A stretch of 64,000 nucleotides of DNA from Hyphomonas sp. (GTDB taxonomy: Bacteria; Pseudomonadota; Alphaproteobacteria; Caulobacterales; Hyphomonadaceae): contig CP051229.1 of assembly GCA_017792365.1 (NCBI GenBank), positions 682,001 through 746,000 on the forward strand, written 5' to 3'. This document shows positions 1-64,000 of the stretch, piece after piece. Numbering within the stretch: the first letter of the stretch is position 1; the number at the start of each line of letters is the position of its first letter. A program made the position numbers and the translations under genes. The notes below the pieces were generated by a model. That model was not told the origin of the DNA. It saw only the letters and a list, made by a program, of their open reading frames with translations, and did no database searches.

Positions 1-15
1 TCAGGAGAACTCGCA

Positions 16-315
16 TTGGACATTGAGACACGCAGGAAAAAACTCCGGTTTCGCGCAGCCCACCGCGGACTCAAGGAGTTGGACCTGTTTATCGGCTCAT
101 TCGCGGAGGCAAGCGTCGCGGACATGGATGAAGGGCAACTCGATGAGTTCGAAGCGATTCTGGACGTTCCGGACAATATCATGTTGGACTGGATAATGGG
201 CAGGCAAACCCCTGAGTATCCAGCTGGCGGGGTACTTGAGGCCATTCTCAAGTTTGAATATCCGCGGCGCCGCCTGAGTTTCGTTCGCCCCGGCATTGCG
301 CCCCCGATAGGTTAG
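16..315 (+). CDS. sdhE: FAD assembly factor SdhE (CptB/YgfY family)
   Basis: Small cytosolic factor of the SdhE/CptB family, which helps attach FAD covalently to the succinate dehydrogenase flavoprotein. The 99 residues show the family pattern: an early basic RRKKLRFRAAHRG segment followed by an acidic helical ELDLFIGSFAE region. The TTG at 16 has an AGGAG-like sequence about nine bases upstream, so I take it as the start, but the frame stays open to the window edge and an earlier start outside cannot be excluded. It sits 14 bp before mfd, an arrangement common in alphaproteobacteria, and is probably co-transcribed with it. Confidence 0.85.
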   Translation: MDIETRRKKLRFRAAHRGLKELDLFIGSFAEASVADMDEGQLDEFEAILDVPDNIMLDWIMGRQTPEYPAGGVLEAILKFEYPRRRLSFVRPGIAPPIG

Positions 316-329
316 ATCAGTCTAGCGCC

Positions 330-3300
330 ATGATGATAGCCAAGAACCTCGCCAGCCTGCGCGAGGATACAACCGTATATCGCGCCCCGACCGGGCTGGC
401 CGCCCGACTGTTCGCGAAGGCTGTGATCGAGCGCGGCGGAGCTAATCTGTTCGTCGTTGAAAACGATCGGGCCGCTCGCGAACTCGGCGCGGTGGCCAGA
501 TTCTTTCAGCCAGACCTGAAGACGCTCGTTTTCCCGGCCTGGGATTCTCCACCGTATGAGCGGATCAGCCCCAGCCCGACAGTTGCAGCGCAACGGTGCG
601 CCGTCTTGACCACGCTGGCGAACAAGCCGCGCAACGAGCCGGTCCTCGTCGTCGCGACTGCTGCAGCGTTGTCACAATTGGTTCCGCCACTGAGTTACTT
701 CCAGGGCGCGGGGCTCAACCTGCGGCCGGGCGCGGAGTCGAGCATCGACGCAATTCAGAAATATCTCGAGGCAAACGGGTATTCGAGAGGTTCGATCGTC
801 AGAGATCCCGGGGAATACGCGATCCGGGGCGGCATCGTGGATTTGTTCCCCGCTGGAGAACCGGAACCGCTGCGTCTCGACTACTTCGGCGATGATCTCG
901 AGACGATCCGAACGTTCGATCCGGATAGTCAAAGATCGACCTCTCAGCGCACCGAACTGACGTTGGCGCCGGTCAGCGAACTGGACTTCTCGGACGCGGG
1001 GCTCGCCACGCTCAGAACCAAATACATGGAGTTGTTTGGCCCGCCCGCCGGTGATCCGGACTATGAAGCGGCCCGCGCGCGCATCAAGCGGCAGGGTGTC
1101 GAGCAATGGCTGCCTTTGTTCCACCCGGCGCTGGTGCCGCTGACTGACTATCTCGACCCAAACGCGATGATCGCTACCGCCTCGGGGAGTGCAGGCGCAG
1201 TAGCGGACAGAATGGAGCAGGTTCGAAACGCTTATGAGGCCCGCAGGCGCCACAGTGGTCCGGACGGCACATCGCGGATCGTGCCGCCAGAAAGCCTGTA
1301 CATGGGCTATGAGGACATTGCAGAGGCCAACCAGAACTCTCCTTGGGTCCGCTTCGTCGAAAGCGATGGCCCAGAAGGACGAAATACGATCATCGCCGCA
1401 GGCGCCAGTGCGCGGTCCTTCGCGGTCGAAAGAGTTGACCCGGCGGTGGACCTTTTCGCGGCGGTCGCGGAGTACTTGAAGGAGGGCGCGTCCAGCGGGC
1501 GCGCCGTGATCGTTGCGGTTTCCTCGGCCGGCGCGGTAAGCCGTTTCCAGTCCTTCCTGTCTGAACACGGAATTCCAGCCGTCGGCGAAGCCGCTGGCTT
1601 TGCGGACGCCGCACCCAAGGCGGTGAGTATAGCGGTGCTGCCGATAGACCACGGCTTCAGTGATCCAGAAGTTATCGTGCTCACCGAGGCGGACATCCTT
1701 GGCGAGCGTCTATCCAGACCACGTTCGCGGAAAGGTGGCGCTGCGTTCATCTCGGAGGTCGCTGCGCTGAGTGTCGGCGATCTCATCGTTCATATCGAAC
1801 ACGGTGTGGGTCGATACGCCGGGCTCACCACGATCGATGCAGGCGGCGCCGCACACGATTGCTTTGAACTCATCTATGCAGGCGGCGACAAGATTCTCCT
1901 ACCGGTGGAGAACGCCGAGCTCATCAGCAGGTATGGGGCCGAGTCCGGCGATGCAGCGCTGGATCGACTGGGCGGTGCGAGCTGGCAGGCGCGTAAGGCG
2001 CGCGCCCGCAAAAAGATCATGGATATGGCGGAGGATCTCATCCGCCTCGCTGCCACACGGGAAACCAAGAAGGCCCCGGTCATCGAATCGAGCGACGGCG
2101 GCTTTGAAGAATTCTGCGCCCGGTTCCCGTACGAAGAAACCGACGACCAGCTTGCCGCCATCGGAGACGTGGTCGCGGATCTCGCTTCTGGTAAGCCTGC
2201 TGACCGACTGATTTGTGGAGACGTAGGGTTCGGCAAAACGGAAGTCGCGCTTCGCGCGGCGTTCCTCGCAGCCGCCAGTGGGCAGCAGGTTGCAGTGATT
2301 GCGCCAACGACCCTTCTGGCCCGCCAGCACTATCGGACCTTTGAAGAGCGGTTCGCAGGCTGGCCGATCAAGGTTCGCCACCTGTCCCGGTTCGTGTCCG
2401 CCACAGAGGCCTCAGCGACAAGAGATGAGTTGGCCAGCGGCGTGTGCGACATCGTCGTTGGAACGCACGCCCTGTTGTCCGATCGTGTGGAGTTCAAACA
2501 GCTGGGCCTGGTGATCGTCGATGAGGAACAGCGGTTTGGCGTCAAACACAAGGAACGCCTGAAGGAGCTGCGGGCCGATATCCACGTCCTGACCCTGACC
2601 GCCACCCCGATCCCGCGGACACTACAGATGTCGTTGGCGGGGATCAGGGATCTCTCGCTGATTGCAACGCCCCCGGTGGATCGCCTGGCAGTCCGAACCT
2701 TCGTTGTCGAATTTGATGAGGTGACAATCAGGGAAGCGCTGTTGCGAGAGCACTTCCGCGGCGGCCAGTCGTACTACGTTGCGCCCCGGATCGCCGATCT
2801 GCCCTTCATCGAGCGGTTCTTACGGGCGTCGTTGCCGGAACTCAAACTGATCGTCGCGCATGGCCAGATGACGGCATCCGAACTCGAAGAGGCGATGACC
2901 GCATTCTACGACGGTCAGGCCGACGTGCTGCTCTCGACGGCGATCGTCGAGTCCGGTCTCGACGTGCCACGCGCCAACACGCTGATCGTCCATCGGGCGG
3001 ACAAGTTCGGGCTGGCGCAGCTCTATCAGATCAGGGGACGCGTCGGACGCTCCAAGGTCCGGGCCTACGCATATCTGACCACACCGGAGCAGGATGTCAT
3101 GACAGCGGGCGCAGACAAGCGTCTGAAGGTCTTGCAGTCGCTCGACACTCTGGGCGCCGGTTTCATGCTCGCAAGCCACGATTTGGACATGCGTGGTGGC
3201 GGCAATCTCCTCGGCGAGGCGCAGTCTGGCCACATCCGGGAAGTCGGTGTCGAGCTCTATCAGTCGATGCTTGAGGATGCGATCCGCTCGCTCAAAACAG

Positions 3301-3770
3301 GCGACACAGCGCCGCGTGAACAATGGTCGCCGCAGATAGAGGTGGGCGCCTCAATTCTGATCCCCGAATTGTACATTGAAGACTTGGCCACGCGCCTGTC
3401 CATTTATCGGCGGCTCGCAAATGTCGACAGCGATGCCGAGCTTGAAGGGCTCCGAGTGGAGTTGGCCGACAGGTTCGGACCGCTGCCGGAAGAGACCCAG
3501 CGCCTTCTGGACGTGACCGAGATGAAGGCGATCTGCAAGCGTCTTGGGATCGCAAAGGTTGCGGCCGGTCCCAAAGGCATATTGCTGGCCTTCAGACAGG
3601 ACACGCCGGTGGAGGCGGATCGACTGGTGGCGTTTGTGCACCAGCGGCCTGGCTCGCTGAAACTCCGTCCAGACGCCAAGCTCGTCGCTTCCGGTCAGTG
3701 GCCGGATCCGATCGTGCGCGTAAGAGAGCTCGGTAAGTTGCTGAACGATCTGGAGAAAGCTGTCAGCTGA
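330..3770 (+). CDS. mfd: transcription-repair coupling factor Mfd
   Basis: Superfamily 2 DNA translocase that removes RNA polymerase stalled at lesions and recruits UvrA. The 1146 residues match the family length. The N-terminal UvrB-like module is followed by the RNA-polymerase-interacting domain, then the motor. Walker A GDVGFGKT lies near residue 630 and the DEEQ motif II near 731. The helicase C-terminal part carries QIRGRVGRS, and a TRCF C-terminal domain ends the protein. The ATG at 330 follows sdhE closely. A strong hairpin terminator lies about 140 bp after the stop. No frame break was seen. Confidence 0.97.
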   Translation: MMIAKNLASLREDTTVYRAPTGLAARLFAKAVIERGGANLFVVENDRAARELGAVARFFQPDLKTLVFPAWDSPPYERISPSPTVAAQRCAVLTTLANKPRNEPVLVVATAAALSQLVPPLSYFQGAGLNLRPGAESSIDAIQKYLEANGYSRGSIVRDPGEYAIRGGIVDLFPAGEPEPLRLDYFGDDLETIRTFDPDSQRSTSQRTELTLAPVSELDFSDAGLATLRTKYMELFGPPAGDPDYEAARARIKRQGVEQWLPLFHPALVPLTDYLDPNAMIATASGSAGAVADRMEQVRNAYEARRRHSGPDGTSRIVPPESLYMGYEDIAEANQNSPWVRFVESDGPEGRNTIIAAGASARSFAVERVDPAVDLFAAVAEYLKEGASSGRAVIVAVSSAGAVSRFQSFLSEHGIPAVGEAAGFADAAPKAVSIAVLPIDHGFSDPEVIVLTEADILGERLSRPRSRKGGAAFISEVAALSVGDLIVHIEHGVGRYAGLTTIDAGGAAHDCFELIYAGGDKILLPVENAELISRYGAESGDAALDRLGGASWQARKARARKKIMDMAEDLIRLAATRETKKAPVIESSDGGFEEFCARFPYEETDDQLAAIGDVVADLASGKPADRLICGDVGFGKTEVALRAAFLAAASGQQVAVIAPTTLLARQHYRTFEERFAGWPIKVRHLSRFVSATEASATRDELASGVCDIVVGTHALLSDRVEFKQLGLVIVDEEQRFGVKHKERLKELRADIHVLTLTATPIPRTLQMSLAGIRDLSLIATPPVDRLAVRTFVVEFDEVTIREALLREHFRGGQSYYVAPRIADLPFIERFLRASLPELKLIVAHGQMTASELEEAMTAFYDGQADVLLSTAIVESGLDVPRANTLIVHRADKFGLAQLYQIRGRVGRSKVRAYAYLTTPEQDVMTAGADKRLKVLQSLDTLGAGFMLASHDLDMRGGGNLLGEAQSGHIREVGVELYQSMLEDAIRSLKTGDTAPREQWSPQIEVGASILIPELYIEDLATRLSIYRRLANVDSDAELEGLRVELADRFGPLPEETQRLLDVTEMKAICKRLGIAKVAAGPKGILLAFRQDTPVEADRLVAFVHQRPGSLKLRPDAKLVASGQWPDPIVRVRELGKLLNDLEKAVS

Positions 3771-3913
3771 CCCTCGGGTAAGTCGGCGCTATCTGAACCC
3801 GGTACAACAGCTATCTCGGCGCCCGTTCAGGTTCATGCCGCTATAACTGAACTCAGCCTGGATTGGCCCATCAAGTCCCTCGATGGCTTGTTCAGGTGGC
3901 AAAGCCTCAAAAA

Positions 3914-3945
3914 CGGCCGGCGGGATGCCGCCGGCCGACCCTTTT
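3914..3945 (+). terminator. Rho-independent terminator after mfd
   Basis: Perfect 10-bp GC stem CGGCCGGCGG (3914-3923) and CCGCCGGCCG (3928-3937) around a GATG loop, followed by ACCC and a TTTT run. It lies 144 bp after the mfd stop and before a gene in the same direction, so it most likely ends the sdhE-mfd transcript. Confidence 0.8.
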
Positions 3946-3946
3946 G

Positions 3947-3975
3947 TTGTCGGGCTGGCGCCTGCAGTTTATGCT
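3947..3975 (+). promoter_or_regulatory. candidate sigma-70 promoter for the DUF6702 gene
   Basis: TTGTCG (3947-3952) and TATGCT (3970-3975) are separated by 17 bp, directly after the mfd terminator and about 140 bp before the next start codon. The match is inferred from consensus only. Confidence 0.4.
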
Positions 3976-4118
3976 CCCCGTACTAAAATTCGTCGATTGG
4001 CGATCCGAGCTCACTTATCGCGGCAGGGCGGGGCCTGGTCGTGAAAGGAGCCTCCGAGGTCAATCGGCTCGGATCAAAGGCTAAGGCCACTCACTGGGTA
4101 CGCGAAGAGAACCGCGAG

Positions 4119-4634
4119 ATGCTTGGAAGACTTGCTCGGCGTTACCTTCTGATACTGAGCGCTGCCTTGGCGATCGCGGGGCAAGCTCACGCACATCGGT
4201 CGCAGTCTGTTCTCTCATCGCTGCAATGGAACGCCGAGACTTCACAGATCGAAATTGTACATCGTTTGCACACGGACGATGTCGAAATCGGCCTGGCAGC
4301 GCCCCAAGCGTCAGACGACGTGATGGACCTGTCCAGGGATTCAAGCCGCGAAAAGCTGCTGGCGTACGTAGAGGCGAGTTTCACCATCCTGGTCGATGAC
4401 GAGGCCTTGCAGATCGAAACGGTTGGCGTCGAACTACGCGGCCAGGAGACGCATGTTCGCCAGCTGGTGAACATTTCCAACGCACCCGATGAACTACAGA
4501 TCGATAATCGACTGCTTCGGGACGTGTTCAGCGATCAGGCAAATCTCGTGAATATCCGCATGGCCGCGCGAACCCGAACAGTCATTTTCAGTGGGGCGGA
4601 TCGCCTTAAGCACGTGAAGAACCTGCTCGGATAG
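4119..4634 (+). CDS. secreted DUF6702-like protein, function unknown
   Basis: Protein of 171 aa from the ATG at 4119. It opens with a clear Sec signal peptide: a basic RLARRY stretch, a hydrophobic LLILSAALAIAG core and an A-X-A site at QAHAH, giving a mature protein that starts near HRSQSVLSSLQWN. The mature part resembles the DUF6702 pattern: N-terminal His, a beta-strand of the form EIVHRLHTDDVE, then alternating beta segments. No catalytic motif is visible. It is probably periplasmic or exported. A longer frame exists from 4041, but the signal peptide and family pattern favour 4119. The next gene, a prepilin peptidase, starts 8 bp later, so the two are likely co-transcribed. Function is not known to me. 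Confidence 0.6.
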   Translation: MLGRLARRYLLILSAALAIAGQAHAHRSQSVLSSLQWNAETSQIEIVHRLHTDDVEIGLAAPQASDDVMDLSRDSSREKLLAYVEASFTILVDDEALQIETVGVELRGQETHVRQLVNISNAPDELQIDNRLLRDVFSDQANLVNIRMAARTRTVIFSGADRLKHVKNLLG

Positions 4635-4642
4635 CGACCCAG

Positions 4643-5181
4643 ATGATCGGCAAGCTCTCGCTGTCTGCTGCCGGCATATGGGCCGCTTTGTCCTTTGGTA
4701 TCGTGGGAGTGCTACTTCTGGCGATTGGGCGCCCGCCGTCCCCCTCCCGGTATCGGGCTTGCTGCTCGCGCTCTTGGCCTGGCTGGCGGCTGTCGACGTC
4801 GAAAGGATGCTCCTTCCCAATGAACTCACGCTGGCGCTGATCCTCACGGGGTTGGGCTTTGGACTCATGGCCGGACCTGAGGGGCTCCTTGCAGGTAGTC
4901 TGGGCGCCGCAATCGGCTACGGAATTCTGTCCCTTGTCGCTATGGCCTACCGGAAGCTTAGGGGTCAGGACGGCCTCGGAGGCGGCGACGCGAAACTGCT
5001 GGCGGGAGGAGGGGCGTGGGGGGCGCTGCAGCTGCCAATCGTGGTTCTCATCGCGTCGACGATGGCGCTGGCATTTGTGCTCATTCAGCGCCTTCGCGGC
5101 CGGAAGTTGCCACTCGGCATGGCGTTGCCATTCGGGCCTTTCCTCGCCTCCGGGATCTGGCTCATCTGGTGCTTCAAATAG
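4643..5181 (+). CDS. prepilin peptidase, minimal A24 type (frame broken near 4740)
   Basis: Inner-membrane aspartic protease of the A24 prepilin peptidase family (CpaA/TadV-like, lacking the N-terminal methylase domain), which would process type IV-like prepilins. Both catalytic regions are present: VDVERMLLPNELT after a hydrophobic segment, and GGGDAKLLAG. The ATG at 4643 gives a first membrane segment (GIWAALSFGIVGVLLLAIG), but the rest of the protein is one frame away. Adding one C to the C5 run at 4740-4744 joins the frames into about 179 aa without other changes. No pilin or secretion gene lies nearby, so its substrate is unclear. Confidence 0.7.
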
Positions 5182-5193
5182 CCTAGATGACGC

Positions 5194-5222
5194 TTGACCA
5201 CGCAAGTCAACGCTCGTACATG
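5194..5222 (+). promoter_or_regulatory. candidate promoter for tRNA-Asp
   Basis: TTGACC (5194-5199), the -35 form preferred in alphaproteobacteria, 17 bp before TACATG (5217-5222). The mature tRNA would begin about 18 nt after the expected start site. The -10 match is weak. Confidence 0.4.
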
Positions 5223-5246
5223 CAGCGATCCTAACGTCCTGGCCGA

Positions 5247-5323
5247 GCGGGTGTAGCTCAGTTGGTTAGAGTGCCGGCCTGTCACGCCGGAGGTCGCGGG
5301 TTCGAGCCCCGTCACTCGCGCCA
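5247..5323 (+). tRNA. tRNA-Asp (anticodon GTC), CCA encoded
   Basis: A 77-nt cloverleaf. Acceptor stem GCGGGTG pairs with CACTCGC (one G-U). The D arm is AGCTCAGTTGGTTAGAG. Anticodon stem CCGGC/GCCGG flanks CTGTCAC with anticodon GTC. The T arm contains GGTTCGAGCCC, with discriminator G and genomic CCA at 5321-5323. It sits alone between the prepilin peptidase and nuoA. Confidence 0.97.
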
Positions 5324-5490
5324 GGATGCGTAGCCGTCAATTGCACAAAACATGGGTTAGGCAATGTGCGCGCATTGCTGCCGTGGGCCATTGAGAGCCT
5401 CCGCCACGAAATCCTGCCTGCGTCCACGGGCTCACTTGCTTGTTGGTCCAAAGCGTCTTAGGCCGACCCCAGCACTGAGCAGAGTCCGCC

Positions 5491-5852
5491 ATGCAAGACA
5501 TTGAATCGCTCGTATTAAACTACCTGCCAATTGTGATTTTTCTGGTCATCGCGGTTGCGATCAGCGTGGGGTTCCTCCTCATGTCGACGCTCCTTGCGCC
5601 GAACAATCCCGACTCCGAGAAGCTGTCCGCGTATGAGTGCGGCTTCGAGGCCTTCGACGATGCGCGCATGAAGTTTGACGTCCGGTTCTACCTCGTGGCG
5701 ATTCTCTTCATCATCTTCGATCTTGAGGTCGCATTCCTGTTCCCTTGGATATTCCGGTTTTTGAAGGGAACCAGTTCGCTTTCTGGTCGATGATGGCGTT
5801 TCTCGGCGTGCTGACAGTTGGATTTGTGTACGAGTGGCGGCGCGGCGCCTGA
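5491..5852 (+). CDS. nuoA: NADH-quinone oxidoreductase subunit A (frame broken near 5760)
   Basis: Small membrane subunit of complex I, next to the quinone channel. The first part is typical: a transmembrane segment, then YECGF and a second segment with [14 protein letters not shown]. At the T5 run 5758-5762 the frame is lost and the direct reading stops at 5793. Adding one T restores [15 protein letters not shown] and a third membrane segment ending YEWRRGA at 5852, giving the normal length of about 120 aa. It is the first gene of the nuo operon, with nuoB starting 8 bp after the restored stop. Confidence 0.9.
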
Positions 5853-5860
5853 GGGGAATA

Positions 5861-6436
5861 ATGAGCCGCAACGGTAATCCTCCCGCACCCGCAGGATCAG
5901 CGGCTCGCGCTGGCGCCGAAGGCGTTCGGCCTGTTTCGAACGATGATCCGTTCTTCACGGGATTGTCTGATCAGCTGGCCGACAAGGGGTTTGTAGTCGC
6001 GGCTGCCGACGACCTGATTACCTGGGCGAGAACCGGTTCGCTCATGTGGATGACGTTTGGTCTGGCGTGCTGTGCGGTCGAGATGATGCACGCCGGCAAT
6101 CCGCGATATGATCTTGAGCGCTTTGGAATGGTGCCCCGCGGTAGCCCGCGTCAGTCCGACGTGATGATCGTGGCCGGAACCCTGACCAACAAGATGGCGC
6201 CCGCACTCCGCAAGGTTTACGACCAGATGCCCGAGCCCCGGTATGTGGTTTCGATGGGCTCATGCGCAAACGGCGGCGGGTACTACCACTACTCATACGC
6301 AGTGGTGCGCGGATGCGATCGCATCGTGCCTGTGGACGTGTATGTGCCAGGCTGCCCGCCGACGGCGGAGGCGCTGGTCTATGGGTTGCTGCAGCTGCAG
6401 AAGAAGATCCGCCGAGAAGGGGGGATCGAGCGGTGA
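5861..6436 (+). CDS. nuoB: NADH-quinone oxidoreductase subunit B
   Basis: Peripheral-arm subunit that carries cluster N2, the last iron-sulfur centre before ubiquinone. The ATG at 5861 gives 191 aa. The cysteine ligands are visible in [20 protein letters not shown] and [11 protein letters not shown]. An in-frame GTG lies further upstream, but the AGGGG sequence before 5861 and the family start favour this ATG. The stop overlaps the GTG start of nuoC by four bases, indicating translational coupling. Confidence 0.96.
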
Positions 6437-7068
6437 CCGCGCAGCCCCCTACAGCCAAGCTGAACACACTCGAGGCCCGGTTGCGCGACCAGGTTGGCGC
6501 ATCGCTGGCGTCGCTTCGTCATAGCCACGGCGAGCTCACGATCGCCGCGACACCGGATTCGATCGTCGAACTGCTGATCTTCCTGCGTGACGACGAACAG
6601 TGCCTGTTCCAGACGCTGGTCGATATCTGTGTCGTCGACTATCCGGAGGAAGTGGAGCGCTTCGAGGTCGTCTATCACCTGCTTTCAATGCGCAGGAATA
6701 TTCGCATTCGCGTAAAGCTGTCGGTGGCTGAAGACGCGCCCATCCCAAGCGTCATCCGCGTGTTCCCGGCTGCAAACTGGTACGAACGCGAAGCGTTCGA
6801 CATGTATGGCGTGCTGTTCGAGGACCACCCGGACCTTCGCCGCCTGTTGACCGACTACGGGTTCGAAGGATTCCCGCTCCGCAAGGATTTCCCGCTCTCC
6901 GGGCATGTCCAGGTTCGTTACGACAACGAGGAACGTCGGGTTGTGACCGAGCCCGTGAAGCTCGTTCAGGAATATCGGAACTTCGATTTCCTGAGCCCAT
7001 GGGAAGGCATGCAGAGCAAAATCCCAGGCGACGAAAAGGCGACCGGCGGAGGAGGCGACAATGGCTGA
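6433..7068 (+). CDS. nuoC: NADH-quinone oxidoreductase subunit C
   Basis: The 30-kDa peripheral subunit of complex I, separate from NuoD as usual in alphaproteobacteria. The GTG at 6433 overlaps the nuoB stop (GTGA) and gives 211 aa beginning [16 protein letters not shown]. The signature [13 protein letters not shown] is followed by [17 protein letters not shown]. The C-terminal tail overlaps the nuoD start by 8 bp. The frame stays open well upstream of 6433, but that part is shadow sequence inside nuoB. Confidence 0.95.
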
Positions 7069-8257
7069 CGATGCAAGCGCCACGGTCGCTGACGAACGCA
7101 AGTTCACGATCAACTTCGGCCCGCAACACCCGGCGGCGCACGGGGTCTTGCGACTCATTCTCGACCTTGATGGCGAGATCGTTGAGCGGGTCGATCCGCA
7201 CATCGGTCTGCTCCATCGTGGCACCGAGAAGCTGATCGAATACAAGACTTACCTGCAGGCCATGCCGTACTTCGACCGGCTGGACTACTGCGCGCCGATG
7301 AACCAGGAGCATGCCTACTGTCTGGCGATCGAACGCATGGCCGGCATCGAGGTGCCGATCCGCGCGCAATACATCCGCGTGATTTATTCGGAAATCGGAC
7401 GCTTGCTGTCGCATATCCTGAACGTCACGACGCAGGCGATGGACGTTGGCGCGCTGACGCCGATCACCTGGGGCTTCGAAGAGCGCGAAAAGCTCATGAT
7501 CTTCTATGAGCGTGCGTCCGGCTCCCGCATGCACTCAGCTTACTTCAGGCCGGGTGGGGTGCATCAGGATCTGCCGCCGGAGCTGATCGAAGACATCTAC
7601 AAGTTCTGCGACCCGTTCCTGAAAGTGCTCGACGATATCGAGACGCTGATCACCGAGAACCGGATCTTCAAGCAGCGGAACGTCGACATTGGCGTCGTCT
7701 CCGTCGAGGAGGCGCTGGCTTGGGGCTTCTCAGGCGTCATGGTGCGCGGATCAGGTCTCGCGTGGGACCTGCGGCGCGCCGAGCCGTACGAGATTTACTC
7801 AGATCTGGACTTCAAGATCCCTGTCGGGAAGAACGGTGACTGTTGGGATCGCTATCTCTGCCGCATGGAAGAGATGCGCGAGAGCGTGCGGATCATCAAG
7901 CAGTGTATCGACAAGCTTCCGGTCGGTCCGGTCCTGCCCGAAAATTCCAAGTACGCCCCGCCGCCGCGCGGTGAAATGAAGACGTCGATGGAAGCGCTGA
8001 TCCATCACTTCAAACTCTACACCGAGGGATTCCGTGTCCCGGCTGGCGAAATTTATGCCTGCGTCGAGGCCCCCAAGGGGGAGTTCGGCGTCTACCTCGT
8101 GTCTGATGGGGGCAATCGCCCATACAGGTTGAAGATCAAGGCGCCGGGCTTTGCACACCTCGCGGCAATGGATCACATGTGCAAGGGACATTTGCTCGCC
8201 GATGTCTCCGCGATCCTAGGTTCCCTCGATATCGTGTTCGGTGAGATCGACAGATGA
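7061..8257 (+). CDS. nuoD: NADH-quinone oxidoreductase subunit D
   Basis: The 49-kDa subunit, which with NuoB forms the quinone-binding pocket. The 398 residues match the family. [14 protein letters not shown] near residue 22 contains the conserved His used in the quinone site. [12 protein letters not shown] and the C-terminal DIVFGEIDR are also typical. It overlaps nuoC by 8 bp and nuoE by 4 bp (ATGA). Confidence 0.97.
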
Positions 8258-8930
8258 GCGCCCGCAGGTTTCATCATCCTGAAACGCACCAGGCGTTTTC
8301 CTTCTCCGCGGAAACCGAGGAGAAGATTGCGTGGTGGGAAAAGAAGTACCCGGCGGACCGTAGGCAATCTGTGGTGATACCGGCGCTCTGGATCACCCAG
8401 AAGCAGAATGATGGCTGGTTGTCAGAGCCAGCCCTTCGCGCAGTCGCTGAGCGCGTCGGCATGCCATACATCCGTGTCTACGAGGTCGCGACCTTCTACA
8501 CGATGTTCAATCTGGAGCCGGTCGGACGCTTCCACTTCCAGGTGTGCGGGACAACGCCATGTATGCTGCGCGGCTCTGAAGCGCTGATCGACGTCTGCCG
8601 AGAACGAATTGGTCCTCGGGGGCGGTGTCCGAAGACGGATTGTTTTCCTGGATCGAGGTCGAGTGTCTTGGCGCCTGCGTGAACGCGCCGATGATCCAGA
8701 TAAATGACTACTACTACGAAGACCTGACCCCTGCTTCGCTGACGACGTTGCTCGACGATTTTGCCGCCGGGCGATCGCCTGAGCCGGGTCCGTATGTTGA
8801 TCGCGACACGTCTGCTCCTCAAGGCAACGCGCGCGTGCTGGTGGCCGAGGAGCTCTACGACGGCTCGCGAGCAAAGCCGCTAAAGATTCCGAATACTCCC
8901 GAGCAATCTGCGAACGGGGGGGCGGAATGA
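8254..8930 (+). CDS. nuoE: NADH-quinone oxidoreductase subunit E (frame broken near 8620)
   Basis: The 24-kDa thioredoxin-like [2Fe-2S] subunit of the NADH module. The first frame carries [14 protein letters not shown] and the first two cluster cysteines (CGTTPC). The second frame carries the other two (CLGAC) and the C-terminal tail. The break lies at the G5 run 8618-8622. One added G gives a continuous [21 protein letters not shown] and about 225 aa. As written, neither fragment could hold the cluster. It starts on the nuoD stop (ATGA), and its end overlaps the next small gene in the same way. Confidence 0.93.
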
Positions 8931-9148
8931 GCGACGGTTCCCTCAAGCTGACAGCCGGAGAGAGACGCGATCTCATCTCTGCCGGGATCAAGGAGGCGGG
9001 GTGCGTTCTGGCCGGCGTCGCGGTGTACTTCGCAACGTCAAACTGGCTCTGGATTTTGATTGGGGTCGTAGCGGGCGCCGGCTTCTCCCTGCCGGCAATC
9101 ATCCGGCTCATGCGCGCGCGCAAGCAGGCAGACCATGCTTCAAGATAA
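8927..9148 (+). CDS. small membrane protein in the nuo operon, unknown function
   Basis: A 73-aa protein whose ATG overlaps the nuoE stop (ATGA) and whose end overlaps nuoF by 14 bp, so it is clearly translated within the operon. It has a charged N-terminus ([14 protein letters not shown]), then hydrophobic stretches at about residues 27-37 and 41-60 with a [11 protein letters not shown] core, and ends in a basic tail (RLMRARKQ). It matches none of the 14 standard Nuo subunits. A role in assembly or anchoring of the NADH module is only a guess from position. Confidence 0.7.
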
Positions 9149-10442
9149 AGATCGGATATTCACGAACCTCTACGGTCGGCACGACTGGCGTCTGGAAGAG
9201 GCGAAGAAGCGCGGTGCATGGAATTCGACCGCCGAACTCATGCAGTTCGGACCGGAATGGATTTGCGAGCAGGTCAAGGCCTCCGGCCTCCGGGGCAGGG
9301 GCGGCGCAGGCTTCCCCACCGGACTGAAATGGACCTTCATGCCGAAAGAGGTGAAGGACCGTCCGCACTACCTGGTCGTCAACGCCGACGAGTCAGAACC
9401 AGGCACGTGCAAGGATCGCGACATCATGCGTCACGATCCGCATCTCCTGATCGAGGGGTGCCTGATCGCGTCGTTCGCGATGCGGGCCCACGCCTGCTAC
9501 ATCTACCTGCGTGGCGAGTATATTCACGAGCGCGAGACGCTCGAAGCAGCGATCAAGGAAGCCTATGCCGCCGGACTGGTCGGCAAGAACGCGGCGGGCT
9601 CCGGCTGGGACTTCGACATCTACGTCCACCACGGCGCCGGCGCCTACATCTGCGGCGAGGAAACTGCGCTTCTCGAAAGCCTTGAGGGCAAGAAGGGCCA
9701 GCCGCGGTTGAAGCCGCCTTTCCCCGCCAACGCTGGTCTTTATGGCTGCCCGACGACCGTCAACAACGTCGAGTCGATCGCTGTCGCCCCGACGATCCTT
9801 CGCCGTGGCGCGGGCTGGTTTGCCGGCTTCGGGCGGCCGAACAACACCGGAACCAAGATCTTCTGCGTGTCGGGCCACGTAAATTCGCCGTGCAATATCG
9901 AAGAAGAGATGTCGATCCCGCTCCGGACCTTGATCGAAGAGCATTGTGATGGGGTTCGCGGCGGCTGGGACAACCTCAAAGCGATCATCCCGGGCGGATC
10001 GTCGGTCCCCCTCATCCCGAGGGAAATCTGCGACGATGTTCTGATGGATTTCGACGCCCTGCGTGACGTGAAATCGGGTCTCGGCACCGCCGCCGTGATC
10101 GTGATGGATCAGTCGACGGACATCGTGCGCGCCATCGCGCGTATCAGCTACTTCTACAAGCACGAGAGCTGCGGCCAGTGCACGCCATGCCGTGAGGGCA
10201 CCGGATGGATGTGGCGTGTCCTCAACAGGATGGCGCGCGGAGAGGCGGAAACGAGCGAGATTGATACCTTGCTGGAAGTGACGACCCAGGTCGAAGGTCA
10301 CACGATCTGCGCGTTGGGCGATGCTGCGGCATGGCCGATCCAGGGGCTGATCCGCCATTTCCGGCATGAGATCGAGGACCGGATAAACGACTACAGGTCC
10401 CGTCGCGCGCATGTTACCGGCGCCACCGTGGCTGCGGAGTAG
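9135..10442 (+). CDS. nuoF: NADH-quinone oxidoreductase subunit F
   Basis: NADH-binding flavoprotein subunit with FMN and one [4Fe-4S] cluster. The 435 residues match the family. [16 protein letters not shown] near residue 53 is the FMN/NADH glycine-rich segment. [16 protein letters not shown] near residue 345 gives three cluster cysteines, and the fourth is in [13 protein letters not shown]. The ATG at 9135 lies inside the preceding small gene. Confidence 0.97.
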
Positions 10443-10445
10443 GGG

Positions 10446-12566
10446 ATGTCTGACACCGCAAAACTAGTTGTAGACGGCAAGGAGGTTGAGGTCCCGCGGG
10501 ACTTCACACTGCTGCAGGCGTGCGAAGCAGCAGGAGCCGAGATTCCGCGCTTCTGTTACCACGAGCGGCTGTCGATCGCCGGCAACTGTCGCATGTGCCT
10601 GGTAGACTGGGTCGGAGCGCCGAAGCCTATCGCTTCCTGCGCGCAGACCGTTGGCGACATGCGCCCAAATCCCGACGGTTCGCCGCCGGCCATTTCCACA
10701 ACGTCCGAGCGGGCGATCAAGGCGCGCAACGGCGTCATGGAATTCCTGCTCATCAACCATCCGCTTGACTGTCCGATCTGCGATCAGGGCGGAGAATGCG
10801 ATCTCCAGGATCAGGCGATGGCGTTTGGTCGTGGCGGCTCGCGCTATGACGAGAACAAGCGCGCCGTCGACGACAAGTACATGGGACCGCTCATCAAGAC
10901 GGTCATGACCCGCTGCATCCAGTGCACACGTTGCGTGCGCTTCGCGGCTGAGGTCGCCGGGGTCGAAGAACTGGGGCTGATCAACCGCGGCGAAGGCGCC
11001 GAGATCACGACATACCTCGAAAAAGCCATGAGTTCGGAACTCTCGGGTAACGTCATCGACCTTTGCCCGGTTGGGGCGCTCACCTCCAAACCCTACGCAT
11101 TCAACGCGCGCCCGTGGGAACTGCGGAAGACGGAATCGGTCGACGTCATGGACGCCCTGGGCAGCGCGATCCGCGTCGACAGCCGCGGCGTCGCCGTCAT
11201 GCGGATCCTTCCGCGCGTGAACGAGGAAATCAACGAGGAGTGGATCTCCGACAAGACCCGCTTTGTCTGGGATGGCCTCGGTCGCCAGAGACTGGATCAG
11301 GCTTTCGTCCGCAAGAATGGCTCCTTGGCTGCCGTGACCCCCAACGAGGCCGTCGAGGCTGCGGCCGCTGCCTTGAATGGTCAGCCGGACCGGATCGCGG
11401 CGATCGCCGGAGACCTGGTGAGCGCAGAGACAGTTCTCGCTGCGCGGGATTTGCTGCGGTCGCTCGGTGTGAAGTCCATCGATTGCCGGCAGGATGGCGC
11501 ACACGTGGGACTGGATGCGAACGGCGATTTGATGCCTCGCGAGTCCTGGCTCTTCAACTCATCCATCATGGGGCTCGATCAGGCTGACGCGATTGTACTG
11601 ATCGGCGCAAACCCGCGCGTTGAAGCGCCAGTACTGAACGCGCGCATCCGCAAGAACTGGCTGCACCGCGACCTCAAGGTCGCGGTCATCGGCGAGCAGA
11701 TCGACCTTGGCTACGACTACGAGTGGCTGGGCGCCGGCAGCGACACCTTAAAAGCCCTCATCGATGGCGGTTCGTTCCGCCAGACCCTGTCGGATGCGAA
11801 GAACCCCATGGTGGTTATCGGGCAGGGCGCGCTCATGGGTCCCGAGGGAGCCGCCGTTCTGCATGCCGCCTCCAGACTGGCGGAAAGCGTCGGCGCATTC
11901 CGCGCAGACGAAGCCGATCCCTGGAACGGCTTCAACGTGCTTCACACGGCGGCAGGCCGCGTCGGAGCCCTCGATCTCGGCTTCCTCCCAACCGCAGGCG
12001 GACGCTCGACGAACGAGATCCTGTCCGCAGCCGAAGCAGGTGACCTCGACACTGTCATCCTGCTCGGCGCAGACGAGATCGACACATCAAAGCTTGGAAA
12101 CGCAACGGTCATCTATTTCGGCAGCCATGGTGATGCGGGCGCTCACCGCGCGGACATCATCCTGCCGTCTCCAACCTACACCGAGCAGGCTGCGACCTAC
12201 GTCAACACAGAGGGCAGGGTGCAACGCGCCTATCCCGCCGTGGGCATGAAGGGTGAAGCCCGCGAGGAATGGCGCTGGCTCCGCGCTATTTCCGGCCTGT
12301 TAGACCATCCGCTCGCATACGATGATCTCGCGGGGCTGCGCGCCGCGCTGAATGACGCCAACCCGGTCTTCAAGGGCAAGGATTTCGCGCCGGCAATGGC
12401 GGCGTCGAAACCCGGCCCCTACGGCGTCCAAGGCGGGCTATCGCACCACGCGTTCCAGAGCGCGATCGCGAGCTTCTACCTGAACAACCCGATCGCTCGC
12501 GCCTCCCGTACGATGGCGGAGTGCGCGGAGCTCGCTCAAACCCGCACGTCGGTTGCGGCGGAGTAG
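10446..12566 (+). CDS. nuoG: NADH-quinone oxidoreductase subunit G
   Basis: Large iron-sulfur subunit of the NADH module, 706 aa. The N-terminal ferredoxin-like domain has [15 protein letters not shown]. Next come [17 protein letters not shown] and [12 protein letters not shown] molybdopterin-oxidoreductase-like domain without visible catalytic use follows. It starts 3 bp after the nuoF stop and the frame is intact. Confidence 0.96.
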
Positions 12567-12571
12567 GCGGC

Positions 12572-13657
12572 ATGGAAACTCTGATCCAATGGGGCGGCGG
12601 TGTCTGGGGCGGGATCGGCTTGGCCGTTCTGCAGATCGCAGCCTTCCTGCTTGTGCTGCTGCTCGGTATCGCCTTCCTGCTGTGGATGGACCGGAAAGTC
12701 CTGGCCGCCGTCATGATGCGGAAGGGCCCCAACGTCGTCGGACCGTTTGGCCTTCTCCAGTCCTTTGCGGACTTTCTGAAGTTTGTCCTCAAGGAGATCG
12801 TCATCCCCGCGGGGGCCAACAAGACCGTCTTCCTGCTGGCACCTATACTCTCGACGACCCTTGCTCTCGTGACTTGGGCTGTGATCCCCGTCGCACCCGG
12901 CTGGGTGATTTCCGATCTGAATGTCGGAATTCTCTATATCTTCGCGATCTCATCGCTCGGCGTCTACGGCATCATCATGGGCGGCTGGGCGTCCAACTCG
13001 AAATACCCCTTCCTTGGCGGCCTTCGCTCTGCGGCTCAGATGGTCTCCTATGAAGTCTCGATTGGCTTCGTGATTGTCACCGTGCTCTTGCTGGTCGGTT
13101 CAATGAACCTGACCGATATCGTGAATGCACAGGCGGGCGGGTTCTGGAACTGGCACGCCTTCCTGCTCACACCAGAAAAGCTGCCCCTGTTTCCGGTCAT
13201 GTTCGCGATGTTCGTGATCTTTTTCGTATCCGCGCTGGCCGAAACAAACCGTCCGCCATTCGACTTGCCGGAAGCGGAATCGGAACTCGTTGCGGGCTAT
13301 CAGGTCGAATACTCGTCGACGCCGTTTCTGCTGCTCTTCCTCGGCGAGCAGGTGGCGATCACTCTGATGTGCGCACTGGCCACCATTCTGTTTTTTGGCG
13401 GCTGGCATGCGCCGTTCCCGGTGCCGATCGCAGCGGATCTACCGGCATGGCTCACATCGCTGGGCTCATTTGCGATCTTCGTCGTGAAGGTGGTGTTCTT
13501 CTTCTTCATCTTCGCGTTGGTTCGCGCACTCGTACCGCGCTACCGCTACGACCAGCTGATGCGTCTGGGCTGGAAGATCTTCCTCCCCACCTCGCTCGTC
13601 GCTGTGATCGTCGTCTCCGCCTACGTAGTGTTCCTGCAACCCGGAATGGAGGCATGA
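12572..13657 (+). CDS. nuoH: NADH-quinone oxidoreductase subunit H
   Basis: Membrane subunit joining the peripheral and membrane arms and forming part of the quinone chamber. The ATG at 12572 gives 361 aa with about eight membrane segments. Conserved loops are [20 protein letters not shown] and [20 protein letters not shown]. The frame opens earlier at 12521 within nuoG, but [10 protein letters not shown] is the natural start, 5 bp after the nuoG stop. Confidence 0.96.
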
Positions 13658-13662
13658 GCTAG

Positions 13663-14148
13663 ATGTCCATCCTTCAGACAATTCGCGGCGCACTCCTGAC
13701 CGATTTCGTGTCGGCCACAGGGCTGGCGATGAAGAAGTACTTCCAGCGGAAGTACACGATCAATTATCCCTTCGAGAAAGGCCCGCTCAGCCCGCGGTTC
13801 AGAGGTGAACACGCGCTGCGCCGGTACCCGAGCGGGGAAGAACGCTGCATCGCCTGCAAGCTATGCGAGGCGATCTGTCCTGCCCAGGCGATTACGATCG
13901 AGGCCGAACCGCGCGATGACGGCAGCCGCCGGACGACGCGCTACGACATCGACATGGTGAAGTGCATCTATTGCGGCTTTTGCCAGGAAGCGTGCCCCGT
14001 GGATGCGATCGTCGAGGGGCCGAATTTCGAGTTTGCGACCGAAACACGCGAAGAGCTGTACTACGACAAGGAACGACTGCTCGCTAACGGCGACAGATGG
14101 GAAAGAGAAATTGCGCGAAATCTAGAATTGGATGCGCGCTATCGCTAA
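13663..14148 (+). CDS. nuoI: NADH-quinone oxidoreductase subunit I
   Basis: The 23-kDa subunit with two [4Fe-4S] clusters (N6a/N6b). The two ferredoxin motifs are [12 protein letters not shown] near residue 62 and [12 protein letters not shown] near residue 101. The 161 residues match the family. It starts 5 bp after nuoH. A 97-bp gap follows before nuoJ, unusually long for this operon. Confidence 0.96.
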
Positions 14149-14245
14149 AAGGGCGCGACTTGGCGGTCGGTGGGCTGAGTCGCTTCAAGTTTTTGTCGCC
14201 AACAGGCGGCGATCCCCGACGCATGGCTAATAGGACCCAGTCAGA

Positions 14246-14839
14246 GTGCCATTGATTGCATTCTATATTCTCGGCGCCATCGTGGCGCTCTCGGCAGTGC
14301 TGGTTGTCGCTGCGCGCAATCCCGTGCACTCGGTGCTCTGGCTGATCTGCGCGTTCTTCACATCGGCGGGCCTTCTGGTTCTGATTGGCGCTGAGTTCCT
14401 CGCCATGCTGCTCGTCGTGGTTTACGTCGGGGCTGTCGCGGTGCTGTTCCTTTTCGTCGTGATGATGCTCGACGTCGATTTCGTTGAGCTGAAGCAGGGC
14501 TTCCAGAACTACGTTGTCTCCGGCGCCGCAATCGCCTTGATCCTGTTCGCAGAGATCGGTGTCATCGCCGCTTCCATCGGCCCCGGCAGCAACGCGACGA
14601 TGGACCCAAGTCCCGGCGCCGACACGAACGCCGAAGCAATCGGCGCGGTTCTCTACACAGACTATCTGCTGCTGTTCCAGCTCGCGGGCCTGATTCTGCT
14701 CATCGCGATGATCGGCGCGATCGTCCTCACACTGCGCGGCCGCCCGCGTGCGAAGCGCCAGAACATCGCGGAACAGACAGGGCGCAAGCGCAAGGACGCG
14801 GTCGAATTGCGCGACGTGCGGCCAGGAGAGGGCGTCTAG
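14246..14839 (+). CDS. nuoJ: NADH-quinone oxidoreductase subunit J
   Basis: Membrane-arm subunit with five predicted helices, 197 aa. Typical features are the N-terminal FYILGAIVALSAVLVV helix, ARNPVHSVLWL, and the third helix with VVYVGAVAVLFLFVVMMLD, whose pi-bulge is important for coupling. The start is GTG at 14246. The charged C-terminal tail after residue 165 is of the alphaproteobacterial type. nuoK begins on the next base after the stop. Confidence 0.94.
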   Translation: MPLIAFYILGAIVALSAVLVVAARNPVHSVLWLICAFFTSAGLLVLIGAEFLAMLLVVVYVGAVAVLFLFVVMMLDVDFVELKQGFQNYVVSGAAIALILFAEIGVIAASIGPGSNATMDPSPGADTNAEAIGAVLYTDYLLLFQLAGLILLIAMIGAIVLTLRGRPRAKRQNIAEQTGRKRKDAVELRDVRPGEGV

Positions 14840-15148
14840 ATGGAACTCACGCTCAACCATTACGTCGGCCTCTCGGCGCTGCTCTTCACGATCGGTGTCT
14901 TCGGCATTTTCGTGAACAGGAAGAACGTCATCGTCATTCTGATGGCGATCGAACTGATCCTGCTGTCCGTGAACATCAATCTCGTGGCGTTCTCGGTCTT
15001 CAATGGCGATATCGCCGGCCAGATCTTTGCGATGTTCGTGCTGACGGTCGCAGCTGCTGAGGCTGCGGTCGGTCTGGCAATTCTGGTTGTGTACTTCCGC
15101 ACGCGCGGGGCAATCGCCGTCGAAGACGTCAACGTCTTGCGCGGCTAG
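14840..15148 (+). CDS. nuoK: NADH-quinone oxidoreductase subunit K
   Basis: Small three-helix membrane subunit (102 aa), related to MrpC antiporter subunits. The helix II glutamate lies in [19 protein letters not shown] and the helix III glutamate in [13 protein letters not shown]. Spacing to nuoJ is zero, which indicates tight coupling. Confidence 0.96.
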
Positions 15149-15168
15149 GTCGCACGAAGGAGCAGAGT

Positions 15169-17280
15169 GTGATCTCGCAGGAAGCCATCGCCCTGATCAT
15201 CGTATTTGCGCCGGCAATCGCCGCCGCAATCGCAGGCCTCGGCCAACGTGTACTCGGTGACCGCGGCGCAATGGCCGTCACGACCGCAGTTGTCGTCACC
15301 GCCGCCTTGCTGGCCGCCTACCAGTTCCTTGCGCACGTGTTTGGCGATCATGAGGGCGGGGCACACGGCCACACTGTCGTAATCGCGAACTGGCTCAGCG
15401 TTGGAAACTTCATCGCAGACTGGGCCGTCCGGATCGACACGCTGTCGGTAGTCATGATGTTCGTTGTCACCAGCGTCTCGGCGCTCGTGCACATCTACTC
15501 GATCTCCTACATGGAGCACGATCCGCACCGCGCGCGGTTCTTTGCTTATCTCTCGCTGTTTACCTTCGCGATGCTGATGCTCGTGACAGCGGACAACTTC
15601 ATCCAGATGTTCTTCGGCTGGGAAGGCGTCGGGCTGGCTTCGTATCTGCTCATCGGCTTCTGGTACAAGAAACCTTCGGCCAACAGCGCGGCCATCAAGG
15701 CGTTCGTCGTCAACCGGGTCGGCGACTTCGGGTTTGCGCTCGGCATCATGGCCATCGTGCTCGTGGTACAGGCGCCTGCTGAAATGCTGGACGGCGCCGG
15801 CGCGGTCAGCGCCGCCTACCTCCAGCAGTTGGGCGTCGCCGAGTTCTCAAGCCTCCGCTTTGAAACGGCCTTCGCCGTTATCGAACAGAACGCGCTCGTG
15901 CAGCCGGTCGGCTTCTCAGGCGCTCTGCCCATTCAGGATGTTGCCCTCGATTTCCTCGGCCTGCACGTGGATGCGCTGGAGCTGATCGGTGTGCTCCTCT
16001 TCATCGGCGCGATGGGCAAGTCGGCCCAGTTCATACTTCATACATGGCTGCCGGATGCCATGGAGGGCCCGACCCCGGTCTCTGCGCTGATCCACGCCGC
16101 GACAATGGTCACGGCCGGCGTGTTCCTGGTTTGCCGTGCTTCCTATCTCTACGAACACACGGTGTTCGCCGCGAACATGATCACGATCATCGGCGCCATC
16201 ACTTGCTTCTTCGCGGCGACCGTTGGCCTGGCCCAGAACGACATCAAACGCGTGGTGGCCTACTCAACCTGTTCGCAGCTCGGATACATGTTCTTCGCTG
16301 CGGGCATCGGCGCCTATCAGGCCGCCATGTTCCACCTGTTCACGCACGCCTTCTTCAAGGCGCTGCTGTTCCTATCAGCCGGCGCCGTGATCCACGGGCT
16401 GCACGACGAGCAGGATATGAGGAAGATGGGCGGCCTGCGCCGCAAGATGCCCATCGCCTGGGCGATGATGCTGATCGGCACCTTGGCGCTGACCGGGGTG
16501 GGCATACCCGCCGTGGAAGGTCTCCACATCGGTTTCGCCGGCTTCTTCTCGAAGGACGCGATCATCGAGAGCGCCTATGCCTCTCCCGACCAGTTCGGCC
16601 CAATGGCGTTCTGGCTGGGTGTTGGCGCAGCGCTGCTGACCTCGTTCTACTCATGGCGTCTTATGATCATGACATTCCATGGCCCGACGCGCGCCAAGCA
16701 GGAATACTACGATCACGCGCATGATGCCCCGTGGATCATGACGATCCCGCTGGCGCTGCTGGCCGTCGGCGCCGTGTTTGCGGGTGGCGTATTCTACGAC
16801 GCATTCGTCGAGCACTATCAGGCCGAATTCTGGGGTGATGCGATCTACACGGCGTCAGAAAATCACGTCCTCCATGATCGACATTACGTCCCGACATGGG
16901 TGCTGATCGCGCCGGCAGCGGCGTGGATCACCGGTCTTGTGCTCGCGATCATCTTCTATGGTCTGCTTCCGCGCATTCCCCCCGCGATTGGTGAAAGCGG
17001 CGGGCCGCTCCACAGCTTCCTGTCCCGGAAATGGTACTTCGACGAAATCTACAACTTCGTCTTCGTGCGCGGCGCTGCGCTGTTGGGCGATCTCTTTTGG
17101 AAGGTAGGGGACAAGACCCTCATTGACGGCGGCGGTCCGAACGCTGCCGCAGCCATCAGCAAGGCAACCGGTTCCGGCGTATCGAGGCTGCATACGGGAT
17201 ACCTGTTCCACTATGCGCTGGTGATCCTGCTCACAGTGGTTGCATTCGGCGCGGTCGTGATCTGGAGCATGGTGTCGTAG
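15169..17280 (+). CDS. nuoL: NADH-quinone oxidoreductase subunit L
   Basis: Distal antiporter-like proton-pumping subunit with the long lateral helix, 703 aa, GTG start at 15169 after an AAGGAG site. The core contains [19 protein letters not shown], the key lysine region [20 protein letters not shown], and [12 protein letters not shown]. The extended C-terminus forms the lateral helix and final membrane segment. The frame is intact. Confidence 0.97.
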
Positions 17281-17284
17281 GCCG

Positions 17285-18757
17285 ATGAACGAACTTCCGC
17301 TCCTCTCATTGATGACCTTTCTGCCCCTGGTCGGGGCGGTGCTAATCATCGCACTGCGCAATCTCGCCGGCGCCCGAGAGGGCGCTCTGTCCTCGATGAT
17401 CGCGCTGGTGACCACGCTGGCCACGCTCACAGTTTCGTTGGTCGTGCTCGGCGGCTTCGACCCCGATGGGGCGGAGTATCAGTTCGTCGAGAGACAGGCG
17501 TGGTTCGGAAACAGCTCCTACGCGATGGGCGTGGACGGGCTGTCGCTGTCGCTTGTCATCCTCACAACCGCATTGACCCCGCTCTGCATCCTCCAGGCGA
17601 TGACATCCATCAAGGACCGCGTGCCGTCCTTCATGGTGGCGTTCCTCGTACTCGAGACCCTGATGATCGGGGTGTTCTGTGCGATGGACCTGATTTTGTT
17701 CTATGTGTTCTTCGAGGGCGGCCTGATTCCCATGTTCCTGATCATCGGGATCTGGGGCGGCAAGAACCGGCTCTACGCGGCCTTCAAGTTCTTCCTTTAC
17801 ACCCTGTTGGGTTCGCTGCTTCTGCTCGCGGCGCTGGTCTACATGTACACGGTCACCGGTACGACTTTCATTCCGGATCTGCAGGACTACCCGTTCGCGC
17901 CCGGCGTGCAGACGTGGCTATGGCTCGCCTTCTTCGCATCCTTTGCGGTCAAGCTACCGATGTGGCCGGTGCACACCTGGTTGCCTGACGCCCACGTTGA
18001 GGCGCCGACCTCCGGCTCGGTGGTTCTGGCGGCGATCCTTCTCAAGATGGGCGGATACGGCTTCCTCCGGTTTTCGCTCCCGATGTTCCCGGACGCGTCC
18101 GAGCTGTTCCAACCGCTGATGTTCGCCCTCAGCGTGGTTGCGATCGTTTACGCCTCGCTGGTCGCCTTCCGCCAGACCGATATCAAGAAGCTGGTGGCGT
18201 ACTCGTCCGTTGCACACATGGGCTTCGTCACGCTCGGCATCTTCGCCTTCAACGAGGAGGGTATACAGGGCGCGATCTTCCAGATGATCTCGCACGGGAT
18301 CATTTCAGGGGCGCTCTTCTTTTGCGTCGGCGTGATCTACGACCGGATGCACACCCGCGAGATTTCGTTCTACGGCGGTCTCGTCCACAGGATGCCGGTA
18401 TATGCAGCGTTCATGATGCTGTTCTCGATGGCGAACGTGGGCCTGCCGGGCACCAGCGGCTTCATCGGCGAGATATTGACGATGGTAGGGGGCTTCCAGG
18501 CCAGCACACTTGCGGCCGCAGGCGCCGCGATCGGCGTCATCCTGTCAGCGGTCTATATGCTTACGCTCTACCGCCGCACGGTGTTCGGCGAACTCGTCAA
18601 CGAGAAGCTGAGCGCGATCAAGGACGTTACGGCGCTGGAGTTCCTGATCCTCGGGCTTCTGGCCGCCGGAACATTGATCCTGGGTGTCGCCCCATCTTAC
18701 GTGTTTGAACTCACCGAGGGCTCCACGCTCGAATTGCTCTCGATGATCGGACGATAG
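17285..18757 (+). CDS. nuoM: NADH-quinone oxidoreductase subunit M
   Basis: Antiporter-like proton-pumping subunit, 490 aa, about 14 helices. [18 protein letters not shown] carries the conserved glutamate in helix 5. The lysine region [19 protein letters not shown] is intact. It starts 4 bp after the nuoL stop. Confidence 0.97.
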
Positions 18758-18764
18758 GCACGAT

Positions 18765-20186
18765 ATGAACCTGATCACCGATCTCCAGAACTCAGCGCCA
18801 GAAGCCGCACTGGCAATCATCGGCCTCGCGGCGGTGCTGATCGGCGCAATAGTCGGCGAGGGAAGTCGACTTCTGATCCGAACAATCGCGGTTGCGGCAT
18901 TGGCCGGCGCAGCGGTGCTGGCGGCGCAGCAATACGGAAGCGGAAGGCTTGAGGCGTTTGGCGCGCTGTACGTCGCAACGCCGTTCGTCGCCTTCGCGAA
19001 GATCGGGCTGTACGCTCTGGCGGCCATCTCGCTTCTGGTGTCCGGCAAATCGCTGAAGGAAGCAGCAGTCGATCGCTACGAGTATCCGCTGCTGATCCTT
19101 TTCGCCGCTCTCGGCGGCGGTGTCATGCTCTCCGCTAACAGTCTTATGACGCTGTATCTCGGCGTCGAAACCCTCAGCTTGCCATCGTATGTCCTTGCCG
19201 CATTCCGCCGAGATCACGTGCGGTCTGCCGAGGCGGGATTGAAATACTTCGTCCTGGGCGCGCTCGCCTCGGGCCTCCTCCTGTACGGATGCTCGCTCGT
19301 CTACGGCTTCACCGGCAGCGCCAGCTACGACGTGATCGCGGAGGCCGATCTATCAATCGGCCTGACGTTCGGGATGGTTCTGATCATCATCGGCCTGGCG
19401 TTCAAGGCGTCCGCTGCGCCGCTCCACGTGTGGACACCTGACGTCTATGCAGGCGCGCCAACGCCGGTCGTCACATTCTTTGCGACCGCACCCAAGCTGG
19501 CGGCGGTCGCTGTTTTTGCGAACGTCATGTTCAGCGCGTTCAATGGCCATGAAACCGACTGGAGCCCGATCATTGCAATCATCGCCGCGCTGTCGATGAT
19601 TATCGGCTCGCTAGGCGCGCTGACCCAATCCAGCCTCAAGCGCCTCCTGGCGTATTCGTCGATCGCCAATGTCGGCTTCGCATTGATTGGCCTTGCAGCG
19701 GGCGTCGAAGTCGGGGCGTCGGCGATCCTGGTCTACATGGCGATCTATGTAGTCGGCACCCTCGGTTTGTTCGTGGGTCTGCTCACAATCCGCAAGGATG
19801 GCGAGCCTTTGGATACGATCGACGATCTGAACGGCCTCGCGAAAGCCAAGCCGCTTGTCGCGTTCGGCATGACGGTCCTGATTTTCTCGGTCGCCGGCAT
19901 TCCGCCAGCAGCGGGTTTCTGGGGCAAGCTTGCTGTATTCCAGGCGGGTCTCGAGGCCGATCTCCTCTGGTTGGTGCTCGTAGGCGTCGTGGCCAGCGTG
20001 ATCTCGCTGGGCTACTACCTGCGCGTGGTTTGGGCGATGATGGTGAAACCGTCTGACAGCACCCTGGACCGGAGCGATTGGGTGGAAGTCGCAGCCGTAG
20101 TAGGGGCTTCGGTCGCGGTGTTCCCGGTCCTGACGATCACCATCCAATCCCTGCTCGACGCTGCCGCCAGCGCCACGCTCGGCTAG
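18765..20186 (+). CDS. nuoN: NADH-quinone oxidoreductase subunit N
   Basis: Third antiporter-like subunit, 473 aa, at the inner end of the membrane arm. Landmarks are GVETLSLPSYVLAAFRR, FKASAAPLHVWTPDVYAGAP with the channel lysine, and KRLLAYSSIANVGFALIG. It ends the nuo genes, and birA starts on the next base. Confidence 0.97.
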   Translation: MNLITDLQNSAPEAALAIIGLAAVLIGAIVGEGSRLLIRTIAVAALAGAAVLAAQQYGSGRLEAFGALYVATPFVAFAKIGLYALAAISLLVSGKSLKEAAVDRYEYPLLILFAALGGGVMLSANSLMTLYLGVETLSLPSYVLAAFRRDHVRSAEAGLKYFVLGALASGLLLYGCSLVYGFTGSASYDVIAEADLSIGLTFGMVLIIIGLAFKASAAPLHVWTPDVYAGAPTPVVTFFATAPKLAAVAVFANVMFSAFNGHETDWSPIIAIIAALSMIIGSLGALTQSSLKRLLAYSSIANVGFALIGLAAGVEVGASAILVYMAIYVVGTLGLFVGLLTIRKDGEPLDTIDDLNGLAKAKPLVAFGMTVLIFSVAGIPPAAGFWGKLAVFQAGLEADLLWLVLVGVVASVISLGYYLRVVWAMMVKPSDSTLDRSDWVEVAAVVGASVAVFPVLTITIQSLLDAAASATLG

Positions 20187-20954
20187 ATGACGAGCGTCGA
20201 TCAGCTCGTCGGGGCGCCCTGGCCGGTGCTGGAATACGACACGATCGACAGCACAAACGCAGAAGCGCTGCGTAAGGCCGATACTCAGCCGGCCGCACCA
20301 TACTGGGTAAGGGCGGAAGCACAGACCTCCGGCCGCGGGCGTCTTGGCCGCGCCTGGTCATCGCCGCCTGGCAATCTGTTCGCCAGTGCGGTCTTTCCAT
20401 ACGAAGGCAACCTCGCGACGGCGCCCTTGATCTGTTTTGCCGCCGGGCTGGCGGTTGTCGACGCGCTTCAGGAAATCGCCACGGCCGATGCGACCTCAAT
20501 GGTCAGGCTGAAATGGCCCAACGACGTCCTCGTCGAGGACGCGAAGATCTGCGGTATTCTGATCGAAACCTCCAGAAATGGGAATTCGCCGCTGATTGTC
20601 GTCGCCGGGTTCGGGCTCAACCTCGCATCGGCGCCGGCGCTGGATGATCGGAAGTCGGTCTGTGTCGCAGACCTAATGAAAACCAACACCCCCAGTCCGC
20701 GCGAAGCCTTGTCGGTACTGGATCGGATGTTCCGCCGCCGACTGGGCCAGTTGCTGAATGACGGCTTTGCGCCGATCCGACATGACTGGTTGCAGCGTAC
20801 AATACCCGTGGGGCGAGTGGTGTCGTACAAGATCGGCGCGGAAATCCATGAGGGAGAGTTTGTCGACCTTGCCGACGATGGCGCGCTTGCCGTGCGGGAC
20901 GCAGCCGGACACATCCAGTATGTACGTACGGGCGATGTCGGACTAGTAGGGTAA
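20187..20954 (+). CDS. birA: biotin--acetyl-CoA-carboxylase ligase
   Basis: Biotin protein ligase, which activates biotin with ATP and transfers it to the AccB lysine. The 255 residues comprise the catalytic domain (SGRGRLGRAWSSPPGN near residue 49, LKWPNDVLVEDAKICGIL near residue 108) and a small SH3-like C-terminal domain. It lacks an N-terminal helix-turn-helix, so it is unlikely to act as the biotin repressor. The ATG abuts the nuoN stop without a gap. Confidence 0.94.
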   Translation: MTSVDQLVGAPWPVLEYDTIDSTNAEALRKADTQPAAPYWVRAEAQTSGRGRLGRAWSSPPGNLFASAVFPYEGNLATAPLICFAAGLAVVDALQEIATADATSMVRLKWPNDVLVEDAKICGILIETSRNGNSPLIVVAGFGLNLASAPALDDRKSVCVADLMKTNTPSPREALSVLDRMFRRRLGQLLNDGFAPIRHDWLQRTIPVGRVVSYKIGAEIHEGEFVDLADDGALAVRDAAGHIQYVRTGDVGLVG

Positions 20955-20975
20955 TTATTCACTGGAAGCCGATAA

Positions 20976-21764
20976 ATGCTGCTCGCAATCGACACGGGTA
21001 ACACCAATACCCTTTTCGCGGTCCACGATGGCGCCGGCTGGCGCGCACAATGGCGGAGCGCGACAGATTCAACCCGCACAGCAGATGACTACGCCGTCTG
21101 GCTGAGTCAGCTGATGGCGATGCACGGTCTGGAACTCTCCGCCATCAAGGCGTGCATCATCTCGACAGTGGTGCCGCAGTCACTCTTCCATCAACGCAAT
21201 CTGGCAAGGCGCTACCTGCAGGTCGAACCATACGTCGTCGGTGAAAACGTGGAGATCGGCATCGAAGTTAGATTGCCAAAGCCGTCCGAAGTCGGCGCCG
21301 ACCGACTGGTCAACGCGGTAGGCGCCAGCGGGCACTATGACGGACCGCTGATCATTATCGACTCCGGCACCGCAACCACATTCGACATCGTGTCGGGCGA
21401 CGGCGCCTTCGAAGGCGGCATCATCGCGCCCGGCATCAACCTGTCGATGCGAGCGCTTCACGAGGCGTCGGCGAAACTGCCGCGTGTCGCGATCCAGCGT
21501 CCCGCCCAGGGCCAGGTCATCGGCAAGGATACGGTCACCGCCATGCAGTCCGGTGTCTTCTGGGGCTACATGGACCTGATTGACGGTCTGGTGCGCCGCA
21601 TTCTCGATGAGTACGGACAGAAGATGACCGTGATCGGCACCGGTGGTGTTGCGTCACTCTTCGAGGGCGCCGCCAGATCAATTGATCACTTCGACGCCGA
21701 CCTCACGATCCGCGGGCTATTGACCCTCTATCAGCGCAACGCGACGCCGCCCGGCCAAGCGTAG
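20976..21764 (+). CDS. coaX: type III pantothenate kinase
   Basis: First enzyme of CoA synthesis from pantothenate, of the ASKHA-fold CoaX type. The 262 residues show [11 protein letters not shown] at the start (phosphate-binding loop), [11 protein letters not shown] near residue 109, [14 protein letters not shown] near residue 127 and [15 protein letters not shown] near residue 148. It lies between birA and RNase J, as in many alphaproteobacteria. Confidence 0.95.
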
Positions 21765-21766
21765 TG

Positions 21767-23426
21767 ATGAAGAACGACGAACTGATCTTCCTGCCTCTGG
21801 GCGGCTGCCGTGAAATCGGCATGAACCTCAACGCCTACGCGTATGGTCCACCGGATGCGCGCAGGTGGCTGATCGTCGATATCGGCGTGACGTTTGCGGA
21901 CGATCGTCTGCCCGGCGTCGACCTGATCCTGCCGGACCCGACGTTCCTGGAAGAACGGCAGGCGGAGATCGACGGCATTCTGGTCACCCATGCGCACGAG
22001 GATCACATTGGCGCCATCGGCTGGCTCTGGCCGAGACTGCGCGCGCCGATCTACGCGACTGCCTTCACCGCATACCTCGTTCGGGAAAAGCTTCGAGAGC
22101 ACGGTCTCGAGGACCAGGCGGAAATCCATGTGCTCGATTTGGGTGAGCGACGAAAGATCGGCGTATTCGATATCGAACTGATCTCCCTCACGCACTCGAT
22201 ACCCGAGCCGAACGGCGTCGCGATCCGCACCGGTGTCGGAACGGTCCTTCATACTGGCGACTGGAAGCTTGATCCGGACCCGGTGGTCGGCGCCGACTAT
22301 GACCAGGCGAAACTGGAGCAATTGGGGCGCGACGGCATCCTCGCCATGGTTTGCGACTCGACCAACGTGTTCGAGGAAGGAGTCAGGTTCAGAGTCCGAA
22401 GTCGCAGCCAATCTGGTCAAGTTGATCGGCGAGAAGCAGGGCAAGGTCGTCGTCACCAGCTTCGCGTCGAACGTCGCGCGTCTGCATTCGGTTTGCACTG
22501 CAGCCCTCGCGTCCGGCAGGCGCGTGTGTCTTGTCGGGCGGTCGATGCTGCGCATTGTCGGCGCCGCGCAGTCCGTGGGCCTGCTTACAGAATTCGACTT
22601 TATCGAACCCGACAGCGCCGCATCGCTGCCGGACTCGCAGGTGCTGTACTTGTCGACCGGGTCGCAGGGTGAGCCCAATGCGGCGTTGTCCCGGATCGCC
22701 AGGGGCGAACACCAACACGTCCGTCTGGGTGAGGGCGATACAGTGTTCTTCTCATCCCGCGTAATACCGGGAAACGAGCGGTCGGTTTCGGAAGTACAGA
22801 ACATGCTGGCCGAGCGGGGAGTGGAACTCGTCACCGAACGCACCGCCCACATACACGTCTCCGGCCACCCCTGCCGGGACGAATTGCGCCAGGTCTACCA
22901 GTGGACCCGGCCCAAAATCGCGATTCCGGTGCACGGCGAGCGACGGCATCTGATCGAACACGCACGGCTCGCGAGATCCATGCAGCTGCCGTTCGCGATC
23001 ACGCCGACGAACGGTGAGATGGTCAAACTTGGTCCCGGCAAGCCGTCGATCGTGGATGAAGTGCCTGCCGGTCGGCTGCACGTCGAAGGCTCGATCATCG
23101 TGCCAGCCGATGCAGAATCCCTGCGGGAACGACGTCGGATCGCCGGCGCAGGCTACGTCTGGGTCAGTATCGTATTCGACGGCGGCAAACTCGCAGATGG
23201 CGCAGAGGTGTTTGCGCGAGGGCTATCTGAGCCATCCGGTGAGGTAGCAGATGAATCCCTGGGCAGCGTTGATCAGGCCGTCGACTTGGCTCTGGAGCGT
23301 TTGAGTTCAAACGATCGCCGCGAGGATGCTACAGTCGAGCGCGCAATTGTCAGGGCCGTCCGGCGGGCGTGTGAGATGACCTTCGGAAAGCGCCCTTTGG
23401 TGGATGTGGCCATCCACCGGATATAG
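21767..23426 (+). CDS. rnj: ribonuclease J (frame broken near 22381)
   Basis: Metallo-beta-lactamase/beta-CASP nuclease with endo- and 5'-exonuclease activity in mRNA decay and rRNA maturation. The first frame has the start (KNDELIFLPLGGCREIG), the zinc motif THAHEDHIGA near residue 74, and HTGDWKLD. It is lost after MVCDSTNVFEEG. The second frame continues with SGSESEVAANLVKLI, the beta-CASP domain and the C-terminal domain, to 23426. Adding AG near 22380-22382 gives the expected acidic EEGESGSESEV and about 553 aa. I prefer ATG 21767 over the GTG at 21764 that overlaps the coaX stop. Confidence 0.92.
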
Positions 23427-23448
23427 TTGGAAGCTGGAGCTGTTACCC

Positions 23449-23862
23449 ATGGTTGGAAGATTGAATCACATCGGGATCGCTGTCCCTTCTGTCGAAGAAG
23501 CAATGGAGACCTATCGCACGCTGTATGGTGCGACAGAATTCGTCCAGCCGTTCGACATGCCCGCACAAGGCGTGAGAGTCGGCTTCGTCAACCTGCCGAA
23601 CTCGCAGCTGGAGCTGATCGAGCCGCTAGGGGATGACTCGCCGATTATCGGCTTCCTCGAACGCAATCCAAAAGGCGGCCAGCATCACGTCTGCTTCGAG
23701 GTGCCGGACATAAACGAAGCCGCCGCCGAAATGAAAGCGTCGGGCGCCACCGTCCTTGGTGAACCCCGCATAGGCGCTCACGGCACCCCGGTGATCTTCA
23801 TCCACCCCAAGAATTCCCACGGTGTGCTGATCGAGCTGATGGAAACGCCGAAGGATCACTAG
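23449..23862 (+). CDS. mce: methylmalonyl-CoA epimerase
   Basis: VOC-superfamily enzyme of 137 aa that interconverts the (R) and (S) forms of methylmalonyl-CoA in propionate metabolism. Metal-binding positions are visible as LNHIGIAV near the start, QLELIEPL, HHVCFEV and the C-terminal LIELMET. The ATG at 23449 is the natural start; the upstream extension only overlaps rnj. No mutase gene is in the window. Confidence 0.92.
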   Translation: MVGRLNHIGIAVPSVEEAMETYRTLYGATEFVQPFDMPAQGVRVGFVNLPNSQLELIEPLGDDSPIIGFLERNPKGGQHHVCFEVPDINEAAAEMKASGATVLGEPRIGAHGTPVIFIHPKNSHGVLIELMETPKDH

Positions 23863-23864
23863 AC

Positions 23865-24107
23865 ATGGGTGTCTTCGAGGCTGTGGTTATCTTCGTGATT
23901 ACCTGGTGGCTGGTCTTCCTGCCGTCACTGTCGGCGGGCAACAGGAGCCAGGCCGACGCGGGGGAGGTCGTTGACGGAAGCGAGCCGGGCGCTCCGCATA
24001 GCTGGAAGCTCTCGACCAAAGCTGCCTTCGCGACGGCCGGGGCGGCAGTTCTGACCGCGATCGTATGGGTAGTCCTGACATTTCAGTTAGTTAGCATCCC
24101 GATCTAG
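23865..24107 (+). CDS. DUF1467 family small membrane protein
   Basis: An 80-aa protein with two membrane segments (FEAVVIFVITWWLVFLPSL and AFATAGAAVLTAIVWVVLTF) and a short soluble loop containing AGEVVDGSEPGAPHSW. This layout, with the WWL in the first helix and the Gly-Ala-Pro in the loop, is that of DUF1467. It starts 2 bp after mce. The family usually sits near proS in alphaproteobacteria, but its function is unknown. Confidence 0.85.
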   Translation: MGVFEAVVIFVITWWLVFLPSLSAGNRSQADAGEVVDGSEPGAPHSWKLSTKAAFATAGAAVLTAIVWVVLTFQLVSIPI

Positions 24108-24129
24108 CAGCTGGCCTGAAATGGACGCA

Positions 24130-24158
24130 TTGCGGCAGGCTGCACACACGGCTATGGA
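24130..24158 (+). promoter_or_regulatory. candidate promoter for proS-lolCD
   Basis: TTGCGG (24130-24135) and TATGGA (24153-24158) with a 17-bp spacer, inside the only gap (84 bp) between DUF1467 and proS. Identified by consensus only. Confidence 0.35.
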
Positions 24159-24191
24159 GCGACCTTTGGCTGTCAGGACTCCGTACGCGCC

Positions 24192-25523
24192 ATGAGACTA
24201 TCCCGGTACTTCCTCCCGGTGCTGCGCGACGTGCCTGCAGAGGCTCAAACGCCATCGCACCAGCTGATGCTTCGTGCCGGTCTCATCCGGCAGAACGCGG
24301 CTGGTATCTACAGCTGGCTCCCACTGGGCAAGCGCGTACTTTCCAAGATCGAGCAAATCGTTCGCGAAGAGCAGGAACGGGCGGGCGCGATCGAGATCCT
24401 GATGCCGACCATTCAGTCCGCGGACCTCTGGCGAGAGAGCGGCCGGTATGATGCCTACGGCAAAGAAATGCTGAGGATCACCGACCGGCACGACCGTGAA
24501 CTCCTGTACGGGCCAACCAACGAGGAGATGGTGACGGACATCGTCCGGTCGTCCGTCAAATCCTACAAACAGCTCCCGCTGAACCTGTTCCACATTCAGT
24601 GGAAGTTCCGCGACGAGATCCGGCCGCGCTTCGGCATCATGCGGGGACGGGAGTTCCTCATGAAGGACGCCTACTCGTTCGATCTCACGAGTGAAGCATC
24701 GCGGCTGTCCTACTACAGGATGTTCTGCGCCTACCTCCGGACGTTCAAGCGCCTCGGGCTTACCGCGATCCCGGTGCGGGCAGACACCGGGCCCATCGGC
24801 GGGGACCTGAGCCACGAATTCATCGTCCTCGCAGAGACCGGCGAAAGCGCTGTCTTCTGTGATGGTCGCCTGCTCGAACTTCCTCCCCCGGAAGGTGCGT
24901 TGGATAGTCCTGACGATCTCGAGGCCGAAGTAGAGCGGCATACATCCTACTATGCAGCCACCGACGAAATGCACGAGCCCGAAAGGTTTACCGCCGAGGT
25001 GCCGACCGATCACCAGATGACCGCTCGCGGCATCGAGGTTGGTCACATCTTCCACTTCGGGACGAAGTATTCAGAACCCATGTCGGCTTCAGTGACCGGC
25101 CCGGATGGTCGGGAAACGATGCTTCAGATGGGATCGTACGGGATCGGCGTCTCCCGTCTGGTTGGCGCCGCGATCGAAGCCGGCCATGACGAAAAGGGCA
25201 TCGTCTGGCCGCTGGAGATTGCGCCATTCCAGGTTGCCGTTGTCAGCCTCCGTCCTGGCGACGCCGAAGTCGAAACAGCTTGCGAGGCAGCCTACGACCA
25301 ATTGCAGTCAGCTGGCGTCGATACGCTTTATGACGATACGGGCGAACGTCCCGGCGCAAAATTCGCCACCCTGGAACTGATCGGCATTCCGGTGCTCATT
25401 GTGGTGGGCCCCAAGGGTCTGGCGAAGGGTGTGGTGGAGATCCGACAGCGGAAAACTGGCGATACCGAGGAACTCGGCCTAGAAGCCGCGGTCGCTCGCG
25501 TCCGCGAGTTGATAGGGGCGTAG
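24192..25523 (+). CDS. proS: proline--tRNA ligase, short (type 2) form
   Basis: Class II aminoacyl-tRNA synthetase, 443 aa. Motif 2 ([25 protein letters not shown]) and motif 3 ([13 protein letters not shown]) are clear. The length lacks room for the large editing insertion of the E. coli enzyme, matching the short form common in alphaproteobacteria. The C-terminal anticodon domain includes [17 protein letters not shown]. lolC starts directly after the stop. Confidence 0.96.
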
Positions 25524-26825
25524 ATGACCTCTGTCCGCGTCAGAGAAAGACCTTTTGGCGCCTTCGAGCGCATGCTGGCGCTCAGGTATCTGGGCGCGAA
25601 GCGTGAGCACGGCGGTCTTGCTCTCATCTCGATCGTGTCGGTCATCGGCATCATGCTGGGCGTCTGGGCGCTGATCCTGACGATGTCGATCATGAACGGC
25701 TTCAGGCTTGAACTCATCTCGAAGATCGTGGGTTTCGAGCCGCACGCCTACATCGACACCCGCGGGCTGCCGATGAGCGAGGTCGAAAGGATCGAAGCCG
25801 AGATCGCAGATCGCGCGGATGTCCAATCCGTTGAGCCGCTCCTCGAGGCGACCGCTTTGGCGACCGCTTATGGGCGGAGCGAAGGCATTCAGGTACGCGG
25901 GGTGAGACCGTCTGATCTCAGCGCAAACGCATTGATCGTGGAGGGGCGCCAAAGTCTCGGAGACCGTCTCGGAGAGATCGGCTCGCTCGATACGTTCGGT
26001 GACGGAGATGCATTGTCGAAGGACATCGTCATCGGTTCGGGGTTTGCGGCGGCGATGGGTTTGAATGTTGGAGACCCGCTCACGCTCACGCAACCAAATG
26101 GTCCGCGAACGATCGGTGGTTCGACAGCACGTACGCGGATCTTTGAAGTCAGCGCGATCTTTCACGTAGGTGACGAACGCTACGATCGCTACGCGGTCTT
26201 CCTGCCAATTGATTCAGCTCGGAATTTCTTCGGCTATGATGAAGGGGTGCCAAGCCTCGGCATCCGTTTGTCAGACGCTGACCAGTCAGAGCGATTGAAA
26301 AACAGCCTCGCAGATTCAGGGTATCCTTGGGTTCAGACCTGGCAGGAGCGGAACGGCAACTACGTCCGCGCGCTCATCGTCGAGCGCAACGTGATGCGCC
26401 TGATCTTGTTTATCGTGGTGATCATCACTGCGCTGAACATCATCACCGGCGTGCTGATGCTCGTGAAGAACAAGGCCAGGGACGTGGCGATCCTTCGAAC
26501 GATCGGCGCAACGCGAGGCGGAGTTGTTCGCATATTTCTGATGACGGGCACGTTACTGGGAATGGTTGGCGTGGCCGTCGGCGTGTTGCTCGGCGTATTG
26601 AGCGCAACTTTCATCGCACCGATCCAGCACTTCCTTGAGGGGCTGTTCGGCTTTCAGTTGTTCCCCTCGGACATCTACATTCTGGACGCCCTGCCAGCCC
26701 AGCTCCAATGGTCAGAAGTATTCTGGGTCAGCATTTCAGCGTTCTTCATCACGCTGATCATGTCAGTCATCCCGTCGATGTGGGCGGCGCGCCTTGATCC
26801 CGTCGAAGCGTTGAGGTTCGAATGA
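25524..26825 (+). CDS. lolC: lipoprotein-releasing system membrane subunit LolC/E
   Basis: Inner-membrane permease of the Lol ABC transporter that extracts outer-membrane lipoproteins and passes them to LolA. The 433 residues have one N-terminal helix (ALISIVSVIGIMLGVWAL), a large periplasmic MacB-like domain, and three C-terminal helices with the FtsX-like ILRTIGATRGGVVRIF loop. A single LolC/E-type protein is usual in alphaproteobacteria. Its stop overlaps lolD by 4 bp. Confidence 0.93.
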   Translation: MTSVRVRERPFGAFERMLALRYLGAKREHGGLALISIVSVIGIMLGVWALILTMSIMNGFRLELISKIVGFEPHAYIDTRGLPMSEVERIEAEIADRADVQSVEPLLEATALATAYGRSEGIQVRGVRPSDLSANALIVEGRQSLGDRLGEIGSLDTFGDGDALSKDIVIGSGFAAAMGLNVGDPLTLTQPNGPRTIGGSTARTRIFEVSAIFHVGDERYDRYAVFLPIDSARNFFGYDEGVPSLGIRLSDADQSERLKNSLADSGYPWVQTWQERNGNYVRALIVERNVMRLILFIVVIITALNIITGVLMLVKNKARDVAILRTIGATRGGVVRIFLMTGTLLGMVGVAVGVLLGVLSATFIAPIQHFLEGLFGFQLFPSDIYILDALPAQLQWSEVFWVSISAFFITLIMSVIPSMWAARLDPVEALRFE

Positions 26826-27532
26826 CCACCGACGCTGTTCTCCAGCTATCAGACGTCTGGCAGAGCTTCGCTTCCGGTGAGCGAAGACTGGATGTCCTTC
26901 GCGGCGTTGAGCTCTCCCTGAAGCCGGGCGAGCTGACCGGTCTGATCGGGCCATCGGGATCGGGAAAATCGACACTGCTCCATGTTGCCGGCCTGCTTGA
27001 GCGCCCCGACAAGGGCGAGGTCCTGGTCAACGGCAAGCCGGCGCTCAAGCTGTCAGACAAGGAACGCACCTATATCCGGCGCACGCAGCTGGGTTTCGTG
27101 TACCAGTTCCACCATCTGCTTCCCGAGCTGAACGCCATCGACAACATCGCAGCGCCGCTGATGCTCAACGGCGAACCCCGCGCCAAGGCCAGACGCCGGG
27201 CCGCCGAGTTGCTTGCCATGATGGGGCTGGAGAAACGCGATCATCACCGGCCGGGCCAATTGTCCGGCGGCGAACAGCAGCGTGTCGCGATTGCACGATC
27301 GTTGGCAAATCGACCGCGCGCGCTCATCGCCGACGAGCCAACAGGCAACCTCGACCCCTCCACTTCTTCTCGCGTCTTCAAGGCGCTGCACGACATTGCT
27401 AGACAGGAAGGCGTCGCAGTCCTTGTGGCCACGCACAACCTTGAGCTCAGTGCGCTGATGGACAGGGTGTTGACACTCGAAAATGGCCGCCTGGTCCCCG
27501 CGCCACGCTCCGAGACCGCCGACTCGGTTTAG
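26822..27532 (+). CDS. lolD: lipoprotein-releasing system ATP-binding protein
   Basis: ABC ATPase that powers LolC. The 236 residues contain Walker [10 protein letters not shown] near residue 42, signature [15 protein letters not shown] near residue 145 and Walker [13 protein letters not shown] near residue 163, with the MacB/LolD-type pattern around it. It is translationally coupled to lolC (ATGA). Confidence 0.95.
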
Positions 27533-27566
27533 CCTGCCGGACGTCAGCGCAGACCGCGAGGATCCT

Positions 27567-30500
27567 ATGGACCCGAAATTCATTCATCTCCGCGTCCGCA
27601 CGGCCCTCTCACTGTTGCAGTCAATGATCCGGCCGGCGGATCTGGTGCGCTGGGCGGTCGACGCCAACACGCCGGCTGTCGGCGTTACCGATGACAATCT
27701 GTTCGGCGCGCTGGAGGTTTCAGAGAAGCTGTACGGCGCCGGCATCCAGCCCATCATCGGCTGTACGCTCAGAGTGACGGACCCAACAGCGCCCGGCCTC
27801 CGGCGGCAGGTCGCGGTGCTCGCCCAGTCCGATGAAGGGTATCGCAATCTCCTCGCGCTTTCCTCGGAATACTTCCTGAGTGAGCCGGGTGATCTGCGCG
27901 TGGAGTTCGCCAGCCTGTTGGAGCGAGCGCCAGGCCTGATCTGTTTGAGCGGTGGGTCGGCGGGTATACTGAATGCTCATGCTGAGTCCGGCCGCCGTGC
28001 AGAAGTAGCTGGCGTGTCTGACACCCTTCTCGAAGCCTTTGGCGACCGCTTCTATATCGAGTTGCAGAGGCACGGCAGGCCGGAGGAAGTGAACGCCGAG
28101 GAAGTGCTTCTCGACGTCGCTTATGACAAGGGCATTCCCATTGTCGGCACCTGTGACGCACGGTTCCTGAAATCCGAGCAGCACGAGACGCACGACGTCC
28201 TGCTCTGCATGGGCCATTCGACCTACGTGTCGGAAGCAAACCGGCCTCGGGCGACGCCAGAACAGTACCTGAAGTCACAGGACGAGATGGAGCAGGTGTT
28301 CTCCGATCTGCCCGAGGCGCTGGCGAACACCGTGGAAATCGCACGCAGGTGTGCGGTCAGGCCGACAACCCATGCGCCGATCCTGCCCAGTTTCACGACC
28401 GAAGCAGGACGAGACGAGGGAGCAGAACTCGCCGCGCAGGCCAGAGAAGGCCTCGAAGAGAGGCTCAGCGGCGGCAGGCTGTACGCCGACAGGCAAGTCT
28501 ACGAGGACCGCCTCAGCTACGAACTCGATATCATCAGGAAGATGGGGTTCCCCGGCTACTTCCTGATCGTTTCGGACTTCATCAAGTGGGCCAAGGCGAA
28601 CGACATCCCCGTGGGCCCCGGTCGTGGCTCGGGCGCCGGATCGCTGGTCGCATGGGTGCTGACCATCACCGATCTCGACCCGCTGCGTTTCGGACTTCTG
28701 TTCGAGCGCTTCCTCAATCCCGAGCGCGTCTCCATGCCCGACTTCGACGTCGACTTCTGTCAGGAGCGGCGGGGGGAGGTCATCGAGTACGTCCGAGACA
28801 AATACGGCGCGGACCGCGTCGCCCAGATCATCACATTCGGCACCCTCCAGGCGCGCGCCGTGCTTCGGGACGTTGGACGCGTTCAGCAATTGCCATTTGG
28901 CCAGGTCGACAAACTGGCGAAGCTGGTGCCCTTCAACCCGGCCAATCCGCCCACGCTCGAAGACGCGATGCGAGACGAGCCGCGCATCCGCGAAGCGATG
29001 GACGCTGAAGAGGCGGTGGACCATCTGGTAAAGACAGCGCTTCAACTTGAAGGGCTGAACCGCAACGCATCTACACACGCCGCCGGCGTGGTGATCGGCG
29101 ACCGGCCGCTCGTGGAAATCTGCCCGCTCTATCGCGATCCCAAATCGGATATGCCGGCGACCCAGTTCAACATGAAATGGGCTGAGCAGGCCGGTCTCGT
29201 GAAATTCGACTTCCTCGGCCTGAAGACGCTCACGGTCATCCAACGCGCACTGCAGTTCATCGAAAAGGAAGGCAAACAGCTAGGCGACGGCTGGGACACC
29301 TTCGACGATGCAGCGACGTACAAACTCATGTCGTCAGGCAACACCCTCGGCGTGTTCCAGCTCGAGGGGCAGGGCATGCGTGAAACCCTGCGCAAGGTTC
29401 AGCCTGGTTCTATCGAAGACGTGATCGCGCTGATCTCGTTGTATCGGCCCGGCCCGATGAAGAACATCGACACCTACGTTGACGCCAAGTTTGGCCGCAA
29501 GGATCCCGATTATCTCCATCCGGATCTCGAACCTGTTCTGAAGGAGACTTATGGGGTCATCGTCTACCAAGAGCAGGTGATGAACATTGTTCGTATCCTG
29601 GCCGGATACTCGCTCGGCGAGGCCGATCTGTTGCGTCGCGCGATGGGCAAGAAGCAACCGGAGGAAATGGCGAAACAGAAGTCGCGTTTCGTCGAAGGCG
29701 CAGCGGAGAAGGGTGTGAAGGCGCAGCGCGCCGAGTACATCTTCGAGCTGGTTGAGGAATTTGCGGGTTACGGGTTCAACAAATCTCACGCGGCAGCCTA
29801 CGCGGTGATCGCGTATCAGACCGGGTTTCTGAAAGCCAACCACCCGGTTGAATTCCTGGCCGCATCAATGAGCCTCGACATCCAGAACACCGACAAGCTG
29901 GCGGCTTTCTTTCAGGACGCGAAACGTCTCGAGATCCCCGTCCGCCCGCCGAGCGTGATGGACTGCAACGCCGACTTTGATGTCCGGGAGCAGGAAATCT
30001 ACTATGCGCTCGGCGCCATCAAGGGCGTGGGTAAGCCGGCAATGCTGGGCGTGGAGCGAAGCCGGGCGCAGAAGCCATTTGCCGACCTGCAGGATTTCGC
30101 GAAGCGCGTAGACCCAAGACAGGTCAATCGCCGGAGCCTTGAAGCACTGGCCCGCGCCGGAGCATTTGATCAGCTGGAGCCCAATCGCGCCAGCGCCCTG
30201 GCTGCAGCGTCCACGTTGAGCGCCGTCGCAAACGCCGCAGAGCAGGAACGGACGAGCAATCAGAACAGCCTGTTCGGCGAAGCCGAGATGGCGGCTCCGG
30301 CATTGCCAAGAGTGAAACCGTGGAGCGAGTCTGAAAAACTGGACAACGAGCTCGCAAGCGTGGGCTTCTTCCTGTCTGGCCACCCACTGGACGAGCTTCT
30401 CGACAGCGACCTCCGCAAGCAGATCGTCCTGGCCGCGGAGCGGCTCGAGGCCGGGCTGCAACGACAATCGTTCAACATGATAGGGGTCGTAAGGACGCGG

Positions 30501-30965
30501 GTCGAGAAACCGGCAAGATCCGGCGGAAAGTTCGCATACGTGACGCTTTCAGACCCCTCCGGCGAGTTCGAGATCATGGTGCCGCCAGAGCTCCTCTCGG
30601 AAGCGCGCGACCACCTTGAAGAGGGTTCCCGCATCTACTGCCGGGTCAAGGTCCGGCGCATGGATGACGACATGAGGTTCTCGATGGAGGCCGTGAAACC
30701 GCTTGCCCGTGCTTCAATCGGGTCTCACGACGCCCTGTGCGTGCGGCTCACCTCAGACGTGCCCCTGGAGAGCATCGCGGAGGTGGCCCGAGCGCTCCCA
30801 AGAGCGGCTGGGCAACCCAATGGATCCCTCCGGCTCGAGATCCCAGTGGGAGAGCAGGGCATCGTGACGGTAGAGGTCGAAGGGCGATATCCGGTAGATT
30901 TCGGCGCGATCAGTGCGTTCAAGTCGATCCCCGGAATAGAGCAGGTCAGGCCAGTCCACGACTGA
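27567..30965 (+). CDS. dnaE: DNA polymerase III subunit alpha
   Basis: Replicative C-family polymerase, 1132 aa from the ATG at 27567. An N-terminal PHP domain opens the protein (FIHLRVRTALSLLQSM). The catalytic aspartates lie in MPDFDVDFCQERR near residue 390, and GPGRGSGAGSLVAW precedes them. YGFNKSHAAAYAVIAYQTG marks the fingers. The C-terminal OB domain includes SDPSGEFEIMVPPE. The frame is open upstream to 27483, but that portion overlaps the end of lolD. Confidence 0.97.
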   Translation: MDPKFIHLRVRTALSLLQSMIRPADLVRWAVDANTPAVGVTDDNLFGALEVSEKLYGAGIQPIIGCTLRVTDPTAPGLRRQVAVLAQSDEGYRNLLALSSEYFLSEPGDLRVEFASLLERAPGLICLSGGSAGILNAHAESGRRAEVAGVSDTLLEAFGDRFYIELQRHGRPEEVNAEEVLLDVAYDKGIPIVGTCDARFLKSEQHETHDVLLCMGHSTYVSEANRPRATPEQYLKSQDEMEQVFSDLPEALANTVEIARRCAVRPTTHAPILPSFTTEAGRDEGAELAAQAREGLEERLSGGRLYADRQVYEDRLSYELDIIRKMGFPGYFLIVSDFIKWAKANDIPVGPGRGSGAGSLVAWVLTITDLDPLRFGLLFERFLNPERVSMPDFDVDFCQERRGEVIEYVRDKYGADRVAQIITFGTLQARAVLRDVGRVQQLPFGQVDKLAKLVPFNPANPPTLEDAMRDEPRIREAMDAEEAVDHLVKTALQLEGLNRNASTHAAGVVIGDRPLVEICPLYRDPKSDMPATQFNMKWAEQAGLVKFDFLGLKTLTVIQRALQFIEKEGKQLGDGWDTFDDAATYKLMSSGNTLGVFQLEGQGMRETLRKVQPGSIEDVIALISLYRPGPMKNIDTYVDAKFGRKDPDYLHPDLEPVLKETYGVIVYQEQVMNIVRILAGYSLGEADLLRRAMGKKQPEEMAKQKSRFVEGAAEKGVKAQRAEYIFELVEEFAGYGFNKSHAAAYAVIAYQTGFLKANHPVEFLAASMSLDIQNTDKLAAFFQDAKRLEIPVRPPSVMDCNADFDVREQEIYYALGAIKGVGKPAMLGVERSRAQKPFADLQDFAKRVDPRQVNRRSLEALARAGAFDQLEPNRASALAAASTLSAVANAAEQERTSNQNSLFGEAEMAAPALPRVKPWSESEKLDNELASVGFFLSGHPLDELLDSDLRKQIVLAAERLEAGLQRQSFNMIGVVRTRVEKPARSGGKFAYVTLSDPSGEFEIMVPPELLSEARDHLEEGSRIYCRVKVRRMDDDMRFSMEAVKPLARASIGSHDALCVRLTSDVPLESIAEVARALPRAAGQPNGSLRLEIPVGEQGIVTVEVEGRYPVDFGAISAFKSIPGIEQVRPVHD

Positions 30966-30989
30966 TGGCCCAAACCGGCACGCGCTGGG

Positions 30990-31017
30990 TTGCGAACAGC
31001 CAAAAACCGCGTATAAG
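30990..31017 (+). promoter_or_regulatory. candidate sigma-70 promoter for rpsB
   Basis: TTGCGA (30990-30995) and TATAAG (31012-31017) with a 16-bp spacer, just after the dnaE stop. Transcription would begin near 31024, leaving an 85-nt leader before rpsB. This is one of the better consensus matches in the window. Confidence 0.6.
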
Positions 31018-31023
31018 CCCGCC

Positions 31024-31108
31024 TATCTCGACCCACGGACCAAATTGTCCGGTGCTGACCATGAGGTTAGCCCGTCCGTGGCGGCCAACCGGATGAAGGA
31101 GAAACGAC
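31024..31108 (+). promoter_or_regulatory. structured rpsB leader, candidate S2 autoregulatory element
   Basis: An 8-bp perfect stem CCACGGAC (31033-31040) with GTCCGTGG (31074-31081) encloses a hairpin CTGACC (31055-31060)/GGTTAG (31065-31070) with an ATGA loop. An alternative hairpin CGGAC (31036-31040)/GTCCG (31047-31051) competes for the same 5' strand. CCGGT (31049-31053) could also pair with ACCGG (31088-31092) near the AAGGAG ribosome site. Ribosomal protein S2 represses its own leader in enterobacteria, so a similar control here is plausible but unproven. Confidence 0.45.
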
Positions 31109-31912
31109 GTGGCACTGCCCGAATTCAATATGCGCCAACTGCTGGAAGCTGGCGTTCACTTTGGTCACCAAGCACATCGCTGGAACCCCAAGATGAAGGG
31201 GTTCATCTTTGGCGAACGGTCGGGGATCCATATTCTCGATCTATCGCAGTCCGTTCCGCTGCTCCACCAGGCGCTGGTTCAGGTCCGCGAAGTCGCCTCG
31301 AAAGGCGGCCGTATCCTGTTCGTAGGCACCAAGCGCCAGGCCGCCGAGGCGGTCGCTGAGGCCGCTGGCCGCTGCGCACAATATTACATGAACGACCGCT
31401 GGCTGGGCGGCACCCTGACCAATTGGGAAACGGTGTCCAAATCGATCCGGCGCCTGAAGGAACTCGATGAGACCCTGTCGCGCGGCGACGCCACTGGCCT
31501 CACCAAGAAAGAGCTGCTCAAGCTCACGCGCGAGCAGGAAAAGCTCCAGCGAGTGCTCGGCGGCATCCGCAACATGGGCGCGCTGCCGAACCTCATGTTT
31601 GTGATCGACACCAACAAGGAAGCGATCGCGGTCAAGGAAGCCCGCAAGCTCGGGATTCCGGTTGTGGCCATCGTCGACACGAACTGCGACCCGGATGAAG
31701 TTGACTTCCCCATCCCCGGAAACGACGACGCCGCGCGCGCCATTCAGCTCTATTGCAACCTGATCGCAGACGCGGTTCTCGATGGTCTCGCTCAGTCGAG
31801 CGTTTCCGCTGGTACGGACCTTGGCGCTGAAGTCGAGGCGCCCGTCGAACCGGCTCTCGAAGGGACGGGCGAGGCAAGTGGCGAACAGGCTGCTGGCGGT
31901 GCTGCCAACTAG
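31109..31912 (+). CDS. rpsB: 30S ribosomal protein S2
   Basis: Small-subunit protein of 267 aa, starting at GTG 31109 about 8 bp after AAGGAG. The family core is intact: [16 protein letters not shown] at the start, [29 protein letters not shown], and [24 protein letters not shown] split across two strands. The last 40 residues are an acidic, Ala/Gly/Glu-rich tail, common in alphaproteobacterial S2. A strong promoter and structured leader precede it. Confidence 0.98.
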
Positions 31913-32016
31913 GCTCCGCGCTCGCGATTAACACCGCGTTGTTCAGCGAGTGAAGGGTGACTCTGCCCGGACAGACGTGCTCGTTGATAACGCTGTCAAG
32001 GACAAAGGAACGCAAG

Positions 32017-32942
32017 ATGGCCGAGATCACCGCAGCGCTAGTCAAGGAACTTCGCGAGAAGACCGGCGCCGGCATGATGGACTGCAAGGCGCTCGCCGAT
32101 CCAATGGCGACATGGAAGCCGCCGTGGACTGGCTCAGGGCGAAAGGCCTGTCCAAGGCGGCTAAGAAGGCCGGCAGGACCGCTGCTGAAGGCACGGTGGG
32201 CGTCATGACGGATGCGAAGTCCGGCGCGATCGTTGAGGTCAACGCCGAGACCGACTTCGTCGCTCGCAACGAACTGTTCCAGAAGGCCGTCATGGCGACG
32301 ACAAAGATCGCGCTCAAGAACGACGGTGATTTCGAGAAGGTTATCGCGGCGCCCGCTCCCGATGGAGACGGCACGGTGAAGGACATGTTCGTCAATCTTG
32401 TCGCCAAGATCGGTGAAAACATGCAGCTGCGCCGCACTGCAGGCGTAAAGGTCGGCGAGGGCGTGGTTGCGCCATACATCCACAACGCTGCGGCTGACGG
32501 GATGGGCAAGATCGGCGTTCTGGTCGCGCTGGAATCGAGCGCCAAGTCGGATGACTTGCTCGATCTCGGCCGGAAGATCGCAATGCACGTCGCAGCAGCC
32601 CGTCCGCTCGCGGCCACGACTGCGGAACTCGACCCTCAGGTTGTCGAGAAGGAGCGGGTCATCCTGACTGAACAAGCCAAGGAATCCGGCAAGCCAGACA
32701 ACGTCGTCGAGAAGATGGTCGAGGGCCGTCTGCGCAAATTCTATCAGGAATCCGTCCTGGTCGAGCAGGCGTTCGTCATGGATCCCGACGTGACCGTTGG
32801 TAAGTTCATCGAGAACACCGCCAAGGAACTCGGCGCCCCGGTGACGCTCAAGGGCTTCATCAAGTTCGAGGTGGGCGAGGGCATCGAGAAGGAAGAGACC
32901 GATTTCGCCGCAGAAGTCGCAGCCTTCTCAAAAGCCGAGTAG
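32017..32942 (+). CDS. tsf: elongation factor Ts (frame broken near 32100)
   Basis: Guanine-nucleotide exchange factor for EF-Tu. The ATG at 32017 follows AAAGGAA and gives [19 protein letters not shown], then the frame is lost. The other frame continues from [19 protein letters not shown] through [13 protein letters not shown] to 32942. One added base at about 32100 joins them to about 308 aa. The UBA-like segment also reads DCKAL where the family has DCKKAL, so a whole AAG codon may be missing near 32086. The exchange core and C-terminal dimerisation regions are intact. Confidence 0.94.
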
Positions 32943-32975
32943 GCCTTTGCGCCGCCGCCGAATTCGAAGATAAGG

Positions 32976-33006
32976 GAACGGCCCGGCGGTGAACGTCGGG
33001 CCGTTC
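32976..33006. other. strong hairpin between tsf and pyrH
   Basis: A 13-bp stem (32976-32988 with 32994-33006; twelve Watson-Crick pairs and one G-U) around a GTGAA loop. There is no T-run after it, so it is not a classical terminator. It may stabilise the rpsB-tsf mRNA end, mark a processing point, or act as a partial terminator before pyrH. Confidence 0.55.
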
Positions 33007-33023
33007 GCCAAACAGGATAGCCG

Positions 33024-33773
33024 ATGAGTCCGCGCAACGACCTGAAATACAAGCGCATCCTCCTGAAAATCTCAGGAGAGGCCCTGATGGGGAAGCGCGA
33101 GTTCGGGATCGACGTCGACGCCTGTAACCGCCTGGCCAAGGAAATCGAAGACGCCCTGGAACTCGGGGTCGAGCTTTGCCTCGTGATCGGCGGGGGCAAC
33201 ATCTACCGCGGGATGACCGGCTCTGCCGCCGGCATGGAGCGCACCCAGGCGGACAATCTGGGAATGCTGGCGACGGTGATGAACGCGCTCGCCATGCAGA
33301 ACTCTCTGGAAAACCGCAATATCCCGACGCGGGTCCAGTCCGCCATCGTGATGCAGTCCGTCTGCGAGCCATACATCCGGCGCCGGGCGATCCGTCATAT
33401 GGAAAAAGGCCGGGTCGTGATCTTCGCGGCCGGTACCAGCAATCCCTTCTTCACGACGGATACCGCCGCCGCACTGCGCGCCGCCGAGATGAATTGCGAC
33501 GCCATGTTCAAGGGCACCCAGGTCGACGGCGTCTATACGGCCGACCCGAAAGTCGATCCCGGCGCAGAGCATATTCCGCACCTGAACTACATGTCTGTCC
33601 TGTCGAATGAGCTGAGGGTGATGGATGCGACCGCAATCAGCCTCATGAAAGACAACAATATACCGATTATCGTATTCCGGATTCACGAAGAGGGCTCGCT
33701 CGCGAACGCGATCGTCGGCGGCGGCAGGTATACGCTGATTGATGGCAGCGGACCCGTGCGGGGAGGAGACTAG
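33024..33773 (+). CDS. pyrH: uridylate kinase (UMP kinase)
   Basis: Hexameric amino-acid-kinase-fold enzyme that phosphorylates UMP to UDP. The 249 residues show [15 protein letters not shown] at the start, [11 protein letters not shown] near residue 53, and [16 protein letters not shown] and [14 protein letters not shown] later. The last about 10 residues (GSGPVRGGD) extend past the usual end. It lies in the conserved tsf-pyrH-frr order. Confidence 0.97.
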
Positions 33774-33775
33774 CG

Positions 33776-34336
33776 ATGGCGGACGACTTCAATCTGAAGG
33801 AACTCGAGCGGCGGATGGATGGCGCCATCGCATCGCTCAAGACCGAGTTCACGGGCCTCAGAACGGGCCGCGCCTCAGTCCACCTTCTGGATACGGTGCA
33901 GGTGCCGGCCTACGGCTCAACCATGCCGCTCAACCAGGTCGCCTCGGTTAGCGCGCCCGAAGCCAGGATGCTGTCCGTCAGCGTCTGGGACAAGTCGATG
34001 GTGGGCGCGGTCGACAAGGCCATCCGGGAGTCTTCGCTGGGGCTGAACCCCGTGATGGACGGTCAGGTTCTCCGCATCCCCATCCCGCCGCTCAGTGAGG
34101 AGCGCCGCAAGGAACTCGCCAAGCTTGCCGGGAAGTTCGCCGAGAGTGCGCGCGTCGCTGTCCGAAACGTCCGGCGCGACGGCATGGACCAGCTCAAGAA
34201 GGCCGAGAAAGACGGCGACATCAACGAGGACGAACACAAGTCTTTGTCCAACGATGTCCAGAAACTGACGGACCAGATGGTGGCGTCCATCGACGAGGCC
34301 CTGAAATCCAAAGAAGAAGAGATTCTGCAGGTGTGA
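33776..34336 (+). CDS. frr: ribosome recycling factor
   Basis: Three-helix-bundle protein that, with EF-G, splits the post-termination ribosome. The 186 residues contain [36 protein letters not shown], the hinge region [19 protein letters not shown], and a C-terminal helix rich in Lys/Glu. It starts 2 bp after pyrH and overlaps uppS by 4 bp (GTGA). Confidence 0.97.
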
Positions 34337-35085
34337 GCGCGTCCAGGCCCCAACAACCACCTGCTGATCTTGTCGCTTTGAATCCCGCGCCGAAGCATGT
34401 CGGCATCATCATGGATGGAAACGGCCGCTGGGCCGAGGCGAGGGGGCTGCCCCGAGCTGCAGGCCATCGCGCAGGCGTCGACGCGTTACGGCGCGTGGTT
34501 GATGCGTGCCCTGAATTCGGGATCGAACACCTGACAGTCTACTCGTTCTCCACGGAGAACTGGGCCCGCCCGACCGCCGAGATCAATGCGCTCTTCGACC
34601 TGCTTCGGCTGTTCGTGAACAGAGATCTCCGTCGGCTCCACGAAGCCGGCGTCAGGATCAGAATTCTCGGTTCGCGGACTGGGTTGTCGGACGACATTCT
34701 CGAACTCATAGACAAGTCGACGACCCTGACCGCGCAGAACAACCGCTTCCACCTGAATATTGCTTTCAACTACGGTGGTCGTACGGAACTGGTCACGGCC
34801 TTCCAGGCGCTCGCCCGCAGGGTTGAGGCTGGCGAGTTGTCAGCCGATGAGATCGACGAGACGACCATTTCGCAGGCGATATGGAGCGCCGGCACGCCAG
34901 ATCCCGACCTGATCATCCGGACAAGCGGCGAATTCCGCCTGAGCAACTTCCTGCTTTGGAGCAGCGCTTACTCTGAACTGGTCTTTCCGGATGCATGGTG
35001 GCCCGACTTCGACAGGGATCATCTGGCGGCCGCGCTCGCTAGCTATCAGGCACGTACGCGCAGGTTTGGCGGGCTCCAGAAGTAG
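34333..35085 (+). CDS. uppS: isoprenyl (undecaprenyl diphosphate) synthase
   Basis: Cis-prenyltransferase that makes the C55 lipid carrier for peptidoglycan. The 250 residues begin at GTG 34333 on the frr stop. [18 protein letters not shown] near residue 22 holds the catalytic Asp. [13 protein letters not shown] and, near the end, [18 protein letters not shown] are the family blocks. Confidence 0.96.
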
Positions 35086-35105
35086 GCGGGAATGGCCGAT
35101 CAGAC

Positions 35106-35954
35106 ATGCTGATGCTGGGAGCTAGAGGCTCGGATAGTCGCGAGTTCATCATTCGTGTGCTGATGGCGCTTGTACTGGCGCCGCTGGGCGTCGGCTCGGT
35201 CGTGCTTGGCGGCTACGTACTGATGCTCGTCCTCGCGATCCTCGTGCTCGGCGCCGCCTTCGAGTGGACGCGGATGGCCGCGGGTGTCGAGAGAAAGCCG
35301 AACCCTCTCTATTTGTCGTTGAACCTGCTATGCGGGCTGGCCGCCCTCTGGTTTGCATCGAGCTCGTTTCTTTACACGCTTGCGATAATCGCCCTCGGCG
35401 CAGTTGTGGCGGCGGCGCTTTCCACCCTCGCAAAACGGGACCGGACCACCTGGGTATTCGGGACAGTCTACACCAGCCTGCCATTCGCCGCGTTTTTCTG
35501 GGTGAGAGACCACGCGCCCGGCGGTGAAATGCTTGCCATTGGTCTACTGGTTGTAGTCTGGACGACCGACATCGCCGCTTACTTCGCCGGTCGCGGCTTC
35601 GGTGGGCCGCTACTGTCTCCGCTGGACAGCCCGAACAAGACCTGGACGGGCGCGATCGGGGCTCTGATCTGCGCCTGTTTGGCGGGCGCCGCTGTTGCCC
35701 GCGCCATACAGGCGCCGGTAGAGTTCTGGGTTGTGGCCAGTGTCGTGATTTCTGTTGTCGCCCAATCCGGTGATCTCCTCGAATCCCGTCTGAAGCGGAA
35801 GTTCGGGGTCAAGGACACGTCCGGTTTCATCCCTGGCCACGGCGGCGTGCTCGACCGATTGGACGCCCTGATGGCCGCCTCGGCCGTGACGGCGATTGTT
35901 CTATGGAGTTTTCCACACTTGGCGCAGCTCCTCACCTCGCAGCAGCAAGCATGA
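35106..35954 (+). CDS. cdsA: phosphatidate cytidylyltransferase
   Basis: Integral-membrane enzyme forming CDP-diacylglycerol, the branch point of phospholipid synthesis. The 282 residues have about eight membrane segments. The family signature appears late: SRLKRKFGVKDTSGFIPGHGG followed by VLDRLDAL. SPNKTWTGAIGAL, about 60 residues earlier, is also typical. Its stop overlaps dxr by 4 bp. Confidence 0.95.
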   Translation: MLMLGARGSDSREFIIRVLMALVLAPLGVGSVVLGGYVLMLVLAILVLGAAFEWTRMAAGVERKPNPLYLSLNLLCGLAALWFASSSFLYTLAIIALGAVVAAALSTLAKRDRTTWVFGTVYTSLPFAAFFWVRDHAPGGEMLAIGLLVVVWTTDIAAYFAGRGFGGPLLSPLDSPNKTWTGAIGALICACLAGAAVARAIQAPVEFWVVASVVISVVAQSGDLLESRLKRKFGVKDTSGFIPGHGGVLDRLDALMAASAVTAIVLWSFPHLAQLLTSQQQA

Positions 35955-37143
35955 GCGCTTGCCGAAAGATATCCATCCTTGGCGCCACGGGTTCTGTCGG
36001 CCGTGCGGCTATTGATGTGATTGCTGGCGCGCGTGGCTCGGAAACGGAGTTCAGCGTCGTATCGGTCACGGCGAACGCCAATGTCGAGCTGCTTGCGAGT
36101 CAGGCGAAGCAGCTGGGCGCACAGTTTGCCGCCGTCGCTGACGAGCAGCTCTATGAAGATTTAAAGACCGCTCTGGGGGGAACAGGGATCGCTGTCGGCG
36201 CCGGGGCTACGGCGCTCGTCGAGGCGGCATCGGCAAACGCAGATTGCGTGGTGTCAGCGATCGTGGGGGTGGCCGGCCTTGAATCGACACTGGCCGCGGT
36301 CCAAAGCGGGGCGAATGTCGCGCTTGCCAACAAGGAGAGCATGGTCTGCGCTGGCCCGCTCCTCAAGGAAGCCGCGCGACGGAGCGGCGCGACGATTCTC
36401 CCGATCGATTCCGAGCACAACGCCATCTTTCAGGTGCTGGACCGGCCGGAGCGCGTCGAGAAGGTCACGTTGACGGCTTCGGGCGGCCCGTTCCGCACGC
36501 GAACGCTGGAGCAGATGAAGGCAGCTACGCCGGAAGAAGCGCTCCGCCATCCAAACTGGTCCATGGGCTCCAAGATCACCATCGATAGCGCGACGATGAT
36601 GAACAAGGGTCTGGAACTGATAGAGGCGGCCTACCTCTTTGATCTCAACGCGGATCAGCTCGAGGTGGTCATACATCCCAGCTCGATCGTCCATAGTCTG
36701 GTCAGTTATGATGACGGCTCTGTCCTGGCCCAGCTGGGGCAGCCCGACATGCGCATCCCGATCTCCTATGCGCTGGCATGGCCGAGCCGCATGCGGTTGC
36801 CGGACGTCCAGCGTCTTGATCTGGCGGCCATAGGATCGCTGGAGTTCTTCCCGCCAGACACGAAGCGGTTTCCTGCGCTGGCGCTCGCGCAGCAATGCCT
36901 CGAGCTGGGAGGAGCCTCTCCGGTCGTTCTGAATGCCAGCAACGAGGTCGCAGTGGACGCCTTCTTGCAGGGCCGCATTGGCTTCCTCGAAATCGCTGAC
37001 TGCGTAGAGGAAGCTCTGGAGACTCTGATTGCGCGGCCCGCAACGGAGAGGCAATGACACTAGCTGATGTCCTTGCTGTTGATCGCCAGACACGTGCGCG
37101 CACGGGCGAGCGGGTCTCCTCGCTGGCTTCTGTCGGCAACTAG
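35951..37143 (+). CDS. dxr: 1-deoxy-D-xylulose 5-phosphate reductoisomerase (frame broken near 37050)
   Basis: Second enzyme of the MEP isoprenoid pathway. The ATG at 35951 overlaps cdsA. The NADPH site ILGATGSVGRAAIDVI lies near residue 8, LANKESMVCAG near residue 125, the metal region LPIDSEHNAIFQ near residue 150, and KITIDSATMMNKGLELIEA is intact. The direct reading stops early at 37057. The typical tail (TLADVLAVDRQTR) is present one frame away. One added G at the GG of 37050-37051 extends the protein to 37143 and about 397 aa. rseP starts 5 bp later. Confidence 0.93.
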
Positions 37144-37148
37144 GCAAC

Positions 37149-38342
37149 ATGTTGATCGAGGGACTTCGCGTGATTGAGAAGATCATATCGGTTCTGGCTT
37201 CGCCGCTGTCCTACATCATCATTATTTCGGTGGTGATTACGGTTCACGAGCTCGGTCACTATCTGGTGGGCCGTTTCTTTGGGGCGGCCGTCGAGTCGTT
37301 CTCGCTCGGTTTCGGCAAATCTGTTGTCGAGACGACCGACAACCGGGGCACCCGTTGGCGGGTGAACTGGCTGCCCTTTGGCGGCTTCGTGAAGTTCGCC
37401 GGCGAGCTTCAGACCCCAAACGATGAAGCCGCTCCCAAAGGAGAAAACCAGCCAGCGGCTCTGACCGGTCTTCCCTATGGCCAGCTCAACCCGTGGAAAC
37501 GCCTGGCCGTCTCGCTGGGCGGACCAGCGGCCAACCTGGTGTTTGCGATCGTCATCTTCGCGGGCTTCGCCATGACGCTTGGCGTCCCGCAGTCCAGCGC
37601 TGTGCGGGTCACCGGTATCGCCCCCGAAATGCCGGCGGCGGCGGCCGGTTTCGAAGTGGGCGATGTTCTGCTGCGCGCGGGTGACCGTCCTGTAATGACG
37701 ACAAACGACATTCAGCGCGCGACCATGTTGAGTGCTGGTGAGCCGGTAAATTTCCTGGTTTCGCGAGGCGGGCGAGAAATCGAGTTGCAGGCGACCCCGC
37801 AGGAGACGGTCGAGCGCAACGAGGCCATGAAGATCACGGCCAAGGTTGGCAGGATAGGGCTGCAGGTCGCTTCTGCGGACATGGAGGTGAGACGCTACGA
37901 TCCGGCATCGGCACTCGCGTATGGCGTGCAGTCGGTCGGCAACACCGTGATGGACACGATCAATGTCCTGAGGCGGCTGGTCACCAAGTTCCAGGACATG
38001 GACAAGCTGAGCGGGCCATTCGGTATCTTCTATATCACTGACAACGTTACTGATTATCAGATGCAGCAGACCCAGATCGACCTGGGAGAGCGCATGATGA
38101 GGGTGACAATCAGCCTGATCGAGATCTCAGCCCTGCTGTCGATCGGCGTGGCAATCTTCAACTTGCTGCCGATTCCGGTGCTTGACGGGGGCGCCGCCAT
38201 CCTGTGTGTGGCGGAGGGTATCACTGGTAAGTCCGTGCCCGAAGCAGTACACCGCGTCGGGCTGACAATCGGACTTGCATGTTTGGTCAGCTTTGCGCTT
38301 GTAGTGACTTGGTATGACGTCGCCAGGTGGCTAGAGGGATAG
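37149..38342 (+). CDS. rseP: site-2 protease RseP (MmpA-type zinc metalloprotease)
   Basis: Intramembrane protease that cuts signalling proteins such as anti-sigma factors; the Caulobacter homologue is MmpA. The 397 residues carry the zinc motif HELGH at 33-37 in the first helix. A PDZ region follows (residues about 150-220, AAAAGFEVGDVLLRAGDRPV). The third zinc ligand region is NLLPIPVLDGG near residue 337. One PDZ domain is seen, not the two of E. coli RseP. It sits directly before bamA, as in many proteobacteria. Confidence 0.95.
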   Translation: MLIEGLRVIEKIISVLASPLSYIIIISVVITVHELGHYLVGRFFGAAVESFSLGFGKSVVETTDNRGTRWRVNWLPFGGFVKFAGELQTPNDEAAPKGENQPAALTGLPYGQLNPWKRLAVSLGGPAANLVFAIVIFAGFAMTLGVPQSSAVRVTGIAPEMPAAAAGFEVGDVLLRAGDRPVMTTNDIQRATMLSAGEPVNFLVSRGGREIELQATPQETVERNEAMKITAKVGRIGLQVASADMEVRRYDPASALAYGVQSVGNTVMDTINVLRRLVTKFQDMDKLSGPFGIFYITDNVTDYQMQQTQIDLGERMMRVTISLIEISALLSIGVAIFNLLPIPVLDGGAAILCVAEGITGKSVPEAVHRVGLTIGLACLVSFALVVTWYDVARWLEG

Positions 38343-38410
38343 GCAGCCACGAGGGGCGAGGGAATGGGCCGTCGGGCTGTTTCCGCAGGTTCGGAGCGTA
38401 AGGGATAGCG

Positions 38411-40944
38411 ATGCGTTCATTGTTTGCGAGCGCGCTGGCGATGACAGCGTCGGCCGGAGCGTTTGTCGCGATTTCCGACGTTATGCCTGGCGCAGCGGCG
38501 TTCGCTCAGCAGCCCGGAGACGTAATCGGCCGCATCGTGGTCGAGAATAATCAGCGGATCGAAGCTCGGACAGTTTTGTCCTACCTGCTGGTCCAACCCG
38601 GCGACCCCTATGATCCGGAACGCTTGGACCTGTCGCTCAAGGCGCTGTTCGCCACCGGCCTCTTTGCCGATGTCAGGTTCGACCAGCGCGGCGACGACCT
38701 CGTCGTCAGGGTCATCGAGAACCCCATCATCAATCAGGTCCTGTTCGAGGGAAACAACGCCGTCACGACAGAGCGGCTGGAGGAAGAGACCGAAGCTGAA
38801 CCTCGCGCGACCTTCACCCGTTCGCGTGTCGAACAGGACGTTCAACGCATTCTGGAAGTCTATCGCCGCGCCGGACGCTTCGCCGCTACTGTGTCGCCGC
38901 AATACAAGCCGCTTCCGCAGAACAGGGCGGACCTGATCTTCGTCATCGAAGAAGGCCCCAAGACCGGCATCCAGTCGATCAACTTCCTCGGCAACGAGGA
39001 GTTCTCGGACAGCAGGCTTCGGCGAGAGATTGCAACGAGGCAGTCGCGCTGGTGGCGCTTCTTCGAGCGCCGGGACAACTACAACCCCGGCCAGGTCGAG
39101 TACGACCGGGACTTGCTGCGCCAGTTCTACATGAACGAAGGCTATGCGGATTTCAGGACAGTTTCAGCGGTTGCCGAACTGACGCCCGATCGCAAGGACT
39201 TCTATCTCACCTTCCAGATCTCTGAAGGAGAGAAATACAATTTCGGCCAGATATCGGTTGAGACCGAACTGGAAAAACTGTCCGGTGAGCGTCTGGCGCT
39301 CGTCCTCCCGATGCAGGAAGGCGATCTGTTCCGAAGCCAGCTGATCGAAGACGCCATCGACACCATCACATTCGCGGCCGGAACGGCAGGCTACGCAAAC
39401 GTCGTCGTACAGCCCGTCGAAACGCGCGACTCCGAAGGCCGCACCATCGACATTCAGTTCGAGGTGGACGAGGGCCCAAGGGTATACATCGAGCGCATCA
39501 ACATCGCTGGAAACACCGAGACTCTCGACAGGGTGATCCGGAGAGAGATCCAGGTCGCCGAAGGCGACGCCTACAACCAGGTGCTGCTCGACTCTGCGCG
39601 CTCCCGCATCCGCGCGCTCGGCTTCTTCGACCCCGACACGGTCGAGATTACAGATGAGCCGGGCAGCGCGGACGACCGCTCGGTCGTCACCGTAAACGTC
39701 GAAGAGGCGCCAACCGGCGAGCTGTCCTTCTCGGCGGGCTTCTCATCTGCCGACGCCTTCCTTTTCAGCGCCGGCTATACCGAACGAAACTTCCGCGGGC
39801 GGGGGCAATTCCTCAGCGCGCGAATTCAGACAACATCGCGTCAGCAGGACATCGAGTTCCGCTTCACGGAGCCCAAGTTCCGCGACCGCAACCTCGCGGT
39901 CGGCGCGGACCTGTTCCTGACCCAGTCAGACTTCTTCCGGGAAGCGGGCTTCGAGAACTCCGTCGTCGGCGCAACGGGCCGTGTGTTCTTCCCGCTCTCC
40001 AACACCGACAACCTCGGTCTCCGCTACAGTCTGCGGAACGACAACCTGCAGCTCGACCCTGCGTTTACCGACTGCACGACCAGCGCGTTCTTCCGCTCCT
40101 CGCTGTGCGACCAGCAGGGGGATCGCATCACGTCCTCTATCGGTTACACTCTGGCTCTGAACCGCACGAACGACTACATCGAGCCAACGCGCGGATATGA
40201 CCTCTCGCTCAGCCAGGATTTCGCAGGCGTTGGCGGGGACGTCGAATACCTGAGAACGGAAGTGCGCGGCATCGTCTATCGCGGCCTGTGGCCAGACATT
40301 GTCGCAAGCGCCGCGATTGAGGCGGGCTACATTGAGAGCCTGAGCGACGAGAGCATCCGGATCAACAACAGGTTCTTCAAGGGCGGCACGTCTTTCAGGG
40401 GCTTCGACACTGCCGGTCTTGGCCCGCGTGAAGTCGAATACTTCCTCAGACGGAACAGATCGCTCTCGACCCCGGCGTCGCTCCGCCCGAGACCTCCATT
40501 CCAGTCCTGAACGCCGACGGCACCCAGGTCGAGCAGGATGGCAAGCTAGTCTACACCACGGCGCTAAGGGACGCTGACGGCAACGTGCTTCCGCCCGAGA
40601 TCCGCAAATTCAACGCTTTGGGCGGCAAACTATATGCAATTGGCACCTTGGACTTGAGCTTCCCCATCCCCTATGCTCCCGAGGAACTGGGGATCGATGG
40701 TGCCGTGTTCCTGGAGTTCGGCACAGTCGGTCTGCTGGATGAAATTGATAGCGAGCGAAGGGCCGAAAGACCCTTCAGCACCTTCCTGGTCGATGATTCG
40801 GCGAGCCTGCGCGCGGCCGCCGGCGTGTCGATCTTCTGGGATTCGCCTTTTGGACCGATCCGGTTCGACTTCTCGCAGGTACTTGCGCGGGAAGAGTATG
40901 ACCGGACAGAGAATTTCCGGTTTAGTACACAAACGAGGTTTTAG
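38411..40944 (+). CDS. bamA: outer membrane protein assembly factor BamA (frame broken near 40441)
   Basis: Omp85 protein that inserts beta-barrels into the outer membrane. A signal peptide (ends near AAFAQQ, residue about 36) is followed by POTRA domains; IGRIVVENNQRIEARTVLSYL begins the first. The barrel starts around residue 430, and the L6 motif SFRGFDTAG is present. The frame fails at 40441. One added C gives YLPQTEQIALDPGVAPPE, a long extracellular loop, then the last strands ending in Phe (TQTRF), the usual C-terminal signal. Restored length is about 844 aa. As written, the first frame lacks the final strands. Confidence 0.94.
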
Positions 40945-40945
40945 G

Positions 40946-41551
40946 ATGAAACTACGCGTTCTCGCCGTTTTCCTGGCTCTCGCACCGGCAGCACTTGCAA
41001 CCGCGGGCGCTGCACATGCCCAGACAAAGGTATTCGTCATCGATGAGGCGAAGATCCGTGACGGGAGCAAGATTGGCGCTGATATCAGGGCCAAGCTTGG
41101 CGCAATCGAGCAGGAAGGCATCGAAAAGCTGGGCCTGAAGTCACTGTCAGATCAGATCCAGGCCGAGCAGACCCGCCTCCAGCCCCAACTACAATCGATC
41201 GTTGGAGATGACGGATCGGTGGCGGTGGACTCCTTGGACTCCAACCCCACGCTGAAATCGCAGGTCGAGGCGCTGGGCCAGAAACAGATCGAGCTTCGCC
41301 AGAAGTCCAGCGTCTTGAGCCAGAACCTCGACCAGCAGCAAAGCGTCGCGATGGCGGCCTTCACCGCCGCCTTGGCCCCGGCAGTCAATCACGTCGCCGC
41401 TCAGGAAGGCGCCGATGTGGTGCTGAGCGTCGCCTCGACATGGTACGTGAAGGACACGGTCGATCTCAGCGCCAAAGTCATCCAGCGACTGGACGCCACG
41501 ACGCCGACACTCGCCTCTCTCGAGGCAGCGCTCCAACCGCCGGCCCAATAA
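40946..41551 (+). CDS. skp: OmpH/Skp-family periplasmic chaperone
   Basis: Periplasmic holdase for unfolded outer-membrane proteins. The ATG at 40946, 1 bp after bamA, gives 201 aa. A signal peptide (LRVLAVFLALAPAALATAG, cleavage near AHAQ) leads to a short beta strand (TKVFVIDEAKI), a long charged helical region (residues about 50-150) that would form the tentacle arms, and a closing strand with GADVVLSVASTWYV. Divergent in detail but consistent with OmpH in sequence and position between bamA and lpxD. Confidence 0.85.
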   Translation: MKLRVLAVFLALAPAALATAGAAHAQTKVFVIDEAKIRDGSKIGADIRAKLGAIEQEGIEKLGLKSLSDQIQAEQTRLQPQLQSIVGDDGSVAVDSLDSNPTLKSQVEALGQKQIELRQKSSVLSQNLDQQQSVAMAAFTAALAPAVNHVAAQEGADVVLSVASTWYVKDTVDLSAKVIQRLDATTPTLASLEAALQPPAQ

Positions 41552-41566
41552 AGCCGAACTGCTGCC

Positions 41567-42571
41567 GTGGCGATCGACAGACGATTTTATGAGACCCGGG
41601 CTACGCCCACGATCGCAGACATCTCGACCGTTATCGGTCTGGAGCCGATTGGCGGCGATCCAGACGTGGTGCTGAGCGGGTTCGCTTCTATCGAAGCGGC
41701 CTCGCAGGGCGAGTTGACGTTCCTCAGCTCAGCTGATCGCCAACAGCTCGAAACCTGTCAGGCCAGCGTCTGCATCGTCCCGCTCGAGCTGGCTGATGCC
41801 GCGCCCGCAGAACTCACAGTGTTCGCATCTAAAGACCCGCGCGGCGTGTTCGGGACGATCGCGGCGCATATCGCCAACCGCATCGAGCTGACTGGGCAGG
41901 ATGCACCAGTCCACCCGACCGCAAACGTTTCGTCCGGTGCGGTTCTTGAACCTGGAGTAGTCGTTGGCGCCGGCGCCAGCGTCGGTGAAGGAACCCGGAT
42001 AGGCGCGAACTCGGTGATCGGTCCGGGCGTGCAGGTCGGGAGAGACTGTCTGATCGGCAGTAACGTCACGATCATATGCGCGCTCGTCGGAAACGAAGTG
42101 CGACTGTTCCCGGGCGCCGTGATCGGCGAGAACGGCTTCGGCTTGAACCATCAATCCGGCCGGCTAGTTCCGCATTTCGGCCGCGTGATCCTGCAGGACG
42201 GGGTCAGCATCGGAGCCAACTCGTGCGTGGATCGGGGCATGTTGGGCGACACGGTCATCGGTCAGGGCGTCAACATCGATAACCTTTGCCACATCGCCCA
42301 CAACGTCCAGATTGGTCCCCAGGTTGTAATGGCCGCTTTCGCGGGTGTTTCCGGATCCGCCAAGGTAGGCGAGGGAACACACTTCGGCGGGCGCGTCGGA
42401 CTGGCGGACCACGTGACTGTCGGGCGAGGCGCACGGATCGCAGCCGGGGCTGCGGTGCTGGAAGATGTCCCGGCTGGCGAAACATGGGCCGGCTATCCAG
42501 CAAAACCGATCAGGCGATGGTTCCGCGAGCTTGCATGGCTGTCCAAGGCCGCACAGAAACGGGTTCGATAG
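41567..42571 (+). CDS. lpxD: UDP-3-O-acylglucosamine N-acyltransferase
   Basis: Third step of lipid A synthesis. The 334 residues start at GTG 41567. The N-terminal uridine-binding domain includes SQGELTFLSSADR, followed by a hexapeptide-repeat beta-helix (many IGxxxxIGxG turns from residue about 125). The catalytic His is in IDNLCHIAHNVQIG. The C-terminal helix ends the protein. fabZ, which often follows lpxD, is not present here. Confidence 0.95.
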   Translation: MAIDRRFYETRATPTIADISTVIGLEPIGGDPDVVLSGFASIEAASQGELTFLSSADRQQLETCQASVCIVPLELADAAPAELTVFASKDPRGVFGTIAAHIANRIELTGQDAPVHPTANVSSGAVLEPGVVVGAGASVGEGTRIGANSVIGPGVQVGRDCLIGSNVTIICALVGNEVRLFPGAVIGENGFGLNHQSGRLVPHFGRVILQDGVSIGANSCVDRGMLGDTVIGQGVNIDNLCHIAHNVQIGPQVVMAAFAGVSGSAKVGEGTHFGGRVGLADHVTVGRGARIAAGAAVLEDVPAGETWAGYPAKPIRRWFRELAWLSKAAQKRVR

Positions 42572-42606
42572 TCCGGTAGTCAAAGGCTAGGGCAGCAGAG
42601 ACCGTC

Positions 42607-43401
42607 ATGAGTGCGGACATACATCCCAGCGCAATCGTCAGCCCTCAGGCCGAGCTCGGATCGGACGTCACGGTCGGGCCGTTCTCGATCGTGGGCCCGC
42701 ACGTCAAACTCGGGGACCGCGTGCACCTGACTTCGCATGTCAGTATCGAGGGCCACACTGCCATCGGCCCAGATACCAGGGTGAGCCCGTTTGTGACCCT
42801 CGGGCACGCCCCACAGGACGCACGCTACAAGGACGAGCCGACAGAACTGCACATCGGCGCCCGGAACACGATCCGGGAACACGTGTCCATGCATCGCGGC
42901 ACCGCTTACGGCAAAACGAAGACAGTCGTTGGCAGCGACAGCCTGTTCATGGCCGGCAGCCATGTCGCTCATGATTGCGTGGTCGGCGATCGGGTTGTCA
43001 TGGCCAACAACGCGACCCTCGGCGGACTGTCAGAGCTGCAGGATGCCGTCATCATGGGCGGACTGTCCGCCATCCATCAATTCTGCAGGGTAGGCTTTGG
43101 CGCCTTCATCGGCGGCGGCGCTCCCGTAACTGGCGACGTCATCCCCTTCGGCATGGTCGACAACCACGGGCGCCTGGCCGGCCTCAACATCGTGGGCCTG
43201 CGTCGCCGCGGCGCCAGCAAGGACACGATCGGCAGGATCAGGTCAGCCTACCGTCTGCTATTCGCCGGCGAAGGACATTTCGCTGAACGCCTGGATCAGT
43301 GTGAACAGGAATACGCGGACCAGCCTGAAGTCGCGAGGCTAGTTCAGTTCATCAGGTCAACGGACCACCGCCCGCTATGCATGCCGGAGCCGCGCAAATG
43401 A
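42607..43401 (+). CDS. lpxA: UDP-N-acetylglucosamine acyltransferase
   Basis: First enzyme of lipid A synthesis, 264 aa. An N-terminal hexapeptide left-handed helix begins IHPSAIVSPQAELG. The catalytic His region is AGSHVAHDCVVGDRVVMANN near residue 118. NIVGLRRRGASKDTI near residue 197 starts the C-terminal helical part. It begins 35 bp after lpxD and overlaps lpxI by 4 bp. Confidence 0.96.
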   Translation: MSADIHPSAIVSPQAELGSDVTVGPFSIVGPHVKLGDRVHLTSHVSIEGHTAIGPDTRVSPFVTLGHAPQDARYKDEPTELHIGARNTIREHVSMHRGTAYGKTKTVVGSDSLFMAGSHVAHDCVVGDRVVMANNATLGGLSELQDAVIMGGLSAIHQFCRVGFGAFIGGGAPVTGDVIPFGMVDNHGRLAGLNIVGLRRRGASKDTIGRIRSAYRLLFAGEGHFAERLDQCEQEYADQPEVARLVQFIRSTDHRPLCMPEPRK

Positions 43402-44240
43402 ATGCGCCAGGCCGCATCGGATTGATCGCCGGCGGCGGCGACCTGCCTGTGCGCCTGCATGGATATGCGCAACACGCCGGCAAGCGCCCATTCGTACTCG
43501 GCATCAAGGGGTTCGCCGCAGAGGACTGGGTCGAAGCCCAGGACGGCCAGATGGTCAGCATCGGAGAGATCGGCCGACAGATCGATCTGCTCCGCAAGGC
43601 CCAATGCACGGAACTCGTCATTGCCGGCATCGTGAAGCGGCCCGATTTCAGTAGTCTGCAGGTGGATCTCAAGGGCGCCGCCGTCCTCCCGAAGCTCGTC
43701 GCAGCGGCGGTCCAGGGAGATGACGCACTGTTGCGCGCAACCATCGCCGTGTTCGAACAAGCCGGCTTCAAGGTGATTGGCGCTGACGACCTCTACGAGG
43801 GTCTGCTCTCAAGGTCTGGCGCCTACACCAGCGCGCAGCCGAGCGATCGCGATCACGAAGATATCGCCATTGCGCTCAAGGTTGTCCGCCGCCTGGGAGA
43901 ACTGGATGTTGGACAAGGCGCAATCGTGCGAGACGGCGTCGTGATTGCGGTCGAAGCTCAGGAGGGCACCGACGCCATGCTGGAACGCTGCCATACCCTG
44001 ACCGAACCGCATCAGCGTGGACGCGGCGTCCTCGTAAAGGCGCCAAAGCCGATCCAGGAACGCAGGATTGATCTCCCCACGCTTGGGGTGACTACGATCG
44101 AAAACGCCCACCGCGCAGGCCTCGCAGGGGTAGCGTTCGAAGAGACCGGCGCACTCCTGCTGGACGAAGCCGAGATGGTCCGTCGCGCAAATGAGCTCGG
44201 ACTGTTCATGTTCGGCATCGCGGCCGGCGCCCGCTCGTGA
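43398..44240 (+). CDS. lpxI: UDP-2,3-diacylglucosamine pyrophosphatase LpxI
   Basis: Lipid A pathway hydrolase that replaces LpxH in alphaproteobacteria. The ATG at 43398 overlaps the lpxA stop and gives 280 aa. IGLIAGGGDLPVRLHGYA at the start and, later, EGTDAMLERC and GRGVLVKAPKPIQERRIDLP are the conserved blocks (the family was once DUF1009). It lies between lpxA and lpxB, its usual place. Confidence 0.94.
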   Translation: MNAPGRIGLIAGGGDLPVRLHGYAQHAGKRPFVLGIKGFAAEDWVEAQDGQMVSIGEIGRQIDLLRKAQCTELVIAGIVKRPDFSSLQVDLKGAAVLPKLVAAAVQGDDALLRATIAVFEQAGFKVIGADDLYEGLLSRSGAYTSAQPSDRDHEDIAIALKVVRRLGELDVGQGAIVRDGVVIAVEAQEGTDAMLERCHTLTEPHQRGRGVLVKAPKPIQERRIDLPTLGVTTIENAHRAGLAGVAFEETGALLLDEAEMVRRANELGLFMFGIAAGARS

Positions 44241-45397
44241 GCCCAAAAATCCACCTCGTCGCAGTAGAGGATTCCGCCGACGCGCTCGGCGCCGACGTCG
44301 CCAGATCGCTGAAGCAACTTGACGCCTCCATCGCGCTGACCGGTGTCGGCGGCGCGCGCATGAAGTCGCTCGGCGTTCAATCAGATGTCGATGTAGGCGG
44401 GCTGGCAATCCTTGGACTGTTCGACGGTCTCCGGGCGCTGGGTCGCGTACAGAAAGCTGTCGTCGAACTGGCCGATGATGTCCAAAAGCATCGCCCGGAT
44501 AGTGTCGTGCTGATCGATTCCTGGGGCCTGATGTGGCGCCTCGCGCGCGAGCTGAAACAGCGGGGTTTCCCCGGCCGGATCATCAAGCTGGTCGGCCCAC
44601 AGGTATGGGCGACCCGCCCCGGACGAGCCAAGATCCTCGCCAATTGGTGTGACCACCTGCTTTGTCTACACGACTTCGAGCAGCCATTTTACGCCGGCAC
44701 GGGTCTGCCAACGACAGTCATCGGTAACCCGGCCATTGGCCGCCAGTCCCTCGGCGACCGCCAGCACTACAGAGCGCGGCAGGAGATACCAGAGACCACA
44801 CCTGTCGTCGGCCTCCTGCTCGGCAGCCGAACCTCCGAACTGAAGCGGGTCGGCCCGGCGCTCATCGACGCCGCTCGCCTAGTCTGCGCCCAGCACCCGA
44901 CAGCTCATGTGCTCTGCCTGCCGGCTCCGTCCGTGCGCGATCAGGTCGAAGAGGCCGCGAGCCGGTGGGATTTCAATCACATCATAGCCCAGCCCGATGA
45001 CGACCCGGCGGATGTAATGGCCGCGATGGATCTGGCGCTCAGCTGCTCAGGCACTGTCACCACCGAATTGGCGGAGCAGGGCGTTCCGGTGATCACAGGC
45101 TACAAGCTCGGCTGGTTGAGCTGGGCGCTGGCGCGCCTGTTTCTGCTGCGCACAAAGTACATCAGCCTCATCAACGTGGCCGCCAACCGCGAGGTCATCC
45201 CCGAGTTCGTCCAAACGAGGCTGACACCAGGCAACCTCGCAACTGCAGCCCACCATCTGCTGACAGATGCAAATGCCCGAAACACCCAGCGCGCCCAGCA
45301 GTTCGATGCGATCGCGAAGCTGCGCGGCGCTGGCGACGAGAGCACAGCAACGCGCGCCGCAACCGCGATTCTAAGCGATCTGCGCCAAGCCAGTTAG
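44237..45397 (+). CDS. lpxB: lipid-A-disaccharide synthase (divergent)
   Basis: GT19 glycosyltransferase joining two acylated glucosamines. The 386 residues start at GTG 44237 on the lpxI stop. Position, length, GPQVWATRPGRAK, LLLGSRTSELKRV, SCSGTVTTELAEQGVP and the late INVAANREVIPEFVQ support the call. Two usual motifs differ: GE[TA]SGD near the start reads VEDSAD (residues 10-15), and IDAPDFN reads IDSWGLMW (93-100). It could be a divergent functional LpxB or a related enzyme that has drifted; the pathway context favours LpxB. Confidence 0.88.
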   Translation: MSPKIHLVAVEDSADALGADVARSLKQLDASIALTGVGGARMKSLGVQSDVDVGGLAILGLFDGLRALGRVQKAVVELADDVQKHRPDSVVLIDSWGLMWRLARELKQRGFPGRIIKLVGPQVWATRPGRAKILANWCDHLLCLHDFEQPFYAGTGLPTTVIGNPAIGRQSLGDRQHYRARQEIPETTPVVGLLLGSRTSELKRVGPALIDAARLVCAQHPTAHVLCLPAPSVRDQVEEAASRWDFNHIIAQPDDDPADVMAAMDLALSCSGTVTTELAEQGVPVITGYKLGWLSWALARLFLLRTKYISLINVAANREVIPEFVQTRLTPGNLATAAHHLLTDANARNTQRAQQFDAIAKLRGAGDESTATRAATAILSDLRQAS

Positions 45398-45411
45398 CTC
45401 AACCAGCCCGA

Positions 45412-46716
45412 TCAGCCGCGATTGTTGAGCGCCACGTAGTCCCGCTTGGCAGCGCCGGTGTAGACCTGCCGCGGGCGACCGATGCGCTGCGTCGGGTCGC
45501 CGATCATCTCCTGCCACTGAGCGATCCAGCCCACCGTCCGCGCCAGCGCGAACAGCACAGTGAACATGGTCGTGGGGAAGCCCATCGCCTTGAGCGTGAT
45601 GCCCGAATAGAAATCGACGTTCGGGTAGAGCTTCTTCTCGATGAAGTACTCATCCTCCAGCGCTACGCGCTCGAGCTCCATGGCCACCTGCAGCAGCGGA
45701 TCGTCGGCGCCCACTTCCTTCAGAACTTCGTGGCAGGTCTGGTGCATCACCTTCGCCCGCGGATCATAGTTCTTGTAGACCCGGTGCCCGAAACCCATGA
45801 GACGGAAGGGATCATTCTTGTCCTTCGCGCGCGCCACGTACTCGGCGACGCGTTCAGGCGTTCCAATCTCCGACAGCATGTTCAGCGCCGCTTCATTCGC
45901 CCCGCCATGGCTCGGCCCCCAAAGGCACGCCACACCAGCAGCGATACAGGCGAACGGATTGGCGCCCGAAGACCCGGCCAGACGAACGGTCGACGTCGAT
46001 GCGTTCTGTTCGTGATCGGCATGGAGGATGAAAATCCGGTCCATCGCCTTCGCCAGAACCGGGTTCACTTCATAATCTTCCGCCGGAACGGCGAAGCACA
46101 TCCGCAGGAAATTGGCGGCGTAATCCAGCTCGTTCCGCGGCGACACGAACGGCTGACCCACCGAGTATTTGTAAGCACGGGCCGCGATCGTCGGCATCTT
46201 CGCGATCATGCGGTGCGACGCGACCAGGCGCTGGGCAGGATCATTGATGTCTGTGGAGTCGTGATAGAAGGCCGAGAGCGCACCAACCGTGCCGACAACC
46301 ATCGCCATCGGGTGCGCGTCTCTGCGATAGCCCTCGAAGAAGCGATCGAACTGCGCATGCAGCATCGTGTGGCGGGTAATCGTCGAGTTGAACTCTTCCG
46401 CCTGGCCGGCCGTCGGCAGTTCGCCGTGGAGCAGGAGATAGCAGACTTCGAGAAAGTCGGAATTGGCAGCGAGCTGCTCGATCGGGTACCCGCGATGCAG
46501 CAGCACACCCTCATCTCCATCGATGTAGGTGATCTGGCTTTCGCAGCTCCCGGTCGACGTGAAACCCGGATCAAGCGTGAACATGCCGGTCTGCTTGTAG
46601 AGCGATGCGATGTCGATGACGTCAGGCCCGACAGTGCCGCCATAAACCGGCAGCGAGGCTTCCTTGCCATCCACATTGAGGGTCGCTTGGCCCTTGAGCT
46701 TTACCTTGTTTTCCAT
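45412..46716 (-). CDS. gltA: citrate synthase (type II)
   Basis: Entry enzyme of the TCA cycle. The 434 residues match the long Gram-negative type. Active-site regions are [13 protein letters not shown] (His, near residue 266), [14 protein letters not shown] (His, near residue 308) and [10 protein letters not shown] (Asp, near residue 365). It converges on lpxB with a 14-bp gap and lies 64 bp after gltX in the same direction, so the two may share a transcript. Confidence 0.97.
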
Positions 46717-46780
46717 CGGCCACTCTCCTCAGTGCGTTCGCCTTGGGCGAAACATCGTCCCGCGCTGTCAGATGCGCTGG

Positions 46781-48266
46781 TCAGTTCAAAAAATCATTTA
46801 TCCGCGCGAGGAACTCCTCACGCCCGAGCAGCGCGATAACGACCGAAATGTCCGGCGAGGGCGCACCGCCCGTGAGAACTGCCCTCAGGGCAGGCCCCAC
46901 CTTACCTATTCCGACACCGGCTTCTTCGCAATATACGTCGATGCCGTTTTTGAGTGATTCAGCGTCCCACGCTTCATTCGACGCTAACTTTTTTGACAAT
47001 TGATTCAGGTGCGTAAGCGCCTCCTCGGTAAGCGGCTTTGCTTGCTTGCCGCTAAGGCTGACTGGTCGGATATCGAGCAGGAACGCGCACTGAAGCTCCA
47101 GTTCGGCCAAAGTGTTCGCTCGCTGTTTCAACGCGCCGACGCCGCCGCTGACCCGATCACGCGCAGCCGGGCTGATCCCCTGCATGTTCACTCTTTCAAG
47201 CAACAGCGTCGCCAGCCGCTCATCGTCGGCCAGTTTCATGTAGTGACCGTTTGTCGAGTTCAGTTTGTCGAAATCGAGCCGCGCAGGCGCTTTGTTCAGG
47301 CCCGACAGCCCGAACCATTCGATCGCCTGTTGCTCGGAAATGATCTCGTCGTCGCCATGCGACCAGCCAAGACGCAGCAGGTAGTTCTTTACGCCCTCGG
47401 GCAGGTATCCAAGTTCCTTGAAGGCGAGGACGCTCTGGGCGCCATGCCGCTTTGACAACTTCTTGCCGTCCGTCCCGTGGATGAGCGGGATATGCGCATA
47501 CGTTGGCAGGTCCCAACCTAGCCCCCTGATGATCGGGATCTGGCGGAACGTATTCCGGAAATGATCGTCCCCGCGGATAATGTGGGTCACACCCATGTCA
47601 TGGTCATCGACGACCACCGCGAGCATGTAGGTCGGAGAGCCGTCCGACCGCAGTAGAACGAAATCATCGATCTCACGCGAAGACACCGGCACCGAACCCT
47701 GTACAGCATCGTCGACCGTTATGTGGCCGTCGTCCGGCGCCCGGAGCCGAACAACAAAACTGTCTCCCGCATCCGGCGTTGGTCCGCCGCCATCGCGATA
47801 GGGAGACCGGTAGGCGCCTCCCAGTCGGTCTGCCTCGGCCTGTGCGGCGTCGATCTCGGATTGCAGCGAGCTGCGATCAGAACCGCTGGCCGATTTGGCC
47901 TTCAATGCACGTAAATGCTCGCGGGCCTGTTCCGCCTCGGCGCGTTGCGCATCAATCTCGGCCTGAGGCACGTAGCAACGGTATGCCGCTCCGGCTTCGA
48001 TCAGGAGCTCGGCGGCCTCCTTGTGTCGCTCGGCGTGCTGGCTCTGCATGACCGGCGGCTCATCGGACTCAAGGCCCAGCCAGCTGATGCCCTCAAGGAT
48101 CGTCTCAATCGCCTCGGGCGTGGACCTGGCGGCATCCGTATCTTCGATCCGCAGCAGGAACTTTCCGCCATTTGCACGCGCGAAAAGCCATGCAAACAAT
48201 GCTGTGCGAGCGCCGCCGATATGCAGATCGCCGGTCGGGGAGGGCAAAACGCGTGACTACGGTCAT
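46781..48266 (-). CDS. gltX: glutamate--tRNA ligase (frame broken near the start)
   Basis: Class I synthetase. Most of the gene is one frame from 46781 to 48247, with SPTGDLHIGGARTAL (HIGH-type motif), RIEDTDAARS and KKLSKRHGAQ (KMSKS-type). That frame can only start at a TTG, which clips the usual N-terminus. The expected MTVVTRFA start lies just upstream at 48266 in another frame. Restoring two C bases near 48243-48245 (C3 to C5) gives TRFAPSPTGDLHIGG and about 495 aa. After YRCYVPQ (residue about 95) there is an extra helical, charged stretch of about 30 residues compared with common GltX proteins. Confidence 0.93.
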
Positions 48267-48393
48267 CAGAAATCCGGGTAGCTCATATGGTTTCGCGCTC
48301 TGCTTCGGGGCCGGAGCGCCGCTCAGTAGTGCGCCGCCCCAAAACACGCTGGCGGACACTCGCGCAAGCCCTCGGCGTCCGGCTGGGGCGTCA

Positions 48394-50382
48394 GTGCCCA
48401 GCGTTCAAGACCGCGCAGCAGATGCCTGGAGCCTTCTGCTTCTGCGGACGCCCCTGTTCGCTCCAGTCGGACTGGCCGCAGGCGCAGCATATTATCTGAC
48501 AGCCCTGACCGAACCGAGCTGGTCCGTCTTGGCGGCAGCACTCGCCGCTGCGTTGGTACTTTATGCCGTCGCGCTAGTCGCGGGCCGAAATCTGCTTGCC
48601 GTCCTGTTCCTGTCTTTCGCAATGGCGCCCACAGGAGCCGCCGTGGCCAAGGCGAGGGCGCACTACGTCGCCGCACCGGTCCTCAGCGCGCAACTTGGAC
48701 CGGTCCGGGTTGAGGGCGCGCTCGTCGAAATCGACTCCAACGACAACAACGCCAGGCTGCGCCTCGACGTCGACGCCATCTCGGACCTGCCGAGAACCCA
48801 GACTCCAGAGTTCGTTAGGTTCAGCTATCGATATCCAATCGACCTGAAGCCCGGACGGCGGCTGTCATGTCCGGTCATTCTGCTGCCGCCGCCTGGCCCT
48901 GTACTCGCCGGCGACTACGCGTTCGACAGGGACGCCTGGTTCGAGCGCCTTGGAGCGGTCGGATACGCGGTTGGCCGGTGTGAACCCACACTGGGCGCCC
49001 CGCACGCATCGATCCTGGATGCGATGAAAGCACGGCTGGCGGCCACGCGCCGGGCGATCGCGGAGCACGTCGTCGCGATCAGCGATGGCCCAGGCGCCGC
49101 CTTCGCCGCCGCAGTCGTCACCGGTGATCGCAGCTTCTTCGACACCTCCGATGTCGAAGCGCTCCGCGGCTCAGGGCTTGCGCACCTGCTCGCAATCTCC
49201 GGGCTGCACATGGCGCTGGTCGGCGGCGCTTTGTTTGCGGGACTGAGACTCCTCTGGCCGCTGCTGGGGCCCGTCGCCTTGAAGTACCCGGCGGTCAAGG
49301 TCGCCGCGCTCGGAGCGATCATCGGTTGCACGATGTATTACCTACTGTCAGGCGGCAGCGTCGCGACCCAGCGCGCCTATATCATGGCGCTGATAGCCCT
49401 GTCCGCCAAACTCCTGGACAAACCTGCGCTGTCCATCCGATCGCTCGTTGTCGCCTTCACCGTGCTGGTGCTCCTCCGGCCCGAAGCCGTCATCACGCCA
49501 GGCTTCCAGATGTCCTTTGCGGCTTCCGCAACCCTTATCGGCGCCTTCGAAAGCTGGCCGCAGTGCCGTTCGACCGGCGCCCCGGGAGCGCTCGGGCGGG
49601 CAGGGACATGGTTCATGGCGGCGTTGCTGACCTCGACAGCAGCCTCGCTCGCAACCACACCATTCGCTGTCTACCACTTCGACCGGACAGCAATCCTGAG
49701 CATCCCCGCCAATCTGGCGGCGACGCCGATCATCAGCTTCTGGGCGGCGCCTGCGGGAGCGGCTGCGCTGCTGGCTGCGCCATTGGGATTACAGGATCCG
49801 TTCCTGAGGCTTCTCAGCGACGGTCTCGCGCACGTCCTCACGATCGCACATCTCGCAAGCGACCTCGCACCCATGCACACGCCGAACCCCATCACCGGAT
49901 GGGTGCTGGCGCTGATGGTCTGCGGAACTGTGATGTTTGCGGTATTCCCCGGTATCGCCCGCCTGTTGAGCGTCTTGCCAATCGCCGTCGGCGGCGCGCT
50001 ATGGGTCGGAACTCCAAAAGCCGTCGGATACGTCTCGAGCGACGGCCGGATCTACCTCGACACCGCCAGCGGCTGGAGGGAAGCAAAGATCGAAGCCAAG
50101 TCGGGCGGGCTGACGCCGCTCAAGCTTGCCGACATGGGCGTGACGGAGATCTGCGATCCCAAAGAGACAGGCCCATGCCGCATCCAGATGGCGCATGGCG
50201 ACATCGAGATTGCATACACTCCAGTCAGCCTTCTTGTCCGCATTACAGACATGCGCACTGGCGAACACACCGAATTCCCAATCGCCACATCCACACCCAC
50301 GTCCGCAGCGCTGCGTCGCGGCCCCGACGGATACGATCTCGAGCAAACCGCAATGCAGACCGGCCGCCCGTGGTCTCAGTAA
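48394..50382 (+). CDS. comEC: ComEC/Rec2-family competence membrane protein
   Basis: Polytopic membrane protein of the DNA-uptake channel family. The signature [20 protein letters not shown] lies about 265 residues in. The N-terminal part has membrane segments and a soluble DUF4131-like domain. About ten helices follow, and there is no metallo-beta-lactamase domain at the end. The GTG at 48394 gives 662 aa, but the frame is open back to 48172 and another ATG (48286) lies in a different frame, so the start is unsure. The end overlaps the end of lexA by 7 bp (convergent). Confidence 0.88.
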
Positions 50383-51065
50383 GTTCGCACCAGCGCGACA
50401 AGCTTACCCTGCACCCGAACACGATCAGGCCCAAAGATCCGCGTACCGAACGCCGGGTTCGCCGCTTCGAGCGCGATCGAGCCGCCCTTCTTCCGGAAGC
50501 GCTTGAGCGTCGCCTCCATCTCGTCGACCAGGGCGACAACGATATCGCCCGACTCTGCGGTCGAGGTGCGCTTCAGGATCACGGTGTCGCCTTCGAGAAT
50601 GCCGGCGTCGATCATGGAATCGCCTTTGACCTCGAGCGCGAAGTGATCGTCAGCCGTAAGGTCGGCGCTCGGCGGCGCAATCTGGTGAGTTTCCGTCTGG
50701 ATGGCCTCGATCGGCACGCCAGCGGCGATCCTCCCGAGGACCGGGATGCCTCTCCCGTCAGACCGTCGCGACTTCGACGCCGCGCGCGCCTCGCCAACCA
50801 CACTTGGCCTGAACGGTATCCGGCCTGCCGCCGGAGCAGCCGGCGTTGCGCTCTCAGGAAGCTTCAGAACCTCCAGCGCCCGCGCCCGGTGGGCCAGCCG
50901 ACGCAGGAACCCGCGTTCTTCAAGGGCGGTGATCAGGCGATGGATCCCGGATTTCGAGGCCAGATCCAACGCTTCCTTCATCTCGTCGAACGATGGAGAC
51001 ACCCCCGTCTCCTTGATCCGCCCATGGATAAAGAGAAGCAGCTCTCGTTGTTTCTTGGTCAGCAT
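50376..51065 (-). CDS. lexA: LexA repressor
   Basis: SOS repressor and self-cleaving serine peptidase, 229 aa. The N-terminal winged helix runs about residues 1-65 ([35 protein letters not shown]). The Ala-Gly cleavage site is in [12 protein letters not shown]. The catalytic Ser is in [11 protein letters not shown] and the Lys in EATLKRF. An alphaproteobacterial LexA box overlaps its promoter, so it should repress itself. comEC-lexA neighbourhood is common in the class. Confidence 0.97.
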
Positions 51066-51098
51066 GATGACCCTCGCGAACGTTTCGATTCGACGAAA

Positions 51099-51113
51099 GT
51101 TCTACATGTGTTC
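51099..51113 (-). promoter_or_regulatory. SOS (LexA) box, GAAC-N7-GAAC
   Basis: On the plus strand GTTC-TACATGT-GTTC, an exact match to the GTTC-N7-GTTC direct-repeat operator of alphaproteobacterial LexA. It covers the -10 element of lexA, 34 bp before its start codon, as expected for autoregulation. Confidence 0.88.
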
Positions 51114-51127
51114 ACGTTATGGGTCAA
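51099..51127 (-). promoter_or_regulatory. lexA promoter
   Basis: Read on the minus strand: TTGACC (51122-51127), 17 bp, then TAGAAC (51099-51104). Transcription would start about 25-30 bp before the lexA ATG. The -10 overlaps the LexA box. Confidence 0.7.
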
Positions 51128-51145
51128 TGACGGGCTCGCCCGCCA

Positions 51146-51944
51146 TCACGTTTGGCCGACAAGACTCCGCACGAACGCCGCCGGGTCAGATGCACGCATC
51201 GCGGACTCTCCAACCAGGAAACCCCGAGCGCCGGCCGCCCGCAGCCGCGCAACATCGGAAGCCGATTTGATCCCGCTCTCAGTAATCAGCACCCGGTCTT
51301 CCGGAATTTGCGCCGCAACCGATTCCGTCGTGGCGAGATCGGTCTCAAATGTATGCAGGTTTCGATTGTTCACGCCCATGAGGGGGGAGGGCAGCCTCAG
51401 CGCGCGGTCCAGCTCCTCTCCCGTATGTGATTCCACCAGTACCGCGAGATCCAGCCCCTGCGCCGCATCATGGAGCTCCGACGCCAGCTCATCGCTGACA
51501 GCCGCCATGATGATCAGGATAGCGTCGGCGCCGGCGGCGCGCGCCTCATAGACCTGCAGGGGATCGACCATAAAGTCTTTCCGCAGCAACGGCAGCGAAA
51601 CAGCCTCCCGCACGGCCGCCAGGTCCTCTAGCGATCCGCCAAAGCTCGGGCCGTCTGTCAGGACCGAAATACAGGCGGCGCCGCCTTGTTCATACGCCCG
51701 CGCGATGGCTTCCGGAGCGTTGGCGTCGCTGATCTGCCCGGCAGACGGAGACTTGCGCTTCACTTCGCAGATGAGGGCGTTCCCGCCGTCCTTCGCGATT
51801 GTGATGATAGCGCGCTCGAACAGCCGCGGAGCCGAGGTCTCCCGCGCCCGCGCTTCGAGTTCCGACAGCGTCGTGCGCTGCCGAAGCTCCGCAACTTCCG
51901 TCTGCTTGTACGCGAGGATCGAACGCAGGCGCTGCGGGACAGCA

Positions 51945-51952
<8 letters not shown>
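51146..51952 (-). CDS. trpC: indole-3-glycerol phosphate synthase
   Basis: TIM-barrel enzyme of tryptophan synthesis, 268 aa. Conserved blocks are ICEVKRKSPSAG (Lys/Glu near residue 63), ISVLTDGPSFGGSLEDL, LPLLRKDFMVDPLQVYEA, GVNNRNLHTFETD and ITESGIKSASDV. It overlaps the trpD end by 8 bp and is last in the operon, followed by lexA after the LexA box region. Confidence 0.97.
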
Positions 51953-52957
<1,005 letters not shown>

Positions 52958-52961
<4 letters not shown>

Positions 52962-53533
52962 TTTCGGCCTGCAATGTCGAGGAAGTTTCGAAGGATCTGG
53001 TGTCCATGCTGGGAGGCAATCGACTCCGGGTGAAACTGAAGCCCGAAGATCGGACGGTATGCATGTCGCGCAGCCATGATCTCCCCATCGGCCGTCTCGG
53101 CAATCACCTTGAGAGCGTTCGGTAGGCCATCCTTGTAGACCGCAAGACTGTGATAGCGAACCACGTCGAACTCCTCCGGCACCTCGCCAAAGAGTTCATC
53201 GTCCCACTGACGCACCTTGGAGATCTTGCCGTGCATGATCTCTTTCGCGGCGCCGACCCGACCGCCCAGCGCCTGTCCAATCGCCTGATGCCCCAGACAC
53301 ACCCCAAGAATGGGCAACGCGTCATCAGCGCGCCGCACGATGTCCATGCAGATCCCGGCCTCATCCGGCGTACAGGGACCGGGCGACAGGACGATGGCCT
53401 GCGCGCCCATCTTCAGCGCCTCGTCTGCACTCAGTTCGTCGTTGCGACGAACGACCGTTTCCGCGCCCAGGTCCTGTAGATAGTGGACCAGATTGTAGAC
53501 GAAGCTGTCGTAGTTATCGATGACGAGGATCAT
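52958..53533 (-). CDS. trpG: anthranilate synthase component II (glutamine amidotransferase)
   Basis: Class I amidotransferase of 191 aa that feeds ammonia to TrpE. The nucleophile Cys is in GVCLGHQAIGQA, and the catalytic His-Glu lie in FHPESIASQHG. LSPGPCTPDEAG is also typical. It is separate from TrpE, 5 bp after its stop, and may also serve PabB. Confidence 0.96.
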
Positions 53534-53538
53534 GGCTG

Positions 53539-54978
53539 CTAACTGTTCCCGCCGCCGTCATATCGCGCCGCCTCTGCAGCCGCCCGAAACACGGCGCTGG
53601 CCTTGTGAACGGTTTCCTCGAATTCCTTTTGCGGATCGGAATCATAGACCACGCCGCCGCCCGCCTGCACATGGATCCGCTCGTCTTTGAAAACGGCCGT
53701 CCGCAAGGCGATACACGTATCCATGTTCCCATGCGCCCCGAAATATCCGACTGCGCCGGCATAAACGCCGCGCCCGTGCGGCTCCAGTTCACTGATGATC
53801 TCCATCGCGCGGATCTTGGGCGCCCCTGAAACGGTACCCGCCGGAAAGCCGGCGCACATGGCGGAGACCATGTCCTCGTCGTCCTTCAGCCGACCCACAA
53901 CGTTTGAGACGATATGCATGACATGGCTGTAGCGTTCGACTTTGAACTGCTCGGTGACCCTCACGCTCCGCGCCGCGGCGACCCGCCCGACATCATTGCG
54001 GCCAAGGTCCAGAAGCATCAGGTGCTCAGCCCGCTCCTTGGGGTCGGCGAGCAGACGTTCTTCATTGTCCAAGTCTTCCTGCTGGCTCTTCCCGCGGGGC
54101 AGGGTGCCGGCGATCGGTCGCACCGTTACGTCCCCGTCCCGCACCCGAACGAGGATTTCCGGACTCGCGCCGCTGACCTGGAAGTCTCCGAAGTTCGCAA
54201 AGAACATGAAAGGCGAGGGGTTAAGTCGTCGCAGCGCACGATAGAAACTGAACGGCTTGCGCGCGAACGGAGCCGAAAACCGCTGGCTGGGCACGACCTG
54301 GAAGATATCGCCCGCCTTGATGTAGGCCTTGGCCCTCTCGACCATCGAACGGTAGGTCGCCGGCTTCAGGTTCGATACGAAGTCGATCTCCTCGGCCTCA
54401 ATCGGCACAGGTCGGGCCGATGGGGGCGGCTGGTCAAGCAGCCGCTCAATCTCATCAAGGCGCGACTCGGCCGCTTCAGACCCCGCATGATGCGGCGCGA
54501 CAAGGATGATTTCCTGCCTTACGGCGTCAAATATCATCACGACCGAAGGCCGCATCAACAGCGCCTCTGGCGTCCCGATCGGGTCCGGCTCATTCTTGGG
54601 CAGCCGCTCCATGTAGCGAACCATGTCGTAGCCGACATAACCGAACGCCCCGGTCGCCATCGGCGGCAGCGCCCGGTCGACTGAAGTCTCGCAGCTGTCC
54701 ACAAACTCGCGCAGGGAAATGATCGGCTCGCGTGACTCTTCAATCACGTCCGTGAACTCACGGTCGGTCGCAACCTGCGCCACGCTGTTCCGAACACGCC
54801 ACCAGCGATCAGGATCAAGACCGATGAACGAGTACCGGCCGCGCGATTCGCCGCCGACAACGCTCTCGAACAGGATGAGTCCGGCCCGGTCAGTCCCGAG
54901 TTTCAGGATGGCGGAAACCGGCGTCTCGGTGTCGTCGATGCGATGGCGAACGGATACGCTTTCAGGTTCGCCCGTCAT
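53539..54978 (-). CDS. trpE: anthranilate synthase component I
   Basis: Chorismate-using subunit of 479 aa. The C-terminal catalytic part carries NPSPFMFFANFGDFQVSGAS near residue 270, RPIAGTLPRG near residue 300, DLGRNDVGRVA and FPAGTVSGAPKIRAMEI. The start overlaps the stop of the restored ppiD frame (ATGA), so no separate leader or trp attenuator fits between them. Confidence 0.97.
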   Translation of the reverse strand: MTGEPESVSVRHRIDDTETPVSAILKLGTDRAGLILFESVVGGESRGRYSFIGLDPDRWWRVRNSVAQVATDREFTDVIEESREPIISLREFVDSCETSVDRALPPMATGAFGYVGYDMVRYMERLPKNEPDPIGTPEALLMRPSVVMIFDAVRQEIILVAPHHAGSEAAESRLDEIERLLDQPPPSARPVPIEAEEIDFVSNLKPATYRSMVERAKAYIKAGDIFQVVPSQRFSAPFARKPFSFYRALRRLNPSPFMFFANFGDFQVSGASPEILVRVRDGDVTVRPIAGTLPRGKSQQEDLDNEERLLADPKERAEHLMLLDLGRNDVGRVAAARSVRVTEQFKVERYSHVMHIVSNVVGRLKDDEDMVSAMCAGFPAGTVSGAPKIRAMEIISELEPHGRGVYAGAVGYFGAHGNMDTCIALRTAVFKDERIHVQAGGGVVYDSDPQKEFEETVHKASAVFRAAAEAARYDGGGNS

Positions 54979-56872
54979 TGAGGCTCTTCAAGATAGCTGT
55001 TGAGGTATTCGTTGACCGCGTTTGCATTGATCCGAACGTCGACCTCTTCGTTAATCGCGACGATGAACGATTGCTGCAGGTCCTGCGAAAGCGACTCCGG
55101 ACAATCGACTGAACCCGGGCCTCGGCTTGCGGACGCTGCTCAGGATCGATGGGTTGGACCTCGCGTACCATTACGACCATCGGCCCCGCTTGAGGGTCAC
55201 GCATGACGCTGGCGGCGCCTTCCTCAAGGCTGAACGCGGCAGACAACAGCGCGTTGGGCATGTTGGGATCCATCGGACGGGTCGCCAGCTGTTCGGGGTT
55301 CATCGCCTGAAGCCCGACCTCGGCTGCCACGTCGTTCAACTCCTCGCCGGCGTTCACACGTGCGACAACAGCGGCCAGCAATTCATCAGCCTGTTCCGTG
55401 CGCTTCACCGAGAGGTAGATCGGCTCGAGTTCATCGCGGACCTCTTCGAAGCTCGGCGTCCGCGGCTCAATCACCGCATCCAGACGGAACACGCCTCGAA
55501 GGTCGTTCTCCTCGACCACATCCGTCGTGTCGCCGGGCTGCAGCGCAAACAGCTGGGCCAGTGCATCAGGCGCATCCCGGAAGGTCACTGTCTGGCCAAA
55601 CCGCTCCGAGGCGCCATTCCGGTCGATCGGCATCAACGTGATCACCGGCAATTCGAGCTCGGCGGCGATCTCCTCGATCGGCACACCAGCGCCGACGAGA
55701 TCGTAGAACGTCTCGGAACTGGTGTTGAACGCCCGCGCCGCATCCTGCTCCGCCAGCTCAACGCGCAGCTCCTCGGCCACTTCCTCAAGCGGCTGAACCT
55801 CGCCCCCGACAACGCTCGTCACCATCACTGCGGTGGGCGTCTCATCAATAGGGAAGGGACCCGCAATCTCATCGACCGGCAGACCAAAGATCAGCGACCC
55901 GTAATCCGGATCAGCCATCTCATCCGCCATAACCGTGCGAACCGTTTGGCTGACCCCATCAACCCGCGAGACAGCTTCCTCGACTCCGACACCCTGTTTG
56001 ACGAGGTCAACAACAGCCTGAACCGAAGCCGTCGAAGCAGACGTCAGCTCAACAATCTCGCGCGACTCTCCGGTCGTGTACGACCGAATCCGGGTCTCAT
56101 ATGCAGACGCCACCATCTCATCCGTGATCGGCGAAGGGTCCACAAAGTCTTGCGGGCTATAAAGGATGCCGGTGATCGCCCGACGCTCCGGCTGCTCGAA
56201 CGCAGCGCGCCGCTCTTCGTAAAACGCGCGCAATTCCTCTTCGGTCGGATCAGCGATTTCCGGCAACGTCCCTTCCGTCAGCAGGGCGTAGGAAATCCTG
56301 CGGCGTTCCCCAACCCAATCCACCAGCGGATCGACAAGAACCTGAGGCGTCGCCAGCCCGGCGAGAGCGCTCTGCTCAAGATAACCCAGCGTGACTTCAT
56401 CGCGCTGGTATTCCTCGAACTCAGCCCGGTCCCGGAACGACTCATTGAAGGCGAAGTTCTCGATCTCACCGATCTGGATCATCCCCAGCGCATCGCGAAA
56501 CCGCGGCGCTTCCGCAAAGATCTTGGCGACCGCTGTCGGGCTCGCTTTCACGCCCATTTCATCGGCGTAGGCGAGGGTCGCAGCGCGCTGCTGCAGCACC
56601 CCCACAATCTGGTTCGTGATCCCATCTTGCGCCGCCTGCTGCGCCGACAGCACCTCGCCCGTCTCGCGATCCACATTCCGAATGTACTGGTTGAGGAACC
56701 GGTTAGCGTCGCGCGTCCCAAAGCTGTGATCGCCAGCCTGCACGAAACCGCCGCCGGTCACCCCTGCGAACGGGTTCGAAATCCCCACGCCCACGCCCAG
56801 CGCCAGGGCCAACAGCGCAAGTAGCACGATTGCCCATTTTGATTTGGCAAATGCGCGCATGCCGGTCAGCAT
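54975..56872 (-). CDS. ppiD: PpiD/SurA-type peptidylprolyl isomerase (frame broken near 55090)
   Basis: Inner-membrane-anchored periplasmic chaperone. An N-terminal helix (WAIVLLALLALALGVGVG) is followed by a SurA-N-like region and a parvulin-type domain; VMVREVQPIDPEQRP lies near the end. The direct reading ends in a basic, atypical tail. One added base near 55088-55092 gives FAQDLQQSFIVAINEEVDVR to a stop at 54975, about 632 aa, overlapping trpE by 4 bp. It is first in the trp transcription unit. Confidence 0.88.
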
Positions 56873-56967
56873 GAACGAAACTCCCGATACAGCAGCGCTC
56901 GGACGACTTGTCCGGACTCTACCGGCTTGCTAGGCGAGCCCAAGACTCAAGGCAAGACAGGCTGGAA

Positions 56968-57718
56968 ATGAGCCCCAATCCTAAACTGATCGCTGGCAAC
57001 TGGAAGATGAACGGCCTCACGCCAGCCCTCGCGGAAGTCAAACAGATCGTGGAAGGCGCCGGAACACTCGATTCCGCCGTGAGCCTCGCCATCTGCCCGC
57101 CTGCGACCCTCCTTGCCGCAGTGTCCGCGCTCGCAGCTGATTCCCCGGTCGAGACGGGCGGACAGGACTGCCATGCCAAGGCCTCCGGCGCCCACACAGG
57201 CGACATCAGCGCCGAAATGCTTGCAGATACAGGCGCGCGGTACGTCATCGTCGGCCACTCGGAGGCGCTCGGATCACGGTGAGAACGACGCTACCGTGGC
57301 CGCCAAGGCCGAGGCGGCGTTCCGGGCCAAACTGGTGCCAATCATCTGTGTTGGTGAAGACCTCGATCAGCGCGATGCCGGCAAAGCCGTCGCGATCGTC
57401 TCCGAACAGCTCGCCAAATCGGTCCCCGACACCGCCGCGACACGGGAATTTGTCATCGCCTATGAACCCGTCTGGGCGATCGGCACCGGCCGCACGCCAA
57501 CGATGGAGCAGGTCGAAGAGGTCCACGACTGCATTCGAAGCGCCCTGATCGAGAGATTTGGCGAAGGGCAGGGCGAGACCCGGCTCCTCTATGGCGGCTC
57601 CGTCAAGCCCGCCAACGCCGCTGAATTGATGAACGCCAGGAACGTGGACGGCGCGCTCGTCGGCGGCGCCAGCCTCAAGGCGGAAGATTTTCTGGCAATT
57701 GCCAGAAACAGCGCCTAG
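56968..57718 (+). CDS. tpiA: triose-phosphate isomerase (frame broken near 57263)
   Basis: Glycolytic TIM barrel. The ATG at 56968 gives IAGNWKMNG (Lys) and, later, YVIVGHSE (catalytic His), then the frame is lost. The second frame resumes with [13 protein letters not shown] and contains [10 protein letters not shown] (catalytic Glu) and [11 protein letters not shown] to 57718. Adding CG near 57263 gives the usual HSERRSDHGE and about 250 aa. As written, the His and Glu are on separate frames. It is divergent from ppiD, with a 95-bp gap. Confidence 0.93.
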
Positions 57719-57807
57719 GTCCACACAGGCGGACGCGGGCTTGGGGCTTGGCTGTTGAGCCGGGACGTGCTTTCACCCCGCGTTACACGGAATTAGGCGA
57801 ACTCGGC

Positions 57808-59945
<2,138 letters not shown>

Positions 59946-59972
59946 CCGGGTGAGGGCAGAGGGATAAGTGGC

Positions 59973-60001
59973 TTGCCTGCGTCGGCCGAGTTCGCTAGAA
60001 G
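59973..60001 (+). promoter_or_regulatory. candidate promoter for rpmF
   Basis: TTGCCT (59973-59978) and TAGAAG (59996-60001) with a 17-bp spacer, about 50 bp before rpmF. Judged by consensus only. Confidence 0.4.
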
Positions 60002-60010
60002 CCCCCTTCC

Positions 60011-60042
60011 GGCGCGCTGAAAGCGCCCAAATCTTTAGATTT
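60011..60042 (+). promoter_or_regulatory. paired inverted repeats in the rpmF leader
   Basis: A GC hairpin GGCGC (60011-60015)/GCGCC (60023-60027) is followed at once by the AT palindrome AAATCT-TT-AGATTT (60029-60042), 10 bp before the rpmF ATG. Both would lie in the mRNA leader; a role in L32 control is possible but not shown. Confidence 0.35.
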
Positions 60043-60052
60043 CGAGATACAG

Positions 60053-60235
60053 ATGGCCGTCCCAAAGCGGAAAACTTCCCCGTCGAAGCGTGGTATGCGT
60101 CGCGCCCACGATCGCCTTGAGGGTTCGACGTACGTCGAAGATCAGGATTCCGGCGAGCTGCGCCGCCCGCACCACGTTGACCCGAAAACGGGAATGTACC
60201 GTGGCAAGCAGATTCTGACCCCCAAAGAGGACTAA
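60053..60235 (+). CDS. rpmF: 50S ribosomal protein L32
   Basis: A 60-aa basic ribosomal protein. The start [18 protein letters not shown] and the end [20 protein letters not shown] are diagnostic. It lacks the four zinc-binding cysteines seen in some L32 proteins. It lies alone between pyrG and eno with its own candidate promoter. Confidence 0.97.
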
Positions 60236-60269
60236 CGGGGCCGAATTTCCGATTTCGGTAGAATTCAAG

Positions 60270-61617
<1,348 letters not shown>

Positions 61618-61704
61618 TCGGCTCGGCGCCCACAGCACTCTTTACCCGGCCTTAACTGCGATCGGGCCCTCTGTCCCTCCTGACGCGAGTCAAACGAGGG
61701 GCTG

Positions 61705-61995
61705 TTGCGCACGCTCAAAGCCATATTCCTGCCCGCCGCTCTCGGCGCTGTCATCGTCTACTTCTCCTACCACGCGCTGGCGGGAGAGCAGGGCCTTGCG
61801 CAATGGACCGAGCTGCAGGGCGAAGAGGAAAGACTTGAGGCCGAATTGGCCGCCCTCGAGGCGCAGCGCGACGAGATGCAGATCTCGCTCGAACGCCTGC
61901 GCGACGAGACACTCGATTCTGACTACCTGGAAGAAGTCGCCAGAACCAAACTTTCATACGTCCGCTCCGACGAGCTGATCATCAGCTCCCGCTGA
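61705..61995 (+). CDS. ftsB: FtsB/DivIC-type septum protein
   Basis: A 96-aa bitopic protein: an N-terminal helix (FLPAALGAVIVYFSYHA), then a coiled coil rich in Glu/Leu (GEEERLEAELAALEAQRDEM), then a short C-terminal region (YLEEVARTKLSYVRSDELII) as in FtsB. It would join FtsL and FtsQ at the divisome. The start is TTG at 61705. It lies between eno and pdhA, the usual place. Confidence 0.88.
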   Translation: MRTLKAIFLPAALGAVIVYFSYHALAGEQGLAQWTELQGEEERLEAELAALEAQRDEMQISLERLRDETLDSDYLEEVARTKLSYVRSDELIISSR

Positions 61996-62041
61996 ACGCG
62001 CGCCCCCGACACCCCCAACGCGAATTTTCTCCCATCCCTCC

Positions 62042-62069
62042 TTTCACCCGGCGGGCGAACGTCTATGTT
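62042..62069 (+). promoter_or_regulatory. candidate promoter for pdhAB
   Basis: TTTCAC (62042-62047), 16 bp, TATGTT (62064-62069). The -10 is overlapped by the palindrome at 62066-62083. Judged by consensus only. Confidence 0.4.
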
Positions 62070-62083
62070 GCCCTAAGGCAACA
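62066..62083. promoter_or_regulatory. palindromic operator candidate before pdhA
   Basis: TGTTGCC-CTAA-GGCAACA is a perfect 7-bp inverted repeat with a 4-bp centre, 14 bp before the pdhA ATG. It overlaps a candidate -10 and start site. The symmetry suits a dimeric repressor, but I do not recognise the regulator. It could also fold as an mRNA hairpin near the ribosome site. Confidence 0.5.
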
Positions 62084-62097
62084 ACAGGTGATCCGGA

Positions 62098-63123
62098 ATG
62101 GCTCAGGCCGCCAGGAAGTCCGCTTCCAAGACCGCAGGCAAACCCAAGGCGCTATCCGCCAAGCAACAGGTCGCGCTGTTCGAAGACATGCTGCTGATCC
62201 GGCGGTTCGAGGAGAAGGCGGGCCAGCTCTACGGCATGGGCCTCATCGCCGGCTTCTGCCACCTCTACATCGGCCAGGAAGCCGTCGTCGTCGGCATGCA
62301 ATCGGTCCTCGAGAAGGATGACCAGGTCATCACCGGCTACCGCGACCACGGCCACATGCTGGCCTGCGGCATGGACCCCGACGGCGTCATGGCCGAACTC
62401 ACCGGACGCGAGGGCGGCTATTCACGCGGCAAGGGCGGCTCCATGCACATGTTCAGCCGCGAGAAAAACTTCTTCGGCGGCCACGGCATCGTCGGCGCTC
62501 CGGCGCCCCTCGGCGCCGGCCTCGCATTCGCCAACAAGTATCAGGACCGCAACGCAGTCTGCATCTCCTACTTCGGCGAGGGCGCGTCCAACCAGGGACA
62601 GGTCTACGAAGCGTTCAACATGGCCTCACTCTGGAAGCTGCCGGTCGTCTTCGTCATCGAGAACAACCGCTACGCAATGGGGACATCAGCCGAGCGCGCG
62701 TCAGCGGAGACAGAATTCTACAAGCGCGGCGTCGCCTTCCGCATCCCCGGCGATGAAGTCGACGGCATGGATGTCATGGCGGTGAGGGAAGCCTCACACA
62801 AGGCGGTCAGCCATGCGCGCGCCGGTGAGGGGCCCTACATCCTCGAGATGGAGACCTATCGCTACCGCGGCCACTCGATGTCGGACCCCGCCAAATACCG
62901 CACGCGCGAGGAAGTAAAGGACGTCCGCGACCACCGCGACCCGATCGAACTCTTCCGCAAGGTGCTGATCGACGCCGGCCACGCCGACGAAGACCAGCTC
63001 AAGGCGATCGAAAAGGACATCCGCGCCCGCGTCGCCAAGAGCGCCGAGTTCGCACAGGAGAGTCCCGAGCCCGATGAAGCGGAGCTGTGGACCGATGTTC
63101 TGATCGAGGAAGCCGGTCAATGA
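62098..63123 (+). CDS. pdhA: pyruvate dehydrogenase E1 component subunit alpha
   Basis: Thiamine-diphosphate-binding subunit of the E1 heterotetramer, 341 aa. [12 protein letters not shown] near residue 81 and the diphosphate motif [20 protein letters not shown] near residue 161, with its [10 protein letters not shown] end, are intact. [18 protein letters not shown] near residue 260 is the conserved active-site loop region. Its stop overlaps pdhB by 4 bp. Confidence 0.97.
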
Positions 63124-64000
63124 CGGATATCCTGATGCCCGCGCTCTCCCCGACCATGGAGGAGGGCAAGCTCACCAAATGGCTCGTCAAGGAAGGCGAC
63201 GAGATCAATCCCGGTGACGTCATCGCCGAGATCGAAACCGACAAGGCGACGATGGAGGTCGAAGCGGTCGACCCCGGCGTGATCACCGAGATCCTCGTCC
63301 CGGAGGGCTCAGAAGGCGTGAAGGTCAACGCGCCCATAGCGCGTCTGACCAACGGGGATGACGAAGCCGCTGCTCCGAAGGAAAAAGCTAAGGCAAGCGA
63401 CAAGTCCAACGCGGCCGATGACCGTGAGGACAGCGGAGACGACGACAACGACAAATCCGCCCGCGACGACGGACATCGGTTGCATCGCGATCAGGAAGCC
63501 GATGACAACAAAGGCGCACGGGTCACATCCATGCGCGACCCGGACCTGCCGGAAGATACAACCTACACTGAAACCGCCGTCCGCGACGCGCTGCGCGACG
63601 CCATGGCCGAAGAGATGCGCCGCGACGAAAGCGTGTTCCTCATTGGCGAAGAGGTCGCGAACTACCAGGGCGCCTACAAGGTCTCCCGCGGCCTGCTGGA
63701 AGAGTTCGGAGACCGCCGCGTCGTCGACACGCCAATCACGGAGTATGGCTTCGCAGGTCTGGGTGTCGGCGCCGCATTCGGCGGATTGAAGCCGATCGTC
63801 GAATTCATGACCTTCAATTTCGCGATGCAGGCCATCGACCACATCGTGAACTCAGCCGCCAAGACGCTGTACATGTCGGGCGGCCAGATGGGCTGCCCAA
63901 TTGTCTTCCGTGGACCAAACGGCGCCGCAAGCCGCGTCGGCGCCCAGCACAGTCAGGACTACTCCGCCTGGTACGGGCACGTGCCCGGAATGAAGGTGAT
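63120..64000 (+). CDS. pdhB: pyruvate dehydrogenase E1 component subunit beta, with lipoyl domain (partial at the window end)
   Basis: Starts on the pdhA stop (ATGA) and is still open at the window end, so it is 3'-truncated here. Residues 1-78 form a biotinyl/lipoyl domain with the modified Lys in [10 protein letters not shown] (residue 42). A hydrophilic linker (about 80-140) follows, unusually rich in Asp and not in Ala/Pro. The E1-beta domain then begins ([18 protein letters not shown]), with [16 protein letters not shown] and [17 protein letters not shown]. An E1-beta with its own lipoyl domain is typical of alphaproteobacteria. Confidence 0.95.

Follow-up and report, generated by a model that had tools for sequence, protein, structure and literature searches.

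The rpsB-tsf leader of a Hyphomonas sp. is a compact member of the rpsB motif and a probable site of feedback by ribosomal protein S2

The rpsB locus and its promoter

The stretch of DNA analysed (the window, 64,000 nucleotides from a Hyphomonas sp.) carries at positions 31109-31912 of the + strand the gene rpsB, encoding ribosomal protein S2, whose product has a Pfam Ribosomal_S2 match with an E value of 6.1e-97. The gene dnaE (27483-30965) is placed ahead of it and, according to the ORF translations and Pfam, rpsB is followed by tsf and pyrH; a further gene in the window is, from its translation, presumably frr. The start codon of rpsB is GTG, and a Shine-Dalgarno sequence, AAGGAG, can be read from the sequence 7 nt ahead of it (31096-31101, + strand). 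At 99 rpsB loci, that of the window included, the start was ATG in 89, GTG in six and TTG in two, two being not assignable, and several weak starts are found in close relatives (L002, L003, L004, L007, L008 and L099). Among the named records listed, a listing from which very near genomes may be missing, the closest S2 protein is that of L099, an uncultured alphaproteobacterium (83% identity), followed by that of L060, Hyphomonadaceae bacterium UBA7672 (80%). The gene encoding EF-Ts, tsf (32017-32942), has its N-terminal start and its remainder in two different frames, and the frame change near 32096 may stem from a sequencing error or from a genuine frameshift.

Upstream of rpsB lies a promoter sequence (30990-31017, + strand) composed of TTGCGA (30990-30995), a 16-nt spacer and TATAAG (31012-31017). 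Although a strict consensus promoter scan of 30500-31700 listed no promoter, the boxes are present, as the sequence-only reading of this DNA had proposed, and they are conserved: the pattern TTG[CA]NN-N15-19-TA[TCG]ANN occurs within 60 nt ahead of the first stem of the leader (P1, see below) in 55 of 77 relatives' leaders, compared with 0.8% of mononucleotide shuffles (three of 80 leaders were dropped from this count, their upstream sequence being too short). The start of transcription is expected at about 31023-31026. The same reading had named a start downstream of 31040 as evidence against itself; the start placed here, near 31024, is upstream of that point, so that all of P1 should be within the transcript.

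Elements of the leader

All elements of the leader are on the + strand. In the window P1 is a helix of 8 bp (31033-31040/31074-31081) formed by the 5' strand CCACGGAC and the 3' strand GUCCGUGG, both recognised by covariation and by folding, the outermost base, 31033, being paired in few relatives. The loop of P1 holds UCCGGU (31048-31053), which corresponds to J2-3 of the published rpsB motif and can form a pseudoknot with ACCGGA (31088-31093), a strand that ends 2 nt before the Shine-Dalgarno sequence. It also holds the predicted hairpin P3, GCUGACC-AUGA-GGUUAGC (31054-31071), with 7 bp (31054-31060/31065-31071); by eye, its letters vary among relatives and the hairpin stays. Between P1 and the 3' pseudoknot strand is the linker CGGCCA (31082-31087), part of a conserved GGNGGC-type stretch (by eye). 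According to the predicted fold, P2 of the motif is absent in the window, and it can be read in the leaders L025, L028 and L040, which belong to one genus of the family.

All the pairings drawn in the sequence-only reading do exist. CGGAC at 31036-31040 can pair with GTCCG at 31047-31051 over 5 bp, or with GTCCG at 31074-31078 inside the 8-bp stem P1; the CTGACC/GGTTAG hairpin is the inner part of the 7-bp P3. The suggested CCGGT/ACCGG pseudoknot extends to the six-base strands given above, which covary, and since it matches the published layout it is the rpsB motif's own. The minimum-energy fold of 31024-31130 includes P1 and P3, and is somewhat more stable than shuffled sequences (z -1.72, with 11 of 200 shuffles equally good). 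It is conservation, and not folding energy, that sets the leader far above chance.

Covariation of P1 and the pseudoknot

Leaders of relatives were gathered with the covariance model R2, which matched 88 of 98 sources searched, giving 84 distinct leaders; the sources with no R2 match were L022, L037, L057, L076, L081, L082, L083, L085, L087 and L098. L074, whose leader has 1 nt, was left out, loci L100-L139 were unused, and the window, which has the same leader as L001, stood for it in the set of 88. Two of the unmatched records deserve a remark: judged by eye, the rpsB leaders of L087, titled Bordetella sp. MAG, and of L085, from Brevundimonas diminuta, are almost the same, and L087 may therefore be mislabelled or come from a mixed bin.

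In the 84 distinct leaders, 111 cells of P1 and the pseudoknot carry double changes (102 in P1 and nine in the pseudoknot), against a mean of 25 in shuffled alignments, and none of 500 shuffles was as high. At least one double change was observed in all eight pairs of P1 and in two of the six pairs of the pseudoknot. The covariation score of the two helices together is 0.300 compared with 0.153 in shuffles, and drops to 0.070 or less when the partner is slid by 1-3 columns. Only 15 of 81 leaders have a standard pair where the window has its outermost one, 31033-31081; the stem common to the relatives is therefore one of 7 bp, every pair of which has double changes. The alignment behind these counts was fitted to P1 and so is biased towards that stem; A1, made with plain MAFFT from 14 close relatives including the window, agrees with it. 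In A1 five pairs have double changes, all in P1, and the score of P1 and the pseudoknot is above that of all 500 shuffles, the pseudoknot hardly varying at this distance. The covariation that the sequence-only reading had proposed to look for is thus present in P1 and the pseudoknot, whereas its alternative stem stays at about the level of shuffles.

The pseudoknot was also evaluated leader by leader, in 80 of the 88 rows (four identical rows and four with a gapped P1 were excluded). Its 3' strand occurs in eight forms, and an exact 5-nt partner of the leader's own strand was found inside the P1 loop in 79 of the 80, including 21 of the 22 with a non-canonical 3' strand; a 6-nt partner was found in 62 of the 80 and in 10 of the 22. 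Shuffled loops contain such partners in 16.6% (5 nt) and 2.5% (6 nt) of cases. Controls weaken this result. A 5-nt partner of the canonical strand is present as well in 14 of the 22 leaders whose own strand is non-canonical (four of the 22 for 6 nt), and when non-canonical strands are combined with canonical loops, 624 of the 1276 combinations contain a 5-nt partner (67 of 1276 for 6 nt), since the forms overlap. The form AUCGGA is present in eight leaders (L071, L077, L034, L041, L052, L080, L090 and L094), from records of Brevundimonas, Caulobacter and Asticcacaulis and other genomes of the order, and seven of the eight leaders have a 5-nt partner in the P1 loop; these strands are natural compensatory changes of use for the design of mutants.

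Relation to known leaders and distribution

The leader belongs to the published rpsB motif (Rfam RF01815), of which it is a compact representative. In the passages of Meyer et al. (2009, PMC2704228) that describe it, the motif consists of a long P1 and of P2 and P3, which vary in length and of which either may be absent; the 3' extension that follows P1 forms a pseudoknot with the P2-P3 junction. The motif is reported in most Alphaproteobacteria and in other groups. The leader shares with this description its place directly before rpsB, P1, P3 and the pseudoknot between junction and 3' extension; moreover P1 covaries and the P2/P3 junction is variable among relatives. The RF01815 consensus has the strands UCCGGU and AACCGG, as has the leader in the window, which differs from the motif in lacking P2 and in its short loops. 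Both the kind of element and its presence in Alphaproteobacteria are therefore already published (PMC2704228, in the same passages).

The Rfam models, however, do not call it. At gathering thresholds cmscan of the window gave no match to the leader and reported a tRNA only; this tRNA gene (5247-5320, + strand) is the sole Rfam match over threshold in the window. With a permissive threshold RF01815 aligns over its full length with 31030-31105; the match has 16.9 bits and E 0.35 and does not reach the gathering score of 40, and a search of the leader's own genome with RF01815 gave no match at E 0.1. R3, a model made from six relatives with the window excluded, matches 31021-31104 at 55.7 bits. 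Over the 3.4-Mb genome the leader has an E value of 5.7e-10 with R3 and the next matches have 4 and 6 (the calibration is rough), so that it is the only convincing R3 match in the genome.

A model of seven leaders, the window included (R1), has a match at E 0.1 or less in 92 of 105 genomes of the family, many of them weak, and a second match elsewhere, mostly weak, in nine of the family's genomes. Where rpsB could be located, an R1 match lies 0-20 nt upstream of it in 32 of 35 family genomes, a count in which only the matches at rpsB were entered and second matches elsewhere were left out; the three genomes that R1 misses (G009, G029 and G016) have leaders that do match R2 (L018, L019 and L020). 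RF01815 reaches E 0.1 in two of the 105 family genomes and its cut-off in none of them, and the family's compact variant is thus easily missed by the Rfam model. In a class-wide sample of 142 genomes, RF01815 has matches at E 0.1 or less in 92, over the cut-off in 36, and R2 has matches at E 0.01 or less in 64; all these genome-sample searches with R1, R2 and RF01815 used stricter filters, by which some weak matches are lost.

The rpsB leader of E. coli, annotated as T44, matches RF00127 at 83.5 bits. This S2 operator, or t44 RNA, resembles the leader studied here, by eye, in its place before rpsB, in P1 and in a linker of the GUGGAGGC type. Its strands CACGTATC and GATACGTG would form P1, its GGGGU and ACCCC would be able to form the pseudoknot, and its GTGGAGGCATAACC stands against GTGGCGGCCAACC in the window; the order CACGTATC, GGGGT, GATACGTGGAGGCATAACCCC is likewise, by eye, that of the window, namely P1, junction strand, P1, linker and 3' strand. 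The letters of P1 and of the pseudoknot are different and the inner stem of the E. coli leader is longer. RF00127 was absent from the three Rfam matches that the window gave at E 10 or less, and neither R2 (at E 1 or less) nor RF01815 matched the E. coli leader. The proposed link between the two leaders thus draws on their layout and on the published motif, none of the models used giving a statistical link.

Alternative folds

Leaders with mutually exclusive folds are riboswitch-like switches, and the present leader is like them in having one strand with two possible partners. Two exclusive folds were the regulatory principle of the sequence-only reading, with the hairpin CGGAC/GUCCG (31036-31051) as the alternative to P1. 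On such a bistable scheme the P1 5' strand would have two possible partners, the 3' strand of P1 and the pseudoknot strand; in the second case the P1 3' strand would pair with CGGAU (31090-31094), and S2 would choose the fold. We regard this as highly unlikely, although several results lean towards it. With the pseudoknot ignored, the strand-swapped fold, whose second hairpin is GUCCG (31074-31078)/CGGAU (31090-31094), is at -29.5 kcal/mol, 1.0 above the P1 fold (-30.5). The 5' alternative hairpin is predicted in transcripts ending at 31050-31077, yields to P1 at 31080, and keeps a probability of 0.32 in the full leader compared with 0.68 for P1. With G-U counted as a pair, 53 of 79 leaders can form a stem of at least 4 bp (of the 80, one had no located pseudoknot strand), as can 29 of the 37 whose pseudoknot strand is within 12 nt of P1. 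These 37, which have no room for P2, carry A at 31037, which breaks the alternative stem, in four cases against 17 of the 42 others (Fisher p 0.004, kinship ignored). Moreover, only 14 of 500 shuffles reach the pairing of the alternative stem and nine of 500 its 13 double-change cells (8.2 in shuffles), and slid versions of it pair less (19.0-56.3%). These leanings, in base composition at 31037 and in small excesses over shuffles, are mild and take no account of relatedness. Against them stand the pair counts: in the 84 distinct leaders 76.6% of the cells of the alternative stem are paired where shuffles give 74.7%, its covariation score is 0.112 against 0.102 shuffled, a margin far from the one given above for P1 and the pseudoknot, and all of its double changes are at the outermost pair, 31040-31047, which is paired in 23 of 59. 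As a 5-bp stem it is not conserved, being found in only three of the 37 short-spaced leaders and six of the 79 overall; its central G-C is broken in four of the 14 close relatives, at the column where four preserve P1 through double changes from G-C to A-U. Of the 80 leaders, 14 have the 5' half of the swap in their best fold free of P1, nine have the 3' half and six have both. Folds of any kind free of P1 are better than the P1 fold or within 2 kcal/mol of it in 44 of 80, and a count of the rows puts them below it in 27 of the 80. Near-equality therefore says little in an energy model without pseudoknots; P1 and P3 with free pseudoknot strands have -23.8 kcal/mol and the isolated pseudoknot duplex -8.5, no pseudoknot penalty being modelled. 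On pair counts, helix lengths and the energies with P1 enforced or forbidden, we rejected the bistable switch as the main reading. The alternative stem owes its existence to the likeness of the pseudoknot strand UCCGG to the 3' strand of P1, and it is most likely a by-product of that likeness: unlike the second pairing of a switch, it is not kept as a stem in relatives and covaries little.

Another pairing, of UCUC at the 5' end of the leader (31026-31029) with the Shine-Dalgarno sequence, is predicted in the nested minimum-energy fold of the window and could in principle sequester the ribosome site as the main control. That this is so in nature is hardly credible, since in 80 leaders the 5' end pairs with its own Shine-Dalgarno region at a mean of -3.71 kcal/mol and with those of other leaders at -3.76, and 128 of 200 permutations were equally good; a conserved sequestration by the 5' end was rejected for want of any signal in this test. 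The same result is in favour of a constitutive role, in which the conserved fold protects or positions the start of the mRNA, for stability or as a standby site, and is insensitive to S2. Experimental S2 control in Alphaproteobacteria was likewise not found in the titles and abstracts of the open-licence literature searched, nor were any S2 response, protein binding or expression results for this lineage. A constitutive fold is nevertheless unlikely, though less so than the two pairings just considered, as the R1 match sits directly before rpsB in nearly all of the family genomes checked (see above) and the layout is that of the E. coli leader on which, according to the account of the operator in PMC10931766, S2 acts.

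Proposed regulation and significance

Taking the evidence as a whole, the rpsB-tsf 5' leader is best explained, with fairly high probability, as a compact rpsB-motif RNA through which S2, probably together with S1, would exert feedback. The original papers on S2 control in E. coli are reportedly those of Aseev (2008), Fu (2013) and Mustoe (2019). For E. coli, PMC10931766 reports that structures of the 5' UTR mediate the repression of rpsB-tsf by excess S2 with the help of S1; in the same passages the ribosome site is described as outside the S2 operator and the mechanistic details as unclear. This repression, along with the E. coli-like layout of the leader, makes S2 feedback its most likely function. 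The sequence-only reading had arrived at translational feedback by S2 from the two folds; the feedback is probable on the grounds of the rpsB motif and the E. coli operator, and its former basis finds no support. Of that interpretation in general, the structured leader, the conserved promoter and the pseudoknot near the ribosome site stand, while two exclusive folds as the regulatory principle are unsupported: the alternative stem pairs about as often as in shuffles and the full swap is the best P1-free fold in so few leaders.

The sequence comparisons show the fold with its covariation, the promoter sequence and the place of the leader. By analogy with E. coli we infer that S2 binds the leader, that S1 helps and that initiation is blocked; one rpsA match above the cut-off was found in the genome. 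Free S2 in excess over 30S subunits, probably with S1, would bind the leader fold and hold the pseudoknot against the ribosome site, which would lower the translation of rpsB and, through rpsB, that of tsf. The pseudoknot, 2 nt before AAGGAG, is the likely point of contact. Because the operator of E. coli, in the account of PMC10931766, excludes the ribosome site, a block by the pseudoknot in Hyphomonas is a guess.

As the alternative fold is energetically close in this sequence, it may have a transient role. In leaders with no P2 the P1 5' strand might first form a hairpin with UCCGG and then hand over to P1 and the pseudoknot, the handover being timed by the synthesis of the P1 3' strand; we consider such a course, timing included, very doubtful. 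If it were true, there would be a short state that is translation-competent or blind to S2, and the matching strands of P1 and the pseudoknot would be a built-in switch.

The case illustrates that a published ribosomal-protein leader, when viewed alone, can pass for a new bistable switch. Across an entire family of Alphaproteobacteria the rpsB motif takes a compact form that goes uncalled by the current Rfam model, and an improved model would open S2 autoregulation outside the Gammaproteobacteria to tests in cultured relatives.
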